Part shown: positions 1 through 64,000 of the stretch, one piece after another | Position numbering within the stretch: position 1 is the first letter of the stretch | Layout of the letters: every line of letters begins with the position of its first letter | Assembly (NCBI RefSeq): GCF_030732225.1 | Contig: NZ_CP132230.1 | Span: forward strand, 1,020,001 to 1,084,000 | Length of the DNA: 64,000 nucleotides | Reading direction: 5' to 3' | Source: Streptococcus iniae | GTDB taxonomy: Bacteria; Bacillota; Bacilli; Lactobacillales; Streptococcaceae | Translations under genes and position numbers: made by a program | The notes under the pieces: model-generated | Database searches by the model: none | What the model saw: the letters and a program-made list of their open reading frames with translations, nothing else | Told to the model about the DNA's origin: nothing

Positions 1-288
1 TAGACAGAGTCTAAAATCTTCATAAGCTTGTTTATGATGGTTTTTAAAAGGACTAAGGTAACTATTAGTATTTTCTTGCTTTCCTAAAATATAATAACCA
101 CTCTTTGGAACAGCATAAACTAGTCCCTGGTATTTCAAGTCTAGTAAAGCACGTTGAACAGTATCTTTACTGCAATGATACGTTTGGCTTAGTGACCTAA
201 TAGAAGGAACTTTATCTCCTTTTACCAATGTTTCTTCAGTGATAGATTGGGTAATGTCATTAATAATTTGTTGGTATTTGTTTAGCAT
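1..288 (-). CDS. GntR-family regulator, N-terminal part (cut by window edge)
   Basis: The minus strand is open from ATG at 288 to the window edge and encodes 96 residues beginning MLNKYQQIINDITQSI. The first ~70 residues have the winged-helix pattern of GntR-family DNA-binding domains (VPSIRSLSQTYHCSKDTVQRAL followed by a GLVYAVPKSGYYI wing). The rest lies outside the window, so it cannot be decided whether a ligand-binding domain or a MocR-type aminotransferase domain follows. It is divergent from the ABC-F gene to its right, with the plus-strand promoter at 385-413 between them. Confidence 0.75.
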   Translation of the reverse strand, partial: MLNKYQQIINDITQSITEETLVKGDKVPSIRSLSQTYHCSKDTVQRALLDLKYQGLVYAVPKSGYYILGKQENTNSYLSPFKNHHKQAYEDFRLCL

Positions 289-384
289 GCCTTATGTCCC
301 CATACAGATTCTTTTTTATATTCTATCTTAAATAGCAAAAAGAGGCAAATTTGGAATAGAATAAGTGACTTGGCCTATCATGCG

Positions 385-413
385 TTGACAAATGTGCGTA
401 TTTTTGCCATAAT
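385..413 (+). promoter_or_regulatory. Promoter of the ABC-F gene
   Basis: TTGACA at 385-390 and CATAAT at 408-413 are separated by 17 bp. The predicted transcript starts near 420, just before the hairpin at 429-448. Confidence 0.65.
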
Positions 414-428
414 GACATATAGATTTAT

Positions 429-448
429 GCCGTTTTGACGGCTTTTTT
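429..448 (+). terminator. Terminator-like hairpin in the 5' leader of the ABC-F gene
   Basis: GCCGT (429-433) and ACGGC (438-442) flank a four-base loop and are followed by six T. The hairpin lies between the promoter at 385-413 and the ATG at 468, so it would act as an attenuator of the ABC-F gene and not as an end-of-gene terminator. A three-codon frame ATG-CCG-TTT-TGA (427-438) overlaps the stem, but it has no visible ribosome site. Confidence 0.5.
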
Positions 449-467
449 GATGATTAAGGATGATAAT

Positions 468-2012
468 ATGAGTATTTTAGAAGTAAAACATTTAAGTCAC
501 GGTTTTGGTGATAGAGCCATTTTTGAGAATGTGTCTTTTAGATTATTAAAGGGCGAACACATTGGCCTTGTTGGTGCTAATGGTGAAGGCAAATCAACCT
601 TCATGAGTATTGTTACAGGACATTTGCAACCTGATGAAGGTAAAATTGAATGGTCAAAATATGTAACAGCTGGCTATTTGGATCAACATACTATTCTTGA
701 ACCAGGATTAACAGTTCGTGATGTCTTGAGAACAGCTTTTGATGAGCTTTTTAAAACCGAAGCGAGTATTAATGATATCTATGCAGCTATGGCTGAACCT
801 GATGCTGATATTGATGCTTTAATGGAAGAGGTTGGAGAACTACAGGATCGCTTGGAAACACGTGATTTTTATACTTTAGATGCAAAAATTGATGAAGTTG
901 CAAGAGCTCTTGGTGTCATGGACTTTGGGATGGATTCTGACGTTACAGAACTATCTGGTGGTCAGAGAACAAAAATTCTGCTAGCCAAGCTATTGTTAGA
1001 AAAACCCGACATTCTCTTACTTGATGAACCGACAAACTACCTTGACGCGGAGCATATTGATTGGTTAAAACGTTACCTTCAAAACTACGAAAATGCCTTT
1101 GTTTTGATTTCTCACGATATTCCTTTCTTAAATGATGTTATTAATATTGTCTATCATGTTGAAAATCAAGACTTGGTGCGTTATACTGGCGATTATTATC
1201 AATTTAAAGAGGTTTATGAGATGAAGAAATCTCAAATTGAAGCCGCCTATGAACGTCAGCAAAAAGAAATTGCGGACTTAAAAGATTTTGTGAACAGAAA
1301 TAAAGCGCGTGTTGCAACACGTAATATGGCCATGTCTCGTCAGAAAAAATTAGACAAAATGGATATTATTGAGTTACAATCTGAAAAACCAAAACCAAGT
1401 TTTGAATTTAAAGAATCACGAACTCCAAGTCGTTTTATTTTTCAAGCTAGAGATTTGGTCATTGGTTATGACCGCCCCTTGACAAAAGAGGCACTAAATC
1501 TATCTTTTGAACGAAATCAAAAAATTGCTATTACAGGAGCTAATGGTATTGGAAAATCCACCCTCCTTAAAAGTTTATTGGGTTTGATCCACCCTATTTC
1601 TGGGGAAGTTGAGCGAGGGGATTTTATTGATTTAGGCTATTTTGAGCAAGAAGTGGCAGGAGGCAATCGCCAAACGCCTCTAGAAGCTGTTTGGGATGCA
1701 TTTCCGGCCTTAAATCAAGCAGAAGTTCGTGCAGCATTGGCACGTTGTGGCTTAACGTCAAAACACATTGAAAGCCAAATTCAAGTGCTTTCGGGTGGAG
1801 AACAAACTAAAGTACGTTTTTGTTTGTTGATGAATAGAGAAAATAATGTTTTGGTTCTTGACGAGCCGACAAACCACTTGGACGTGGATGCTAAAGATGA
1901 GTTGAAGCGTGCTTTGCAAGCTTACAAAGGTTCTATTTTGATGGTTTGTCATGAACCTGATTTTTATGAAGGCTGGGTAAATGATATTTGGGACTTTAAT
2001 CAATTAACCTAG
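468..2012 (+). CDS. ABC-F family ATP-binding protein (ribosome-associated type)
   Basis: The product is a 514-residue soluble protein with two ATP-binding domains and no membrane segment, the architecture of ABC-F proteins that act on the ribosome in translation or antibiotic protection. Domain 1 has Walker A GANGEGKS (residues 36-43), signature LSGGQ and Walker B LLLDEPTNYLD. A charged linker rich in K, E and R follows, then domain 2 with GANGIGKS, LSGGEQ and VLVLDEPTNHLD. I chose the ATG at 468 because AAGGA lies just upstream and homologues start MSILEV; an in-frame upstream codon at 435 would fall inside the hairpin. The terminator-like leader suggests attenuation, as known for several antibiotic-resistance ABC-F genes, but whether this protein confers resistance cannot be seen from sequence. 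Confidence 0.85.
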   Translation: MSILEVKHLSHGFGDRAIFENVSFRLLKGEHIGLVGANGEGKSTFMSIVTGHLQPDEGKIEWSKYVTAGYLDQHTILEPGLTVRDVLRTAFDELFKTEASINDIYAAMAEPDADIDALMEEVGELQDRLETRDFYTLDAKIDEVARALGVMDFGMDSDVTELSGGQRTKILLAKLLLEKPDILLLDEPTNYLDAEHIDWLKRYLQNYENAFVLISHDIPFLNDVINIVYHVENQDLVRYTGDYYQFKEVYEMKKSQIEAAYERQQKEIADLKDFVNRNKARVATRNMAMSRQKKLDKMDIIELQSEKPKPSFEFKESRTPSRFIFQARDLVIGYDRPLTKEALNLSFERNQKIAITGANGIGKSTLLKSLLGLIHPISGEVERGDFIDLGYFEQEVAGGNRQTPLEAVWDAFPALNQAEVRAALARCGLTSKHIESQIQVLSGGEQTKVRFCLLMNRENNVLVLDEPTNHLDVDAKDELKRALQAYKGSILMVCHEPDFYEGWVNDIWDFNQLT

Positions 2013-2027
2013 TGGTTAAAATCTGAG

Positions 2028-2074
2028 AATCAAGAAAATGGAGACAGAATGAATTTGTCTCCATTTTCTTGATT
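2028..2074 (+). terminator. Long inverted repeat after the ABC-F gene
   Basis: Arms AATCAAGAAAATGGAGACA (2028-2046) and its exact complement (2056-2074) form a 19-bp stem with a 9-base loop. There is no strong T run, but the position 16 bp after the stop fits a transcription end. Confidence 0.6.
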
Positions 2075-2102
2075 GTGTGACTTTAAGTAAGGAGTTTGGA
2101 TT

Positions 2103-2306
2103 ATGAAGTAACATGAAGATTTTAAAATTTTGCATGAAGTTGACTTGGCAAGTGTAGATGGTGGTAAAATTAATTGGGGATCTGTTGCAGGAAATTGTGT
2201 AGGCGGAGCAATAATTACAGGAGCTTTCTCAGGCCTCTTATATATACTAGACGCAGGAATTGGATGTGTTGTTGGATCAGGACAGTCTATTATTAATGAA
2301 CTATAG
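2103..2306 (+). pseudogene. Class II bacteriocin precursor with a stop codon in the leader
   Basis: Read in one frame from ATG 2103, behind a strong AAGGAG site (2089-2094), the product is MK-stop-HEDFKILHEVDLASVDGG followed by about 46 residues beginning KINWGSVAGNC and rich in Gly, Ala and Ile. That is a double-glycine leader (GG at codons 20-21) and a small hydrophobic bacteriocin core with two Cys. The third codon is TAA (2109-2111), so the normal start cannot give the full leader. An in-frame TTG downstream would remove part of the leader. No processing transporter is visible nearby. The next ORF overlaps its end, as immunity genes often do. I read it as a silenced bacteriocin gene. Confidence 0.65.
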
Positions 2307-2427
2307 ATTATTAATAATAGGACTAATTTTAGTTCTAGTTGCATTATTGATAGTTAGTGTTATTAAAGAGGATTTGCATTTTTTGCGAATCAAGAAGATT
2401 TTTTTTCAAGGCTACATTATCAATTAA
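2296..2427 (+). CDS. Small membrane peptide overlapping the bacteriocin gene
   Basis: A 43-residue product begins MNYRLLIIGLILVLVALLIV, one membrane-spanning segment, followed by a basic tail (RIKKIFFQGY). Its ATG overlaps the last 11 bases of the bacteriocin frame, which suggests translational coupling. By size, position and topology it could be the immunity peptide, but no family is recognised and it is too short for certainty. Confidence 0.45.
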   Translation: MNYRLLIIGLILVLVALLIVSVIKEDLHFLRIKKIFFQGYIIN

Positions 2428-2472
2428 AGAGTGGCAAAGTGTTCATCTGGCCAAATCAAGATATTTCTTACA

Positions 2473-2500
2473 CTGTTTGATGACACTCAAACAGTTTTTT
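2473..2500 (+). terminator. Rho-independent terminator after the bacteriocin locus
   Basis: CTGTTTGA (2473-2480) pairs with TCAAACAG (2487-2494) and is followed by six T. Confidence 0.75.
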
Positions 2501-2512
2501 GATGCATAATTG

Positions 2513-2541
2513 TTGACAAAAATGACGAGAGATAATAAAAT
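2513..2541 (+). promoter_or_regulatory. Promoter of the two small stress-type genes
   Basis: TTGACA (2513-2518) and TAAAAT (2536-2541) are 17 bp apart. The predicted leader to the first ATG at 2711 is about 160 bases and contains GGTTTTACTAGTGTCC-type sequence whose role I cannot assign. Confidence 0.6.
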
Positions 2542-2710
2542 GACACTATAGAAAACAAAACGTGTTGTCACTTTTTTTAAAATAGACTTTGACTTCTATT
2601 ATAAGTGTATCGGTACGATGAGTCTTCTATTTCGATAAGACACTAGGAAATGCACTGGTAAAACTAATTAGGTTTTACTAGTGTCCTATTTTCTAAAAGA
2701 GGAGAGACGT

Positions 2711-2863
2711 ATGAAATTACATGTTAATAAAGTAGTTAAAAACAACAAAATCCCTAAAACTCAGAAAAAAGTTAGTAAAACAGACCTTGTTCAACTTGTA
2801 TTATTGTTGATTCCGGCTATTAAGTTAGCGCGAAAAATACTTAATGATCGAAAAATGAGATAG
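2711..2863 (+). CDS. Small basic hypothetical protein
   Basis: The 50-residue product starts at ATG 2711, just after AGGAGAG. Its N-terminal half is strongly basic (MKLHVNKVVKNNKIPKTQKK) and is followed by a short hydrophobic stretch (LVQLVLLLIPAIKLA) and a basic end, so it may lie at the membrane. It is 9 bp upstream of the YtxH-like gene and shares its promoter, so a linked envelope role is an inference. No family is recognised. Confidence 0.6.
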   Translation: MKLHVNKVVKNNKIPKTQKKVSKTDLVQLVLLLIPAIKLARKILNDRKMR

Positions 2864-2872
2864 GAGATTTTT

Positions 2873-3217
2873 ATGACACCTAAAAATAAAGGACTTTTAA
2901 TCGGATTAACTGTAGGAGGCTTTGCTGCAGCACTTGCTTATCTTAGTCTTTCTGAGTCTGACAAAAACCAGCTTTTAAAAGAAAGTAGTGACAAGGTTGA
3001 TGATCTTAATGATAAGGTTAAAGAGTTAAGTGATCATCTGACAGACTTTCTATCTGAAAAAGCTGAGGACACTAAAGAGCTTGTTGAAGATTATTCTGAT
3101 TCATTAAATTCAGGTTTTGATCACAGTTATCAAGCTGTAAAAAAAGATGTCTTATCTTACACAGGCTTAGCTGGACAAAAACTTAAAGATGTTGTGGGAA
3201 AGTTGTCTGAAAAATAA
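2873..3217 (+). CDS. YtxH-like general stress membrane protein
   Basis: The 114-residue product has one N-terminal membrane segment (about residues 6-26: KGLLIGLTVGGFAAALAYLSL) and a long charged, coiled-coil-like region with many K, E and D. This is the pattern of YtxH-domain proteins, which are linked to general stress in Firmicutes. The SD is GGAG at 2863-2866. It is the second gene of an operon with the small basic protein. Its terminator hairpin (from 3233) has been split by the IS1182 element, although the duplication keeps a full copy at this end. Confidence 0.7.
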   Translation: MTPKNKGLLIGLTVGGFAAALAYLSLSESDKNQLLKESSDKVDDLNDKVKELSDHLTDFLSEKAEDTKELVEDYSDSLNSGFDHSYQAVKKDVLSYTGLAGQKLKDVVGKLSEK

Positions 3218-3222
3218 TGTCA

Positions 3223-4692
3223 TTATAAAAAAAGAGGCCTTAGCCTCTCAGATTGAAGACAAACTAGTGACATTGCTAGTTTGTTTTTTTTATTGTTTCG
3301 CCTAAATTTCACTAAAATCAGATAAATAAGGCATTTAAGCCCAAAATAAAAAGGCTTCCCAGCCATCATTTTAACCCATTTTTTGAGATTTAGGCACGCT
3401 AAAGTCAGTCCAACTTTAGCTTTCATTTTGGACTTTCCAATTTCTCTAGTATAACGAAGGTTGTGGTATTCTTTAGCCGTTCCAAAAAGCCGCTCAATAC
3501 TCTGTTTGCGCTGTTTATAGAGTTCTTTCATACCACTTTGATGCCGAATATCCTCACAAATATCCAGGTAGTCTTTCCAGATATGTCGGGTCACTACCTT
3601 TTGGTGATTCTTACTGTCAGTACAAATTCCTAGAAGGGGACAAGAAACACAAATTTCGGGGGCACTTTTATATTCTCTGTAGCCAGCTCGATTTGTTGTT
3701 GTATAAGACAATACTTGGTGTTCAGGACAAAGATAACACTCATAATAGGAGTCATAAATAAAATCATTTGGTCTTAAATTGCCTTTCTTACCACGAGGCC
3801 TAGTATAGGGGAAAACAGGTCTCACTTCATTATCCAAGAGTAACTTGGCAATACTAGGAGTCTTGTAGCCAGAATCAGCGATAATAAAGTCTGGCCGGAA
3901 CTCTTTTATCTTCTTCCAAAGTGCAGGAAATGCTTGACTATCATGAGTATTTCCTGCATCTACAGTATAGGCTAAGACCCAACCATTCTTATCGCATGCC
4001 ACTTGACTTGTGTAAGCAAAGACATCTTTATGTTCTCCCTTATGATACCAACCACTTTCAGGATCGGTCGTAGAAACTTTCTTATTTATGGGCTCTTTTT
4101 CTTTGGCGAGCCCTAGCGACTTTTTTTCATGTTTCTCCCTGTCCCTAGCAATTTCCAGCTCCAATTGGTCACTCATAAACTTAGCTTGTCTATCAACTTT
4201 CTGATTGCTATATTTGTGACTGTTAGCAGCTGCCTTGATATGAGTGCCATCCACAAAAATTTCAGTCGGATCAATCAGCCCAGCATTAAGGCATAGCCCT
4301 AATATATGAGAAAAGATGGCTTCAATCACTTGTTTATCTTGAAAACGACGACTGTAGTTCTTGCCGTAAGTCGTAAAATGAGGGACCTTATCTTCCAATG
4401 TCAATCCAAGAAACCAGCGGTAAGCCACATTCACTTCTATCTCTTTAATGGTTTGTCTCATAGAACGAATACCAAAGAGACATTGGATAATAGGGAGTTT
4501 AACTAACATCACTGGATCTAAACTAGGACGCCCATTATCAAGACAATAACTATCTGTCACTAAGTCATAAATAAAAGAGAAATCAATAGCTTGGTCAATT
4601 TGACGAAGCAGATGATCTTCTGGAACTAACTCATCTAGGGTATAAAAACCGACTTGATTGCGATTGTAATTAGGATTTTCTTTGTGAAACAT
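3223..4692 (-). CDS. IS1182-family transposase
   Basis: The 489-residue protein begins MFHKENPNYNRNQVGFYTLD at ATG 4692, behind GAGGTG; a GTG three codons upstream is possible. It has the IS1182 layout: an N-terminal domain ending near VPHFTTYGKNYSRRF, a DDE core with EIFVDGTHIKAAANSHKY, VDAGNTHDSQAF and IIADSGYKTP, a Cys-rich patch (YYECYLCPEH, CVSCPLLGIC) and a final SIERLFGTAKEYHNLRYTR. The reading frame passes through the left inverted repeat and the duplicated terminator and stops at TAA 3223-3225 outside the element, so its last nine or so residues come from host DNA. It appears otherwise intact. Confidence 0.9.
   Translation of the reverse strand: MFHKENPNYNRNQVGFYTLDELVPEDHLLRQIDQAIDFSFIYDLVTDSYCLDNGRPSLDPVMLVKLPIIQCLFGIRSMRQTIKEIEVNVAYRWFLGLTLEDKVPHFTTYGKNYSRRFQDKQVIEAIFSHILGLCLNAGLIDPTEIFVDGTHIKAAANSHKYSNQKVDRQAKFMSDQLELEIARDREKHEKKSLGLAKEKEPINKKVSTTDPESGWYHKGEHKDVFAYTSQVACDKNGWVLAYTVDAGNTHDSQAFPALWKKIKEFRPDFIIADSGYKTPSIAKLLLDNEVRPVFPYTRPRGKKGNLRPNDFIYDSYYECYLCPEHQVLSYTTTNRAGYREYKSAPEICVSCPLLGICTDSKNHQKVVTRHIWKDYLDICEDIRHQSGMKELYKQRKQSIERLFGTAKEYHNLRYTREIGKSKMKAKVGLTLACLNLKKWVKMMAGKPFYFGLKCLIYLILVKFRRNNKKNKLAMSLVCLQSERLRPLFL
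3233..3248. repeat. Target duplication of the IS1182 element (left copy), a terminator stem
   Basis: AGAGGCCTTAGCCTCT is a 16-bp near-palindrome (AGAGGC ctta GCCTCT). It occurs again exactly at 4943-4958. With the A run on the left and the T run on the right of the two copies, it was the bidirectional terminator between two convergent genes. Confidence 0.85.
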
Positions 4693-4942
4693 AGAGAGCA
4701 CCTCACAATTATTTTTACTATTATTATACTCCCAAGAAGAGAAAATCTCTCACTTTTAATGACGATTGTGATGTTTTTCCCAGTGGCATGAGTGGCTTAT
4801 TCCGAATTAGAAAAGCCACGACGGCATTTTTTAGACCAGGGCTAAAAAATGAGTAATGGAATTCTGAAGGAAGTCGCTTACGTCCGAGCCACTTTTGAAA
4901 AACATCAAAAAGAGTGAAGACAGGGACTTTGTCTTCACTCTG
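3249..4942 (-). mobile_element. IS1182-family insertion sequence, 1694 bp
   Basis: The ends are CAGATTGAAGACAAA (3249-3263) and the complement of CAGAGTGAAGACAAA (4928-4942), 15-bp inverted repeats with one mismatch. It carries one transposase on the minus strand. It is flanked by the 16-bp duplication of a terminator stem-loop. Inside the left end a further hairpin (ACAAACTAG 3259-3267 with CTAGTTTGT 3276-3284, then a T run) would stop transcription entering from the left. Confidence 0.9.
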
Positions 4943-4958
4943 AGAGGCCTTAGCCTCT
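4943..4958. repeat. Target duplication of the IS1182 element (right copy)
   Basis: This is identical to 3233-3248 and is followed by a T run (4956-4964). It restores a full terminator hairpin for the side facing the diacylglycerol-kinase-like gene. Confidence 0.85.
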
Positions 4959-4962
4959 TTTT

Positions 4963-5865
4963 TTATGGGACGATGACTGTAATGGCTTCTTTTAGAACTG
5001 TTAAATCAATGGGAAGGTAGTCACTTTTATCACCGTCAATTCTAGTCCGTGCAACCGCAAAATGGTCTTTTCTAACAGGGGATAACTTTAAAGAATTGGT
5101 ATGGAAATGCTTAATTTGTTTGGCATTAGAAAAATCGCCTTGACGAAATTCATTGATATGTTTTAAAAAAGGGAAAAAAGCAATTTTTTTCATGGTGTAA
5201 ACCTGTAGTAAGCCATCATTAACTAAGGCATCTGGTGAAAATGAATGAAAGCCTGCTATGGTGTTACTCATTGTAATTAATAAAAATCGAGTTTTAATAA
5301 TTGTGGTCTTTTGGGGAGTTTCAATCGAAAGATGGTAACTTCTATTTCGTCTTAGTATTTTAATACTATCCTTTAAGAAGGCTAATGGGCCCCATTTCCG
5401 TTTTTCTTCAGAAGTAACATTTGCAGCAATATCTGCAAGAAGTCCTAAAGTTAAACTGCTAATCATATAGTTATCATTAGCTTTACAAATGTCTACTCGT
5501 TTTTCATTGCCAGCAACAATAGTTTTGATTGCGGTCTCGACGTCTAATGGAATAGATAATGATTTTGCAAAATTATTAACAGTACCTGAAGGTATGAGAC
5601 CAATTTTAGAAAAACTGCCTCCTTCATAGACACCGCCAATAATTTTATTTAAAGTGCCATCGCCTCCTAGCGGAATAACAATATCGGTTTTAGCTTGAGC
5701 GACTTTTTTGGCTTTTTCAAAGGCATCTTTGCTGTTTTCAGGACAAATTATTGTAATGTTTTCAGCTGAAAACCCATGATTGATAAGACTATTTTTAACA
5801 GTTTCTTGAAGCTGATCATCTTTTTTACCAGATTTTGGATTATAAAATATAGCAACGGTCTTCAT
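4963..5865 (-). CDS. Diacylglycerol kinase family lipid kinase (DagK/YegS type)
   Basis: The 300-residue cytoplasmic or peripheral lipid kinase would phosphorylate diacylglycerol or a related lipid. The fold markers are NPKSGKK near the start (residues 9-14), the nucleotide-binding GGDGTLN (67-73) and IPSGTVNNFAKSL. The second domain contains the conserved DALVNDGLLQV. The length is normal for the family. It is the last gene of a minus-strand run with hemolysin III and the DUF1836 regulator, 75 bp below hemolysin III. The substrate is inferred from family only. Confidence 0.85.
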   Translation of the reverse strand: MKTVAIFYNPKSGKKDDQLQETVKNSLINHGFSAENITIICPENSKDAFEKAKKVAQAKTDIVIPLGGDGTLNKIIGGVYEGGSFSKIGLIPSGTVNNFAKSLSIPLDVETAIKTIVAGNEKRVDICKANDNYMISSLTLGLLADIAANVTSEEKRKWGPLAFLKDSIKILRRNRSYHLSIETPQKTTIIKTRFLLITMSNTIAGFHSFSPDALVNDGLLQVYTMKKIAFFPFLKHINEFRQGDFSNAKQIKHFHTNSLKLSPVRKDHFAVARTRIDGDKSDYLPIDLTVLKEAITVIVP

Positions 5866-5940
5866 CTAAATGTCCTCCTTATTTTTATAACTTATTATAA
5901 ACCTATCAATAAACTAAATCTATTGGAGCAACTTGTCATT

Positions 5941-6591
5941 TTAGTTCATATGAAAAATAATGGCAAGCATTTGCAGAAATGAAGCTAATAGAATAAAAAG
6001 ATGCCAAATCATATGAAAATAGGGTCTCTTCTTAGCATAAAATAGAGCACCTATAGTGTAAGATAGACCACCTAGTAACATCAATATTCCGAAAGTTATC
6101 GTCATTTTAGGAAGTATAATAGGAAAAATAAAAACAACCATCCAGCCCATAATGAGGTATAAGATAAGACTAAATTTTTCATTGATTTTTTGTGCAAATA
6201 TTTTATAAAGAATTCCAAAAATAGTCACCCCCCACTGTAAAATCATGATGATATAACCAAGCCATCCACCAACTAAAGATAAGGCAATTGGTGTATATGA
6301 GCCTGCAATGGCAACATAGATCATGCTGTGGTCAATAATGCGTAAAATGTATTTTTGTGGCGAATGGTATGACATGGAGTGATAGATGCTTGATGATAGA
6401 AACATCAAAAAGAGACTAATCATAAAAATTGATGTGCCTACAGCTGTTGTAAGATTGTTGGTTTTGTAAGAAAATATAGCTACCGCAGGGATTAATAATA
6501 ACATTATAAGTGCAGCAGCTCCGTGGGTGGTTGCGTTAGCGACTTCCTCACCAAAACTTAAGGGGTGGCTTTTTTTAAAGGTTTGGTTCAT
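5941..6591 (-). CDS. Hemolysin III family membrane protein
   Basis: The 216-residue protein has seven predicted membrane segments and the HlyIII/PAQR-type motifs: an early NATTHGAAA, SSSIYHSM, RIIDHSMIYVAIAGSYTP and a late HMIWHLFILLASFLQ. The conserved His and Asp residues are those that bind zinc in PAQR-family hydrolases. Despite the name, a haemolytic role is not established for most members. Its ATG overlaps the stop of the DUF1836 gene by four bases, so the two are co-translated. Confidence 0.9.
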   Translation of the reverse strand: MNQTFKKSHPLSFGEEVANATTHGAAALIMLLLIPAVAIFSYKTNNLTTAVGTSIFMISLFLMFLSSSIYHSMSYHSPQKYILRIIDHSMIYVAIAGSYTPIALSLVGGWLGYIIMILQWGVTIFGILYKIFAQKINEKFSLILYLIMGWMVVFIFPIILPKMTITFGILMLLGGLSYTIGALFYAKKRPYFHMIWHLFILLASFLQMLAIIFHMN

Positions 6592-7037
6592 TGGTTTTCC
6601 TCTTTGATTTGTAATGTGTTAACAATGCTGAGTGTTTTATAATAATGCTTCACGGTTTGACAGGCTAATATGATAATCTCTGAGCAATTGTCAGTTTGTT
6701 TATGATTCCAATAATGAACAAAAGCATCGTAGAGTTGCTCAGATGAATAATGAGAAGTGAGATTTTCTAAAACCACTGCAATAGTCTGAATTGGGAAGCT
6801 ATTTTTTAAGAGTGATATAGCAATCAATCTTCCTATTTGTTCTTTTTGATATTTCTTTTTAATAGGTTTTTTTAGATAGCCATGTTTGACGTAATTATTG
6901 ACCATTGAGGCGGTCAATTCTTTTTGCACCAACTCAGGAGTTATTGCGGTCGTTTGATTGACATACAGTAAGACTTGGTCAAGATAGAGGTCTAAATTGG
7001 GCAATTCCTCCCAAGAGGGAAGCGTTTGATAATTCAT
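6588..7037 (-). CDS. DUF1836 protein, probable regulator
   Basis: This is a 149-residue protein of the DUF1836 family. Residues 30-75 (LVQKELTASMVNNYVKHGYLKKPIKKKYQKEQIGRL) resemble a MerR-like helix-turn-helix. AAGGAG precedes the ATG. A perfect 11-bp-arm palindrome covers its promoter (7052-7076), so autoregulation is likely. It heads the run DUF1836, hemolysin III, lipid kinase, which suggests that it controls a small membrane-lipid operon. The DNA-binding role is inferred. Confidence 0.75.
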   Translation of the reverse strand: MNYQTLPSWEELPNLDLYLDQVLLYVNQTTAITPELVQKELTASMVNNYVKHGYLKKPIKKKYQKEQIGRLIAISLLKNSFPIQTIAVVLENLTSHYSSEQLYDAFVHYWNHKQTDNCSEIIILACQTVKHYYKTLSIVNTLQIKEENQ

Positions 7038-7051
7038 TTTTAAAAACTCCT

Positions 7052-7101
7052 TAATCTAGTTATGGTAACTAGATTATATAATTATATCAAAAATAATGCA
7101 A
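7052..7101 (-). promoter_or_regulatory. Promoter and palindromic operator of the DUF1836 operon
   Basis: Perfect palindrome arms TAATCTAGTTA (7052-7062) and TAACTAGATTA (7066-7076) surround TGG. On the minus strand, -10 TATAAT (7073-7078) overlaps the upstream arm and -35 TTGCAT (7096-7101) is 17 bp away. A protein bound here would block the start site. Confidence 0.7.
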
Positions 7102-7385
7102 ATAAGTTCCTTATTTTTTTCAAAATCGAAGCTTTTTACTAATCAGCTAGTCGCAAATAATATTCTTAAAGAGGCTATTGGATTAAGAATGGGTCATTTT
7201 ACTCCTAGACTGTGATTGTGACGGTTTTTGTTAGAAAAATACTAAGAGTATAATCATTTGTATTTAAAAATAGATAGTGATAGAATAAGTAAAATTACTA
7301 GTATTAACTGTTTTTGAGCTATCAAAATAGCAGTAAATATGGAAATCAGATGTCCTCATTTATTAATTTAGGTTTAGGAGAAAGT

Positions 7386-8672
7386 ATGCAAGAAATCCTA
7401 TTTTACCATCTCTTACTTTTGCGAAAAAAAAGGCTTGTTCAAATTACGCAAAAGACCCTAGTATCAGTATTTCCTTTTATGCTTTTAACGGCTATTCTCC
7501 TAGTTTTTTCAGAGTCCATATTTAATGATGTCGGCTTTATTAATAGCTTATTTGGGATTTCTAAATGGTTTCCCTCTTTTACAATGATTACAAGTCTTCT
7601 ATCACATCTTGTTTTATTATTTGTTGGTTTAATGGCGCCATTAACCACTTATTTTGCTGCTAAGTATACTGCTGGTTCCTATGGAAGAAGCACTGGTACT
7701 GCGGGAATTTCTGCATTTCTTTTCAGTCTTATTTTTTATTCAAGAGAGCTTTTTGAAGCTCCTCGAAGTGACAATTTCCTTAGTCCGATACATTTGTCTG
7801 TTCATTTTAACTTACTGCTTGCCATTCTTATTGGCTATGTCATCGGTCACATTTTTCGCTTATCAAATCCTTTGGATGACGAGATTGTTGATGAGTATTT
7901 CATTTATAGACCCCGTACCATGCGTCCAATTATTATCACAACACTATTTGGAATTATTTCCAACCTTTTGTTAATATTAGCACGACAATACAAACTGACG
8001 ACAAGTATTGAAGGTTTTTTGACCCATTTATTTTTTAACGGACGTGGCATTATACAAGTTTCTATTAACAGCATTTTACGTTCCTTAAGTGCTTGGGTTG
8101 GAAGTAGCAGTCCCTACAAAGAAATTGGATTGTTAAATGATAACGATGCGCTTACTAATCTAAATGCTGCACTTGGAAAAGGTTCTTCCAATACTATTCC
8201 ATTTCTTTTTACGGATACGAATCTTTATGCAGCATATGGCGCCTTGGCTGGTATCGGTGGTATGGTAGCATTCATTGTTGCAATCCTTTGGAAATCGACC
8301 AGTCGAAAGAACCAAAGCGTAGGTTTACGTAGTCTTTTTCCTGCTCTCTTTAATCATGGTGCCTCTTGCATGGTTGGTATACCTATCTTTTTTAACTTAA
8401 TCTATGTGATCCCATTTCTATTGGTTCCTGTGATAAACGTTCTTTTAGCTGCTGTTTTCTTATCTTTAAAACTGATGCCTCCTGCAGTTTATCCTGTTCC
8501 TAATGGTACGCCAAATATTCTTTATGCTTTTATAGGGAGTGTAGGGAATTTACGTTCTTTAATAGTTTCCTTAGTTTTATTTGCAGTAGATGTATTTATA
8601 TATGTTCCCTTTGTGCAATTAGATAATCGTCTGCATGATTATAGCCAACAACATGGAGGAAATGAACAATGA
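7386..8672 (+). CDS. PTS EIIC-like sugar permease
   Basis: The 428-residue integral membrane protein has about ten segments and resembles lactose/cellobiose-type PTS EIIC proteins (early LVQITQKTLVSVFPFMLL, later GLRSLFPALFNHGASCMVGIPIFFNLIYVIPF and a PNGTPN loop). I chose ATG 7386 because TAGGAGA lies directly upstream. In-frame starts at 7350 (ATG) and 7314 (TTG) would add 12 or 24 polar residues. No EIIA or EIIB gene is next to it, so it may borrow them or have another role. Its stop overlaps the next ATG (ATGA). Confidence 0.75.
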   Translation: MQEILFYHLLLLRKKRLVQITQKTLVSVFPFMLLTAILLVFSESIFNDVGFINSLFGISKWFPSFTMITSLLSHLVLLFVGLMAPLTTYFAAKYTAGSYGRSTGTAGISAFLFSLIFYSRELFEAPRSDNFLSPIHLSVHFNLLLAILIGYVIGHIFRLSNPLDDEIVDEYFIYRPRTMRPIIITTLFGIISNLLLILARQYKLTTSIEGFLTHLFFNGRGIIQVSINSILRSLSAWVGSSSPYKEIGLLNDNDALTNLNAALGKGSSNTIPFLFTDTNLYAAYGALAGIGGMVAFIVAILWKSTSRKNQSVGLRSLFPALFNHGASCMVGIPIFFNLIYVIPFLLVPVINVLLAAVFLSLKLMPPAVYPVPNGTPNILYAFIGSVGNLRSLIVSLVLFAVDVFIYVPFVQLDNRLHDYSQQHGGNEQ

Positions 8673-9508
8673 AGAAGACCATTAAGTGGGTGTTAGTGGC
8701 AGCTGTTGTCTTTATTCTTTTTTTAGCAGTGCCCTCTTATACTTGGACGAGACAGAATGTTAAAGCGATTGAGACTTTTTATAATTCAAAACTATCTCCT
8801 ATAATAATGATTCCAGGGAGTTCTGCAACGGAAAATCGTTTTGATGGTCTTGTAAATAAACTTAATCAAAATAGACGTGGTGTTCCACACAGTCTTTTAA
8901 AAGTTAAGGTTTGGAATGATGGTCATACGACATATTCTGGTAAGATTGCGTCAAAGGATAATGAGCCAATTATTGTGATTGGTTTTGAAAACAATAAAGA
9001 TGGCTATAATAATATCAAAAAACAAGCAAATATGGTTAATAAGGTTTTTTTTGAGTTGCAAAACAAGTACAATTTTAATAATTTTAAAGGCTTGGGGCAC
9101 TCAAATGGTGGTCTCATCTACACTGCTTTTATTGAAAACTATCTTAATAATTACGATGTTGAACTTAAACGCCTTATGACGATTGGAACACCATACAACT
9201 TTACTGAAACCAATATCAAAAACAAATCAGAAATGTTAGCTGATTTTATTGCAGACAGAAGTACAATTCCCAGCACACTTTATATGTATTCTGTTGCTGG
9301 AACAATTACTTATGATTCCGATGAATTGGTGCCGGATGCCAGTGTGAATGCTGGAAAATATATTTATCAAGGACAAGTGGCTCACTACACTGAAACAACT
9401 GTAACAGGTGAAGATGCCCAACATTCTGATTTACCAACTAATGATGAAATCATTGCCCTAATTCAACAGAAAATTGAAGACCTGCCTAATCAATTTCATC
9501 ACAATTGA
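8669..9508 (+). CDS. DUF915 alpha/beta hydrolase, cell-surface
   Basis: The 279-residue protein has an uncleaved or lipo-free N-terminal anchor (residues 5-23) and a DUF915 alpha/beta hydrolase domain outside the membrane. The nucleophile motif is GHSNGG (143-148, Ser145), an early oxyanion-type IIMIPGSSATENRFD is present, and QHSDLP near residue 250 probably supplies the catalytic His. The substrate is unknown. It is translationally coupled to the EIIC-like gene by a four-base overlap, so they are likely one operon. Confidence 0.85.
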   Translation: MKKTIKWVLVAAVVFILFLAVPSYTWTRQNVKAIETFYNSKLSPIIMIPGSSATENRFDGLVNKLNQNRRGVPHSLLKVKVWNDGHTTYSGKIASKDNEPIIVIGFENNKDGYNNIKKQANMVNKVFFELQNKYNFNNFKGLGHSNGGLIYTAFIENYLNNYDVELKRLMTIGTPYNFTETNIKNKSEMLADFIADRSTIPSTLYMYSVAGTITYDSDELVPDASVNAGKYIYQGQVAHYTETTVTGEDAQHSDLPTNDEIIALIQQKIEDLPNQFHHN

Positions 9509-9977
9509 GAAGAATAGGATTAAACAAATATCCCCAAAACCTATAAGCAAGCTCTTTTGGGCGCTATTTTGGTTTATCAATAATAGATGCTATTTATTCA
9601 GTTCTAATAAGTTTAAAATTACTAGTATGTGCTATCATGCACGTCATTTTGTTTTAATGTTAACTGTTAGTGTGATCAGTCAAAAAGAATAGGAAAACTC
9701 AAAGCATAATATTCAAAAAAATGATAAAATAAGACTATTGGTCTTTATTTTATTGTTTTTCTATTGAGTTTTAAAAAACAGTAACAAGGCTATTGTTAAG
9801 TTTTAACTATTTGATTTCTTTAGTTTTTTTTGATTTTAGAGAGTAAGAAAAATAAAACTAATCGCATTTTTTAGGCATTTTCTTTAAACTAAGAAGAATT
9901 GTTTTGCCTAACCCAATAGCTTATAAAAAGAAGTAAAGATGTTGTAAAAGTCTTATAAGAGAAAGGAAATAAACGAC
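9509..9977. other. Non-coding interval before rbgA
   Basis: I see no convincing gene here. A short ORF running out of the hydrolase 3' end lacks a start site and codon character. There are weak hairpins near 9532-9563 (CCAAAA with TTTTGG) and 9782-9799 (TAACA with TGTTA) and an A/T-rich tract. AGAAAGGAA before 9978 is the rbgA ribosome site. Confidence 0.5.
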
Positions 9978-10832
9978 ATGGCTATCATTCAATGGTTCCC
10001 AGGACATATGTCCAAAGCAAGAAGACAAGTACAAGAAAATATTAAACATGTTGATTTTGTGACAATTTTAGTAGATGCTCGTCTGCCTTTATCAAGTCAA
10101 AATCCAATGTTAACTAAAATTGTTGGCGACAAGCCGAAGTTAATGATTCTAAATAAGGCAGATTTAGCTGATAAAAGTAGAACTCAAGAGTGGAGACGTT
10201 TCTATGAATCTCAAGGGATTAAAACACTTGCTATTAATTCTAAAGAACAGTCAACTGTCAAAAAAGTAACTGAAGCAGCTAAAGAATTGATGGCTGATAA
10301 AATTCAAAAATTAAGAGATCGAGGGATTCAAAAAGAAACACTTCGTACCATGATTATTGGTATTCCTAATGCAGGGAAATCAACTTTGATGAATCGATTA
10401 GCTGGTAAAAAAATTGCAGTTGTTGGGAATAAGCCGGGTGTCACTAAAGGGCAACAATGGTTGAAATCAAATAAAGAATTGGAAATTCTGGATACACCGG
10501 GTATTTTGTGGCCAAAATTTGAAGACCAGCTAGTTGGATTGAAATTAGCTCTTACTGGAGCCATCAAAGATCAACTCTTACCATTAGATGAAGTGACTAT
10601 TTTTGGTTTGAATTTCTTTAAAGCAAATTATCCTAATCGTCTTGAAGAGCGTTTCAAAGGGATAAATCTTGAGCTGGAAGCACCTGAGATAATTGTCGAA
10701 ATGACACGAAAGCTTGGTTTTAGAGATGATTATGATCGCTTTTATAATCTCTTTGTTAAAGATGTGCGTGATGGTAAATTAGGTGTCTTTACTCTCGACC
10801 ACGTTGGAGATCAAGATGAGCAAAACGATTAA
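9978..10832 (+). CDS. rbgA: Ribosome biogenesis GTPase RbgA (YlqF)
   Basis: The 284-residue protein is a circularly permuted GTPase that acts late in 50S subunit assembly. The motif order is permuted: G4 NKAD (59-62) comes before the P-loop GIPNAGKS (128-135) and DTPG (172-175). The start [12 protein letters not shown] is diagnostic of RbgA. The C-terminal helical domain binds the ribosome. The 3' end overlaps rnhB by 17 bases, a conserved pair in Firmicutes. Confidence 0.96.
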
Positions 10833-11601
10833 AGAAATCAAAGACGAGTTAGAATGCATTTTAGAGCTCTCTGACCCTCGTTTGGGTCAATATGAAGCAG
10901 ATAGCCGCTCTGGCGTTCAAAAGGCTCTCTTGCAACGAAAAAAGGCAATTCAGGCGATTTTAGATGAAGATGCTCGTTTAGAAGAGATGTTACGCTATGA
11001 AAAAATACTTTATAATAATGGGATTAACTATATTGCTGGTATCGATGAAGTTGGTAGAGGACCATTAGCAGGACCAGTTGTTGCTGCGGCAGTTATTTTG
11101 CCAAAAAATTGTAAAATAGTTGGTTTAAATGATTCTAAAAAAATTCCAAAATCAAAGCATCAAGCCATTTACAATGATATTCTTGATCAGGCTTTGGCAC
11201 TTGGGATTGGAATAATGGATAATCATATTATTGATAGTGTTAATATTTATGAAGCTACAAAATTAGCCATGAATGAAGCCGTTAATCAACTTCATTCTGA
11301 TGGATTAATTGCTGAGCATCTTTTAATTGATGCTATGACTTTAGATTTACCAATTAGTCAAACGTCAATCATTAAAGGAGATGCTAATTCATTATCAATT
11401 GCGGCAGCTTCTATCGTAGCTAAGGTTACTAGAGATCATATAATGTCTGATTATGCTCTTCAATACCCTGGCTATGATTTTGAAAATAATGCTGGATATG
11501 GAACTAAAAATCATTTAAGAGGCTTAGAAAGCCAAGGTGTCACACCAATTCATCGAAAGAGTTTTGAACCAGTCAAATCTATGCTAGCTAGTGAAGTTTA
11601 A
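10816..11601 (+). CDS. rnhB: Ribonuclease HII
   Basis: The 261-residue enzyme removes ribonucleotides and RNA-DNA hybrids from DNA. The catalytic pair lies in [14 protein letters not shown] (Asp77-Glu78), with [11 protein letters not shown] and the late [21 protein letters not shown] completing the active site. The N-terminal ~70 residues form the extra helical domain seen in Gram-positive RNase HII. I chose ATG 10816 ([12 protein letters not shown]), inside the end of rbgA, over an upstream GTG because it fits the family N-terminus. Confidence 0.96.
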
Positions 11602-11613
11602 AGGAGACTTATC

Positions 11614-12162
11614 GTGACAGAATTGGAAAAAATGCTAGCGGGTCAATTGTATAACGCTGGTGATAAGAAATTAACGGATATGCGCCAGCAAGCACGCCAA
11701 AAAATAGCTGACTTTAATAACTGTATTGATGCTTCTAAGCGAAGTCAGTTTCTAAAGGAATGGTTAGGAGCAACTGGTGAGCATGTCTATATGGAACCAG
11801 GATTTGTTTGTGATTATGGCAGTAACATTTATCTTGGAGACCATTTTTATGCTAATTTTAACACAACGATGTTAGATGTTTGTGAAATTAGAATTGGTGA
11901 TAATGCTATGCTAGGACCTAACTGCCAGCTATTGACGCCCTTGCATCCACTTGATGCTCAAAAACGTGTCTCTGGTCAGGAGTATGGTGCTCCAATTACG
12001 ATTGGTGATAATGTTTGGTTAGGTGGAGGTGTTACGATATTACCTGGAGTCACATTGGGTGATAATGTTGTGGTTGGAGCAGGTAGTGTGGTTACAAAAT
12101 CATTTGGAGATAATCTTTTCATCGCGGGGAATCCTGCTAAAGTGATTAAAGAAATTTCTTAG
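11614..12162 (+). CDS. maa: Maltose/galactoside O-acetyltransferase-like enzyme
   Basis: The 182-residue protein starts with GTG 11614 behind AAGGAG. It has the short N-terminal helix region of maltose/galactoside acetyltransferases (EKMLAGQLYNAGDKKL), then left-handed beta-helix hexapeptide repeats (IYLGDH, IRIGDNAMLGP, ITIGDNVWLGGGVTILPGVTLGDNVVVGAGSVV) and the end FIAGNPAKVIKEI. His in LLTPLHPLD is the expected catalytic residue. It transfers acetyl from acetyl-CoA to a sugar; the natural acceptor is unknown. It sits 12 bp after rnhB in the same operon. Confidence 0.88.
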   Translation: MTELEKMLAGQLYNAGDKKLTDMRQQARQKIADFNNCIDASKRSQFLKEWLGATGEHVYMEPGFVCDYGSNIYLGDHFYANFNTTMLDVCEIRIGDNAMLGPNCQLLTPLHPLDAQKRVSGQEYGAPITIGDNVWLGGGVTILPGVTLGDNVVVGAGSVVTKSFGDNLFIAGNPAKVIKEIS

Positions 12163-12173
12163 AACAAGCAAGG

Positions 12174-12201
12174 AAAACTCTTCAGAAATGGAGAGTTTTT
12201 T
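12174..12201 (+). terminator. Terminator after the acetyltransferase gene
   Basis: AAAACTCT (12174-12181) pairs with AGAGTTTT (12192-12199), followed by T. Confidence 0.7.
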
Positions 12202-12227
12202 CGAATGTTTAGGTAGAGAGGTGTAAT

Positions 12228-13073
12228 ATGAATAACTTTGAACTGTATAAATTAAAGAAAGCTGGCCTAAAAAATCATCATATTCTAAATATCATTCATT
12301 ATAGCCAGCAAACTAAGAAATCTCTATCACTTAGAAATATGGCTGTTGTTTCAGGAACAAGTAAACCATGTCTGTTTTTAGAAAATTACAAGCTGTTAAA
12401 TATAAAAGAGTTACGAGTAGAATTTAAGAAGTATCCCAGCTTTTCAATTTTAGACAAGACCTATCCCCTTGCTTTAAAAGAAATTGATAATCCGCCAGTA
12501 TTATTATTTTATCAAGGAAATTTAGAGCTTTTAAATCGGCATAAATTAGCAGTGGTAGGGTCAAGGAAATCCTCAGCAGTTGGAAACAAATCTGTTGAAT
12601 CTCTCATCAAGCAACTTAATAATCAGTTTGTTATTGTTAGTGGGTTGGCTAGAGGAATTGATACTGTAGCTCATTTTTCGAGCATCAAACAAGGTGGAGA
12701 GACTATTGCTGTTATTGGATCAGGGTTAGACATTTATTATCCTAAGGAAAATAGAAGATTACAGGAGTTTATTGCTGAAAAGCATTTATTATTAAGTGAA
12801 TATTGCCCTAAGGAAGCACCTTTAGCACATCATTTTCCAGAACGAAATCGCATAATTGCAGGCTTATCTATGGGAGTTTTAGTGGCAGAAGCCAAATGGC
12901 GTTCTGGTAGTCTAATCACTTGTCGCTTTGCACTTGATTACGGTAGGGATATTTTTGTTGTTCCAGGCGCCATCCTTGACAAACAGTCGCAGGGAGGGAA
13001 TCACCTCATTCAAGAGGGAGCGAAGCTTGTTACAAAAGGACTTGACATCATTTCTGAATACCAATTTTTATAA
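12228..13073 (+). CDS. dprA: DNA-processing protein DprA
   Basis: The 281-residue protein loads RecA on incoming single-stranded DNA during natural transformation. After an N-terminal SAM-like region it has the Rossmann core with VVGSRKSSAVG, VSGLARGIDTVAH, GSGLDIYYPKENRRLQ, SEYCP and FPERNRIIAGLS. It ends shortly after QGGNHLIQEGAKLV, so it lacks the C-terminal winged-helix domain of some relatives, which is normal for streptococci. The AGAGAGG ribosome site precedes ATG 12228. It lies directly before topA, the usual arrangement. The frame is intact, consistent with potential competence. Confidence 0.95.
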   Translation: MNNFELYKLKKAGLKNHHILNIIHYSQQTKKSLSLRNMAVVSGTSKPCLFLENYKLLNIKELRVEFKKYPSFSILDKTYPLALKEIDNPPVLLFYQGNLELLNRHKLAVVGSRKSSAVGNKSVESLIKQLNNQFVIVSGLARGIDTVAHFSSIKQGGETIAVIGSGLDIYYPKENRRLQEFIAEKHLLLSEYCPKEAPLAHHFPERNRIIAGLSMGVLVAEAKWRSGSLITCRFALDYGRDIFVVPGAILDKQSQGGNHLIQEGAKLVTKGLDIISEYQFL

Positions 13074-13100
13074 AGTTTCTTCTTATATGGCATTTTTTTA

Positions 13101-13129
13101 TTGACAGTTGTAAAAAAATGGGATATTAT
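13101..13129 (+). promoter_or_regulatory. Promoter of topA
   Basis: TTGACA (13101-13106) and TATTAT (13124-13129) are separated by 17 bp, between dprA and topA. Confidence 0.6.
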
Positions 13130-13169
13130 TCTATAAGCTTTAACCATTAAGTGATAGGAAGTGTGTTTA

Positions 13170-15305
13170 TTGGTAACAAAAACTGTCAGCAAGACTCAAA
13201 CTGCAAACAAAAAAACAACGAGTAAGAAAAAAACAAAGACAACAAAAAAGAATCTTGTTATTGTGGAATCTCCTGCAAAAGCAAAAACGATTGAGAAATA
13301 TTTAGGGCGTAACTATAAAGTTGTTGCTTCTGTTGGACATATCAGAGATTTGAAAAAATCATCTATGTCTATTGATTTTGATAATAATTATGAACCTCAA
13401 TATATAAATATTAGAGGAAAAGGTCCCTTAATTAATTCCCTTAAAAAAGAGGCTAAACATGCTAAAAAAGTTTTTCTCGCGAGTGACCCGGATCGTGAGG
13501 GAGAAGCTATTTCTTGGCATTTGTCACACATATTAGGACTTGATTTAGAAGAAAAAAATCGTGTTGTCTTTAATGAAATCACCAAAGATGCTGTTAAAAA
13601 CGCCTTTGTTGAACCACGTGAAATTGATATGAATCTTGTCGATTCTCAGCAAGCTAGAAGAGTTTTAGATCGTATTGTTGGGTACTCGATTTCGCCAATT
13701 CTTTGGAAAAAAGTGAAAAAAGGTCTATCTGCAGGTCGTGTTCAGTCTGTTGCTTTAAAATTAATTATTGACCGAGAAAATGATATCAAGTCCTTTGTTC
13801 CTGAAGAATATTGGTCAATTGATAGTATTTTTAAAAAGGGCAGCAAAAAATTTCAAGCAAGTTTTTATGGGATTGATGGTAAAAAGACAAAATTAAGCAC
13901 CCATGAGGATGTTAAAGACGTTCTGTCACGTATCACATCTGATGAGTTTGACGTTAACAAAGTTGAGAAAAAAGAACGTCGTCGTAATGCGCCACTGCCT
14001 TATACAACATCTTCACTACAACAAGATGCTGCTAATAAAATCAACTTTAGAACACGTAAAACCATGATGGTTGCCCAACAGCTTTATGAAGGGATTAATC
14101 TAGGTAGCAATGGTACCCAAGGTTTAATTACCTATATGCGTACAGATTCAACACGTATCAGTCCTTATGCTCAAAATGATGCTTCATCTTTCATTAGTCA
14201 ACGCTTTGGTAGCCAGTATTCAAAACATGGCAACAAAGTTAAGAATTCAAGCGGTGCCCAAGATGCCCATGAAGCTATTAGACCTTCAAGTGTTCATCAT
14301 ACTCCAGAATCAATTGCTCAGTATCTTAACAAAGACCAATTGAAGTTATATACACTTATTTGGAACCGTTTTGTGGCAAGTCAGATGACAGCAGCAATTT
14401 TTGATACGATGAAAGTGACACTTGAACAAAATAAGGTTATTTTTGTGGCTAATGGTAGTCAAATTAAATTTGATGGCTACATGGCAGTTTACAATGATTC
14501 GGATAAGAATAAAATGCTTCCTGAAATGTCTGAAGGTGAAGTGGTCAAAAAAGAATCAACTAATCCTGAACAACATTTCACACAACCACCAGCTCGTTTT
14601 TCTGAAGCAACTCTAATTAAAACACTAGAAGAAAACGGTGTAGGGCGTCCTTCGACATACGCGCCGACCTTAGAAGTTATTCAGCGCCGTTACTACGTAA
14701 AATTAGCAGCTAAACGTTTTGAGCCGACTGAGTTAGGTGAAATTGTTAATAACTTAATTGTTGAATTTTTCCCAGGAATTGTTGATGTTAAGTTTACTGC
14801 TGAAATGGAAGCCAAGCTTGACCAAGTTGAGATTGGTGAAAGACAATGGCAGACGGTCATCGATCAATTTTATAAACCTTTTGCTGATGATTTATCTGCA
14901 GCAGAAGAAGGGATTGAGAAAATTCAAATTAAGGATGAACCTGCAGGTTTTGACTGTGAGTTGTGCGGAGAACCTATGGTTATTAAATTAGGACGTTTTG
15001 GTAAATTCTATGCATGTAGTAATTTCCCAGATTGCCGCAATACTAAAGCAATCACTAAAGAAATTGGTGTTACATGTCCTATTTGTGAAAAAGGGCAAGT
15101 GATTGAACGTAAAACAAAACGTAACAGAATTTTCTATGGTTGTGATCGTTACCCAGACTGTGAGTTTACTTCATGGGATATTCCAGTAGGACGAACGTGT
15201 CCAAAATCTGGTGATTTCTTGGTTGAAAAGAAAATTCGTGGTGGCGGGAAACAAGTGGTATGTAGCAATGAAGCTTGTGACTACAAAGAAGATAAAGTTA
15301 AATAA
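13170..15305 (+). CDS. topA: DNA topoisomerase I
   Basis: The 711-residue type IA topoisomerase relaxes negative supercoils. A basic N-terminal tail rich in K and T precedes the TOPRIM domain ([34 protein letters not shown]). The active-site tyrosine is Tyr322 in [14 protein letters not shown]. Three C-terminal zinc-ribbon repeats follow ([42 protein letters not shown]). I chose TTG 13170 because AGGAAG (13156-13161) sits 8 bp upstream; the GTG at 13161 overlaps that site. Confidence 0.95.
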
Positions 15306-15310
15306 AAATA

Positions 15311-15365
15311 AGCAAGCAATACATCAGTTTCTGGGTGACAGAACGTGAAGTGTTGCTTGCTTTTT
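15311..15365 (+). terminator. Terminator after topA
   Basis: AGCAAGCAA (15311-15319) and TTGCTTGCT (15353-15361) form the stem base, with an inner CTG..CAG hairpin, followed by five T. It separates topA from the convergent LysR gene. Confidence 0.7.
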
Positions 15366-15398
15366 GTTGTTTATCTAGTAGATTTACCCCAGATTTTT

Positions 15399-16283
15399 CT
15401 AGTTTGTTTTTAAGATACTTAAGAGTTCTTCAATGACTGGACTAAAGGCATAATCATCTCGGTAGGCAATCCCAATGGGGTAAAAATCATTTTTATCCTG
15501 AAAAGGAATCCAAACCAAATCATCGATTTTCCCGAGAGCTTCAAATTCACTTGGAATTATTGTAACAGCATTTAAACTTTTTAAACTGTGAATTAAAACT
15601 TCCCAGTCACTATGTTTGAAAACGATATTTGGCTCAAAACCTAGAGCTCGACTACGTCGTGGTAGCATTTCCCCAAGCATATAGTCTTCGTTTAATGAGG
15701 CAAATTTACAATCTTTTAAATCAACCAACCGAAGACTCTTGTGTTGAGCTAGTTCATGGCTTTTTGTCATTACAATACTGACCTTATAGCCTTGTGTAGA
15801 GGTTTGCAAAGGTTCCATTGTAATATCTTGACGAATACTTGGAAAAGAGAGAATCCCAAGGTCAATATCACCTTTAGCTAAAGAATTTTGAAGTTTTCGG
15901 GAGCCGTCTTGAATAAGGGATAATTCGACGTTTGAGTGAGTGGCCATAAAAGTAGAAATTTGTTTCATAAATTGAATGGCAAATAATGAGGTTAAGCCAA
16001 CTCGAATTACTTCCTTTTTTTCTTGATTAAGTTGATGTATTTCAGAAACAATTTGGTTGAAATGACCAACAAGATCCTTACCCCGATGATATAAAATATC
16101 CCCAGCCTCTGTCAATAACAGTTGCCGGCCGCTTTGAGTGAATAGAGTAGTATTTAGTTCAGACTCTAGTTTTTTGATGGATTGTGAAAGGGTTGGTTGA
16201 GTGACAAAGAGACTCTTAGCAGCATGTGAGTAGTTCTTTGTTTCCGCTACAGCAATAAAATAAGTTAGTTGTCTAATGTCCAT
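15399..16283 (-). CDS. LysR-family transcriptional regulator
   Basis: The 294-residue regulator has the LysR helix-turn-helix at residues 1-60 (MDIRQLTYFIAVAETKNYSHAAKSLFVTQPTLSQSIKKLE) and a periplasmic-binding-type effector domain from about residue 90. It is divergent from the permease and dehydrogenase genes to its right, so it very likely controls them. The effector is unknown; the neighbouring dehydrogenase suggests a 2-hydroxy acid or keto acid. A perfect 10-bp palindrome in the shared intergenic region is a possible binding site. Confidence 0.88.
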   Translation of the reverse strand: MDIRQLTYFIAVAETKNYSHAAKSLFVTQPTLSQSIKKLESELNTTLFTQSGRQLLLTEAGDILYHRGKDLVGHFNQIVSEIHQLNQEKKEVIRVGLTSLFAIQFMKQISTFMATHSNVELSLIQDGSRKLQNSLAKGDIDLGILSFPSIRQDITMEPLQTSTQGYKVSIVMTKSHELAQHKSLRLVDLKDCKFASLNEDYMLGEMLPRRSRALGFEPNIVFKHSDWEVLIHSLKSLNAVTIIPSEFEALGKIDDLVWIPFQDKNDFYPIGIAYRDDYAFSPVIEELLSILKTN

Positions 16284-16414
16284 ATCTAAATCCTTTTCTT
16301 TTCATAGTATAGCATATTTAGAAGTCTCATGACACTATTATCAAAATCTATAATACTATAATTTTTTGTAATTTCCTCTTTATTAGAAACTGTGTTATAT
16401 TTTATGTATAGTTA

Positions 16415-16424
16415 GTGAATTCAC
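16415..16424. promoter_or_regulatory. Possible LysR operator
   Basis: GTGAATTCAC is a perfect palindrome in the divergent region, 25 bp before the permease ATG. Its closeness to the start suggests that it lies at or after the start site. A LysR T-N11-A box is only weakly matched (TTAGTGAATTCACAA). Confidence 0.35.
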
Positions 16425-16448
16425 AAACAAACTAAAAGGAGGCAACTA

Positions 16449-17507
16449 ATGTCTGAAGTTGTACAAAAACAAACTGTAAAATCATTTACAATGAATGTCC
16501 TAAATGGTTTAGCACTTGGAACAGTTATCGTTCTTATCCCAGGAGCTATTCTTGGTGAATTAATGAAAGCATTATTACCATTGTGGGGCGGATTTGCCAC
16601 TTTAATTGCTGCAACAGCTGTTGCTACAAGCATGATGGGACTTGTTATTGGAATGTTGGTTGGAATGAATTTTAAATTCAATCCAATCCAATCTGCTTCG
16701 TTGGGATTAGCAGTGGTCTTTGCTGGTGGTGCTGCAAATTTTGATAAGGGCTTAATTACAATGCAAGGTACAGGTGATATTATTAATATGGGTATCACAG
16801 CTGCACTAGGTGTGTTATTGATTCAGTTTTTATCTGATAAAACAAAATCATTCACTCTTATTGTTATTCCAACAGTTACTTTACTACTGGTTGGTGGCTT
16901 TGGGCGTTTCATCTTACCTTATGTTAAGGTTATTACTGCCATGATTGGTCAAGGTATTGCTTCATTACTTGGTTTACAACCTATTCTAATGTCTATTTTA
17001 ATTGCAATGATTTTCTGTTTCCTTATCGTTTCTCCAATCACAACGGTAGGTATTGCTTTAGCAATTAGCCTTTCTGGTATTGGTTCTGGAGCAGCCAATC
17101 TTGGTATTTGTGCAGCAAGTTTTGGGTTGTGTCTTGCTGGTTGGTCTGTTAACTCTAAAGGGACATCATTAGCACATGTTCTTGGATCACCTAAAATTTC
17201 AATGGCAAATGTGCTTTCTAAGCCTAAAATTATGTTACCAATGATAGCTTCGTCTGCGGTTTTAGGTATCTTGGCAGCATTATTTAATATTCAAGGCACA
17301 CCAGCTAGTGCTGGTTTTGGTATTAGTGGTTTAATCGGCCCTATTAATGCCCTTAATCTTGCGCAAGGTGGTTGGTCTGTGATGAATATTCTAATTGTTC
17401 TTCTGACTTTTGTTCTTGCACCAATTTTATTAAACCTTGTTTTTAATTACCTTTTTATCAAAGTGTTTAAACTGATTGATCCAGTGGATTATAAGTTGGA
17501 TATCTAA
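16449..17507 (+). CDS. PTS_EIIC_2-type membrane permease
   Basis: The 352-residue protein has ten or so hydrophobic segments with many Gly and Ala, and matches the PTS_EIIC_2 class of predicted sugar-phosphotransferase membrane subunits (formerly of unknown function). Features are LNGLALGTVIVLIPGAILGE near the start, FKFNPIQSASLGLAVVFAGGAA and FGISGLIGPINALN. No EIIA or EIIB partner is adjacent. GGAGGC lies before ATG 16449. It is followed after 18 bp by a 2-hydroxyacid dehydrogenase, so transport and oxidation of one substrate is a reasonable inference. Confidence 0.75.
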   Translation: MSEVVQKQTVKSFTMNVLNGLALGTVIVLIPGAILGELMKALLPLWGGFATLIAATAVATSMMGLVIGMLVGMNFKFNPIQSASLGLAVVFAGGAANFDKGLITMQGTGDIINMGITAALGVLLIQFLSDKTKSFTLIVIPTVTLLLVGGFGRFILPYVKVITAMIGQGIASLLGLQPILMSILIAMIFCFLIVSPITTVGIALAISLSGIGSGAANLGICAASFGLCLAGWSVNSKGTSLAHVLGSPKISMANVLSKPKIMLPMIASSAVLGILAALFNIQGTPASAGFGISGLIGPINALNLAQGGWSVMNILIVLLTFVLAPILLNLVFNYLFIKVFKLIDPVDYKLDI

Positions 17508-17525
17508 GCTTAGAGGACAATAATC

Positions 17526-18518
17526 ATGAAACTTAAAATGTATAATGTACGTGGTGAAGAAGCCCTTTTAGCACAAGCTTGGTCAGATAGAACGACTATT
17601 GAGATTTCAATGAGTGAAGGCCCTTTAACTGCGGAAACAGTTTGGGATGCCAAAGGTTATGACGGTGTTGTAAATGCTCAAGTTGGACCATTAGATGATG
17701 CCGTTTACCCTGCCTTAAAAACATTGGGCATTAAGCAGATAGCTCAACGTAGTGCTGGTGTAGATATGTATGATCTTAATGCAGCAACTGAAAATAATCT
17801 TATTATAAGTAACGTTCCTAGTTACTCACCAGAGTCAATCGCAGAATTTACTGTTGCCATTGCTTTGAATCTTGTTCGTAAGGTTGAGTTAATTCGTTCA
17901 AATGTTAGAGAACAGAATTTCTCATGGGGCTTACCGATTAGAGGACGTGTTATGGGGGACATGACGGTTGCTATTATAGGGACCGGTAGAATTGGCCTTG
18001 CGACAGCTAAGTTATTTAAAGGGTTTGGCTGTAAAGTTGTTGGTTATGATATTTACCAAAGTGAAGAAGCGTCAGCGATTTTAGATTATAAGAAATCTGT
18101 TGAAGAAGCTATAAAAGATGCGGATATCATTTCTTTACATATGCCACCATGCGCAGAAAATTATCATTTATTTAATCTAGATTTCTTTAAACAATTCAAA
18201 AAAGGGGCTATTTTACTTAATATGGCTCGTGGGGCTCTCGTTAAGACTGAAGATTTGCTACAAGCTCTTGATCTTGGCTTATTAGATGGCGCTGGTATAG
18301 ATACTTATGAGTTTGAGGGTCCCTATGTTCCCAAGAATTTTGCGGGACAAGAAATCACAGATCGTTTGTTTTTGGAGTTAATTAATCATCCTAAGGTTAT
18401 TTATACGCCACATGCAGCTTACTACACCGATGAAGCGGTAAAAAATTTAGTTGAAGGTGGTTTAAATGCAGCCTTAGATGTCATCAAAACAGGCACTACT
18501 GCTAATCGTGTGAACTAG
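17526..18518 (+). CDS. D-2-hydroxyacid dehydrogenase (D-lactate dehydrogenase type)
   Basis: The 330-residue NAD-dependent enzyme interconverts D-2-hydroxy acids and 2-keto acids. The nucleotide-binding motif is IIGTGRIGLATAKLFKGFG. Catalytic residues are Arg in NMARGALV, Glu in DTYEFEG and His in TPHAAYYTDEA. The substrate-loop QRSAGVDMYDLNAA and the motif VPSYSPESIAEFTV are typical of D-lactate/D-hydroxyisocaproate dehydrogenases. It is co-transcribed with the permease and probably under the LysR regulator. Which keto acid it uses cannot be told. Confidence 0.9.
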   Translation: MKLKMYNVRGEEALLAQAWSDRTTIEISMSEGPLTAETVWDAKGYDGVVNAQVGPLDDAVYPALKTLGIKQIAQRSAGVDMYDLNAATENNLIISNVPSYSPESIAEFTVAIALNLVRKVELIRSNVREQNFSWGLPIRGRVMGDMTVAIIGTGRIGLATAKLFKGFGCKVVGYDIYQSEEASAILDYKKSVEEAIKDADIISLHMPPCAENYHLFNLDFFKQFKKGAILLNMARGALVKTEDLLQALDLGLLDGAGIDTYEFEGPYVPKNFAGQEITDRLFLELINHPKVIYTPHAAYYTDEAVKNLVEGGLNAALDVIKTGTTANRVN

Positions 18519-18528
18519 TGTTGGTGTT

Positions 18529-18556
18529 AAAAAAGTCTATTATAATAGACTTTTTT
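18529..18556. terminator. 28-bp perfect palindrome after the dehydrogenase gene
   Basis: A run of six A, GTCTATTATAATAGAC and six T make a perfect palindrome (18529-18556) ten bases after the stop. It can act as a terminator in both directions, and it contains the first of the three tandem TATAATAGACTT units. Confidence 0.65.
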
Positions 18557-18608
18557 AATTTGGTCGCTTATAATAGACTTTTTAAAATTCGTCTGTTATA
18601 ATAGACTT
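18541..18608 (+). promoter_or_regulatory. Tandem 28-bp promoter-like repeats before satD
   Basis: TATAATAGACTT starts at 18541, 18569 and 18597, a period of exactly 28 bp. Each unit holds a -10 (TATAAT) and a -35-like TAGACT placed 17 bp before the next TATAAT. The third unit is 15 bases before AAAGGAG. The arrangement reads as stacked promoters or as a repeated operator. Confidence 0.55.
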
Positions 18609-18623
18609 CAAAAGGAGAAGCTT

Positions 18624-19289
18624 ATGAACTACTTAGCCCTTATTGGTGATTTTATCGATTCCAAACAAGTCGACAACCGTTATGATTTTCAAGAAAAGTT
18701 TAAGCGTTGTTTGTCTAAAATTAATGCAAAGTACCAAAATGAAATTGTCTCTAAGTTTTCAATAACATTAGGGGATGAATTTCAAGGCTTACTTAAAAGT
18801 GATGCTGATATTTTTCATATTATTGACGATATTAGCTATATGATGTCTCCTCATCAGATTCGCTATGGTATTGGCTTTGGAAAAATTATAACAGCCATCA
18901 ATCCCGAAATCAGTATCGGAGCAGATGGGCCAGCTTATTGGAATGCTAGAGAAGCCATTAACCATGTGCATCAAAAAAATGATTATGGACAAACAAAATT
19001 ATTTGTCCAAGCACCAGATGATGTCGTAAACTTGCTTATAAACAGTCTGCTTTCTGCTGGTGAAGCGATCAAAAGTAACTGGCGTGCAAGTCAAGAAGAG
19101 GTTTTTGAAAGCATTTTGGAGTTAAATACGTACCGAGAGACTTTTGATCAGAAAGTGCTTGCTGAAAAATTAGGCTTAACAGCCAGCACCTTGTCAAAAC
19201 GATTAAAAAGCAGTAATGTTAAAATCTATCTTCGAACAAGAATGGCTGCTAAAACTTTGCTAAATAAAATAGAAGAGGAGCTATTGTGA
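18624..19289 (+). CDS. satD: SatD family protein
   Basis: The 221-residue protein is of the streptococcal SatD family, linked in S. mutans to the acid-tolerance sat operon. It begins MNYLALIGDFIDSKQV and has an N-terminal domain with ITLGDEFQGLL and IGFGKIITAINPEISIGADGPAYWNARE. The C-terminus (VLAEKLGLTASTLSKRLKSSNVKIY) looks like a helix-turn-helix, so a DNA-binding role is possible. AAAGGAG precedes ATG. It is coupled to the DUF3307 gene. In other streptococci sat genes lie near ffh; here ffh is 23 kb away. Confidence 0.82.
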   Translation: MNYLALIGDFIDSKQVDNRYDFQEKFKRCLSKINAKYQNEIVSKFSITLGDEFQGLLKSDADIFHIIDDISYMMSPHQIRYGIGFGKIITAINPEISIGADGPAYWNAREAINHVHQKNDYGQTKLFVQAPDDVVNLLINSLLSAGEAIKSNWRASQEEVFESILELNTYRETFDQKVLAEKLGLTASTLSKRLKSSNVKIYLRTRMAAKTLLNKIEEELL

Positions 19290-20002
19290 TGTATGGATTA
19301 TCAGACTATTTAAAAGCTAATCCCTTATTCCTTTGTTTTTTAATTGCTCATTTTTTGGCAGATTACCAGTTACAAAGCCCCAAAATGGCAGAGCTAAAAA
19401 GCCAAAGACCTGACTACCTCCTCAAACATATTGGATTTGTAGGAATCACCTTATTGCCTATTCTTATAATTTTTCCAAGTAGTTGGTTGGCAAACGTCAT
19501 TATAGTCATCAGTCATGCCCTTATTGACGGAAACAAAGCAAAAATAGCAAACTACCTCACCTTAAACAAAAGTCAAAGCTTTTTACTAGATCAAGCCTTA
19601 CATCTGCTGATAATCTTTGGTATATCCCTTAGTAGCAGTCCTCTAACAATTCCCAATTGGCTTAGCAGAGAAATGTTAACAGCTATTTTATTTCTTGTCT
19701 TAATCACAAAACCAAGCAATATCATCTTTAAAATTCTTTTTGAAAAGTATCAACCTGAAGAAGTTGTAAGGGTTGATACTATCGCTGGCGCAGGTGCAAT
19801 GATTGGCACACTGGAGAGAATAGTTATTGGCGTTTGTATGATTATGGGACAGTTTGCCTCGATAGGATTAGTTTTTACTGCAAAATCAATTGCGCGTTAT
19901 AATAAAATATCAGAAAGTCCGGCATTTGCAGAGTATTATTTGATTGGTTCACTTTTTAGCATACTTAGTGTCTTTTTAGCCTTTTGGATTTGCTTTTGCT
20001 AA
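19289..20002 (+). CDS. DUF3307 membrane protein
   Basis: The 237-residue polytopic membrane protein belongs to the DUF3307 family (early LIAHFLADYQLQSPKMAELK, then ISHALIDGNKAKI and a late ERIVIGVCMIMGQFASIGLVFTAKSIARY). Five to seven membrane segments are visible. ATG 19289 overlaps the satD stop (TGATG) behind GAGGAG; an in-frame GTG one codon earlier is less well spaced. SatD-DUF3307 pairs recur in Firmicutes, so the two probably act together, but the activity is unknown. Confidence 0.8.
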   Translation: MYGLSDYLKANPLFLCFLIAHFLADYQLQSPKMAELKSQRPDYLLKHIGFVGITLLPILIIFPSSWLANVIIVISHALIDGNKAKIANYLTLNKSQSFLLDQALHLLIIFGISLSSSPLTIPNWLSREMLTAILFLVLITKPSNIIFKILFEKYQPEEVVRVDTIAGAGAMIGTLERIVIGVCMIMGQFASIGLVFTAKSIARYNKISESPAFAEYYLIGSLFSILSVFLAFWICFC

Positions 20003-20038
20003 AAGCATAATTTTATTTATGTAAACAATTAGCGTTTT

Positions 20039-20066
20039 TTGCTTTTAAACTATTTTTTGCTATAAT
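20039..20066 (+). promoter_or_regulatory. Promoter of trmFO
   Basis: TTGCTT (20039-20044) and TATAAT (20061-20066) are 16 bp apart, with an extended -10 TGC just before TATAAT. The leader has a hairpin (AGAAAAC with GTTTTCT, around 20097-20114) close to the ribosome site. Confidence 0.6.
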
Positions 20067-20131
20067 ATAGCAAGTGAAAATTTTAGAAAGATTTGTAGAA
20101 AACAGGGGTTTTCTAAAGAGGTATTAGTCTA

Positions 20132-21466
20132 TTGTCTCAATCTTATATTAATGTTGTTGGAGCTGGCTTAGCTGGTTCTGAAGCTGCTTATCAAATTGCT
20201 AAACGCGGTATTCCGGTTAAACTTTATGAAATGCGAGGGGTAAAGCCAACTCCCCAACACAAAACAAGTCATTTTGCAGAGTTGGTTTGTTCTAATTCTT
20301 TTAGAGGAGATAGTCTTACAAACGCTGTAGGTCTGTTAAAAGAGGAAATGCGTCGTTTAGATTCACTGATTATGCGTGCAGGTGAAGCACACCGTGTTCC
20401 TGCAGGCGGAGCTATGGCTGTAGACCGTGAAGGCTATGCAGAAGCGGTCACAGCAGAACTTGAAAATAATCCATTGATAGAGGTTATTCGTGGGGAAATA
20501 ACGGAAATTCCTGATGATGCGATCACTGTGATTGCAACTGGTCCCTTGACATCAGATGCACTTGCTGAGAAGATTCATGCTTTAAATGGTGGTGATGGGT
20601 TTTATTTCTATGATGCTGCAGCTCCGATTATTGATAAAGCGACAATTGACATGTCAAAGGTTTATCTTAAGTCACGTTATGATAAAGGAGAAGCCGCTTA
20701 TCTTAATTGCCCAATGACAAAAGAGGAGTTTATGGCTTTCCATGAGGCTTTGACAAAGGCAGAAGAAGCCCCTCTTAATGCCTTTGAAAAAGAAAAATAT
20801 TTTGAAGGCTGTATGCCTATTGAAGTCATGGCAAAACGTGGCATTAAAACAATGCTGTACGGTCCTATGAAACCAGTTGGCTTGGAATACCCAGAGGAAT
20901 ACATAGGACCCCGTGACGGTGATTTTAAGACGCCATATGCGGTTGTTCAGTTGCGCCAAGACAATGCCGCTGGAAGTCTTTATAATATGGTTGGTTTCCA
21001 GACACATTTAAAATGGGGTGAGCAAAAACGTGTCTTTCAAATGATTCCAGGTCTTGAAAATGCTGAGTTTGTACGTTATGGTGTTATGCATCGCAATTCC
21101 TATATGGATTCACCTAACCTATTAACAGAAACTTTCCAATCACGCGCCAATAAGAATTTATTTTTTGCAGGTCAAATGACTGGGGTTGAAGGCTATGTAG
21201 AGTCAGCTGCATCAGGACTTGTCGCTGGCATTAATGCAGCACGTCTTTTTAAAGGAGAAGCAGAAGTTATTTTTCCAAATACCACAGCAATTGGAAGCCT
21301 ACCTTATTATGTCACACATGCTGAAAGTAAACATTTCCAACCAATGAATGTTAATTTTGGTATTATTAAAGAGCTAGAAGGCCCACGCATTCGTGATAAA
21401 AAAGAACGTTACGAAGCCATTGCAAATCGTGCATTAACAACTTTACAAGCTTTTTTAGAGAACTAA
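20132..21466 (+). CDS. trmFO: Folate/FAD-dependent tRNA (uracil-54-C5) methyltransferase
   Basis: The 444-residue flavoenzyme makes m5U54 in tRNA using methylene-tetrahydrofolate. The FAD-binding motif is [13 protein letters not shown] (residues 8-20), the redox Cys is in [10 protein letters not shown] (Cys53), and the C-terminal [19 protein letters not shown] is diagnostic. It starts at TTG 20132 ([10 protein letters not shown] when initiated). GAGG is about ten bases upstream. The length and both ends fit the family. Confidence 0.96.
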
Positions 21467-21470
21467 AAGT

Positions 21471-21610
21471 AAATAGGGGCTGGGCAAAAAGTCGAAATCT
21501 CATTGATTTTTTCAAATTTCCGAAATAAGAAACCGCATGAAATCAACGTTTGTAAACGAAAGATTTCATGCGGTTTTGTTTATATTAGGCTTTTTGCCCA
21601 GCCCCTATTT
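21471..21610. repeat. 140-bp double-hairpin repeat element between convergent genes
   Basis: The outer arms are 21 bp and perfect (21471-21491 with 21590-21610; core GGGGCTGGGCAAAAAG). An inner stem of 15 bp is also perfect (AAACCGCATGAAATC 21530-21544 with 21562-21576). It lies between the stop codons of trmFO and the convergent PASTA gene and ends in a T run, so it can serve as a bidirectional terminator. The form resembles small non-autonomous repeats scattered in streptococcal genomes. Confidence 0.7.
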
Positions 21611-22090
21611 TTTGATAAATGGAATCTTAAGATGTTTAACAGTATCAAAAGCATCGGCGATTTTTTGATTAAACTCAACGGTTCGTAGGGTATCTTGGTC
21701 ACGCAATTCTTGACTTTTTTCAAGGACATCTAGATTGATGTAATATAATTTCACGAGGGAACCAAGTTCGCGTTTGCCACCTCTTGGTGACATTGAGACA
21801 ACTTCATTAAGGCTGTTGCTCAACCAAATTTTATTAGGTTTTGCTGGAATTGTGGCCACGACAAAGCCTATTTTTTCTAAGTGAGCTTTGGCATCATCAA
21901 CAGAAAGATTAATAACGTCATCAATAATTCTTAAATTTTCTTGTTTTTGTTGACGTTGTTCCATATGTTTCTCAACGATAGGACGAGTATTATCCATTGC
22001 TTTGCCAATTAATTCTGTGGTATCTGGAATGATAGAAATCATTTTCCCAAAAGTACCTAAGGATTTTGTAAATCGACGTGATTTTACCAT
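21605..22090 (-). CDS. PASTA-domain protein
   Basis: The 161-residue protein has a charged N-terminal half and one PASTA-like domain (about residues 57-118: VINLSVDDAKAHLEKIGFVVATIPAKPNKIWLSNSL ending LVKLYYINLDVLEK). PASTA domains bind peptidoglycan or muropeptides in kinases and penicillin-binding proteins. No signal peptide or membrane segment is visible, so its location is unclear. The gene ends inside the 140-bp repeat. GGAG precedes the ATG. Confidence 0.7.
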   Translation of the reverse strand: MVKSRRFTKSLGTFGKMISIIPDTTELIGKAMDNTRPIVEKHMEQRQQKQENLRIIDDVINLSVDDAKAHLEKIGFVVATIPAKPNKIWLSNSLNEVVSMSPRGGKRELGSLVKLYYINLDVLEKSQELRDQDTLRTVEFNQKIADAFDTVKHLKIPFIKK

Positions 22091-22161
22091 TATTTTTCTC
22101 CTAATATCTAACTCTCTGAAGTTATTATATCAAATTGTTCATTATTTACTAAAAATAAACC

Positions 22162-22175
22162 TTACAAAAGTGTAA
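22162..22175 (+). promoter_or_regulatory. BceR-type binding site before the transporter operon
   Basis: TTACA-AAAG-TGTAA (22162-22175) matches the TNACA-N4-TGTAA inverted repeat known for BceR-type regulators. A wider pair AACCTTACA (22158-22166) and TGTAAGGTT (22192-22200) adds a third half site. A -10 TATAAT follows at 22219-22224, so the sites sit upstream of the -35 region. Confidence 0.65.
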
Positions 22176-22288
22176 GTTTCTTTTCCAAGAATGTAAGGTT
22201 TGAGATGATTCTTTATTCTATAATTAAAAGTAGAAAAAGAAAGTCTTTAACCTGTAAAAAGGTTATACTATTAGGAGGAGATTTTGTT

Positions 22289-23041
22289 ATGTTACTAGAA
22301 ATACATCATTTGGAGAAGATTTTTAGAACCCGTTTTTCTAAAGAAGAAACTCGCGCTTTACAAGATGTTGACTTCAAGGTTGACCAAGGTGAGTTTATAG
22401 CTATTATGGGAGAATCCGGTTCTGGTAAGACCACTTTATTAAACATTTTAGCGACCCTAGAAAAACCAACAAATGGTTCTGTTTTGTTAAATGGTCAGGA
22501 CATCACAAAAATAAAAGAAGGGCACTTAGCTCATTTTCGTTTAAAAAATTTGGGATTTGTCTTTCAAGAATTCAATTTGTTAGATACCTTATCTGTCAGA
22601 GATAATATCTTTTTACCTTTAGTTTTAGATAGAAAATCTTATTCTGAAATGTCCAAACGCTTAGAAGTGATTGCTAGAAAATTGCGTATTGATCATTTAT
22701 TGGATAAACGCCCCTTTGAAATTTCTGGAGGACAAAAACAAAGAGTTGCCATTGCAAGAAGTTTAATAACAGATCCTAAGCTCTTATTAGCTGACGAACC
22801 AACAGCTGCTCTTGATTATCGAAATTCCGAAGATTTATTGAATCTCTTTGAGGAGATTAATATGGATGGCCAAACGATTTTAATGGTAACCCATTCAGCC
22901 AATGCAGCTAGTCATGCTAATCGTGTGCTTTTTATTAAAGATGGCCGTATTTTCCATCAAATGTACCGTGGAAATAAAGGCAATGCAGAATTTAGTAAGG
23001 ATATATCACTTGCCATGACTGGAATCCTAGGAGGTGAATGA
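22289..23041 (+). CDS. BceA-type ABC transporter ATP-binding protein
   Basis: The 250-residue ATPase has Walker A GESGSGKTT, Q-loop FVFQEFNLLDTLSV, signature ISGGQKQRVAIARS, Walker B LLLADEPTAAL and the H-loop VTHS. The sequence is closest in style to BceA/MacB-like peptide transport and sensing ATPases. I chose ATG 22289 (MLLEIHHLEK) behind AGGAGGAG. The upstream in-frame extension has no ribosome site. The stop overlaps the ribosome site of the permease gene, so they are coupled. Confidence 0.92.
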   Translation: MLLEIHHLEKIFRTRFSKEETRALQDVDFKVDQGEFIAIMGESGSGKTTLLNILATLEKPTNGSVLLNGQDITKIKEGHLAHFRLKNLGFVFQEFNLLDTLSVRDNIFLPLVLDRKSYSEMSKRLEVIARKLRIDHLLDKRPFEISGGQKQRVAIARSLITDPKLLLADEPTAALDYRNSEDLLNLFEEINMDGQTILMVTHSANAASHANRVLFIKDGRIFHQMYRGNKGNAEFSKDISLAMTGILGGE

Positions 23042-23042
23042 T

Positions 23043-24998
23043 ATGTTTTACCTTAAATTAGCTTGGAACAATTTGCGTAAATCTAAAGCAACAGTAGCTC
23101 CCTTTTTACTTGCTAGCACTGTGCTCTATACCTTTCTAGCCATTGTTTTTTTGATTTTATTGAGCCCAATGACAAAGTCTATGAGTTATGGGAATTCATT
23201 ATTAGGCTTAGCGATTGTTGTTCTAATCATCTTTTCCATTGTTATGGAAATTTATAGTTATAACTTTTTATTGAAGCAAAGAAGTCGGGAATTTGGGCTT
23301 TACAATATCCTAGGAATGACAAAAAAACAAGTTGGTTTAGTATCAACAATTGAATTAATCATCTTATTCTTTTTAACAATAGTGGGTGGTAGTGTTTTTT
23401 CAGCTATTTTTTCACATCTTTTTTACCTTATTTTTGTTAATTTAGTTCACTACAATCATCTACAGTTGGATATTAACGTGTTAGCTTTCGTATTTAACTC
23501 GGGTATTTTTGCTGCTATCTTTATAATATTGGAGTTTGTTGCTTTAAGAACAATTAAAAAATCTTCTCCATTAAGCCTTTTCCAAACAGCTTCAAAAGGT
23601 GAGAAAGAACCAAAAGGAAACCTTCTTTTGGCACTTTTATCAGTCATTTTTATAGGTGCTGGTTATTACTTATCCTTGTCTTCTACCAAAATTGCGGCTC
23701 TAGCCGTTCTCTACCGTTTCTTTATTGCTGTTGTTTTTGTGATTATTGGAACCTACCTTTTTTACATTTCATTTATGACTTGGTACTTGAAACGTAAAAA
23801 AGCAGATAAAATCTATTACTATAAGCCTGAACATTTCATTACAACATCTCAAATGATTTTTAGAATGAAAGAAAATGCTTTGGGTTTGGCAAATATTACC
23901 TTGTTAGCTGTTATGGCTTTTGTTTCAATTGCGACGACAACAGCTCTTTATAATAATAGCAATGACATGACTAATAAATTATTTCCCAAAAACACAAATT
24001 TTGATTTTTTTAGTCCAGATCGAAAAACAGCAGAGGAACAATTTAAGCACTACGTTGCAGAACCATTAGCTTTGAACAGTAAGGTTGTTATAGCTTACCA
24101 ATCAAGCATGGTAGGTTTACCTATTGCGAATCAAAAGAAAGTGACTATTAACTCCGATGACATCACAAGTCCGGCAGTATCAAAATTATCCTTTGTTTTT
24201 TTGATATCTGAAAAAGATTTTATAAGTTTAGGGAATAAAAAACTTAATCTTAAAGAAGGAGAAATAGCTTTTTATCGCCAAAAAGGTGATAGTCAACTAG
24301 AAGCATTAAAGATTTTAGATCAGACTTATAGAGTCACTGAAAATTTTAAATCCCTTAAGTTTCCAAATGTAGCTAATACCTATAACCCATCTGTAATGAT
24401 TCTAAGAGATAGAGTAGCAGTTGAAAAACTCTTGACAGCAATTAATAAAATATCACATACGAAATTAGAACCTGTTTACAGTGTTTATGTTGATTTATCG
24501 AAGGAACAAGTGAACCAATTACATTTACAGTCTAGTGTATTAGTTGATGGTGATCATTCTCTGGCACATATCACCCAAAAACACATTTTCTATTCAGATA
24601 TTTTAGGTATGGTTGGTGGTTTTGTCTTCACTGGCTTCCTATTAGGTTTAACCTTTATTCTTGGTGCAGCTCTTATTATTTATTACAAACAGTATTCAGA
24701 AGGTTACCAGGATAAAAAATCATATCATATCTTACAAGAAGTTGGCATGAGTCAATCGGAAGTTAGGAAAACCATCAATTCACAGATTATTTTAGTCTTC
24801 TTTATGCCGATTGTTATGGCTGTTCTTCACTTTATGATTGCTTTAGTAATGATTAAGCAAATGTTGTTGATTTTTGGTGTGGATAATACATCAAGTGTTT
24901 ACAGTATCAGTGCATTGACTATCATTGGTATCATTATACTTTATTATGCTATCTATCGTATGACAAGCCGCATCTATTACAAAATTATTGAAAGATGA
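23043..24998 (+). CDS. BceB-type ABC transporter permease
   Basis: The 651-residue permease has ten predicted membrane segments and an extracellular domain of about 200 residues between segments seven and eight, the hallmark of BceB-type detoxification and sensing permeases. FtsX-like blocks occur near both ends (QRSREFGLYNILGMTKKQ and KKSYHILQEVGMSQSEVRKTI). I chose ATG 23043 because AGGAGG at 23029-23034 is well spaced; a GTG at 23034 overlaps it. With the ATPase, response regulator and kinase it forms a peptide-antibiotic sensing module. Confidence 0.92.
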   Translation: MFYLKLAWNNLRKSKATVAPFLLASTVLYTFLAIVFLILLSPMTKSMSYGNSLLGLAIVVLIIFSIVMEIYSYNFLLKQRSREFGLYNILGMTKKQVGLVSTIELIILFFLTIVGGSVFSAIFSHLFYLIFVNLVHYNHLQLDINVLAFVFNSGIFAAIFIILEFVALRTIKKSSPLSLFQTASKGEKEPKGNLLLALLSVIFIGAGYYLSLSSTKIAALAVLYRFFIAVVFVIIGTYLFYISFMTWYLKRKKADKIYYYKPEHFITTSQMIFRMKENALGLANITLLAVMAFVSIATTTALYNNSNDMTNKLFPKNTNFDFFSPDRKTAEEQFKHYVAEPLALNSKVVIAYQSSMVGLPIANQKKVTINSDDITSPAVSKLSFVFLISEKDFISLGNKKLNLKEGEIAFYRQKGDSQLEALKILDQTYRVTENFKSLKFPNVANTYNPSVMILRDRVAVEKLLTAINKISHTKLEPVYSVYVDLSKEQVNQLHLQSSVLVDGDHSLAHITQKHIFYSDILGMVGGFVFTGFLLGLTFILGAALIIYYKQYSEGYQDKKSYHILQEVGMSQSEVRKTINSQIILVFFMPIVMAVLHFMIALVMIKQMLLIFGVDNTSSVYSISALTIIGIIILYYAIYRMTSRIYYKIIER

Positions 24999-25000
24999 TA

Positions 25001-25026
25001 AAGTAGCGATTTTTCGCTACTTTTTT
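25001..25026 (+). terminator. Terminator between the transporter and regulator genes
   Basis: AAGTAGCGA (25001-25009) and TCGCTACTT (25014-25022) make a 9-bp stem followed by T. The regulator gene therefore needs its own start. Confidence 0.75.
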
Positions 25027-25034
25027 GCTAGAAT
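25025..25034 (+). promoter_or_regulatory. Extended -10 element, probably giving a leaderless regulator mRNA
   Basis: TTGCTAGAAT contains TGN-TAGAAT (the hexamer is 25029-25034). Transcription would begin near 25041, the A of the response-regulator ATG. There is no Shine-Dalgarno sequence between them. Confidence 0.5.
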
Positions 25035-25040
25035 AGACTT

Positions 25041-25706
25041 ATGACAAAGACAGAAAAAATATACATTATTGAAGACGATCAAACCATTTTAAACCTCATT
25101 AAGGATTACCTTGCAACAAAGTACAGTGTTGCTACAGTGCAAAATTTCAGAGATATCAAAAAAGAAGTCTTAGCATTTGCCCCAGACTTAATTTTAATGG
25201 ATATTAATTTACCTTTTTTTAATGGCTTTTATTGGACGACTGAAATTAGAAAACATTTAACAGTACCAATTATTTTTATATCAAGTTCAAGTGATGAAAT
25301 GGATGCTGTTATGGCACTTAATATGGGTGGTGATGATTTTATGACAAAGCCTTTTTCGTTAGCCATTTTAGATGCTAAAGTAGCAGCTTTTTTAAGGAGA
25401 ACACAACAATTCTCAACAGATTGCTTAACTTTTTCTGGTTATCAGTTGCTTTTTGACGGCACCTTGTCAAAGGGGGATATAAAAATAGATCTATCACCCA
25501 TGGAGCATAAAATTTTAGCGCAGCTATTTTCCCATCAAAACGAAGTTGTTTCAAAAGAAGACCTTTTAATGACCTTATGGGAAAATGATCAGTTTATTGA
25601 CCAAAACACCTTGAATGTCAATATGACGAGATTGCGCAAAAAAATAGCAACAATTGGCTTTGAAAAGATACATACTGTTAGAGGGGCTGGTTATATCTTA
25701 AAATGA
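25041..25706 (+). CDS. OmpR-family response regulator (BceR-like)
   Basis: The 221-residue regulator has a receiver domain with acidic pocket EDD (11-13), phospho-acceptor Asp54 in LILMDINLP, and the Lys in FMTKPF. The C-terminal winged helix (from about residue 125) ends VRGAGYILK. It would bind the TTACA-N4-TGTAA site at 22162 and switch on the transporter. No ribosome site precedes the ATG (see the promoter entry at 25025). The stop overlaps the kinase ATG (ATGA). Confidence 0.92.
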   Translation: MTKTEKIYIIEDDQTILNLIKDYLATKYSVATVQNFRDIKKEVLAFAPDLILMDINLPFFNGFYWTTEIRKHLTVPIIFISSSSDEMDAVMALNMGGDDFMTKPFSLAILDAKVAAFLRRTQQFSTDCLTFSGYQLLFDGTLSKGDIKIDLSPMEHKILAQLFSHQNEVVSKEDLLMTLWENDQFIDQNTLNVNMTRLRKKIATIGFEKIHTVRGAGYILK

Positions 25707-26649
25707 TTAGAGCATTTTTGAAAGAGTATCAGTCTTGGTATTTCACTTATATAAGCCTAATTCTCTTGTACTTGTTGGTTTTTGGGCTATATCATCTCCC
25801 TCTACCTTTTTTTACATCGCTAGTCTGATTTCGATGACTCTTTTATTATTGATTAGTTTTTGGAAATACTGGTGTTTCAAAGAGAAAATCAAATTGTTAC
25901 AAGAATTTATTTATGTAAAAGAATTAGGAGACTTGCAGTCGCCAACAGAATTAGTTTACCAAGCTATCATCCAAAAAATATTAAGCCAACACTCAGATGA
26001 CCTTTTAAATGAGAAGAAGAAGCAGCAAAACATGGAAGCTATTATTAAGCTTTGGACCCATCAAATGAAGGTTCCTCTGGCTGCTTTGTCGTTTATGGGG
26101 CAGACTGGTCATATTGAAGAACTGGAATTACAAAAACAAACTTATAAAATACAGAATCATATCAATCAACTACTCAGTTATATGAAATTTAGCCAGAGCA
26201 ATGATGACTTTAGGTTTGAAGAGATTGAGCTTAATCAAGTGGTTAAAGAGATTTTGAAAGATATGCGTTTTCTTTGTATATCAAAGAATATTAGTGTTGA
26301 CCTTCAAGGCAATTGGTTGTTAAAATCAGATAAAAAATGGCTGACCTTTGCACTCTCGCAAGTCATTGATAATGCAATTAAATACACGAGAGAAAGCGGG
26401 ACTATCAAAATTGAAATCGCACAAGGAAGTATTAAAATACAAGATTCAGGTATCGGGATACTAAAAGAAGATTTGCCACGACTTTTTGATGAAGGCTTTA
26501 CTGGTTTCAACGGTCATGAACATCAGAAAGCGACTGGTTTAGGGCTTTTTATGACCAAGGAAGTTTTAGATAAACTCAATTTACAGATTGCAATGACAAG
26601 TCAGGTTGATCAAGGAACAGAAGTGCTTATTAGCAAGAAAGAGAGATAG
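25703..26649 (+). pseudogene. BceS-like histidine kinase with a frameshift at a T7 tract
   Basis: From ATG 25703, overlapping the regulator stop, the frame reads MIRAFLKEYQSWYFTYISLI and continues through two short membrane segments to LPLPFFTSLV, then stops. The rest is in another frame (ISMTLLLLISFWKYW onward, to 26649). The switch is at TTTTTTT (25807-25813). Eight T would give a continuous 315-residue kinase of normal BceS type, with LPLPFFYIASLISM at the join. The downstream part is complete: phospho-acceptor His in WTHQMKVPLAAL, N box DNAIKYT, and G boxes DSGIGI and TGLGLFM. It could be phase variation, slippage rescue, a dead gene or a sequencing error. Confidence 0.8.
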
Positions 26650-26650
26650 A

Positions 26651-26986
26651 ATGGAAGAGTTTCAATGTCTTTTTGATAAAAAAGAGGAAAATGTTAAGGC
26701 AATAACAGAAGAAATTTTGGAAATTCTTCATCAATTTGGGCACTATCACATTGAAATCAAAAAGACCAGCCTTCATATTGTCAAAGAAAAAGCTTTTTTG
26801 GGTATTCATCCTAAAAAGAAATGGGTTGACATTAATATTGTTAGCAATAGAGCAATCTCTCATCATTTGATAACCAAAGTTGATCAGGTTTCTAAAAACA
26901 GATACCATAATAATCTTCGCTTATCATCATTAAATGATATTGATAAAGCTGTTATAGAACTACTTAAAATAACCTATGAAAGATAG
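26651..26986 (+). CDS. DUF5655-type small protein
   Basis: The 111-residue cytoplasmic protein resembles the DUF5655 family (HYHIEIKKTSLHIVKEKAFLGIHPKKKWVDINIVSN). ATG 26651 is one base after the kinase stop, and GAGAGA in the kinase end is the probable ribosome site. It is probably the last gene of the regulator-kinase operon. The function is unknown. Confidence 0.6.
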   Translation: MEEFQCLFDKKEENVKAITEEILEILHQFGHYHIEIKKTSLHIVKEKAFLGIHPKKKWVDINIVSNRAISHHLITKVDQVSKNRYHNNLRLSSLNDIDKAVIELLKITYER

Positions 26987-26997
26987 GATTTAATAGA

Positions 26998-27028
26998 AAC
27001 CCATATCATTTTGATATGGGTTTTATGT
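26998..27028 (+). terminator. Terminator after the sensing module
   Basis: AACCCATATCA and TGATATGGGTT (26998-27023 with a short T loop) are followed by T. It separates the module from convergent xerS. Confidence 0.75.
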
Positions 27029-27074
27029 TATAAGATATTTCTCAAATAATAATTTACATAATTATATTTATGTA

Positions 27075-28145
27075 TTATAATTTATCTAAAGCATTTTTTT
27101 GTTCATCGTTAACAATATGAGTATAGAGATCGGTAACTTGTGTTGAGGCATGTCCGAGTTGATGACTAACTAATACTTGTGATTTTGTGGCATCATATAA
27201 CCTAGTTGCTAGAGTATGCCGTAATTTATGGGGAGTTACCCGAATTTTAAAATCTTGTGAGTATTTTGCCACCATTTTTTCGATACTTGAAGCGTCAATT
27301 CGATTAGGGACACCTCGATATTCTGTTAAAAAGAAAGCGACATCTTGCTTTTCAGCCTTATAGCGATTTTTGCGGATGCTTAAATAATTTTCCAAATATG
27401 GCTTAGCAAAACTAGCTACGTTAACAGAATCGCGTTTACCACCTTTACGTGTGACTTCGATGACCATCATTTTAAGATTAACATCTTTTAAATCAAGATT
27501 AACAGCTTCTGACAGACGCACACCAGAGGCTAGAAGTAGTGCAATGATAGCTAAATCACGTTCTTTATTTTTTCGGAAAGATGATTTAGCACGATTTGAG
27601 AGACTATTTTCATAGTCACAGTCAACATATTCCAAAAATTCCATGGTTTCATCACCTAAAAAGAGTTTTTGTTTGATGTTTTCAGCTCTGGAAGCTAAGG
27701 TTTCTTTTTTCTTTTTAGTGGACACCTTTTTCATGACGTTCCGGTAGAAATAGGGTTCGCCATTGTCATTTTCGACTTCCTCGGTTAAATAGTTATATAA
27801 ACTGGATAAGGCTGACAAGGTGCGGTTAATGGTGGTCTGTGATAAGCCTTCTTTTGTTGAATAAGTATTAAGAGAGGGTCTTTCACGTAAATAGAGAACA
27901 AAAGCCTCCATATCTTTTTTAGTGAGATTTTCTAAAGTGTCAAGATCGATATTAGCAATCTTTCTAGCTTTTGAAATGTCAGAATCGATTAACCAATCAA
28001 AAAAGCGTTTATATTCTTTAAGGTATTCGTATAAGGTTGTAAAACTATAAGGGACAGATAATTTAGATTGGTAATATTCTAATACAAACCAGGGCATTAT
28101 CTGTTTGTATTGGTCAATTTTTTCAAGTAGCAATTCACGTCTCAT
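27075..28145 (-). CDS. xerS: Chromosome dimer resolution recombinase XerS
   Basis: The 356-residue tyrosine recombinase is the single Xer enzyme of streptococci and lactococci and resolves chromosome dimers at difSL. The catalytic set is complete: Arg210 ([12 protein letters not shown]), His306 and Arg309 (HKLRH), His332 (LGHAS) and Tyr341 (DLYTH). The N-terminal core-binding domain covers residues 1-150. I chose ATG 28145 ([14 protein letters not shown]) because it gives the family length and AAAGGAAC lies upstream; a longer frame to 28229 would run into the dif site. The dif site is 75 bp upstream, the usual arrangement. Confidence 0.96.
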
Positions 28146-28220
28146 CTTGTTAATAAGTTCCTTTTGAATCTTTTTGTTTGTGTAACTTGTTCTTAATAGT
28201 AGTATATCACACCCTTGTAT

Positions 28221-28252
28221 ATTTTTCAAGAAAATTACAGTTTTTCGGAAAG
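28221..28252. other. Chromosome dimer resolution site difSL
   Basis: The sequence ATTTTTCAAGAAAATTACAG followed by TTTTTCGGAAAG agrees almost fully with the streptococcal/lactococcal difSL (arms TTTTCAAGAAAA and TTTTTCGGAAAG). It lies just upstream of xerS. The right arm is repeated inverted as CTTTCCGAAAAA at 28265-28276, making a 12-bp inverted pair with a 12-base spacer (28241-28276). Confidence 0.88.
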
Positions 28253-28791
28253 TTTCCTAGACATCTTTCCGAAAAATAACAAAAATTTTTTTAAAGTACA
28301 TTTTCGTTAAATATTTCAATTATACATTTTTATTGATTTTACTATTCAAAAACATGGCTTATGGATTGGAATCAATGATTTTTTGGTAAAAGCCATATTC
28401 AATCACTGTAAAGTGACAGAATACTTCAGCACATTCAATTAGAATAGGGTTTAGTTCTTCCCTAGGGGATAAACCAACTGAAAATCTAAACCTATCATCT
28501 CCAGCAGATTTATCTGTCCAAAAAGCTTGATGAAAAGCGGTTTCTGATAAATGAACATAACCTGATGATTTATTATAAATTTCTTCAATCTCAGGATAAT
28601 ACTCTGAAATTCTTTTCTTAAGATGAAAATCAGTCATCATTTTATTTTGATTATCTTTCATTTTCCTGATTGTTTTACCGCTTAAAGTCTCTTTAATAAA
28701 TGTTCTTCTATCCTCTGATATAAAGGCAGCGAATGATGTTATCCTTAAATCTTAGAGTCACTATTGTATAATTTAGACAAAGGACAAAAAC

Positions 28792-29052
28792 ATGAAAAAA
28801 CGCTACTCAAAAGAATTTAAAGAAACCCTTATCGCCTTCTATCATTCTGGTCAATCCGTCACCCAGCTGTCTAAAGAATACGACGTGGCCCCTGCAACAA
28901 TTTATAAATGGATAGACCTCTACTCTAAATCTAATGAAAGCTCCGTCTCTAAAGCTGATTTTCTAGAATTAAAAAGACAACTGGCTAAAGTTAAGGAAGA
29001 ACGAGACATCTTAAAAAAAGTATTGACCATATTCGCCGAGAAAAAGAAGTGA
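28792..29052 (+). CDS. IS3-family transposase OrfA (copy 1)
   Basis: The 86-residue protein has a helix-turn-helix (KRYSKEFKETLIAFYHSGQSVTQLSKEYDVAPATIYKW) and a leucine-zipper-like coil (LELKRQLAKVKEERDILKKVL). It binds the element ends. Its end overlaps OrfB by four bases (GTGA). Confidence 0.92.
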   Translation: MKKRYSKEFKETLIAFYHSGQSVTQLSKEYDVAPATIYKWIDLYSKSNESSVSKADFLELKRQLAKVKEERDILKKVLTIFAEKKK

Positions 29053-29903
29053 GTGCTGCGGATATGGCTCAAACCATACAAACTTTAGCACTCAATGTCA
29101 GACTAAGCTGTCAACTCCTTGATGTTCCTGAATCAAGTTATTATGAACGGATTAACCGACATCCATCTAAAACTCAATTAAGGAGACAATACCTGTCACT
29201 CAAAATTTCTCAACTCTTCAATGCTAACCGAGGAATCTATGGTGCTCCTAAAATTCATCATCTTCTATTTAAACAAGGGGAAAAAGTCGGGTTAAAACTG
29301 GTACAGAAGCTAATGAAGCAACTTCAACTCAAGTCTGTAGTCATTAAGAAATTTAAGCCTGGATACTCACTAAGTGATCACATCAATCGAAAAAATCTCA
29401 TACAGACTGAACCTACAAAGAAAAATAAGGTTTGGTCAACCGACATTACTTATATTCCTACTCAACAAGGATGGGCTTATCTCTCAACCATTATGGATCG
29501 TTATACTAAAAAAGTCATTGCTTGGGATTTGGGCAAGCGAATGACTGTAGAATTAGTGCAAAGAACTTTAAATAAGGCCATTAAATCACAAGACTATCCA
29601 GAAGCTGTTATTCTTCATTCTGACCAAGGAAGCCAGTATACGAGTCTAGAGTATGAAGAGTTGCTTAAGTATTATGGGATGACTCACTCTTTCAGTCGAA
29701 GGGGATACCCTTATCATAATGCCAGTCTTGAATCTTGGCATGGACATTTAAAAAGAGAGTGGGTGTATCAATTTAAATATAAGAACTTTGAAGAAGCCTA
29801 TCAGAGTATTTTCTGGTACATCGAAGCCTTTTATAATTCAAAACGAATCCATCAAAGTTTAGGGTATCTTACACCTAATCAATTTGAAAAGGTAAGTGCT
29901 TAA
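29049..29903 (+). CDS. IS3-family transposase OrfB (copy 1)
   Basis: The 284-residue DDE integrase-type catalytic subunit has the triad Asp in WSTDITYIP, Asp in HSDQGSQYTS and Glu in NASLESWHGHLKRE. It starts with GTG 29049 by coupling to OrfA, or is made as an OrfAB fusion by frameshifting in the AAAAAGAAG stretch. Complete. Confidence 0.92.
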   Translation: MSAADMAQTIQTLALNVRLSCQLLDVPESSYYERINRHPSKTQLRRQYLSLKISQLFNANRGIYGAPKIHHLLFKQGEKVGLKLVQKLMKQLQLKSVVIKKFKPGYSLSDHINRKNLIQTEPTKKNKVWSTDITYIPTQQGWAYLSTIMDRYTKKVIAWDLGKRMTVELVQRTLNKAIKSQDYPEAVILHSDQGSQYTSLEYEELLKYYGMTHSFSRRGYPYHNASLESWHGHLKREWVYQFKYKNFEEAYQSIFWYIEAFYNSKRIHQSLGYLTPNQFEKVSA

Positions 29904-30225
29904 AATAAATAGATTAAAATTCTACGTTTGTTACTCTAAAAACTTGACTTAACCTCAGAAGACTCTCATAAGGTTATCAAGCTGTGTTCGCACTAAAATT
30001 CCTGCACAGGCCAGATTTCTCGTTCTTAATAATTCTATTATTCCATCAATAAATTGAACGCGTCTGTTAAGCGCGGAAATAAAAAACATATCATCTTCAG
30101 TAAAATTTTCACCAACAATACCTGCAGTTATACTCTTTGATTCTTCTCGATAACCTCTTAATTTATTGAAATAAGTCTCTATTTCATTGAAATATTCATC
30201 ATTTGTCATTACATTTCCTCCTGAA

Positions 30226-31731
30226 CTATCTTTCTAACATAGATTCAATCAGTGGTTCTATTCCTTCGTCAATCAAGCTATCTATCATGTGTTGTGCGCT
30301 AAACCGACCAGCTGTATAAGCTACATATTTTAAAATCCTTGCAGCAACTTCATTAACAGTAAATGGGAAATCCCCTCTTAAAACACGATAAGAAATGGTG
30401 GCAAAAGGGTCTGCATCTTCGAACTGCTTCAAATATTGCTCGTAGTTAGAATGAATCATCTGAATGATATAATTTGCATGTGTATCATCTAACCTCATAA
30501 AGATCATTAAGCATTCAATAAAAACATTACTTTTTTTGATACAAGCTTGACATAGCTCTTTTGCTGACATTTCATAAATATAGTTTTCTATATCATCATC
30601 AAAAACACCTTGGTCAATTTTTTCCCATATCGTTTTCTTGAAAGTCTCGTCGCTTCTAATGCTCAACCATGAATTTAACGCATTCAACATTTCAGTAGCG
30701 TCTTGATACCTATAATCAGGTTCTAAATTCGTGGCTTTTTCACTAACAGAACGAAGCGAATGAGAAAAAATATAAGGATTTTTTGTCATAACAAAATTGA
30801 TAATACGTCCAAGTGAATATACATCACTCCGTTTATCTGCGTCTTTTAAAAGCGTTAGTTGCTCTGGTGCACAATAAAAGAGTTGACCAAAGGAAGATGT
30901 GTCCATTGTTTGATGAGATGTCAAAGTATTTAGGTTTTTTCCTAAACCAAAATCAGCAATCTTAATTATCCCATTCACAAAGAAAACATTGGTCGGACTT
31001 AAGTCTCTATGCAGAACATCTCTTTGATGGACAAGAGACATAGTATGAAGTATTTGCCGCAATATATTGAACTTAGAATCCTCTGTGAGCTCACTTTCTT
31101 CAATGTAGTCAGCCAATGTATAATCGGCTTTTTCCATTGTGTATGAACAATTACTACTATCAAAATCAAATACTCGGATAATACTCCCAATATCTGAACA
31201 AGATTTAGTTATTTCGTACTCTCTCTTTAAACGACTTCTCAACGATTGGCGTCTGATAGATTTCTCGTTCAGTTTTTTTAACACCAATCCTGTAGATTTT
31301 TGGAAATAAATGTCAGCGAAGCCTCCCTTTCCAATCTCAACTAAATCTAAATCAATTTCCACTAAATAAAACTCATTTCCTCTTTTTGAGAGTTTTAAAT
31401 AATAAATGGAACAAATTTTATCTAACTCATTTATTATTTTCTGCTGATGCTCTAAAGCATCCACTTCATTTATCTGACGCTCCGTTAAAAGATATTGTTT
31501 GCTGAGTATAAGATTGAAAAATGAAGTGATAATGCCTCTAGAGGAAAAGTCCAACAGCTTGTCATTAACATACATCCACCTTGTAGGAAAACCTTGCCCA
31601 TAACTATCTTGAGCATTGAAATGTGTATTGAAAAATGATACTAGCTGGGGTCCTGATTTATAAGTAAACAGCTCCATCTCATCCCCACAAAATATTGTTG
31701 CTAGTCTTTTGTAAAATTCTGGATTGACCAA
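30226..31731 (-). CDS. AbiJ-like N-terminal region fused to a Hanks-type Ser/Thr protein kinase
   Basis: The 501-residue protein has three parts. Residues 1-115 contain FCGDEMELFTYKSGPQLVSFF and YGQGFPTRW (GFPTRW 47-52), which resemble the AbiJ-type N-terminal domain of phage-defence effectors. Residues 128-360 are a complete kinase: glycine loop GKGGFADIYF (134-143), Lys152, helix-C Glu171, catalytic HRDLSPTN (241-248, Asp243), DFG (260-262), APE (288-290) and SDVYSLG (302-308). Residues 360-501 are helical with no assigned domain. There is no membrane segment or PASTA repeat, so it is unlike the cell-wall kinase PknB. It starts with TTG 31731 behind AAGGAGG. It is the middle gene of a three-gene cassette whose outer genes are both IS-broken. 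Confidence 0.85.
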   Translation of the reverse strand: MVNPEFYKRLATIFCGDEMELFTYKSGPQLVSFFNTHFNAQDSYGQGFPTRWMYVNDKLLDFSSRGIITSFFNLILSKQYLLTERQINEVDALEHQQKIINELDKICSIYYLKLSKRGNEFYLVEIDLDLVEIGKGGFADIYFQKSTGLVLKKLNEKSIRRQSLRSRLKREYEITKSCSDIGSIIRVFDFDSSNCSYTMEKADYTLADYIEESELTEDSKFNILRQILHTMSLVHQRDVLHRDLSPTNVFFVNGIIKIADFGLGKNLNTLTSHQTMDTSSFGQLFYCAPEQLTLLKDADKRSDVYSLGRIINFVMTKNPYIFSHSLRSVSEKATNLEPDYRYQDATEMLNALNSWLSIRSDETFKKTIWEKIDQGVFDDDIENYIYEMSAKELCQACIKKSNVFIECLMIFMRLDDTHANYIIQMIHSNYEQYLKQFEDADPFATISYRVLRGDFPFTVNEVAARILKYVAYTAGRFSAQHMIDSLIDEGIEPLIESMLER

Positions 31732-32575
31732 TAGCCGTTCCTCCTTATAGATGGTAATTCCTTAATTTAATAAATGTAGGCAGTGACACACAATCTATTT
31801 TCTCAATTAAACATAAGGTGTCGTCCTGAATAGAAAAAATATAAAATCTTTCTTGAAATAAAGTTACAAAATAGGTCTCAAACTCTTTCATTTTTAAACT
31901 CCGATAAGCAAACAGTGAATTAAAATCATAGTTTAGTGCACTAATAATTATATCGTCTAAATTTTCTGTTTCAAGACAATCTTCCAATTCAAATGTGTAA
32001 GGAAAAAATAGCATTATATTCTTCCTTTTTTCAAGTATGTCCAACACAGTAATAATGTCTTTTTCAATACCATGCTTTCTGCTGTTTTGAAAGTCTTCTT
32101 TTAATTGGATCAATTCTGCCACATTTCTTGTTCGAAATGCTACATGAATGTGAGTGGCTTTAATTTCGCCAGTCTTCTTTTTACTCTCAGTAATAGCTGT
32201 TATACCGTTCCCAAAGTTACTAATACCATGAGAAAACAAACTGCTAGCTTGTAGTCTAGTACTAGAGGATAATAACTTAAAGTCTATTTCGTAATCTTTT
32301 GATATGGCATCACACTGACCATGACTTTCGTCCACTGGTTTAGAAAAGTAAGATTTGCCTTTTTCAATAAAATGAGACGATTTATTAAGTAACTCTAGTA
32401 AGTAGTTTTCATAATTACAATCTGCTTCTCCAATAACAAATGAGGTTAAGTCAAGTTTTTAGAGTAACAAACGTAGAATTTTAATCTATTTATTTTAAGC
32501 ACTTACCTTTTCAAATTGATTAGGTGTAAGTGAAAAGGCAACAGTTTTCTGTACAAGATTTATAAAGTGTTTTTA

Positions 32576-33355
32576 TTAGACCGTTAATCTTTTGGTCATG
32601 GGCGTCTGATAGTTTAGACTACCATGAATGCGGTGGTGATTCCACCAGTGGACATAGTCCTTGGTTTTAAGGGCCAATTCTTCTAGCGTCTGGAAAGTTT
32701 CCTGGTGGACAAATTCTATTTTGAAAGCGCGATAGGTGCTCTCAGCTACGGCATTGTCGTAAGGACAACCTGCTTGACTAAGTGAGCGTTTGATATCAAA
32801 GGCTGTAAGCACATCATCTATCAAGGCATTGTCGAACTCTTTTCCTCTGTCCGAATGGAATATCTTGACCTTGGTCAGAGCGTAAGGAATACTCTGAATC
32901 GCTTGTTTCACCAGCTCTGCTGTCTTGTGCCAACCAACCGATAAGCCAATGATTTCACGGTTGTAGAGGTCCATAATGAAACAAACATAAGCCCAGCCAT
33001 TACCGACACGAACGTAGGTTAAGTCTGTCACTAAAGCTTTTAGAGGCTTTTCTTGATGAAATTGTCTGGCTAAGTGATTAGGAATAGCTACCTCATTCTT
33101 ACCTTTTGAATGTGGCTTGAAGACTGCTTTCTGATAAACAGATACTAAGTTGAGTCTGTGCATGATGCGACGAATCCGACGACGAGACCGCTGGATACCT
33201 TCATTTTCCAAACATTTCTTGATTTTCCTAGCACCGTATCTGGCCTTACTTTCGAGAAAAATAGCTTTGATATTTTCTTCAAGTTCCGCTTCAGAGACTG
33301 GTTTAACAGTCTTGTAGTAATAGCTAGAACGAGGAATGTTCAACCAACGACACAT
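32576..33355 (-). CDS. IS981-like transposase OrfB (copy A)
   Basis: The 259-residue DDE catalytic subunit has the triad in LVTDLTYV, FHSDRGKEF and NAVAESTYRAFK. The frame is open upstream of this ATG toward OrfA (KREVITANKDKYSISA), so the active protein is probably an OrfAB frameshift fusion. Identical to the copy at 35225-36004. Confidence 0.9.
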   Translation of the reverse strand: MCRWLNIPRSSYYYKTVKPVSEAELEENIKAIFLESKARYGARKIKKCLENEGIQRSRRRIRRIMHRLNLVSVYQKAVFKPHSKGKNEVAIPNHLARQFHQEKPLKALVTDLTYVRVGNGWAYVCFIMDLYNREIIGLSVGWHKTAELVKQAIQSIPYALTKVKIFHSDRGKEFDNALIDDVLTAFDIKRSLSQAGCPYDNAVAESTYRAFKIEFVHQETFQTLEELALKTKDYVHWWNHHRIHGSLNYQTPMTKRLTV

Positions 33356-33390
33356 AGCTGAAATGCTATATTTATCCTTATTAGCAGTGA

Positions 33391-33684
33391 TTACTTCTCT
33401 TTTCGTGCCATAATCACTGCCGCTTGCTTTAGGATATCTAGCTGCATTTCGAGTTCTTTATTGCGTTTTCGGAGTTCAATCAGTTCACGCTGTTCATCTG
33501 TCAGATTATCAATCGTTTTAAATGACCCAGTTGTTTTTGCCTGACGAACCCACTTATCGAAGGTTGATGGGGTTAACTCATATTCTTTGATAAGCTCACT
33601 TCGTTTCATCCCTGCATGGTGAAGGTCAACGATTTGTTGCTTAAAGTCATCAGTGAAGTGGCGACGTATTTTTCTAGACATCAT
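33391..33684 (-). CDS. IS981-like transposase OrfA (copy A)
   Basis: The 97-residue helix-turn-helix protein (FTDDFKQQIVDLHHAGMKRSELIKEYELTPSTFDKW) has a C-terminal coil (LRKRNKELEMQLDILKQ). It is identical to the copy at 34896-35189. Confidence 0.92.
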   Translation of the reverse strand: MMSRKIRRHFTDDFKQQIVDLHHAGMKRSELIKEYELTPSTFDKWVRQAKTTGSFKTIDNLTDEQRELIELRKRNKELEMQLDILKQAAVIMARKEK

Positions 33685-33749
33685 ATTCTCCTATTTTCTT
33701 TAGTGTAGAACACTTTATAAATTCTGTCTAGTTTAGTGTAACCGATTCA

Positions 33750-34571
33750 AAGATACCCTAAACTTTGATGGATTCGTTTTGAATTATAAAAGGCTTCGAT
33801 GTACCAGAAAATACTCTGATAGGCTTCTTCAAAGTTCTTATATTTAAATTGATACACCCACTCTCTTTTTAAATGTCCATGCCAAGATTCAAGACTGGCA
33901 TTATGATAAGGGTATCCCCTTCGACTGAAAGAGTGAGTCATCCCATAATACTTAAGCAACTCTTCATACTCTAGACTCGTATACTGGCTTCCTTGGTCAG
34001 AATGAAGAATAACAGCTTCTGGATAGTCTTGTGATTTAATGGCCTTATTTAAAGTTCTTTGCACTAATTCTACAGTCATTCGCTTGCCCAAATCCCAAGC
34101 AATGACTTTTTTAGTATAACGATCCATAATGGTTGAGAGATAAGCCCATCCTTGTTGAGTAGGAATATAAGTAATGTCGGTTGACCAAACCTTATTTTTC
34201 TTTGTAGGTTCAGTCTGTATGAGATTTTTTCGATTGATGTGATCACTTAGTGAGTATCCAGGCTTAAATTTCTTAATGACTACAGACTTGAGTTGAAGTT
34301 GCTTCATTAGCTTCTGTACCAGTTTTAACCCGACTTTTTCCCCTTGTTTAAATAGAAGATGATGAATTTTAGGAGCACCATAGATTCCTCGGTTAGCATT
34401 GAAGAGTTGAGAAATTTTGAGTGACAGGTATTGTCTCCTTAATTGAGTTTTAGATGGATGTCGGTTAATCCGTTCATAATAACTTGATTCAGGAACATCA
34501 AGGAGTTGACAGCTTAGTCTGACATTGAGTGCTAAAGTTTGTATGGTTTGAGCCATATCCGCAGCACTCAC
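33750..34571 (-). pseudogene. IS3-family OrfB of copy 2, interrupted near its 3' end
   Basis: This matches 29049-29903 residue for residue up to HQSLGYL, where copy A of the IS981-like element enters. The missing last ten codons (TPNQFEKVSA) and the element end are at 32441-32530. The DDE triad is intact, but the C-terminus now differs. Confidence 0.9.
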
Positions 34572-34828
34572 TTCTTTTTCTCGGCGAATATGGTCAATAC
34601 TTTTTTTAAGATGTCTCGTTCTTCCTTAACTTTAGCCAGTTGTCTTTTTAATTCTAGAAAATCAGCTTTAGAGACGGAGCTTTCATTAGATTTAGAGTAG
34701 AGGTCTATCCATTTATAAATTGTTGCAGGGGCCACGTCGTATTCTTTAGACAGCTGGGTGACGGATTGACCAGAATGATAGAAGGCGATAAGGGTTTCTT
34801 TAAATTCTTTTGAGTAGCGTTTTTTCAT
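34568..34828 (-). CDS. IS3-family transposase OrfA (copy 2)
   Basis: This is identical to the 86-residue OrfA of copy 1. The IS981-like copy B is inserted just upstream of its ATG (the start codon lies in the CATGT duplication at 34826-34830), so it has lost its own leader. Confidence 0.9.
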   Translation of the reverse strand: MKKRYSKEFKETLIAFYHSGQSVTQLSKEYDVAPATIYKWIDLYSKSNESSVSKADFLELKRQLAKVKEERDILKKVLTIFAEKKK

Positions 34829-34895
34829 GTTGAATCGGTTACACTAAACTAGACAGAATTTATAAAGTGTTCTACACTAAAGAAAATAGGAGAAT

Positions 34896-35189
34896 ATGAT
34901 GTCTAGAAAAATACGTCGCCACTTCACTGATGACTTTAAGCAACAAATCGTTGACCTTCACCATGCAGGGATGAAACGAAGTGAGCTTATCAAAGAATAT
35001 GAGTTAACCCCATCAACCTTCGATAAGTGGGTTCGTCAGGCAAAAACAACTGGGTCATTTAAAACGATTGATAATCTGACAGATGAACAGCGTGAACTGA
35101 TTGAACTCCGAAAACGCAATAAAGAACTCGAAATGCAGCTAGATATCCTAAAGCAAGCGGCAGTGATTATGGCACGAAAAGAGAAGTAA
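34896..35189 (+). CDS. IS981-like transposase OrfA (copy B)
   Basis: The 97-residue helix-turn-helix subunit is identical to copy A. TAGGAGA precedes the ATG. Confidence 0.92.
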   Translation: MMSRKIRRHFTDDFKQQIVDLHHAGMKRSELIKEYELTPSTFDKWVRQAKTTGSFKTIDNLTDEQRELIELRKRNKELEMQLDILKQAAVIMARKEK

Positions 35190-35224
35190 TCACTGCTAAT
35201 AAGGATAAATATAGCATTTCAGCT

Positions 35225-36004
35225 ATGTGTCGTTGGTTGAACATTCCTCGTTCTAGCTATTACTACAAGACTGTTAAACCAGTCTCTGAAGCGGAACTTG
35301 AAGAAAATATCAAAGCTATTTTTCTCGAAAGTAAGGCCAGATACGGTGCTAGGAAAATCAAGAAATGTTTGGAAAATGAAGGTATCCAGCGGTCTCGTCG
35401 TCGGATTCGTCGCATCATGCACAGACTCAACTTAGTATCTGTTTATCAGAAAGCAGTCTTCAAGCCACATTCAAAAGGTAAGAATGAGGTAGCTATTCCT
35501 AATCACTTAGCCAGACAATTTCATCAAGAAAAGCCTCTAAAAGCTTTAGTGACAGACTTAACCTACGTTCGTGTCGGTAATGGCTGGGCTTATGTTTGTT
35601 TCATTATGGACCTCTACAACCGTGAAATCATTGGCTTATCGGTTGGTTGGCACAAGACAGCAGAGCTGGTGAAACAAGCGATTCAGAGTATTCCTTACGC
35701 TCTGACCAAGGTCAAGATATTCCATTCGGACAGAGGAAAAGAGTTCGACAATGCCTTGATAGATGATGTGCTTACAGCCTTTGATATCAAACGCTCACTT
35801 AGTCAAGCAGGTTGTCCTTACGACAATGCCGTAGCTGAGAGCACCTATCGCGCTTTCAAAATAGAATTTGTCCACCAGGAAACTTTCCAGACGCTAGAAG
35901 AATTGGCCCTTAAAACCAAGGACTATGTCCACTGGTGGAATCACCACCGCATTCATGGTAGTCTAAACTATCAGACGCCCATGACCAAAAGATTAACGGT
36001 CTAA
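35225..36004 (+). CDS. IS981-like transposase OrfB (copy B)
   Basis: The 259-residue DDE subunit is identical to copy A. The frame is open upstream to the end of OrfA, which supports synthesis by ribosomal frameshifting near GCACGAAAAGAGAAG (35170-35184). Confidence 0.9.
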   Translation: MCRWLNIPRSSYYYKTVKPVSEAELEENIKAIFLESKARYGARKIKKCLENEGIQRSRRRIRRIMHRLNLVSVYQKAVFKPHSKGKNEVAIPNHLARQFHQEKPLKALVTDLTYVRVGNGWAYVCFIMDLYNREIIGLSVGWHKTAELVKQAIQSIPYALTKVKIFHSDRGKEFDNALIDDVLTAFDIKRSLSQAGCPYDNAVAESTYRAFKIEFVHQETFQTLEELALKTKDYVHWWNHHRIHGSLNYQTPMTKRLTV

Positions 36005-36210
36005 TAAAAACACTTTATAAATCTTGTACAGAAAACTGTTGCCTTTTCACATGTTTTTGTCCTTTGTCTAAATTATACAATAGTGACTCTAAGATTTAAG
36101 GATAACATCAAAAATCCTTAATGATGGTAGCAGGAGGTAATAGTTTAAATCTTATTCGAGAATCAATATTTGGGTTTAAATCATCACTCATCAAAAATCT
36201 CCTTCAAATA

Positions 36211-36253
36211 ATTATACCACCAACGTTAAAAAAGAATGTAACCATTAGGTTAC
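36211..36253 (-). promoter_or_regulatory. Promoter and palindrome before the kinase cassette
   Basis: On the minus strand an extended -10 TGG-TATAAT (hexamer 36211-36216) lies 20 bases before the first-gene ATG at 36191. There is no good -35. A palindrome GTAACC-ATTA-GGTTAC (36238-36253) occupies the -35 to -50 region and may be an operator. Confidence 0.5.
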
Positions 36254-36387
36254 AGCAGCCTACTGACTAATATGTTCAATTTAATTATTTAAAAATATAC
36301 AATTGACCTTACTTCCTCTCCTCTATTTTCTACCTCATTTTGTACAATTGAATTTCTACCATAACTACAATATCCTCATCTAATTCT

Positions 36388-36508
36388 GTACTTTATTAGT
36401 GTCTAAAATAAAGTACAAAACAAAAACAAAGTACACTTTTTAAAGAATGTACTTTATGTATCTATCTCAGGTATATCAAGGCTTTAAGTACTCTTTGGTA
36501 TAAAGTAC
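36388..36508. repeat. Cluster of AAAGTAC / GTACTTT motifs
   Basis: The motif or its complement occurs at about 36388, 36410, 36428, 36448, 36484 (partial) and 36501, in alternating orientation. GTACTTTAT (36388-36396) with ATAAAGTAC (36408-36416) and AAAGTACA with TGTACTTT (36428-36455) make two inverted pairs. One more AAAGTACA is at 28293-28300 beside dif. The rest of 36254-36762 shows no gene. Confidence 0.45.
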
Positions 36509-36762
36509 ATAAATTTTTAGTTTTAACTATTTTTATGAGTCCTTATAACATCTAGTGTTCAATTTTATCCTACTGATGGTGATAAGGTATTTGTTTTTTA
36601 GTTGTGACAAGGTTGATACTACTACCAGATTTTAAAGGCTATTCTTTTAGGTTTTGCTCTAGCTTTTGTTGGAAATTGTGATAAGTAACAGTCAAACGTT
36701 GGTTTAAAATAGCAAAAATCAAGAGGCTATAATTTATTTTTATTAAAAAACAAAAAATACCA

Positions 36763-36794
36763 TTGACATATTAGAAATACATATGTAATATAAT
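36763..36794 (+). promoter_or_regulatory. Promoter of the FemAB-type gene
   Basis: TTGACA (36763-36768) is followed by TAATAT at 36786 (17 bp) and TATAAT at 36789-36794 (20 bp). The transcript leader is about 115 bases. Confidence 0.5.
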
Positions 36795-36917
36795 TGTAAC
36801 ATTAAGAAATGTAAATGTAACTTCATAAACTTTTAGAGCTCTTGTGCTTTAAAAATAAGGGTTTTGGGGTATTGTCGTTTGTTTTTTATTGTAAAAAAAT
36901 TTTAGGATGCTAATAAT

Positions 36918-38150
36918 ATGGAAATCATAAGTGTTGGAAAGAGTGAATTTTTGGCATGCCAAGAAAACTTTGTGACATCAAACTTTTTGCAGTCGTATCA
37001 AATTTTTGAATTGCAAGATGATCGAGGTCATTTCGATTTGGTAGAGTCTGTTGTGTTTGTAAAAGATAATAGTATTGTTGGTTTAGCAATTATTGATTAT
37101 AGAAAGAAATGTTATTTTTTCAAAGAAGCTTTGCTGATTCAAGGTCCAGTTTTGGATTATGATAATACTGAGTTGCTTAGTGAGGCCATTTGGGCTCTTG
37201 AGAAGCATGTTCTAAGTCGTAAGGCTTGCCGTTTGATGTGTCACCCTTATTTAAAGCGTTTACGGCTAAATGAAAATTTACAAGAGATTGGACAAGTGGA
37301 AAATGAAGCTACCAGGTCTCTTTTTCTTAAGAAAGGCTACTGCCACTCTTTTGATCCTGAATTTTTAATGAATGGTATGGCGCAAGCTTTTATTAAGGAT
37401 TTGTCGTTGTATGACAATAGCCAGGCTATTTCAAAAAATTATGCTACTGCTCTTTGCCGGAATATCAAAAAATACAAGGAATCATGTGTCAAGGTTCGAG
37501 AATTGACAAAGGATGAGATTCCAATCTTTTATGATATTTTACTGAAAACATCTGATCGAAAACAATTTTCTGTACAAGATATAGACTTTTTTTACAAAAT
37601 GAAAGAGGTTTTTCAGGAACAAGCAAAGTTTATGATGGCTTACTTAGATACAGAAGCTTACTTGTCCTACCTAAATGAGAATTGTGATCGGTTGCAACTT
37701 GAAATAGAGTCCTTATTGCTGAAGGATGATTCAAAAAAACGTAATACTGCCATAAAAAATGCTCAGCAGCAATTGACAAGTTTTCAAAAAAGACGAGATG
37801 AGTACAACAGTATGTTTATTTCAGAAGCTTTCTTACCTTTGTCTTCTTATCTATTTATTGAATATGGTGATGAATTAATTAGTTATGCTGGCGGTAATTT
37901 GGAAGACTATCTCATTTTTGGTGGCGCAACACTTATTAATGCTCATATGATTGCTTATGCCAAAAATAATGCCATAAAATACTTTAATTTTGGTGGGACC
38001 ATTGAAACCTCTAAAAGCAAGCAAGGAATAGGGAATTTTAAATTTAAAAAACAATTTGGTGGGGAACTTGTTCAGTTTTTAGGTAGTTTTACGAAATCAC
38101 TTAATACTACTGGCAAGTTACTGACTTTTTATGATAGGTATTTTTCCTAA
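36918..38150 (+). CDS. FemAB/MurMN-type peptidoglycan interpeptide-bridge aminoacyltransferase
   Basis: The 410-residue tRNA-dependent aminoacyltransferase of the FemABX family adds an amino acid to the lysine side chain of lipid II to build the cross-bridge. Two GNAT-like halves are visible, with a helical coiled-coil arm at about residues 240-300 (EIESLLLKDDSKKRNTAIKNAQ). The conserved end reads KYFNFGGTIETSKSKQGIGNFKFKKQFGG. Which residue (Ala or Ser) and bridge position it serves cannot be told. It stands alone with its own promoter. Confidence 0.9.
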   Translation: MEIISVGKSEFLACQENFVTSNFLQSYQIFELQDDRGHFDLVESVVFVKDNSIVGLAIIDYRKKCYFFKEALLIQGPVLDYDNTELLSEAIWALEKHVLSRKACRLMCHPYLKRLRLNENLQEIGQVENEATRSLFLKKGYCHSFDPEFLMNGMAQAFIKDLSLYDNSQAISKNYATALCRNIKKYKESCVKVRELTKDEIPIFYDILLKTSDRKQFSVQDIDFFYKMKEVFQEQAKFMMAYLDTEAYLSYLNENCDRLQLEIESLLLKDDSKKRNTAIKNAQQQLTSFQKRRDEYNSMFISEAFLPLSSYLFIEYGDELISYAGGNLEDYLIFGGATLINAHMIAYAKNNAIKYFNFGGTIETSKSKQGIGNFKFKKQFGGELVQFLGSFTKSLNTTGKLLTFYDRYFS

Positions 38151-38153
38151 AAG

Positions 38154-38184
38154 AAAAATCCAGAAAAAAGTTTTCTAGATTTTT
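38154..38184. terminator. Bidirectional terminator
   Basis: AAAAATC-C-AGAAAA (38154-38167) pairs with TTTTCT-A-GATTTTT (38171-38184), between two convergent genes. Confidence 0.7.
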
Positions 38185-38612
38185 TGATTTTTGAGGTGAT
38201 TATAAATTTCTAAAAAGGAGTCTACTAAATAAACCGATAATGCTATTGCTCCAGATACCATCATGGATTCAATAAAATTTTTGCCGGCTAAATGACTATT
38301 CCCTTGAATATAGTAATAGGCTATTTTATAAACGCCTGCTCCAGGTACCAAAGGGAAATAACTTGGGATATAAAAAATGGTCACTGGAGCTTTTAATAGT
38401 CTAGCAGCAATCTGTGATAATAAGGCAATAACAATGCCACCACACAGTGTAGCTACAGCAATATCTGTTTTTAAGGAAGTTAGGAGATAAACCATATAAC
38501 CTAATGCTCCAATAGCTCCTGTTTGAAAAACTAAATGACGTGGAATGCCTAGAATGACACCTGATGTTGCTGTCGCCACATAGGCTCCTAAGATTTGTAA
38601 TATCATGCCCAT
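38175..38612 (-). CDS. Threonine/serine exporter, small subunit (ThrE_2 type)
   Basis: The 145-residue protein has four or five membrane segments, with GIPRHLVFQTGAIGALGYMVY and IFYIPSYFPLVPGAGVYKIAYY typical of the ThrE_2 domain. In many Firmicutes ThrE is split into this part and the larger one upstream. The gene overlaps the end of the larger subunit by ten bases, so they are made together. It exports threonine or serine by family inference. Confidence 0.85.
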   Translation of the reverse strand: MGMILQILGAYVATATSGVILGIPRHLVFQTGAIGALGYMVYLLTSLKTDIAVATLCGGIVIALLSQIAARLLKAPVTIFYIPSYFPLVPGAGVYKIAYYYIQGNSHLAGKNFIESMMVSGAIALSVYLVDSFLEIYNHLKNQKI

Positions 38613-39385
38613 GAGATAATCCCCTTTGCAATAAATAGTCCTAAGGCCACTCCTACTCCCAAGCTAATAGCGATAATTAAGGCTTCAACAATCTTAGTAA
38701 TCCCAGCGCCATAGTCTCCTTTAAAGGAATCGCGAAAACCATTGGTAAATGCTGTACCAGGAAAAAGTGGCATTAATACAGAAATAACAACGATATCAAA
38801 TGAAGGCCGGCTATTTCCTAATACATGGATAATCAGAGGAATTACAGTTGCTACCATTAGTGTGGCTACTGTTCCAAAAATAAAGTCGTTTAGTTGTAAT
38901 AGATTTTTTAAGCGATAAGAAAACAATAGCAGCAAAGCTGCAATCAGTGATAAAATGATTTCACTGACATTGCCTCCTAATAAGATTGCAAATGATAATA
39001 CCAATAATACGGTTGATAGTGAAACTAGATGCACTGAGTAATCACTTGCTTTAATGTTAAGTAAGGCATCATGAGCCTTTTCAATGGTGATTTTTCCAGA
39101 AGTTAAATCTCTAGAAATCTGATTGACAGTGTGAATTTTTCTCAGATTGGTATTGCGTTCTTTAATACGCTTAATAAGGGTGATGGGTTCGTCTAAATCT
39201 GGTCCATCAAGTGTAATAAATAAGCCAGTTGTATTAGCAAAAACTTCTCTAACAGGTTGATGGCTAACTTCCAAAATGCGTGAAACAGTATTTTCGACAC
39301 GATAGCATTCAGCATTTGACTCTAACATGGTAATACCAGCCAAGGTTGCTACTTTGACCACATATTTATTGTATTTTTCTGTCAT
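38603..39385 (-). CDS. Threonine/serine exporter, large subunit (ThrE type)
   Basis: The 260-residue protein has a cytoplasmic N-terminal domain (LAGITMLESNAECYRVENTVSRIL) and about five membrane segments. The conserved VISVLMPLFPGTAFTNGFRDSFKGDYGAGI is the hallmark of ThrE/YjjP proteins. It forms an operon with the small subunit. Confidence 0.87.
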   Translation of the reverse strand: MTEKYNKYVVKVATLAGITMLESNAECYRVENTVSRILEVSHQPVREVFANTTGLFITLDGPDLDEPITLIKRIKERNTNLRKIHTVNQISRDLTSGKITIEKAHDALLNIKASDYSVHLVSLSTVLLVLSFAILLGGNVSEIILSLIAALLLLFSYRLKNLLQLNDFIFGTVATLMVATVIPLIIHVLGNSRPSFDIVVISVLMPLFPGTAFTNGFRDSFKGDYGAGITKIVEALIIAISLGVGVALGLFIAKGIISWA

Positions 39386-39532
39386 ATTTTTAATTTTACC
39401 TAAGGATTCAATTCTAAAATTACTGGTGTGTTGGCAGTTGACAATTTATATAAGCCACATAGCTCACTAACCTAGTATATCATTTATTTACTTATTTGAA
39501 GTTATTGCGTTAATTTTTTTATAAAAAAATAT

Positions 39533-39569
39533 AAAGAGACACATATCCAAAAGTGATATGTGTCTCTTT
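39533..39569. terminator. Terminator after the cupin gene
   Basis: AAAGAGACACATATC (39533-39547) pairs with its perfect complement (39555-39569), a 15-bp stem. Confidence 0.75.
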
Positions 39570-39571
39570 TA

Positions 39572-39994
39572 TTAGTGTTCATTAGGGTCATTATGAGCAT
39601 CTTCATGCGTTTTATGAATGGTTCCAGGAAGGTGATCAGGTCCGGCATAGATAGAATAAATTTTGAGTGGTGTGTCACCAATATTTGTTACATTATGCCA
39701 AGAATCGGCTGGTACTAGAATAACATCGTCATCAGTGACTTCTTTTTCGAATGTTAAGTTATCCTCAGCATCACCCATTTGGCATAACCCTTTACCTTCT
39801 TCAATACGAAGAAATTGGTCAATCCCCATGTGGACTTCCAAACCAATATCGTCACCAGGTTGGATGGACATCAATGTCACTTGAAGTTTATCACCAGTCC
39901 AGATTGTTGTTCTGTAATTGTCATTTTCTTTGGTGTAATCTTCAATATTAACAACGTATTTTTCTTTTCCGTGGTCCTTATAATCAAATGTCAT
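39572..39994 (-). CDS. Cupin-domain protein
   Basis: The 140-residue single-cupin protein has metal-binding motifs GLEVHMGIDQFLRIEEG (His and Glu ligands) and VPADSWHNVTNIGDTPLKIYSIY. The end is rich in His, Asp and Asn (GTIHKTHEDAHNDPNEH), which may bind extra metal. Related proteins are annotated as mannose-6-phosphate-isomerase-like. The substrate is unknown. AGGAGG precedes the ATG. Confidence 0.8.
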   Translation of the reverse strand: MTFDYKDHGKEKYVVNIEDYTKENDNYRTTIWTGDKLQVTLMSIQPGDDIGLEVHMGIDQFLRIEEGKGLCQMGDAEDNLTFEKEVTDDDVILVPADSWHNVTNIGDTPLKIYSIYAGPDHLPGTIHKTHEDAHNDPNEH

Positions 39995-40117
39995 TTCTTA
40001 AGCCTCCTTGTTTCTTAATTAGATTTATTCTAATTAAATCTATACTTAAGTTATACCATAAAAACGTTTTCCAAGCAAAGCAAAAGCTTCCTTTCCTTAA
40101 AAAATGACTTTAACCTT

Positions 40118-41146
40118 TTATTTAGTGGCTCCTGTCATTTGACGAATGCCCTCTTCAATGATTTCTATTTGTCGAATAGTTTCTTCGTCCTTAACAATCT
40201 TTTCTTTGCCCATAACAATAGTGTCGTAAACAGCTTGATACATACGAGCATAGCTACCGATTTCTGAAACGACCTTCTCCTCATGATAGATACCTTTATC
40301 GTCAATATAGGTCAGCACACCATAGTGTTCAGGGTTGTCTTGTCCAAAATCAGGATTAGAAGGCATGTAAAAGTGTTTAAGGTCTTCTTCTTGACGGTCT
40401 TTACTTTGTTTAACAAACATGCCTTTTTTGCCATAAACCACAAAACTAGGACGTTCTTTAATTCTAAAATAACTTGATTTAATAGAAACTTTAGTTGCGC
40501 CGTAGTAAAAATCAAGGTCGAAATAATCATTCATGCGACCTATACCTAATAGCTGACGCACATCATAATGAATATGTTCTGGCATGCCGAAATATGAAAT
40601 TACTTGGTCAATGGTATGGCATGCATGTCCATAGAGATAACTTGTATTAATAGTGAATGTCTTTGTAGTTTCAGGGATTTCTGGACGGAAATAGTCGAAA
40701 TGCATTTCTAGTTCAAGAACATCTCCTAAAACACCACTCTCAATAACTTTTTGAACAGTTAAAAAGTCTGAATCAAAGCGACGATTTTGATAAGCTTGAA
40801 GAAACAGCCCTTTTTTCTTTGCTAAGGCAAAAAGGTCACGTGCTTCTTCAGCTGTTTCTGTGAATGGCTTTTCAACAAGCGTGTTTTTACCTGCTTCTAA
40901 ACATTGCTTAGCAAGACTATAATGAGCGGATGGAGGAACAGATAAAACTACTAGTTGTATATCGGGGTCCTCTAGAATCTCTTCGATTTTATTGGTATAA
41001 TAAACCCCTTCTAAAGGTTCCCATAGGCCCTGATTAAGGCTTGGAGCGTAGATGGACTTTATTTTGATGTCTTTAATTTCTTTTACAAAAGGGATATGGT
41101 AACGGTTTGCACTTTTACCATTGCCAATATAAGCAATTGTTAACAT
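40118..41146 (-). CDS. Gfo/Idh/MocA family oxidoreductase
   Basis: The 342-residue NAD(P)-dependent sugar or polyol dehydrogenase has the Rossmann start LTIAYIGNGKSANRYHIPF, the family motif LVEKPFTETAEEARDLF (the Lys of EKP is catalytic) and LYGHACHTIDQVISYFG. It stands as a single gene. The sugar substrate is unknown. Confidence 0.88.
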   Translation of the reverse strand: MLTIAYIGNGKSANRYHIPFVKEIKDIKIKSIYAPSLNQGLWEPLEGVYYTNKIEEILEDPDIQLVVLSVPPSAHYSLAKQCLEAGKNTLVEKPFTETAEEARDLFALAKKKGLFLQAYQNRRFDSDFLTVQKVIESGVLGDVLELEMHFDYFRPEIPETTKTFTINTSYLYGHACHTIDQVISYFGMPEHIHYDVRQLLGIGRMNDYFDLDFYYGATKVSIKSSYFRIKERPSFVVYGKKGMFVKQSKDRQEEDLKHFYMPSNPDFGQDNPEHYGVLTYIDDKGIYHEEKVVSEIGSYARMYQAVYDTIVMGKEKIVKDEETIRQIEIIEEGIRQMTGATK

Positions 41147-41249
41147 AAACTCTCCTTATTAAGTGAATCATAACTGATTGTTATATGATTCATATCATAC
41201 GACGAATAAAGAGAATTGTCAAAAATCTTCATATTATTTTGAAAAAAAC

Positions 41250-41305
41250 TTGAAATTGAAAATCAAGTTTGTTATACTTTATGTAAAGTTATAACTTTAC
41301 ATAAA
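41250..41305 (+). promoter_or_regulatory. Promoter and palindromic operator of the HdiR-type repressor
   Basis: TTGAAA (41250-41255) and TATACT (41273-41278) are 17 bp apart. A perfect 28-bp palindrome follows, arms TTTATGTAAAGTTA (41278-41291) and TAACTTTACATAAA (41292-41305), overlapping the start site and the ribosome site. This is the expected SOS-type autoregulation. Confidence 0.75.
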
Positions 41306-41316
41306 GGAGAGTGTTT

Positions 41317-42009
41317 ATGTTTTCAGGTAAACAATTAAAAAAAATACGACAAGAGAAAAAAATGAGTCAAGAAAAACTAGGTAATCACCTAGAAGTTAAC
41401 AAAATGACCATTTCGAATTGGGAAAAAGGAAAAAACAGTCCAAACCAAAAACACCTTAGTGCTTTGGTAAAACTATTTTCTGTCTCAGAAGATTACTTTG
41501 ATTCGGAGCATCAGATTTTAATGCCATATAAACAATTAACGATAGGAAATAAGGAAAAAGTGATTCATTATTCTAAAAAGTTGTTAGCAAGTCAAGAAAA
41601 GATTGTCAGTCTACCTAAAGAGAACAAGAAACTTTATGCTTACCGCGTCTATGAAAGTTTATCAGCTGGTACTGGATTTTCTTACTTTGGAGATGGAAAT
41701 TATGATGAGGTTTTTTATGATGAGCAATTAGACTACGATTTTGCCTCGTGGGTATTTGGAGATTCGATGGAGCCAACTTATCTTAATGGTGAGGTTGTCT
41801 TAATCAGGCAAGAAAACTTTGACTATGATGGGGCTATCTATGCAGTTGAATGGGATGGTCAAACTTATATCAAAAAAGTTTATCGCGAGGAAGACGGCTT
41901 ACGCCTGGTATCCTTAAATAAAAAATACTCTGATAAATTTGCTCCTTTTGATGAAGACCCTAGAATCATTGGAAAAATCATTGCTAACTTTATGCCTCTA
42001 GAGGTTTAA
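41317..42009 (+). CDS. hdiR: HdiR-type self-cleaving SOS repressor
   Basis: The 230-residue protein joins a Cro/cI helix-turn-helix (residues 4-60) to an S24/LexA-like peptidase domain. The cleavage bond is Ala117-Gly118 in LSAGTGF. The catalytic Ser150 is in FGDSMEPTY and a Lys in DGQTYIKKVY completes the dyad. It is the streptococcal/lactococcal counterpart of LexA for damage-inducible genes and controls the UmuC-type cassette that follows. ATG 41317 is preceded by AAAGGAGA. It is intact although its target gene is deleted. Confidence 0.9.
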   Translation: MFSGKQLKKIRQEKKMSQEKLGNHLEVNKMTISNWEKGKNSPNQKHLSALVKLFSVSEDYFDSEHQILMPYKQLTIGNKEKVIHYSKKLLASQEKIVSLPKENKKLYAYRVYESLSAGTGFSYFGDGNYDEVFYDEQLDYDFASWVFGDSMEPTYLNGEVVLIRQENFDYDGAIYAVEWDGQTYIKKVYREEDGLRLVSLNKKYSDKFAPFDEDPRIIGKIIANFMPLEV

Positions 42010-42010
42010 A

Positions 42011-42142
42011 ATGTCTCTTATTGATTATTCGCGCGAACCAGAATCGGACATTGATTTTGTAGATATGAAATTCTTTTATGCAAGTGTAGAGTGTCTCGAG
42101 CGTGGATTGAATCCTTTGACCACTTCCGCTACTCTGCTTTAG
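42011..42142 (+). pseudogene. umuC-type Y-family polymerase, first ~40 codons only
   Basis: MSLIDYSREPESDIDFVDMKFFYASVECLERGLNPLTTS is the start of an error-prone Y-family polymerase (catalytic Asp in the first motif followed by FFYASVE), one base after the repressor stop. The frame then runs out at TAG 42140-42142. About 430 codons are missing. The TTTGACCACTTC region around 42115-42127 is read both as umuC and, in another frame, as the following fragment, so a deletion joined them here. Confidence 0.8.
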
Positions 42143-42351
42143 AAACACCGCTAACGTTTTTAACAGATGATATTTTATTAACAATGTGTAAATCTCAAAA
42201 AAACTATTTTAAACTAAACAAAGAAAATGCCTTAGATAATAAAGAGCACTATTTCTTGTTTGCTCCTTGTCCAAGCCCTGATAATCCTAATGTAATGGTT
42301 TATCAATACCAAAAGTCTAGCAATGAGTATAAAAATGAAGAAAACTGCTAA
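42091..42351 (+). pseudogene. C-terminal part of a small SOS-cassette protein (DUF5960-like)
   Basis: From about 42112 the frame reads FDHFRYSALETPLTFLTDDILLTM and continues to YQKSSNEYKNEENC. This resembles the small DUF5960-type protein that follows umuC in streptococcal umuC cassettes; the match is from memory. The in-frame GTG at 42091 lies in the umuC remnant, so no native start exists. It is best read as the 3' end left by the deletion that removed most of umuC and the genes between. Confidence 0.5.
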
Positions 42352-42377
42352 TTATTGTTTTAGCAGTTTTCTTCATT
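42334..42377. terminator. Bidirectional terminator before ffh
   Basis: AATGAAGAAAACTGCTAA (42334-42351) and its perfect complement (42360-42377) form an 18-bp stem between convergent genes. Confidence 0.8.
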
Positions 42378-42413
42378 TAGTAGAAAAAATAGATTTCCGA
42401 ATTCTATCGTCAT

Positions 42414-43985
42414 TTATTTACGCTTTTTCTTAGCTTTTTTAATTTTATTGACTTGTCGTTTCATGGCATGTTTCATGGCAAATTCTCCAACTTTACCTTT
42501 GAGGCCACCGCCAAACAGTTGACTCATGTCCATATCACCACCTAGGGAAGATAAATCAGGCATACCGCCTTGTCCCATCATTCCTTCAAGAGCAGACATA
42601 TCAGGCATGCCACCATTCATATTTGGCATGTTTTTAGGAAGGTTGTTTGGGTTGATTCCCATTTGCTTCATTGCTTTATTCATATCTCCAGACATCATGC
42701 CTTGCATCATTGCTTTAGCTTGGTTAAAGTCCTTGATGAATTTATTAACCTCTACAAAGCTATTTCCAGATCCAGCAGCAATACGTCGTCTACGGCTAGG
42801 GGTTAATAAGTCAGGATTTTCACGTTCAGCTTTTGTCATTGATGAAACAATGGCACGCTTACGAGCAATTTGTTTATCATCAACCTTAATATTTGCAAGT
42901 GCTGGATTTCCAGCCATACCAGGAATCATTTTTAAGAGATCTTCCATTGGTCCCATATTTTGCACTTGGTCCAATTGGTCAATAAAATCATTGAAATCAA
43001 AGGTGTTTTCACGCATTTTTTCTGCGAGTTCCATTGATTTTTGTTGGTCGTACTCTTGGCTAGCTTTTTCAATCAGTGTTAAAAGGTCACCCATTCCCAA
43101 AATACGACTAGACATACGGTCTGGGTGGAAAGTTTCGATATCAGTGATTTTTTCACCGGTACCTGTAAATTTAATAGGTTTTCCAGTAATTTCACGGATA
43201 GAAAGAGCTGCACCACCACGGCTATCACCGTCAATTTTAGTAAGAACAACCCCAGTGATGTTTAATTGTTTGTTGAATTCATCAGCAACATTGGCAGCTT
43301 CTTGACCAATCATGCTATCAACCACAAGGAGGATTTCATTTGGATTAGCTAGAGCCTTAACGTCACGAAGTTCCCCCATGAGAGCTTCATCAATTTGTAA
43401 ACGGCCTGCTGTATCAATTAAAACATAGTCATTACGGTTATCACGCGCAAGTTCTAAACCTTTTGTAACAATTTCAATAGCAGAGTGGTCTGTTCCCATA
43501 TCAAAGACAGGGACATTGATTTGTTGCCCCAGTGTTTTTAATTGATCAATGGCTGCTGGACGGTAGATATCTGCAGCAATCATCAAAGGACGTGCATCTT
43601 CTTCTTTGATTAATTTATTGGCTAATTTACCAGCAAAAGTTGTTTTACCAGCACCTTGCAAACCAACCATCATGATAATGGTTGGGATTTTTGGTGATTT
43701 CTCAATTTCAGCTGTTTCAGATCCCAGAATCCCAGTTAATTCTTCATTAACAATCTTAACAATTTGTTGTGTTGGATCAAGCGTGTCAATGATTTCATGT
43801 CCTACTGCTCGTTCTCGGACTCGTTTAATAAAGGTTTTAACAACTGGTAAGGCGACGTCTGCTTCTAGTAAGGCAAGTCGAATTTCTTTTGTGACTTCTT
43901 GAACGTCTTGTTCAGATAATTTTTTCTTCCCGCGAATAGTTTTAAAAACGCCTTGTAAACGTTGGGTTAAGCTTTCAAAAGCCAT
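42414..43985 (-). CDS. ffh: Signal recognition particle protein Ffh
   Basis: The 523-residue SRP54 GTPase targets nascent membrane proteins. The N domain is followed by the G domain with P-loop GLQGAGKTT (108-116), DTAGRLQID and TKIDGDSRGGAA. The M domain is rich in Met and Gly (MMQGMMSGDMNKAMKQMG; GGMPDMSALEGMMGQGG) and ends in a basic tail. The length is normal for streptococci. It lies 11 bp after ylxM. Confidence 0.97.
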   Translation of the reverse strand: MAFESLTQRLQGVFKTIRGKKKLSEQDVQEVTKEIRLALLEADVALPVVKTFIKRVRERAVGHEIIDTLDPTQQIVKIVNEELTGILGSETAEIEKSPKIPTIIMMVGLQGAGKTTFAGKLANKLIKEEDARPLMIAADIYRPAAIDQLKTLGQQINVPVFDMGTDHSAIEIVTKGLELARDNRNDYVLIDTAGRLQIDEALMGELRDVKALANPNEILLVVDSMIGQEAANVADEFNKQLNITGVVLTKIDGDSRGGAALSIREITGKPIKFTGTGEKITDIETFHPDRMSSRILGMGDLLTLIEKASQEYDQQKSMELAEKMRENTFDFNDFIDQLDQVQNMGPMEDLLKMIPGMAGNPALANIKVDDKQIARKRAIVSSMTKAERENPDLLTPSRRRRIAAGSGNSFVEVNKFIKDFNQAKAMMQGMMSGDMNKAMKQMGINPNNLPKNMPNMNGGMPDMSALEGMMGQGGMPDLSSLGGDMDMSQLFGGGLKGKVGEFAMKHAMKRQVNKIKKAKKKRK

Positions 43986-43996
43986 AAGGTACTCCT

Positions 43997-44338
43997 TTAA
44001 TCTCTGTTATCAATTTGGGTTAGGGTGGAAATCTGCTCTTGTATAAAGGCATCGTCAGAATACCTTTTTGCCAGTGCGTCAAAAATTTCACTGCGTACGA
44101 TATAATCGGAATACATATGAAGTTTCATCTCATAGGTTTCTAAAATCTTTTCAGTTCGTTTAATATTATCGTAGACAGCTTGTCGGCTAACGCCGTATTC
44201 TTCAGCAATTTCGGCTAAGCTGTAATCATCAGCATAATAGAGTTCGATGTAGTTCATTTGTTTATCGGTTAAGAGAGCTGCGTAGAACTCAAATAGCGCG
44301 TTCATCCGGTTTGTTTTTTCAATTTCCATAGTCTTCAT
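43997..44338 (-). CDS. ylxM: YlxM, helix-turn-helix partner of SRP
   Basis: The 113-residue protein has a sigma-like helix-turn-helix ([33 protein letters not shown]). YlxM is always encoded just before ffh in streptococci and modulates SRP activity. ATG 44338 has no strong ribosome site; ATG nine bases later is possible. Confidence 0.92.
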
Positions 44339-44433
44339 TTTACCATATAAATCAAGATATTAACAATAGTAAATCAAGATAGCAATTGGTTAAAGTAAAA
44401 GAAGAGCTTATTTTAAACTCTTCCTTATTACTG

Positions 44434-45132
44434 TTAATTATTCTCAAGATAAAATTCAAATCGGTCTCCGACATACTGACTGCGTACATATTCAAAGGGA
44501 TTTCCATTCGTAAAGTAAGAAACTTGTGTTAAAGCTAAAATAGCATGTCCACGCGAGACCGCTAAATAATTTGCAACGCGTTCACTTGCTGTTTTGGCAT
44601 ATATGGTTTGGCGGCTTTTGCCGATTTCATATCCATTAGCAACCATGGTTTTAAAGAAATGCTCGGTGATATCTTGTCTTTTGACATTTGTAATGTATTT
44701 TTCGGGGATTGAGGCTACTTCGTAGACCAAAGGGAGTTTATCGGCATAACGAACACGTTCCATACGAATGACATAGTCTGTTTTTTGAAGGTTGAGTTCT
44801 TTGATTTCAGTGTCTGATGCCAATTGTTTTTGATAGGATAATAATTTTGACGAGGGGGTTTTTCCTTGGGAATGAACAATTTCTGTAAAACTTGTCGTTC
44901 CACGCATTTTTTCTTGAACACGGTGACTAGCCACATAGGTTCCACTCCCTATTCTTCTTTCTAAAATCCCTTCTTCTACTAATAAGGTAACAGCTTGGCG
45001 TAGCGTCATCCGGCTAACTTGAAAGTGTTCGGAGAGGTCTCTTTCACTGGGCAGTCTGTCACCGATGGGCCACACACCATTGTCAATATCTTTTTTGATT
45101 GCATCATGAATTTTTATATAGGCTGGTAACAT
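44434..45132 (-). CDS. GntR/HutC-type regulator with UTRA domain
   Basis: The 232-residue regulator has a winged helix at residues 1-70 (DRLPSERDLSEHFQVSRMTLRQAVTLLVEEGILERRIGSGTYV) and a UTRA ligand-binding domain from about residue 90. ATG 45132 (MLPAYIKIHDAI) is well placed behind AAGGAG; a TTG three codons upstream abuts that site. A regulator of this kind stands between ffh-ylxM and guaA in pyogenic streptococci. The effector is likely a sugar phosphate, by family. Confidence 0.88.
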   Translation of the reverse strand: MLPAYIKIHDAIKKDIDNGVWPIGDRLPSERDLSEHFQVSRMTLRQAVTLLVEEGILERRIGSGTYVASHRVQEKMRGTTSFTEIVHSQGKTPSSKLLSYQKQLASDTEIKELNLQKTDYVIRMERVRYADKLPLVYEVASIPEKYITNVKRQDITEHFFKTMVANGYEIGKSRQTIYAKTASERVANYLAVSRGHAILALTQVSYFTNGNPFEYVRSQYVGDRFEFYLENN

Positions 45133-45208
45133 TAGTGACAACTCCTTGATTATGAATGTAGTTTTATTTTATCATAATTAAGGCTAAAACAATACCGGTT
45201 CAATAACA

Positions 45209-46411
45209 TCATTTGCTAAAAAAATTATGGCTGGCACTAATAGATGAATTAGGAGAAAAATGGATAGGAGACATGAGCCAATTATTGCTCTTAAATAAGG
45301 AAACAAGACTTGAAACAAAACGATTATGTGTAATCATAATTTTCCTGGCATCTGAAGAATGCTGCCCAATAGATGCCCCGTAAGCCTTTATAATGCCGTG
45401 TTTATCAACATAAGGCAGAAAGGCATTGTTTGTTACTTTGATGTTTTGACAAAGGTGGCGAGTGCTGTTATTGCTTTCATAATGTGGATCAATTGCTTTT
45501 ATAAGGCCGGCATCCCACATCCCAGTTTTTTCTGCAGCATCAAATTGAATGGCTTCGGAATAGAAATCGTGTGAAGCTTTACTGAAATCAAGATGGGAAA
45601 TATTAATGAGTTCAGGAGCATAACCGATAAATTGATTTTTTTCAAAGATAGAATTTTGAACTGAACCTAAGTCAAAAATATGACTGCTTTTTTTGTGAAC
45701 CATGGTAAAGCGATTTTTGAAGACATGCCAGTTATTGCCGTGGTCTGCCATAATCATAAAATGACTTCCTTTGCTGAGGTCTTTTGCTACAAAATCAATG
45801 CCTGTGATAGTGAGGTTTTGAACCCCATCTTCAGGGTTAGGACCTGTTGCAAGACCAAACCAATAAGCAGTATCATCAATTTCTAAACTTGTTTTGTGTC
45901 CAACAATTGAAGTGTTTGAAGGCAAGAGCATGTAGTCTTTGTTTGGGCTTGGACTACCAATTGTGAATTCCCCTTCAGGTAGAGCAAGAACAGTATTTGG
46001 ATGAGCTGTTGCATACTTAAAAGATTCGTTTAAAATGTGATTGTTTTCAGCAGCGCTATTAGATGTTTTTAGCTTAACAAGATGAGCCTTTTGTAATTCT
46101 GATTCAGGAACTTGAGTCAGTTCAACGTTGTCGTCTATTTTGAGATCATATGAAAATGTCTGTTTGTTTTTTTTGAAAATCCGATTGGTAATGATAGCTG
46201 CTTTATTTTTATATTTTGAAACTCTTTTTTTAAGAGAATGAACTTGAACAATTTCTCCCCTTTTAAAACGTGCTCTTTGCTGTTCTTGTTTATGCTCAAA
46301 AACCTTGATATAGTTTTTAGGATTTGTCAGGTGTAAAGGAATACTAAAAAGTGAAAAAGAAAATAGTAAGACGATTAAGGCTCGCATAAGAGGGGGCTTT
46401 TTCTTTAGCAT
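45209..46411 (-). CDS. Secreted right-handed beta-helix protein
   Basis: The 400-residue protein has an N-terminal signal or anchor (residues 9-30: MRALIVLLFSFSLFSIPL). An SH3-like stretch follows (RGEIVQVHSLKKRVSKYKNKAAIITNRIF). From about residue 115 come short repeats typical of parallel beta-helix enzymes (NLTITGIDFVAK, HVFKNRFTMVHKKS, NSIFEKNQFIGYAPE, NIKVTNNAFLPY, KIMITHNRFVSSL). Such folds cut or bind polysaccharides. No LPxTG sorting motif is seen. The exact family and substrate are not recognised. It stands alone beside an IS30 element. Confidence 0.65.
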   Translation of the reverse strand: MLKKKPPLMRALIVLLFSFSLFSIPLHLTNPKNYIKVFEHKQEQQRARFKRGEIVQVHSLKKRVSKYKNKAAIITNRIFKKNKQTFSYDLKIDDNVELTQVPESELQKAHLVKLKTSNSAAENNHILNESFKYATAHPNTVLALPEGEFTIGSPSPNKDYMLLPSNTSIVGHKTSLEIDDTAYWFGLATGPNPEDGVQNLTITGIDFVAKDLSKGSHFMIMADHGNNWHVFKNRFTMVHKKSSHIFDLGSVQNSIFEKNQFIGYAPELINISHLDFSKASHDFYSEAIQFDAAEKTGMWDAGLIKAIDPHYESNNSTRHLCQNIKVTNNAFLPYVDKHGIIKAYGASIGQHSSDARKIMITHNRFVSSLVSLFKSNNWLMSPIHFSPNSSISASHNFFSK

Positions 46412-46541
46412 GGTTAGGACTCCTTTCTTAAAAACGAGGCTTATTCTCGTCTTATTTTTAATCTTAGTATAAGAATAGTTTACTAAAAATTCTTAAAGTA
46501 AACTTAAGAAAGGGCGAATAAGAAGACGCTTTACCTTTAAC

Positions 46542-47614
46542 GCTAAATTTCAAGTCCAAGTTAGCCAGCGGTTAAAAACTCTTTAGGAGATTTGTAGTCT
46601 AATATTTTCTTAGGATAGTTGTTTATCCAATTTTCAATGAATGCGACCTCTCTTTGGGTCGTTTTCTTTGTTCCTTTAGGTAACCATCTTCTGATCAGTC
46701 TGTTATGGTTCTCATTCGTTCCCCTTTCCCAGGAAGCGTAGGGATGTGCGTAGTAGATATCTTCTTTTGGAAAGACAAGAGAAAGTCTGTTGAATTCAGT
46801 TCCGTTATCAGCTGTAATAGAGTGAATAGGGTGAGTCTTTACTATACTTTCTAAGGCATGATTGACCGACTGAGCAGACTTATCCGGAATGAGTCTGATA
46901 ATCTGGTGACGACTACGGCGGTCTGTTAGAGTTAGTAGACATTCATTCTTAGCCCTTGTTAGAATAACCGTATCAATTTCATAATGCCCATTTTCAAGTC
47001 TACGATTAATCGCATCAGGTCTTTTCTCAATGGATTGACCAGCAGGTTTGAAACGAGGGCTAGCCTTCTTTGATTTTCCCTTTCTTTTCCTTGGATACAA
47101 GATGTGATCAGAATGGATGCCAAGGTGTCCGTTATGAATCCAATAATAGATGGTTGAAACAGGAACAGCTATACCTTTCGACTTCACCATCATTTCAGGT
47201 GAAAAGTTCTGCCTCATATAGTGCAGAATCCTCTCTTTCGTATCTTTATCCAAGCCAATAGAACGAATAGAATTTCGTCGTTTATTCTCATAGCTAGCTT
47301 GAGCGTAGTCAGCTTGATAAATCATTTCAAATTTACCTTTACGAATTTGTTGTCTGACAAGTCCTCGTTTAACCTCATTATGAATGGTTTGAGGCGCTTT
47401 ACCTAGCAAGTTAGCGATAGCTCTATTGGACTTTCCTTCTGACTTCCATTTCTCGATGAAGTAACGCTCAGCTATTGTCAAATGTTTTCCTTTTGGTGTA
47501 TAATGTTCATGCATCTCAAAGTGTCCTATCTTGTGTTTGTGGTGAACTACAAGTATATCTCTTTGAGATGTTTTTTCATACCCTCAGATGGCTAACTTCA
47601 TTTTAGAACTTTCT
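46542..47614 (-). mobile_element. IS30-family (IS1239-like) element, about 1073 bp
   Basis: The inner ends share AAGTTAGCCA in inverted orientation (46554-46563 and the complement near 47589-47598), with partial matches outward. A direct repeat of 14 bp, GCTTTACCTTTAAC, flanks it (46528-46541 and 47615-47628). The repeat is either an unusually long target duplication or part of the target. Confidence 0.75.
46561..47514 (-). CDS. IS30-family transposase
   Basis: The 317-residue transposase has an N-terminal helix-turn-helix (LTIAERYFIEKWKSEGKSNRAIANLLGKAPQTIHNEVKRG) and a DDE core with YEIDTVIL, TADNGTEFN and the Glu in ERGTNENHNRLIRRWLPKGT, the IS30 signature. It is complete and very similar in style to IS1239 of S. 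pyogenes. Confidence 0.93.
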   Translation of the reverse strand: MHEHYTPKGKHLTIAERYFIEKWKSEGKSNRAIANLLGKAPQTIHNEVKRGLVRQQIRKGKFEMIYQADYAQASYENKRRNSIRSIGLDKDTKERILHYMRQNFSPEMMVKSKGIAVPVSTIYYWIHNGHLGIHSDHILYPRKRKGKSKKASPRFKPAGQSIEKRPDAINRRLENGHYEIDTVILTRAKNECLLTLTDRRSRHQIIRLIPDKSAQSVNHALESIVKTHPIHSITADNGTEFNRLSLVFPKEDIYYAHPYASWERGTNENHNRLIRRWLPKGTKKTTQREVAFIENWINNYPKKILDYKSPKEFLTAG

Positions 47615-47678
47615 GCTTTACCTTTAACATCAATTTTTGAGGGATGACTCATTTAGTGGTGCCAATTTTTTAAAATTG

Positions 47679-47687
47679 TGCTACAAT
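47679..47687 (+). promoter_or_regulatory. Extended -10 promoter of guaA
   Basis: TGC-TACAAT (hexamer 47682-47687) lies 48 bases before the guaA ATG. A -35 is poor (GTGCCA around 47659). Confidence 0.5.
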
Positions 47688-47735
47688 GGGAAAGAAACTA
47701 TTAACCCAAAGGTTAAAGTATAGGAAAGGATTACA

Positions 47736-49298
47736 ATGACTGAAATTGCAATTTTGAAAGATATTCAAAAGATTATCGTTCTTGATTATGGGAGTCAATA
47801 CAATCAGTTGATTGCTAGACGCATTCGTGAGTTTGGTGTTTTCTCTGAATTGAAAAGCCATAAGATTACTGCTGAGGAACTTCGTGAAATCAACCCAATT
47901 GGTATCGTTTTATCTGGTGGACCAAATTCTGTTTACGCTGATGATGCCTTTAGCATCGATCCAGAAATCTTTGAATTAGGGATTCCAATTCTTGGTATCT
48001 GTTATGGTATGCAACTGATTACACATAAACTAGGTGGTAAAGTGGTTCCTGCAGGTCAGGCTGGTAACCGTGAGTATGGACAATCAACGCTTCGCCTTCG
48101 TCAAGAATCAAAATTATTTGCTGGAACACCTGAAGAGCAATTAGTATTGATGAGTCATGGTGATGCTGTTACTGAAATTCCAGAAGGTTTCCACTTGGTC
48201 GGTGATTCAAGTGATTGCCCTTATGCTGCTATGGAAAATTCAGAAAAGAACTTCTACGGCATCCAATTCCACCCAGAAGTAAGGCATTCTGTTTACGGAA
48301 ATGACATTCTAAAAAACTTCGCAGTTACTATTTGTGGTGCGCGTGGTGATTGGTCAATGGATAATTTCATTGATATGCAAATTGAAAACATTCGTAAACA
48401 AGTTGGTGATCGTAAAGTATTGCTAGGTTTATCTGGTGGAGTTGATTCATCTGTCGTTGGTGTTCTTTTGCAAAAAGCTATTGGTGATCAATTAACATGT
48501 ATTTTTGTTGACCATGGTCTTCTTCGTAAAAATGAGGGTGATCAGGTTATGGGAATGCTTGGTGGAAAATTTGGATTGCATATTATCCGTGTTGATGCTG
48601 CAAAACGTTTCCTTGATTTATTGGATAATGTTGAAGATCCTGAGAAAAAACGTAAAATTATTGGTAATGAGTTTGTTTATGTTTTTGATGATGAAGCAAG
48701 CAAATTAAAAGGAGTTGATTTCTTAGCACAAGGAACACTCTATACTGACATTATTGAATCTGGTACAGAAACTGCTCAAACCATTAAATCACACCACAAC
48801 GTTGGTGGGCTTCCAGAAGATATGCAGTTCCAACTTATTGAACCTTTAAACACACTCTTTAAAGACGAAGTTCGTGAGTTAGGTATCGCATTAGGCATGC
48901 CAGAAGAAATTGTATGGCGTCAACCATTCCCTGGACCAGGTCTTGCTATCCGAGTTATGGGAGCCATTACTGAAGAAAAACTGGAGACAGTACGTGAGTC
49001 AGATGCCATCCTTCGTGAAGAAATTGCTAAGGCTGGTTTAGACCGTGATGTATGGCAGTATTTCACTGTAAATACTGGGGTACGTTCGGTTGGTGTTATG
49101 GGTGATGGTCGTACTTATGACTACACTATCGCTATTCGTGCTATCACTTCAATTGATGGTATGACTGCAGATTTTGCACAATTGCCATGGGATGTTCTTA
49201 AGAAAATTTCAGTTCGTATCGTTAATGAAGTTGATCACGTTAACCGCATTGTCTACGATATTACAAGTAAACCACCAGCAACAGTTGAGTGGGAATAA
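47736..49298 (+). CDS. guaA: GMP synthase (glutamine-hydrolysing)
   Basis: The 520-residue enzyme converts XMP to GMP with glutamine. The N-terminal amidotransferase has Cys89 (GICYGMQL), His179 and Glu181 (QFHPE). The ATP-pyrophosphatase domain has SGGVDSS (233-239). The C-terminal dimer domain ends [21 protein letters not shown] precedes ATG 47736. It is a single-gene unit. Confidence 0.98.
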
Positions 49299-49342
49299 AT
49301 TAGTCTATTAAACTTATTTATTTTTAGACGTAATCATTAGTT

Positions 49343-49367
49343 AAAGAAGCCAACTGGCTTCTTTTTT
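49343..49367 (+). terminator. Terminator after guaA
   Basis: AAAGAAGCC (49343-49351) and GGCTTCTTT (49356-49364) form the stem, followed by T. A second hairpin at 49461-49492 (AAAAAA-CTAGG with CCTAG-TTTTTT) lies in the same gap. The rest of 49299-49654 shows no gene. Confidence 0.78.
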
Positions 49368-49615
49368 AGAATCAAAACATGACGGTTTTATTCTTAAGTT
49401 TTATTTAAGGGTTTGTTTTTATACTATAGTCATCCTAAAACTTTTCTTTTCATAAATCTCAAAAAATCTAGGCAATTTGACCTAGGTTTTTTGTTTTTTA
49501 CAAAGCTAAGTGTTTTTTTAATCTTGACTCTAGTAAAAATCTTTGATCATCTTGTTATTTTCAGCTGAAATCCCTTGTTTTAAAGGCAATAAAGTTTTTT
49601 TACAGGCCTTATCAT

Positions 49616-49623
49616 GTTATAAT
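49616..49623 (+). promoter_or_regulatory. Extended -10 of the antiporter gene
   Basis: TGT-TATAAT (hexamer 49618-49623, TG at 49615-49616) lies 32 bases before the ATG chosen for the antiporter. This argues against the in-frame ATG at 49622, which overlaps the hexamer. Confidence 0.55.
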
Positions 49624-49654
49624 GGTATTATTGTTTTTATTACTAGGGGGATTT

Positions 49655-50797
49655 ATGCACGAACTTTTTCAAATAACAATTATCTTAATATCCAGCTTTT
49701 TGGCAATTGAAATTTCCAAAAAAATCGGTATTCCAGCTGTCGTTGGACAACTTTTGATGGGAATCTTAATTAGTCCAGCCATTTTAAACCTTGTTCACCA
49801 AGGGGAAATGATTCACTTTTTAGCTGAGTTAGGGGTTATTTTACTGATGTTTTTAGCAGGTTTAGAGGCTGACTTTGGCTTGCTGAAAAAATATTTAAAA
49901 CCAAGTTTGGTTGTTGCTTTATCAGGGGTTGTTATTCCTGTCGGGGTATTCTATGTTATTACTCAATTTTTTGGATATGGTCTTGAAACCTCATTGTTTT
50001 ACGGCATTGTCTTTGCAGCAACCAGTGTTTCCATAACCGTTGAAGTACTTCAAGAATATAATAAAGTTCAAACAAACACAGGGGCTGTCATTTTAGGGGC
50101 TGCAGTTGCTGATGACATTTTAGCGGTTCTTCTGCTTAGTTTTTTTATCTCTACAACTGGAAGCAATGGCACTTCTTCAACACTTTTATTACAAGTTTTA
50201 GCACAAGTCTTCTTTTTAGCTTTTCTCATGTTACTGGTTAAATATTTGGTTCCAGCCTTGTACCAGTTCACTGCTAAAATCAAATATTTCAAAAAAGATA
50301 CTTTTCTTGCCTTATTGATTTGCTTTATCATGTCTATTCTTGCTACTAATGTTGGAATGAGTTCTGTTATTGGTTCTTTCTTTGCAGGTCTGGCTATCGG
50401 ACAAACTCAAAAAGCTGAGCAAATCACCCATGAAATTGCTGATTTTGCTTATATGTTTTTCATTCCGATTTTCTTTGCCTCAATTGCACTACCACTTAAA
50501 CTTGATGGGCTTGTATCGGAATTTGGTTTGATTTTATTATTTACCATTCTTGCAGTTCTAACAAAGTTATTGCCAGGCTATTATGTCGGAAGAAAGTTTC
50601 ATTTTTCCAAAAAAGATTCTCTGACTATTGGTGGTGGCATGGTAAGTCGTGGAGAAATGGCTTTGATTATTGTTCAAATTGGCTTAGCTGAAAAACTGAT
50701 TTCAAACGCTATATACTCTTCATTGGTTATTGTTGTTATTTTATCTACAATAATTGCACCATTTATTTTAAAAATATCCTTCAAAGAGGCAAACTAA
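49655..50797 (+). CDS. CPA2-family cation/proton antiporter (NapA/KefB type)
   Basis: The 380-residue protein has about twelve membrane segments. The ion-binding Asp-Asp pair is in AAVADDILAVLLL. The N-terminal IGIPAVVGQLLMGILISP and the middle VIGSFFAGLAIGQ are CPA2 landmarks. There is no C-terminal RCK/TrkA domain. It is expected to exchange Na+ or K+ for protons. I chose ATG 49655 (MHELFQITII), behind a run of five G (GGGGGA). Confidence 0.88.
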   Translation: MHELFQITIILISSFLAIEISKKIGIPAVVGQLLMGILISPAILNLVHQGEMIHFLAELGVILLMFLAGLEADFGLLKKYLKPSLVVALSGVVIPVGVFYVITQFFGYGLETSLFYGIVFAATSVSITVEVLQEYNKVQTNTGAVILGAAVADDILAVLLLSFFISTTGSNGTSSTLLLQVLAQVFFLAFLMLLVKYLVPALYQFTAKIKYFKKDTFLALLICFIMSILATNVGMSSVIGSFFAGLAIGQTQKAEQITHEIADFAYMFFIPIFFASIALPLKLDGLVSEFGLILLFTILAVLTKLLPGYYVGRKFHFSKKDSLTIGGGMVSRGEMALIIVQIGLAEKLISNAIYSSLVIVVILSTIIAPFILKISFKEAN

Positions 50798-50819
50798 GAT
50801 GATTTCATCTTGGTTTTTT
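50796..50819 (+). terminator. Terminator after the antiporter gene
   Basis: AAGATGA (50796-50802) and TCATCTT (50805-50811) are followed by GG and six T. The interval 50820-51050 is AT-rich and shows no gene. Confidence 0.75.
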
Positions 50820-51050
50820 ATATTATTCAAAACAGAAAACACTGATTTTGTCAGCTTTAAACAGATTTTGATTAACTTCTTTACTAATATTTTTTCATTT
50901 CAAGATGGGATATGAAAAAATATAAAATCTATTGTTCGTTTATTTTTATAAAAAAAGATATAAATAAAATTTTTATTCTTTTTTAGATGATTATTCTGAA
51001 TATTTTAAATTGATAGATATATTATTTACGAATTTTTAGCCTAAAAACTG

Positions 51051-51078
51051 TTGACAGTAAAAATGTAAGCGTTATAAT
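51051..51078 (+). promoter_or_regulatory. Consensus promoter of the DUF554 gene
   Basis: TTGACA (51051-51056) and TATAAT (51073-51078), both perfect, are 16 bp apart. The ATG follows 29 bases later, with AAAGGAGG between. Confidence 0.75.
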
Positions 51079-51107
51079 AAATGTGACCTTAAAGGAGGAT
51101 TATTGTC

Positions 51108-51821
51108 ATGTTTGCATTAGGTACATTAATTGATACTGCTGCTATTTTCTTTGCAGGCTTTTGTGGTAACTGTTTTGGCCATAAATTAACGGCACGCCAT
51201 CAAGAGAGTTTAACAATGGCAACAGGTATTAGTGTTCTTTTTATTGGCATATCCGGTGCCATGTCAGGAATGTTATCTTTAAGACCTGAAAGTTTAGCTA
51301 GTGGCCATAGTATGTTGGTGGTAGCTTCCTTATCATTAGGTGCTTTAATTGGTGAAATTATTAATATTGAGGGAAATTTTGAGAAATTTGGCAATTGGTT
51401 AAAAATTAGCTCAGGTAATGCCAAAGATCCTGATTTTGTAAATGCCTTCGTGGTGGCTACCTTGACTGTCTGCATTGGGGCTATGGCCATTATTGGTCCA
51501 ATACAAGATGGTATTAATGGTGATATTTCGCTTCTCATCACAAAAAGTGTTTTGGATTTTATTATTATCATTATTATGACCACCTCTCTTGGAAAAGGGG
51601 CTATATTTTCTGCCATTCCAATTTTAGTCTTTCAAGGAAGTATTACAATTTTAGCAAGTTTTTTAAAACCTGTGCTAACGCTGGAAGCTTTGACTAATAT
51701 CTCACTAGTAGGCTCTATTTTGATATTTTGTGTTGGCCTTAACATTGTTTTTGAAAAAGGAATCCGAGTTGCCAATATGTTACCAGCTCTCGTTTTGGCA
51801 GCACTCGTGGCTTATTTCTAA
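51108..51821 (+). CDS. DUF554 membrane protein
   Basis: The 237-residue protein of the DUF554 family (YdfK-like) has six or seven membrane segments. It starts FALGTLIDTAAIFFAGFCGNCFG and contains LGALIGEIINIEGNFEKFGNWL and ATLTVCIGAMAIIGPIQDGINGD, all typical. The function is unknown. It has a near-perfect promoter of its own, so it is probably well expressed. Confidence 0.9.
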   Translation: MFALGTLIDTAAIFFAGFCGNCFGHKLTARHQESLTMATGISVLFIGISGAMSGMLSLRPESLASGHSMLVVASLSLGALIGEIINIEGNFEKFGNWLKISSGNAKDPDFVNAFVVATLTVCIGAMAIIGPIQDGINGDISLLITKSVLDFIIIIIMTTSLGKGAIFSAIPILVFQGSITILASFLKPVLTLEALTNISLVGSILIFCVGLNIVFEKGIRVANMLPALVLAALVAYF

Positions 51822-51933
51822 ACGTTTTTTTAAAAACAAAAATACAAGGAAAACTTCTCCATACATCTCTAAGAAAAACTATTTTTTCTGCCAGATAGAT
51901 TGCCTAAAAATAGCTTCCCTATAGGAAGAAATA

Positions 51934-51962
51934 TTGACAGGAAGCCCAAATTAAGATATTCT
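51934..51962 (+). promoter_or_regulatory. Promoter of the peptide transporter
   Basis: TTGACA (51934-51939) and TATTCT (51957-51962) are 17 bp apart. A short hairpin CTTCC-CTATA-GGAAG lies just upstream (51914-51928). Confidence 0.6.
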
Positions 51963-51995
51963 ATTTAATGGTTTTTAATTAAAGGAGAATATCTA

Positions 51996-53471
51996 ATGAC
52001 TGATCATACAAAAACATTTTTTGGACATCCTCGTGGTTTGTCCACTCTTTTCTTTACCGAAATGTGGGAAAGGTTTTCATACTATGGTATGCGTGCCATC
52101 CTTCTTTACTACATGTACTATAGCGTTAGTCAAGGTGGATTAGGCTTTAGTAAAGTAACAGCTGCTTCTATTATGGCTATTTATGGTTCACTTGTTTACC
52201 TATCATCTGTTATCGGTGGTTTTGTTAGTGATAGGATTTTAGGAAGTCGTAAATCAGTGCTATATGGTGGTATTCTGATTATGCTTGGCCATATTGCTCT
52301 AGCCACTCCATTTGGTAAAACAGCCCTATTTGTATCTATTGCCTTAATTATTTTAGGAACTGGTTTTTTAAAACCAAATGTATCAGATATGGTTGGCAGT
52401 CTCTATGGTGAAAAAGATCTTAGGCGTGATGCAGGCTTTAGTATTTTTGTTTTTGGAATTAACTTAGGAGCCTTTGTTGCACCAGCAATTGTGGGTTATC
52501 TTGGACAAGAAGTAAATTTCCATCTAGGCTTTTCATTAGCAGCTGTTGGAATGTTCTTTGGCTTGTTACAATACATGCATGATGGTAAAAAATACCTTCC
52601 GGAATCCAGTTTACACCCAACAGATCCCTTATCTGAAGCTGAAAAAGCTGATTTAAAGAAAAACGTTTTTATTTGGGGCCTTGCCATTTTAGCTGGTATT
52701 GTTTTCTTAAAATGTGTAAATCTCTTAACAATCAATACTGTTATTAATATCTTTACAGCGATTGCTATTATTATTCCAATCTACTACTTTGTTAAAATTT
52801 TAAGCAGCTCAAAAATCACTGAAACGGAACGTTCTCGTGTATGGGCTTATATTCCATTATTTATTGCCTCTATTTTATTTTGGTCAATTGAAGAACAAGG
52901 TTCTGTTGTTTTAGCCCTCTTTGCTGATGAGCAAACACGTCTTTATTTTAACCTATTTGGTCATCAAATCAACTTCCCATCTTCTTATTTCCAAAGTATT
53001 AACCCTCTTTTCATTATGCTATATGTTCCCTTCTTTGCTTGGATGTGGGCAAAATTAGGAACCAAACAACCCTCAGCAGCTAAAAAGTTTGCTTATGGTT
53101 TGATCGCTGCAGGGCTTTCATTTGTTTGGATGATGTTACCTGGCATGCTTTTTGGAGTTCATGCTAAAGTTAGTCCAATGTGGCTTATAGTTAGTTGGGC
53201 AATCGTTATTGTTGCTGAAATGTTGATTTCTCCTATTGGATTATCCATTACAACGAAATTAGCACCAAAAGCCTTCCAAGCTCAAATGATGTCTATATGG
53301 TTCTTAAGCAATGCTTCTGCTCAAGCAATCAATGCCCAAATTGTTAAGTTTTACACTTCTGGAAACGAAATTGCTTACTATGGTATTGTCGGAACAATCA
53401 CAATCCTATTTGGCTTCTTACTCTTCTTTTACGTCCCACGTATTGACAAATTGATGTCAGGGATAAAATAA
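51996..53471 (+). CDS. dtpT: POT-family proton-dependent di/tripeptide transporter
   Basis: The 491-residue transporter has about 14 membrane segments. The POT signature ExxERFxYYG is present as EMWERFSYYGMRAIL, with GGFVSDRILGSRKSVLYGG and a late EMLISPIGLSITTKLAPKAFQAQMMSIWFL. It imports di- and tripeptides with protons. AAAGGAGA precedes the ATG. Confidence 0.94.
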   Translation: MTDHTKTFFGHPRGLSTLFFTEMWERFSYYGMRAILLYYMYYSVSQGGLGFSKVTAASIMAIYGSLVYLSSVIGGFVSDRILGSRKSVLYGGILIMLGHIALATPFGKTALFVSIALIILGTGFLKPNVSDMVGSLYGEKDLRRDAGFSIFVFGINLGAFVAPAIVGYLGQEVNFHLGFSLAAVGMFFGLLQYMHDGKKYLPESSLHPTDPLSEAEKADLKKNVFIWGLAILAGIVFLKCVNLLTINTVINIFTAIAIIIPIYYFVKILSSSKITETERSRVWAYIPLFIASILFWSIEEQGSVVLALFADEQTRLYFNLFGHQINFPSSYFQSINPLFIMLYVPFFAWMWAKLGTKQPSAAKKFAYGLIAAGLSFVWMMLPGMLFGVHAKVSPMWLIVSWAIVIVAEMLISPIGLSITTKLAPKAFQAQMMSIWFLSNASAQAINAQIVKFYTSGNEIAYYGIVGTITILFGFLLFFYVPRIDKLMSGIK

Positions 53472-53476
53472 AATGC

Positions 53477-53510
53477 TCTCCTCAGTATATGAACTGAGGA
53501 GAATTTTTTT
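53477..53510 (+). terminator. Terminator after the peptide transporter
   Basis: TCTCCTCAGT (53477-53486) pairs with ACTGAGGAGA (53493-53502), followed by seven T. Confidence 0.82.
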
Positions 53511-53670
53511 ATGTGATGAGCTATGTCTATTTGACAATCTTGTTGAACAAATATGATAGTCTTGGTCTTTAGAACGAAAATCTTAAACATGGTCTTTCAT
53601 ATTTTATGCTTACAGCTCTTTCAAGGGCTTACTATATTATTCGAAAAAATGTAGTTTTTCTTTTGCCTCT

Positions 53671-54150
53671 TTAGGTTAATAATTCTTCTAACTTTGCTTT
53701 GATTTTTTCTGGTTCTGTTTTGGATGAGTAGCGTTTGATGACTTGACCATTTTGATCAATGAGAAATTTTACGAAGTTCCATTCAATGGCTTTGCCTAAT
53801 AGGCCTTTCTTTTGTGATTTTAGCCAAGTGTACATTGGGTCTGCTTCTTTACCATTGACCTTAAGCTTTGCAAAGCGTGGAAATGTGGTCTGGTAATTGA
53901 GCTCACAAAAACTGTTAATCTCTTGGGCAGTGCCTGGGGCTTGTCCAGCAAACTGGTTACAGGGAAAATCGAGAATGACAAAGCCTTTGGCAGAATACTG
54001 GTCATAGAGTTCCTGAAGCCCTTGATATTGAGGCGTCAAGCCACAGCCAGTAGCTGTGTTGACAATGAGCAGAACTTTTCCCTGATAACGCCTTAAGGGA
54101 ACCACTTCTCCCTTTTGATCTTTAACGCTAAAATCATAGAGTGTTGTCAT
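53671..54150 (-). CDS. gpoA: Glutathione peroxidase-like thiol peroxidase
   Basis: The 159-residue protein reduces peroxides. The active-site Cys36 is in VNTATGCGLTPQY, the catalytic Gln in FPCNQFAGQAPG and the Trp in IEWNFVKFLI. It uses Cys, not selenocysteine. I chose the second ATG of a pair (54150), seven bases after AAGGAGA. A long upstream extension in this frame has no family support. It lies downstream of the LD-carboxypeptidase gene, now separated from it by an IS. Confidence 0.92.
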   Translation of the reverse strand: MTTLYDFSVKDQKGEVVPLRRYQGKVLLIVNTATGCGLTPQYQGLQELYDQYSAKGFVILDFPCNQFAGQAPGTAQEINSFCELNYQTTFPRFAKLKVNGKEADPMYTWLKSQKKGLLGKAIEWNFVKFLIDQNGQVIKRYSSKTEPEKIKAKLEELLT

Positions 54151-54285
54151 CATAATCTCCTTTGAACAATGTCTTCTTAGGATTAGATTATCACTTAATG
54201 ACAGGAATATAAAGCAAAAAAGCCCACTAAATGAACTGCACCCCAAAAGTTAGACACAAAATCTAACAGTTGGGGTGTTTTTCTT

Positions 54286-54801
54286 ATGAAATTAAGTTAT
54301 GAAGATAAACTAGAAATATATGAGCTGAAAAAGAGCGGCGTGTCGTGGACCAATCTTAGCCAGACATACAAGGTAACCATTGCCAATCTCACATACATGA
54401 TAAAACTCATGGATCGGTATGGCTTAGAAATCGTTGAAAAAGGTAAAAATAGGTATTATTCACTCGAATTAAAGCAGGAAATGATAGATAAAGTCTTGAT
54501 TCATGGTTGCTCTCAACTCTCAGTTTCTCTTGATTATACCTTGCCAAATCGAGGGATGCTCCCAAATTGGATAGCGCAATACAAGAAAAACGGTTATACT
54601 ATTCTTGAAAAACCAAGAGGGAGACCTGCTAAGATGGGACGAAAGCCTAAGAAAAAGCTAGAAGAGATGACTGAATTGGAACGTCTTCAGAAAGAATTAG
54701 AATACTTAAGAGCGGAGAATGCTGTGCTAAAAAAGCTGAGAGAATACCGCTTGAGGGACGAAGCAAAGCTCAAAGAGCAACAGAAATCATTCAAGCATTA
54801 A
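54286..54801 (+). CDS. IS150-type transposase OrfA
   Basis: The 171-residue protein has two helix-turn-helix units ([35 protein letters not shown] and the [24 protein letters not shown] block) and a C-terminal coil ([22 protein letters not shown]). A slippery A-AAA-AAG heptamer at 54729-54735 allows a -1 shift into OrfB. Confidence 0.92.
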
Positions 54802-54869
54802 CGAATCGGTTTTCCCTAGAGACGCTACTTGAAATCCTTGATTTACCGCGCTCCACCTATTACTATCAA

Positions 54870-55628
54870 GTGAAGCGACTAGCTCAAGGAGATAAGGATA
54901 TAGAACTAAAGAATTTGATTCGAGAGATTTATGATGAACATAAAGGAAACTATGGCTATCGTCGGATTTATTTAGAACTCAGAAATCGAGGATTCCTAAT
55001 CAATCACAAAAAGGTGCAACGCTTGATGACAGTTATGGGCTTAGCGGCTCGCATTCGTCGTAAGCGCAAGTACTCTTCTTACAAAGGTGAGGTTGGTAAG
55101 AAGGCTGATAATCTGATTAAACGTCAATTCGAAGGTTCTAAACCCTATGAGAAGTGTTATACCGATGTGACAGAGTTTGCCTTACCTGAAGGGAAGCTTT
55201 ATCTATCGCCAGTTTTTGATGGCTATAACTGTGAGATTATTGACTTTACCTTATCTCGCTCGCCTGACTTGAAACAGGTTCAAACGATGCTTGAGAAGGC
55301 TTTTCCAGCGGATTCATACAGTGGAACTATTCTCCACAGCGACCAAGGGTGGCAGTACCAGCACCAGTCTTACCATCAGTTTTTGGAAACCAAAGGGATT
55401 CGTCCCTCTATGTCTCGAAAGGGAAATAGTCCAGATAATGGGATGATGGAATCCTTCTTTGGCATTCTCAAATCGGAGATGTTCTATGGACTTGAGAAGT
55501 CTTACAAAACCCTTGATGAGCTTGAACAAGCTATCACAGATTACATTTTTTACTACAACAACAAACGAATCAAAGCAAAACTAAAAGGACTTAGTCCTGT
55601 TCAATACAGAACCAAATCCTTGCAATAA
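54870..55628 (+). CDS. IS150-type transposase OrfB
   Basis: The 252-residue DDE integrase subunit from this GTG has its triad in CYTDVTEF, LHSDQGWQY and MMESFFGILKSE. The frame is open upstream ([26 protein letters not shown]), which matches the usual OrfB N-terminus, so the active protein is an OrfAB fusion made by the -1 shift at 54729-54735. Confidence 0.92.
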   Translation: MKRLAQGDKDIELKNLIREIYDEHKGNYGYRRIYLELRNRGFLINHKKVQRLMTVMGLAARIRRKRKYSSYKGEVGKKADNLIKRQFEGSKPYEKCYTDVTEFALPEGKLYLSPVFDGYNCEIIDFTLSRSPDLKQVQTMLEKAFPADSYSGTILHSDQGWQYQHQSYHQFLETKGIRPSMSRKGNSPDNGMMESFFGILKSEMFYGLEKSYKTLDELEQAITDYIFYYNNKRIKAKLKGLSPVQYRTKSLQ

Positions 55629-55680
55629 TTAATTGTCCAACTTCTGGGGGTCAGTACAAAATGATGAGCTTTTTGTTTTA

Positions 55681-56715
55681 TTATGACCAATCGAAAGTTA
55701 TCACTTGTTTATCTACATCGACTTTTGTTGCTACGCCAAATGGTATGATACATCGAGGTGTAGCATGTCCAATATTAATATTTGTAACAATGGGAAGGTT
55801 CATATGACCGAGTTGTGCTAATAAGATTTCCTTGTATTCTTGATCATGTGCCTCATCCTGAGGTTTTCCAATTAATAGACCTGAAATGACATCAAATATA
55901 CCAAAATCCTTAAGTACACCAATCATTTTTTCAAATAAGTGTCTGTCAGGCTTCTCTTCACTGGTTTCTAATAAGAGGATTTTTCCTCTCCATTCTTCGA
56001 GGGAAGGGAACAATTGGTATTTTTGGCAAAGCGATACGGTATCAGCATACCTTGAATTATCAAATAAATCATAGAGGGACTCTAAGCATCCACCAAGAAT
56101 TTCCCCTTCAAATTGAGATGAGCCTGTAAGAAGCTGAAATCCTTGATTTTGAAAAGATTCTGTCGTGGTTCCTAAAGCTTTTTCTGAAAAATCAGTGCGC
56201 TCTGAATACCAGACCTGGCTAGGCTCAATTTTAGAAATATGACCCGTTTCTATTAATTCTTTGAAATACTTTTCTGTATAGGGAAGCATGTTGGGTGATA
56301 ACTCACAAATATCTGGTAAAAAAGCTTGTCCATAGAAACTTTTAATGCCAAGCTTATTGAGCATCAAATGATTAATGGTCGTATCTGAAAAACCTAAAAA
56401 CGGTTTGTCAGTGACAACTTTTTTTAATTGATTGTCATCAAATAAATAGGGTAAAAGACGGTAGGTATCATCACCACCTATGGCACACAGAATCATGTCG
56501 ATACTATTATCTTTATAAGCATCTAACAAATCCTGAGCACGTTTTTCAGGATGAATGTCCAAGTCATCAACGCCCTTTAAGGCATTAGGCAGAAAAACAA
56601 CCTCAATCCCCATATCTTCTAAACGACTAAGCCCAAGTTCCAATTCATGTTTAACAAATGTTTCACCCAGTATACCAAGTGAGAGAGAAATAATACCAAT
56701 TTTTTTGATAGCCAT
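55681..56715 (-). CDS. LD-carboxypeptidase (S66 family, MccF/LdcA type)
   Basis: The 344-residue S66-family peptidase has a catalytic Ser110 (LGFSDTT), Glu212 (GGCLESL) and His317 (IGHATPR), the family triad. Relatives trim peptidoglycan tetrapeptides or inactivate microcin C. There is no signal peptide, so it acts in the cytosol, in wall recycling or in self-protection. AGGAGG precedes the ATG. Confidence 0.9.
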   Translation of the reverse strand: MAIKKIGIISLSLGILGETFVKHELELGLSRLEDMGIEVVFLPNALKGVDDLDIHPEKRAQDLLDAYKDNSIDMILCAIGGDDTYRLLPYLFDDNQLKKVVTDKPFLGFSDTTINHLMLNKLGIKSFYGQAFLPDICELSPNMLPYTEKYFKELIETGHISKIEPSQVWYSERTDFSEKALGTTTESFQNQGFQLLTGSSQFEGEILGGCLESLYDLFDNSRYADTVSLCQKYQLFPSLEEWRGKILLLETSEEKPDRHLFEKMIGVLKDFGIFDVISGLLIGKPQDEAHDQEYKEILLAQLGHMNLPIVTNINIGHATPRCIIPFGVATKVDVDKQVITFDWS

Positions 56716-56772
56716 AGGAATCCTCCTTTTAAATTAAGAACAAGTTTAATACAAAAGGCTACTAAAAGCAAG

Positions 56773-56892
56773 CTATAAAAACACATCCAGTTCTGCTTGT
56801 GCTTCTGGTGTGGTGCCTTTGAGTTGGTGAAGCCTGTTCATGAGTTCTTTAGATTGTTCCTCAATTTTAGCATTTGTGGTATTTCAAAGGGA
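56773..56892 (-). pseudogene. 3' remnant of an unknown gene
   Basis: A minus-strand open stretch reads TTNAKIEEQSKELMNRLHQL and then KGTTPEAQAELDVFL-stop. It has good coding character but no start, and a stop lies just upstream. It looks like the tail of a deleted gene. The interval 56893-57053 up to the IS256 element shows nothing else. Confidence 0.35.
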
Positions 56893-57053
56893 ACTTGTAT
56901 AATTTTTCTAAATACTCATGTAAATAACACATGTGAGATTCATTCCTTGAATTTGGGCAATTAACTTTAATATAGCAGCGATTCCAGTACTGCAATTAGT
57001 ATATTGCCTCCACAAAAATATATATTAAAAAAGTTATTTATTATTTTGAATAT

Positions 57054-58367
57054 GATACTGTCAATAATTTTGTGTAAACACAAGAGTAGAGTTTTTGAAT
57101 ATTAGTCAAATAAGCTATCAAGTGTGTCAAAACATACTCCGAATCCTTTATGAATACGAGCTCCGAACTTAATGTTATAGTCTTCGAAAATACTTACAAG
57201 GCATCGTTCTAAGGCTTCTTCATTTGGAAAAACCACCCTCTTCTTGCTTTGTCGCTTGATTTCTTTATTGAGTGATTCAATCAAGTTTGTAGAGTAAATA
57301 CTAGACCAAATGTGATGTGGAAATTGATAGAAAGTTAGGAGATTTTCAGTTGTTTCAAGTGATGTCATAACCTTTTTGTAACGAGGTTTCCACTCAGAAA
57401 CAAATTGTTCCAATAATTTAATAGCCTCCTGTAAATTTGTGGCACGATAAATCTGCTTGAACTGATTTAGAATAGGTGCCCTATCTACTCGTTTGACCTT
57501 ACTGGAGATATTGCGACCAATGTGAACCAGACACCGTTGCTGTTTAGCCATTGGATAGGCTTGTTGGATGATTTGATCCACACCGTTAAGCCCGTCTGTA
57601 ACAACTAGAGAAACTTGCTTAAGTCCTTGATTTTGTAGCCTCTTAAGAAGATCTGACCAAGAGACATTATTTTCATTAGGGGCAATCTCATAGCCAAGAA
57701 CTGATTTATACCCTTCAGGCGTGATACCAAGTGCAATGTGAATACATTCTTTACTGACCGTACCTCGTCGCAAGGGTAAGTAAGTTCCGTCTAGATACAA
57801 GACTGAGTAGTTAGTTTGAAAGGAACGCTCATGAAAGGCAGTGACACTTTCTTGAGTCACTTTTGTGATATTTGACACCGTTGCTGGACTGTAGTGGTGA
57901 CCATACATGCGCTCAATAATGTCACTGATTTCGCGTGTCGTAACGCCAGTTTGATAGAGTTTAATCACCATCTCTTCCAAGTGGTCATCTCGTCTAGCAT
58001 AAGATGGTAATAAAACTGGTGAAAACTCGCCGTTTCGATCTCTTGGAATGATTAAATTGACTAAGCCATACTTCGTTTCAAACTGTCGAGAGAAGGTCCC
58101 ATTACGGCTATTACCTGTATTGTAACCTTCTTTTTTATATGGCTCATATCCAAGGAAAGCTGATAGTTCAACCTGCAAGAGATCATTCATAGCTATTTCT
58201 AAAGAGGATCGAAAGAATTCATCAATATCTTGTTTTTGCGCTAGGAAGTTAAGTAATTCTGTGGTAAACTGAGTCATGGGAATAAATCTCTTTCTAGTGA
58301 AGTGTCGTAACTCTACTATACAGGATTTATTCCTTTTTTGTGTTTACACAAGATATTTTACACTACC
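57054..58367 (-). mobile_element. IS256-family element, about 1.31 kb
   Basis: Inverted ends share TTGTGTAAACACAA (about 57073-57087 and 58337-58351) and outward TACTGT/TAGTGT matches, giving limits near 57054 and 58367. I could not find a clear 8-9-bp target duplication, so the exact limits are uncertain. Confidence 0.75.
57102..58277 (-). CDS. IS256-family transposase
   Basis: The 391-residue mutator-type transposase has DDE residues in YLDGTYLPLRRG, LVVTDGLNGVDQI and STNLIESLNKEIKRQSKKR. The N-terminal FLGYEPYKKEGYNTGNSRNGTFSR is typical. It is complete, 391 residues being the usual length. Confidence 0.94.
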   Translation of the reverse strand: MTQFTTELLNFLAQKQDIDEFFRSSLEIAMNDLLQVELSAFLGYEPYKKEGYNTGNSRNGTFSRQFETKYGLVNLIIPRDRNGEFSPVLLPSYARRDDHLEEMVIKLYQTGVTTREISDIIERMYGHHYSPATVSNITKVTQESVTAFHERSFQTNYSVLYLDGTYLPLRRGTVSKECIHIALGITPEGYKSVLGYEIAPNENNVSWSDLLKRLQNQGLKQVSLVVTDGLNGVDQIIQQAYPMAKQQRCLVHIGRNISSKVKRVDRAPILNQFKQIYRATNLQEAIKLLEQFVSEWKPRYKKVMTSLETTENLLTFYQFPHHIWSSIYSTNLIESLNKEIKRQSKKRVVFPNEEALERCLVSIFEDYNIKFGARIHKGFGVCFDTLDSLFD

Positions 58368-58440
58368 TTAATTTAAGTAGTTATATAAACTATAAAGTTA
58401 AGATATCATATATCTATATATTATATAATGAGTATACACC

Positions 58441-58466
58441 AAAAGGATAAGTTTCCTTATCCTTTT
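58441..58466. terminator. Terminator after the DUF1002 gene
   Basis: AAAAGGATAAG (58441-58451) pairs with CTTATCCTTTT (58456-58466). Confidence 0.75.
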
Positions 58467-58474
58467 AAGTCATA

Positions 58475-59431
58475 TTACCCAATCAAACTTCTAAAGAAGT
58501 CGACGATTTGTTGCCAGATGCCTTTGCCTGTTTCGACTGCTTTTGCTGTGTCAAAATTGAGGTTAATGTCTTTGAAACTTGCACCTGATTTAGCAACGAT
58601 ACTATCTTTTAGATTCTTTAAGGTTTCTTGGAAATGACCGTTTGAAATCACACCGCTGTTTGACAAGTTAATGGCAAAATTAACAATGACATTTATTTGA
58701 TCACCTGAGATAACTTTGTCTAAGCCGTAATTCTCAAGGGTTTTCTTAACAATGTCTTCAACTTCTGTCTTACTTAAGTTTGAGCCACCTTCAGCAACTT
58801 GTTTTTTGATATCTGTAAGTGCGACATTGAGTTTGTTTGCATCGTAACCTTCTTTACCGGCATTTTCTGCATTAATTCCAGAGAGGGCATTTAATTCTTG
58901 CTGGGCTAATGCCTTGTTTTCGGCTGGAACATTGGCTCCTTTTTGCTCAAGGGAATAATAGATACCAGCTAAGGCTGATTCGCCAGTAACAGCTATTGGA
59001 GCTGCAATGGTAATATTAGCATGTTCAATACCTAAAGTAACGGCTGCATTGCGGTACATGTCTTGGGTAACTTTGGTGATGTTGTTAGGTGTGACAATGT
59101 TAACCTTTAAGACTTCTTTTGCACCTAATTTTTCAATTTTAACAGAAGAGTAAAGTTGAATGCTTGGGTCATCAGCCACATTCATAATTTTGGCGTATGC
59201 ACTAGTGTTTAGGGTTTTAACCTGCTTATCTTTTCCTTCATTATAATGCAGTAAGGAAAGCGTTTGGCTTTGTTGTTCAGGGCTAAGTGAATAACCAAGA
59301 ACATAATCAGGTTGCACATAGCTCTCATCAATAACATTTTGAACAGTTGAACTGCTGGCAAATGCTGTTGATACACTAAAGGTTGACGCTAATAGGATAC
59401 CAGCTGTCACTAATTTCTTTTTTAAAGTCAT
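58475..59431 (-). CDS. Secreted DUF1002 protein
   Basis: The 318-residue exported protein of the DUF1002 family has a signal peptide ending near TAFASSS (residues 1-26). A mature domain follows with VLGYSLSPEQQSQTLSLLHYN and GVSIEHANITIAAPIAVTGESAL-type sequence (here LGIEHANITIAAPIAVTGESAL), then a helical C-terminus (DINLNFDTAKAVETGKGIWQQIVDFFRSLIG). The function is unknown. AGGAAAA precedes the ATG. It is a single gene. Confidence 0.88.
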   Translation of the reverse strand: MTLKKKLVTAGILLASTFSVSTAFASSSTVQNVIDESYVQPDYVLGYSLSPEQQSQTLSLLHYNEGKDKQVKTLNTSAYAKIMNVADDPSIQLYSSVKIEKLGAKEVLKVNIVTPNNITKVTQDMYRNAAVTLGIEHANITIAAPIAVTGESALAGIYYSLEQKGANVPAENKALAQQELNALSGINAENAGKEGYDANKLNVALTDIKKQVAEGGSNLSKTEVEDIVKKTLENYGLDKVISGDQINVIVNFAINLSNSGVISNGHFQETLKNLKDSIVAKSGASFKDINLNFDTAKAVETGKGIWQQIVDFFRSLIG

Positions 59432-59547
59432 GATTTTCCTCTTATCCTATAAATTAACTTTTCGATGTCTCTCTAACATCTTCTTTTTCAAAATCTGTTT
59501 CAACATTATATCATGATTCATTTTAAATGACGATCAAAAACTGTAAA

Positions 59548-59570
59548 AGCACTGTCTCAAAAACAGTGCT
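59548..59570. repeat. Duplicated terminator hairpin, copy 1
   Basis: AGCACTGT and ACAGTGCT flank CTCAAAA. The full 23 bp recur exactly at 59748-59770. Confidence 0.85.
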
Positions 59571-59747
59571 CAGATTGAAGAAAAAGTCCATTTGGGGCAA
59601 TTTTCTTCAATCTGTTTTCTTTTACTTGAAATTAAAAAAACTCATGGAACCACTGTTATAACAGTATTTCTATGAGTTTGAATTATGTGGTAGTCAACCT
59701 TTAAACTAACAATTTTTCTATCAATAAGAGGGTTTGTCTACGTTCTG
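59571..59747. mobile_element. 177-bp small element with IS1182-type ends
   Basis: The left end CAGATTGAAG is the same as the first ten bases of the IS1182 element at 3249. The right end read inward is CAGAACGTAGACAAAC, close to the other IS1182 end. It encodes nothing. A hairpin CAGATTGAAGAAAA with TTTTCTTCAATCTG spans 59571-59614, and a second stem (AAACTCATGGAA region with TTCTATGAGTTT, enclosing ACTGTTATAACAGT) lies near 59639-59680. It is flanked by a 23-bp duplication of a terminator hairpin, as the full element is by a 16-bp one. Confidence 0.7.
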
Positions 59748-59770
59748 AGCACTGTCTCAAAAACAGTGCT
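59748..59770 (-). terminator. Duplicated terminator hairpin, copy 2, after the VOC gene
   Basis: This is the same 23-bp hairpin as 59548-59570, directly after the stop of the VOC gene (59777) on the minus strand. Confidence 0.75.
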
Positions 59771-59776
59771 ATTTTT

Positions 59777-60190
59777 TTATTCGTGTAATTCCAAAGGTAA
59801 GCCATCGGGATCAAAGAAGAAAGTCATTTTTTTCCCAGTATAGTCATCTCGTCTTATAGGTTGCACGTAAATGCCTATTTCTTCCAGCTCACTAATGTAT
59901 TTTTCGATAGAATCAACGTGAAAGGCCAGATGCCTCAGTCCACAAGCTTCACTACTGTATTCCGGCTGGCCGACACGTTTAGGCGGTGCTTGGTAGTTTG
60001 GATCACTCTTTTTATTTCCGAAGATTTCCAGTTCAATGTCGCCACATTTTAAGTCTAACTTGTAGTCATGGCGCTCTGGCCGATGATTTTCTCGGATAAT
60101 GTCAAAGCCTAATTTGTTGACATAGAAGTCTTTAGACACTTCATAGTCAGAAACAATAATAGCAATATGGTGAACAGCAGTTAGTTTCAT
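59777..60190 (-). CDS. VOC-family (glyoxalase-like) protein
   Basis: The 137-residue protein has the vicinal-oxygen-chelate fold with paired beta-alpha-beta-beta-beta units. Probable metal ligands are His in AVHHIAIIV, Glu in DIELEIF, His in LRHLAFHV and Glu in PLELHE. It resembles the small lactoylglutathione lyase-like proteins next to srtA in streptococci. The substrate is uncertain. Confidence 0.87.
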   Translation of the reverse strand: MKLTAVHHIAIIVSDYEVSKDFYVNKLGFDIIRENHRPERHDYKLDLKCGDIELEIFGNKKSDPNYQAPPKRVGQPEYSSEACGLRHLAFHVDSIEKYISELEEIGIYVQPIRRDDYTGKKMTFFFDPDGLPLELHE

Positions 60191-60209
60191 TTTTTCTCCT
60201 TAGGACAGA

Positions 60210-60232
60210 AAAACAGGAAATTATCCTGTTTT
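60210..60232 (-). terminator. Terminator after srtA
   Basis: AAAACAGGA (60210-60218) pairs with TCCTGTTTT (60224-60232). It closes the gyrA-srtA unit. Confidence 0.72.
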
Positions 60233-60235
60233 GTC

Positions 60236-60994
60236 TTATTCAATAGCAATTTGGTTATAAGAATGATTAAAAGCTTTCAAAACAGATTTAGGTGCTGTTT
60301 TATAAGCCATCTCTTCTTTTAAAACGCCTTTGACAATGATTCTTTCAGTCGCTTCAATATCTGTACAAGTCACCAATGTAACTTCTTTCATACCAAGAGT
60401 ATCGTTGATGACATCAACTCTATCAGGTGTAACCGTTTCAACAACGGTGATATCATAGCGGTAAATCTTATCTTTATCAGTAAGATAGATAGGCATACCA
60501 ACTTTAGCGTGTTCCAATGGTGAAAAGAGCATTTTTGAGGAACCGGCCATACCAAAAATATGGTGACTGGCTAAGGAGTAATTGTTTTCGCCTCCCATAA
60601 CCTGCTCTTCTTTCATTGTACCAGCACCAAATAATAATTCGGTATTACCTAATCCTTTAAAGATTGGCAAGTTAATATCAAGGTCTGGAATTGCAATACC
60701 TCCAATAACTGGTAACTGTTGCGAGGCCATTTGGGCTTCTAAAACAGAATCAGTGCTTGCTGCTTCTACGGCTTCAAAGTCAAAACTGCTTTTAGCGGTT
60801 TTGTTTTTTTCAATTGTTTTCTTTGACACTTTGGTTACCTGGTATTTATTAGAATTCCAAGCAATCATTGTGTTGCGGATGGGTTTATTAAAGAGTAAAG
60901 CCAAGCCAACAACTAGTAAAATAACTGATAAGACTAATCTTAATGTGCTAGCTAGTGATCTTTTCTTTTTTTCGTTGTGTCGATTTCTTACCAT
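60236..60994 (-). CDS. srtA: Sortase A
   Basis: The 252-residue class A housekeeping transpeptidase anchors LPxTG proteins to the wall. The N-terminal membrane anchor is at residues 16-35. The catalytic His144 (LASHHIFG), Cys210 (LVTCTD) and Arg218 (TERIIVKG) are all present. It overlaps the gyrA stop by one base (TAATG), so it is made from the gyrA transcript, an arrangement conserved in pyogenic streptococci. Confidence 0.96.
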   Translation of the reverse strand: MVRNRHNEKKKRSLASTLRLVLSVILLVVGLALLFNKPIRNTMIAWNSNKYQVTKVSKKTIEKNKTAKSSFDFEAVEAASTDSVLEAQMASQQLPVIGGIAIPDLDINLPIFKGLGNTELLFGAGTMKEEQVMGGENNYSLASHHIFGMAGSSKMLFSPLEHAKVGMPIYLTDKDKIYRYDITVVETVTPDRVDVINDTLGMKEVTLVTCTDIEATERIIVKGVLKEEMAYKTAPKSVLKAFNHSYNQIAIE

Positions 60995-63471
60995 TAGGAT
61001 TCCTCTGTTGGTTTAACTTCTTCTGCTACAGCTGAGTCGTCTTCATCGATTTCAGGATTAACTAAGGCAAAAGTAACAATTTTTGACTCTTTGTCAAGAC
61101 GCATCACTTTAACCCCTAGGGTTGCTCTTCCTGTTTGAGAAACATTTGCAAGGCTTGTTCTAATGATAACCCCTTTGTTAGTGATAACCATGATGTCTTC
61201 ATCGCCATTAACGGTTGTTAGACCAGCTAATTCTCCATTTTTAGCAGTAATGTTGGCTGTTTTAATCCCTTTACCACCACGGCCTTTAGTTGGGTATTCA
61301 GAAGCCAATGTTCGCTTACCATAACCATTTTCAGTAATGATGAGGACTTCTTGATGGTCAGTAATTGTTGAAGCACCTACTACTAAATCATCGTCACGCA
61401 ATTTAACCCCACGAACCCCTGTTGCTGAACGGCCCATGTTACGGATAGTGTCTTCTTGGAAACGAACAGAATAACCTGACTTGGTTCCGATAATAATATC
61501 TTCACTCCCATCAGTCAGTAAGACATTGATCAGTTGATCGCCCTCTTTAAGATTTAGAGCACGAAGTCCATTTTGACGGATATTATTAAACTCAGAAGCA
61601 CCTGTACGTTTCACAATCCCTTGACGTGTTGTGAAGAAGAAATATTTGTCAACAATCTCTTCTTTACGGGCATTTATGATGGTTTGGATGGTTTCACCAT
61701 CATCTAACTTAAGCAAGTTAACAATTGGAAGTCCTTTTGCTGTACGACCATATTCTGGAATTTCATAAGCTTTCAGACAATAAACCCGACCTAAATTAGT
61801 GAAAAAGAGGAGAGTATCGTGAGTACTTGTTGACACCAGTTCTTTGACAAAATCATCATCGTTGACACCAGTTCCTTGAACTCCACGACCACCACGTTTT
61901 TGTGCACGAAATTCATCTTGAGCAAGACGTTTGATGTAGCCTTTGTTAGATAAGGTGATAAGGACATCTTCTTCTTCAATTAAATCTTCGTCTTCGAGTG
62001 ATAAAACTTCACCAATCATTAATTCTGTACGTCTTGGATTTGCATACTTACGTTTAATCTCATCCATCTCTTCGATGATGATAGCTTGAATACGCTCTGG
62101 TTTTGCTAAAATATCTGTTAAATCAGCAATTAAAGCTAATAAATCATCATATTCAGATTGAATTTTATCACGTTCTAATCCTGTTAAACGACGAAGTCGC
62201 ATATCAAGAATGGCTTGACTTTGACGTTCTGAAAGTTCAAAACGTTGCATCAATTCAGCTTGGGCGATTGTATCTGTTTGACTATTTCTAATAATAGCAA
62301 TGACTTCATCAAGATGGTCAAGTGCTATAAGCAATCCTTCTAAAATATGCGCTCTTGCTTCAGCTTTATCTTTATCAAATTGTGTACGGCGTGTGATAAC
62401 TTCTTTTTGATGGATAATGTAGTTATCAATAATTTGACGCAATGATAGAATTTTAGGGACACCATTTTCAATGGCAAGCATATTGAAACTAAAATTGGTT
62501 TGTAAGCTTGTTAATTTGAAAAGGTTATTTAAAATAACTGATGCTGAGGCGTCACGTCTAATTTCTATAACAAAACGAACACCTTCACGGCTAGATTCAT
62601 CTCGAACAGCTGTAATGCCTTCGATACGTTTTTCTTGCGCTAAACGAACGATATGCTCATGAACTTTAGTTTTGTTAACGCCATAAGGAAATTCTGTTAC
62701 GACAATGCGTTCGCGGCCCGTCTTAGTTGTTTCAATTTCAGTACGAGAACGTAACACAATAGATCCACGACCCGTTTCATAGGCACGATGAATTCCAGAA
62801 CGGCCCATTACCATGGCCCCAGTTGGAAAGTCTGGACCAGGGATAACTTCCATGAGGTCGCGTGTTGTTACTTCAGGATTTTCCATCACCATTCGAACAG
62901 CATCAATTGACTCAGCTAAGTTATGAGGTGGAATATTAGTTGCCATACCAACGGCAATACCTGTAGCACCATTAACTAATAAGTTAGGGAAACGAGCGGG
63001 TAGAACTAAGGGTTCACGTTCACTACCGTCATAGTTTTCTTGGAAATCAACGGTGTTTTTATTGATGTCACGTAAGAGTTCTAGAGCAATTTTACTCATT
63101 CGAGCTTCCGTATAACGTTGCGCAGCGGCACCGTCACCATCCATTGAACCGAAGTTTCCGTGTCCATCAACAAGCATGTGACGATAAGACCACCACTGTG
63201 CCATACGAACCATGGCTTCATAAATAGAAGAGTCTCCGTGAGGATGGTATTTACCCATAACATCACCTGTGATACGGGCAGATTTTTTATGAGGTTTATC
63301 TGGTGTTACACCAAGTTCGTTCATACCATAAAGAATACGACGGTGAACTGGCTTTAAACCATCTCTAACATCTGGAAGAGCACGGGCGACAATAACACTC
63401 ATTGCATAGTCAATAAAACTCGTTTTCATTTCACTCGTTAAATTAACATCAATCAAATTTCTATCTTGCAT
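60994..63471 (-). CDS. gyrA: DNA gyrase subunit A
   Basis: The 825-residue type IIA topoisomerase subunit has catalytic Tyr120 ([10 protein letters not shown]). The quinolone region has Ser81 and Glu85 (GDSSIYE), the susceptible wild-type residues. The C-terminal beta-pinwheel carries the GyrA box [16 protein letters not shown] precedes the ATG, and an extended -10 TGG-TATAAT (minus strand, 63509-63514) lies 38 bases upstream. Confidence 0.98.
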
Positions 63472-63584
63472 TTAAGGAATGCTCCTTTTCTAGTCAAAAC
63501 TCTATAGTATTATACCATAAATCACATATTTTTTCTTTGTGGAAGCGTTATCTGAAAACAATTTTCATTTTTTTGTTCAAATTG

Positions 63585-63613
63585 ATGACAAAGCACTTGC
63601 AAAGTGATAAAAT
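63585..63613 (+). promoter_or_regulatory. Promoter of ldh with a spacer palindrome
   Basis: ATGACA (63585-63590) and TAAAAT (63608-63613) are 17 bp apart. The spacer contains CACTT-GCA-AAGTG (63594-63606), a perfect palindrome that could be an operator. Confidence 0.55.
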
Positions 63614-63648
63614 TGAAATGTATGAACAGAGTGTTCTAATAAAATTAA

Positions 63649-64000
<352 letters not shown>

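What the first reader, a model, noticed from the sequence alone, without database searches (positions are those of the whole stretch)
28359..36253. Candidate undescribed three-gene kinase cassette beside dif
Without its ISs this region is one minus-strand operon: a 257-residue unknown protein with a possible nuclease motif, an AbiJ-like/Hanks kinase fusion and a 207-residue helical protein. The gaps are 13 and 16 bp, both later genes have strong ribosome sites, and a promoter with palindrome precedes the first. The mix of a phage-defence-type N-terminal region, a soluble kinase and a helical partner is what abortive-infection systems look like. The position next to dif, a known hot spot for acquired DNA, fits. 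I know of no named system with this set.
Basis: partly seen in the sequence, partly recalled or inferred. Interest (0 to 1): 0.85.

Follow-up and report, generated by a model that had tools for sequence, protein, structure and literature searches.

The report
IS-broken Stk2 phage-defence kinase operon
The kinase in this streptococcal operon belongs to Stk2, an anti-phage suicide kinase already known from staphylococci; what looks new is that it travels with two uncharacterised partner genes, a likely nuclease and a helical protein, both broken by mobile elements in this genome but whole in other streptococci.

Summary
Minus-strand genes of 257, 501 and 207 codons lie beside xerS/difSL. Two are split by insertion sequences (IS); the kinase frame is open. 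The order and the 13- and 16-bp gaps recur in whole copies in 7 other streptococcal genomes, and the pairs tested show purifying selection, so the operon is real. But the kinase is not undescribed: it matches the PADLOC Stk2 model over its full length (844 bits). Stk2 is the phage-triggered abortive-infection kinase of staphylococci. New are the partners. Gene 1 conserves an E...D...(D/E)xK signature, suggesting a PD-(D/E)XK nuclease; relatives also sit in clostridial type I restriction operons next to hsdR and once beside CBASS genes. Gene 3 is helical with weak DUF5677/HEPN-like resemblance. Both look dispensable: Stk2 also occurs alone or only with gene 1, so a strict three-part machine is unproven. 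Most likely: Stk2 abortive infection with two accessory, possibly effector, proteins, partly inactivated in this strain. A new variant of a known kind, of moderate interest.

The parts
36111..36191 (-). gene 1, first piece (residues 1-27 of 257)
   Evidence: tblastn with whole homologues P0001/P0005
31745..32443 (-). gene 1, second piece (residues about 26-257 plus stop); carries the equivalents of Glu37, Asp70, Asp79 and Lys81
   Evidence: tblastn; alignment A1
30226..31731 (-). Stk2-family Ser/Thr kinase, 501 codons, intact frame; N-terminal domain about 1-128, kinase domain about 131-400, HRD Asp243, DFG Asp260
   Evidence: PADLOC Stk2 844 bits, model positions 1-499 of 500; Pfam Pkinase; motif positions. 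The reference used lacks the first codon, so their residue numbers are one lower
29955..30209 (-). gene 3, first piece (residues 1-84 of 207)
   Evidence: tblastn with P0065/P0048; identical to P0058 1-84
28359..28733 (-). gene 3, second piece (residues 84-207 plus stop)
   Evidence: tblastn; identical to the last 124 residues of P0058
28734..29957 (+). IS3-type element A (ORFs 28792-29052 and 29049-29903) splitting gene 3
   Evidence: self-comparison of the region; rve/HTH_21 domains in the ORF of its second copy
32441..36110 (-). second copy of IS element A splitting gene 1, itself cut into three by two copies of element B
   Evidence: self-comparison
32530..33750 (-). IS3-type element B, copy 1 (ORFs 33391-33684 and 32576-33355)
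   Evidence: 100% identical inverted copy of 34830-36050; rve domain
34830..36050 (+). IS3-type element B, copy 2 (ORFs 34896-35189 and 35225-36004)
36192..36262 (-). promoter region of the operon: hairpin TGTAACC-TAAT-GGTTACA (36254-36237), T-rich run, TATAAT box (36216-36211) and a purine-rich ribosome site
   Evidence: hairpin fold; upstream alignment of 10 copies, TATAAT in the same column in 9 (not L036)
28221..28251 (-). difSL recombination site next to xerS
   Evidence: half-sites as printed in PMC5357621 read in the sequence
27075..28229 (-). xerS (context, not part of the operon)
   Evidence: NF003462, 558 bits

Best explanation
This is an Stk2-type abortive-infection operon with two accessory genes, acquired beside difSL and later damaged by IS elements. 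SHOWN: the kinase is an Stk2-family member with Hanks catalytic motifs; the three-gene order and gaps are conserved, and the whole copies compared show purifying selection; genes 1 and 3 are split here. INFERRED: a phage product is sensed through the N-terminal domain, which is shared with an AbiJ/Abi_C protein; the kinase autophosphorylates and phosphorylates host proteins, so the cell stops growing or dies before phage release, as reported for staphylococcal Stk2. INFERRED, weaker: gene 1 (PD-(D/E)XK-type nuclease) and gene 3 (helical, DUF5677/HEPN-like) are extra effectors or regulators in the same response, perhaps switched on by phosphorylation, so the operon delivers a layered response. 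In this genome at most the kinase can work, and only if an IS-borne or internal promoter replaces the original one, now about 4.5 kb away. That the operon was acquired is inferred from its patchy distribution; no empty site was found.
For: PADLOC Stk2 844 bits over model positions 1-499 of 500, next family PD-T4-6 at 114; Pkinase 2.3e-29; KK 152-153, HRD D243, DFG D260. N-terminal domain shared with Abi_C protein P0172. Whole trio in 7 of 8 other gene-3-bearing genomes; gaps 13/16 bp read directly in 6; in G299 the 16-bp gap is read and the 13-bp gap follows from the coordinates. dN/dS for L016 v L018: gene 1 0.15, kinase 0.17, gene 3 0.32; for L067 v L080: gene 1 0.30, kinase 0.20; window kinase v L016 0.15. 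Gene 1: Glu37, Asp70, Lys81 invariant, Asp79 in 90% or more of 34 aligned sequences. Defence neighbours in some copies. Stk2 biology from reviews, passages seen: PMC6532042, PMC12926258.
Confidence: 0.72

Rival explanations
1. The kinase is a stand-alone Stk2, and genes 1 and 3 are independent defence genes that share its promoter only because streptococcal defence islands are packed tightly. (These rivals are not mutually exclusive.)
For: Stk2 relatives without gene 1 or gene 3 within the stretch examined: G138, G059, G115 and two Lactococcus plasmids. Gene 1 sits in type I RM operons and beside CBASS genes without Stk2. Gene 3 stands without the others in G023, G536 and, behind a truncated hsdM, G472.
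Against: Fixed order and gaps of 13 and 16 bp in the 7 whole trios. The gene 1-kinase pair keeps the 13-bp gap at about 60% gene 1 identity in L067 and in G233/L080.
Confidence: 0.4
2. Gene 1 is a guard effector that plugs into whatever defence operon is at hand. In Clostridia it watches type I restriction, as PrrC does from inside the EcoprrI operon; in streptococci it answers to Stk2.
For: 6 of 24 gene 1 loci lie in type I RM surroundings with hsdR next (5) or next but one (1). One lies before a SMODS nucleotidyltransferase and a Cap15 receptor-domain gene. PrrC is embedded in a type IC RM operon and released on T4 infection (PMC3874165, passage seen).
Against: Position is only suggestive: gene 1 could be a small extra nuclease of the RM system. 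13 of the 24 loci show neither hsdR, Stk2 nor CBASS beside it (several on short contigs), nor does G498. No activity is known.
Confidence: 0.25
3. The whole locus is dead: IS insertions removed the promoter and two genes, so in this strain nothing of it works.
For: Both partner genes are split, and the original promoter lies beyond a 3.7-kb IS nest.
Against: The kinase frame is intact, and Stk2 is described as acting as a kinase on its own (PMC6532042); outward IS promoters are common (recalled).
Confidence: 0.45

Closest known systems
Stk2 (staphylococcal abortive-infection Ser/Thr kinase, Depardieu et al. 2016; paper not held, known here through passages of reviews PMC6532042 and PMC12926258)
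   Same: Full-length profile match including N- and C-terminal parts; soluble Hanks kinase in a defence setting.
   Different: Here it is the middle gene of a three-gene operon. The partners match no PADLOC-DB 2.0.0 (2023) model. Searches of the held library listed no paper that I could tell treats these partners; I saw Stk2 passages of four papers and otherwise listings only.
AbiJ / Abi_C (PF14355) proteins
   Same: P0172 joins the same N-terminal domain (36% identity) to Abi_C.
   Different: The window kinase carries a kinase domain instead of Abi_C, and no AbiJ_NTD Pfam model hits it.
PrrC in the EcoprrI type IC operon (PMC3874165, passage seen)
   Same: Gene 1 relatives lie inside hsd operons next to hsdR.
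   Different: Gene 1 is a predicted PD-(D/E)XK protein of about 257 aa; no hsd gene adjoins it in this window.
KKP kinase-kinase-phosphatase (PMC11341870, start of abstract seen) and PD-T4-6 defence kinases (PADLOC)
   Same: Ser/Thr kinases used against phage.
   Different: No second kinase or phosphatase ORF was recognised in the operon; PD-T4-6 scores 114 bits against 844 for Stk2.

Membership tests
Stk2 | Full-length profile match | tested here: met
   844.3 bits, model positions 1-499 of 500
Stk2 | Complete Hanks-kinase catalytic motifs | tested here: met
   Pkinase 103 bits; KK 152-153 (one of them the VAIK-type Lys), HRD D243, DFG D260
Stk2 | Phage-triggered growth arrest or death | not testable with these tools
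   needs plating and infection assays
AbiJ (Abi_C type) | C-terminal Abi_C domain | tested here: not met
   no PF14355 hit in the kinase or in whole gene 1 and gene 3 homologues
AbiJ (Abi_C type) | N-terminal domain found in AbiJ-type proteins | tested here: met
   one Abi_C protein of 25 hits, P0172, shares it at E 4.7e-10; AbiJ_NTD3 hits P0172 only weakly (0.024) and the kinase not at all
PD-(D/E)XK nuclease (gene 1) | Conserved E...D...(D/E)xK acidic-lysine signature on an alpha-beta core | tested here: met
   E37, D70, K81 invariant and D79 in 90% or more of 34 sequences, chosen as near-full-length from the 47 hits; helix 36-46 and strand 77-82 in the model, mean pLDDT 90.5
PD-(D/E)XK nuclease (gene 1) | Fold match to a solved nuclease | tested here: inconclusive
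HEPN RNase (gene 3) | R-x4-6-H catalytic motif | tested here: not met
   invariant H144 has no conserved Arg 4-6 residues before it; the conserved motif is R74-x-Q-x-D-N-x-x-R82 ... G141-x-x-H144-x-S146 (42 of 100 hits aligned)
HEPN RNase (gene 3) | HEPN helical fold | tested here: inconclusive
DUF5677 (gene 3) | Pfam PF18928 above curated cut-off | tested here: inconclusive
   distant relatives P0141 23.3 and P0113 17.2 bits, cut-off 27.1; no hit for the L016 gene 3 homologue

The most novel reading that the evidence does not exclude
Gene 1 is the nuclease effector of a plug-in defence module: the same protein family is wired to type I restriction in Clostridia, to CBASS signalling in S. merionis and to an AbiJ-sensor kinase in streptococci. 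In the streptococcal version the Stk2 kinase, set off through its AbiJ-type sensor, switches on gene 1 and gene 3 by phosphorylation, making a kinase-gated nuclease system rather than a kinase that kills only by itself.
Probability: 0.2. Interest if true: 0.75.

Novelty: new variant of a known kind. Interest (0 to 1): 0.47.

Why it matters
In the passages I saw, Stk2 is treated as a kinase acting by itself. If its streptococcal form carries two co-transcribed partners, defence surveys miss two proteins, and the question of how Stk2 is triggered and kills becomes testable in whole natural operons. The domain shared between an AbiJ/Abi_C protein and Stk2 suggests one sensor serving two effectors. 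Gene 1 in hsd operons and beside CBASS genes would be a portable effector family; of the libraries searched, only PHROGs holds it, without a function (phrog_4170).

Tried and rejected
AbiJ_NTD models on the kinase N-terminus: none at E <= 10; the link came from the N-terminus-only protein search. Foldseek for both partners: nothing at E <= 0.001; VIA-align weak or tied with unrelated helical bundles; fold families not listed there are not excluded. Profile comparison of gene 1 with a PDDEXK_4 protein: nothing. Empty-site search with the neighbouring 410-codon gene: 1 of 41 genomes, only its own, passed E <= 1e-80. Local GC skew in the window gave no clean terminus switch. Palindrome as operator: rejected, not conserved and terminator-like. 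Gene 3 in viral contigs: 4 pattern matches, none confirmed. Gene 1 in plasmid and phage records: none at E <= 1e-5. Gene 3 in plasmids: 4 records, all under 60% identity and under 80% coverage, in Proteobacteria and Bacteroidota, no kinase annotated in the stretches shown. A gene 1 profile hit in G138 (L019) turned out to be a 15.8-bit chance match to an IS transposase. The fourth gene and the divergent gene of the mitis-group loci: no significant match in the window.

Full report
WHAT IS IN THE WINDOW. The window is bases 1,020,001-1,084,000 of a single 2.18-Mb chromosome; its relatives are streptococci, the species is not established. Read on the minus strand, gene 1 (257 codons in whole relatives), a kinase of 501 codons and gene 3 (207 codons) follow one another. 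Gene 1 is split after residue 27 and gene 3 after residue 84; the kinase is open. The splits are insertion sequences: element A (28734-29957) in gene 3, and a second copy of A in gene 1 that is itself cut by two inverted copies of element B. An end of element A occurs at 10 places in the genome, the two here included. A database protein, P0058 (207 aa, whole, listed on 75 contigs, source not shown), is identical to both window pieces of gene 3, so whole gene 3 copies of this lineage exist. For gene 1, the 47 proteins were compared with the window's second piece: the nearest is a 196-residue fragment like the window's own (P0013, 99.5%); the nearest whole one is P0005 of S. equi subsp. zooepidemicus, 84% over residues 26-257.

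THE TRIO IS REAL. A scan of 295 genomes of the family with the gene 3 profile found 9 with a match at E <= 1e-10, the window's own included. Of the 8 others, 7 have gene 1, Stk2 and gene 3 in that order: G049, G091, G128, G232, G241, G271, and G299 (kinase and gene 3, gene 1). The exception, G023, has gene 3 without the other two in the 18 kb examined. Four of the seven match the named records L031-L034 (S. pseudopneumoniae, S. oralis subsp. dentisani, S. infantis, S. mitis; 34 or 35 of 35 probes), so I count them once. The gaps are 13 and 16 bp in the six read directly and, by coordinates, in G299. Between L016 and L018, dN/dS is 0.15, 0.17 and 0.32 for genes 1, 2 and 3; between L067 and L080, 0.30 and 0.20 for gene 1 and kinase.

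THE KINASE IS STK2. PADLOC's Stk2 model scores 844 bits end to end, against 114 for the next family. The reviews I saw in passages say that Stk2, characterised in S. aureus and S. epidermidis, is activated by a phage protein, phosphorylates host proteins of core functions and kills the cell (PMC6532042), and that escape phages often carry pacK mutations (PMC12926258). The original paper is not held. A survey of 263 S. thermophilus strains lists Stk2 with a count of 2 and says it is found in a few strains (PMC12322248, passages). In the genus scan 9 of 147 genomes had a match at E <= 1e-60, the own genome included. Of the 8 others, 3 carry the trio, 1 has a full-length kinase without partners (G138, 70%), 2 have fragments with an internal stop (G106, G143), and 2 have a 43%-identical kinase with another N-terminus and no gene 1 or 3 in the 16 kb examined (G059, G115).

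THE N-TERMINUS. The first 128 residues have no Pfam match at E <= 10. A protein search restricted to them returned 25 proteins: 23 with precomputed kinase domains, one relaxase chimaera (P0165), and P0172, 276 aa, E 4.7e-10, with Abi_C at the C-terminus; PADLOC calls that part AbiJ. The alignment shows YRSGPQLVSFFN...DSYGQGFPTRW in P0172 against YKSGPQLVSFFN...DSYGQGFPTRW in the window.

GENE 1. In 34 near-full-length relatives (of 47 hits; shorter and some near-identical ones dropped) Glu37, Asp70 and Lys81 are invariant and Asp79 nearly so, the pattern of PD-(D/E)XK nucleases (recalled). The model is good (pLDDT 90.5), but no solved structure matches convincingly. PHROGs holds the family without a function (phrog_4170). 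In the named-genome scan 24 loci encode it. Four have Stk2 and gene 3 beside it. Six lie in type I restriction surroundings, with hsdR next (L038, L040, L041, L050, L052) or next but one (L037). One (L035, S. merionis) precedes a SMODS nucleotidyltransferase and a Cap15 receptor-domain gene. The other 13 have none of these beside it; several are on short contigs, L047 has an HsdS-like hit about 1.7 kb away and L036 a SIR2_2 protein next to it, and most of their neighbours were not family-scanned. In the genus scan 11 of 197 genomes carry gene 1, own included; of the 10 others, 5 have Stk2 next to it and 5 do not, one of these being a 47-residue match only. The pair gene 1-Stk2 without gene 3 occurs behind serine recombinases in the prophage-like contig L067 and in G233 (L080), again with 13 bp between. 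A phylum sample found gene 1 in 2 of 398 genomes, own included; the other (G498) has no partner nearby.

HOW IT PROBABLY WORKS. Shown: operon structure, Stk2 membership, conserved signatures, IS damage. Inferred: phage sensing through the N-terminal domain, autophosphorylation, phosphorylation of host proteins, abortive infection. Weaker inference: genes 1 and 3 are further effectors or controls. In this strain only the kinase could act, and its original promoter lies about 4.5 kb away behind the IS nest.

NOVELTY. The kinase is known. The partners have no PADLOC or NCBIfam match, and my literature searches (listings, plus Stk2 passages of PMC12322248, PMC6532042, PMC12926258 and PMC12813430) showed no description of them; most subscription papers are not held. 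I rate it a new variant of a known kind.

Noticed in passing
L020 (own genome, 1,875,778-1,876,890, outside the window): The same genome holds a second Stk2-family kinase (43% identical over the kinase part, PADLOC 617 bits) with an unrelated N-terminus and no gene 1 or gene 3 in the 17 kb examined.
   Followed up: partly
L016 10443-11132; L018 10706-11395; L031 10036-10725; L033 10038-10727: In several whole trios a fourth gene of 229 codons follows; in L016 it has a DRGH motif reminiscent (recalled) of DNA/RNA non-specific endonucleases. No library matched the L016 copy, and it is not in the window.
   Followed up: partly
L016 6371-7126 (-); L033 5991-6785 (-): A divergent gene of about 250-264 codons with a CPxC motif stands upstream of the trio in mitis-group genomes; not in the window.
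   Followed up: no
L038, L040, L041, L037, L050, L052: Gene 1 relatives sit inside clostridial type I restriction operons, mostly just before hsdR.
   Followed up: partly
L065, L080, L036, L086; and L017, L021, L032, L034, L058: Carriers of Stk2, gene 1 or gene 3 recur next to an rlmD-like 23S rRNA methyltransferase gene (first four) or next to rpmF (the others; L017 and L034 are the same genome); gene names are recalled from the sequence. They look like insertion hot spots.
   Followed up: no
L066/L067 (IMG/VR contigs): Gene 1 + Stk2 ride behind endolysin-like and serine recombinase genes in prophage-like contigs; gene 1 there is nearly identical to P0014 of S. agalactiae. In L066 the kinase is split into 290 and 207 codons.
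   Followed up: partly
P0165: A 631-aa protein fuses the Stk2 N-terminal domain to the C-terminal part of a relaxase, probably a deletion chimaera.
   Followed up: no
L022 5695-8575: A PDDEXK_4 (PDC-S26) gene, a small ORF and an Stk2-like kinase with a Cauli_VI/RNase H1 N-terminal domain lie together, another nuclease-kinase neighbourhood.
   Followed up: no
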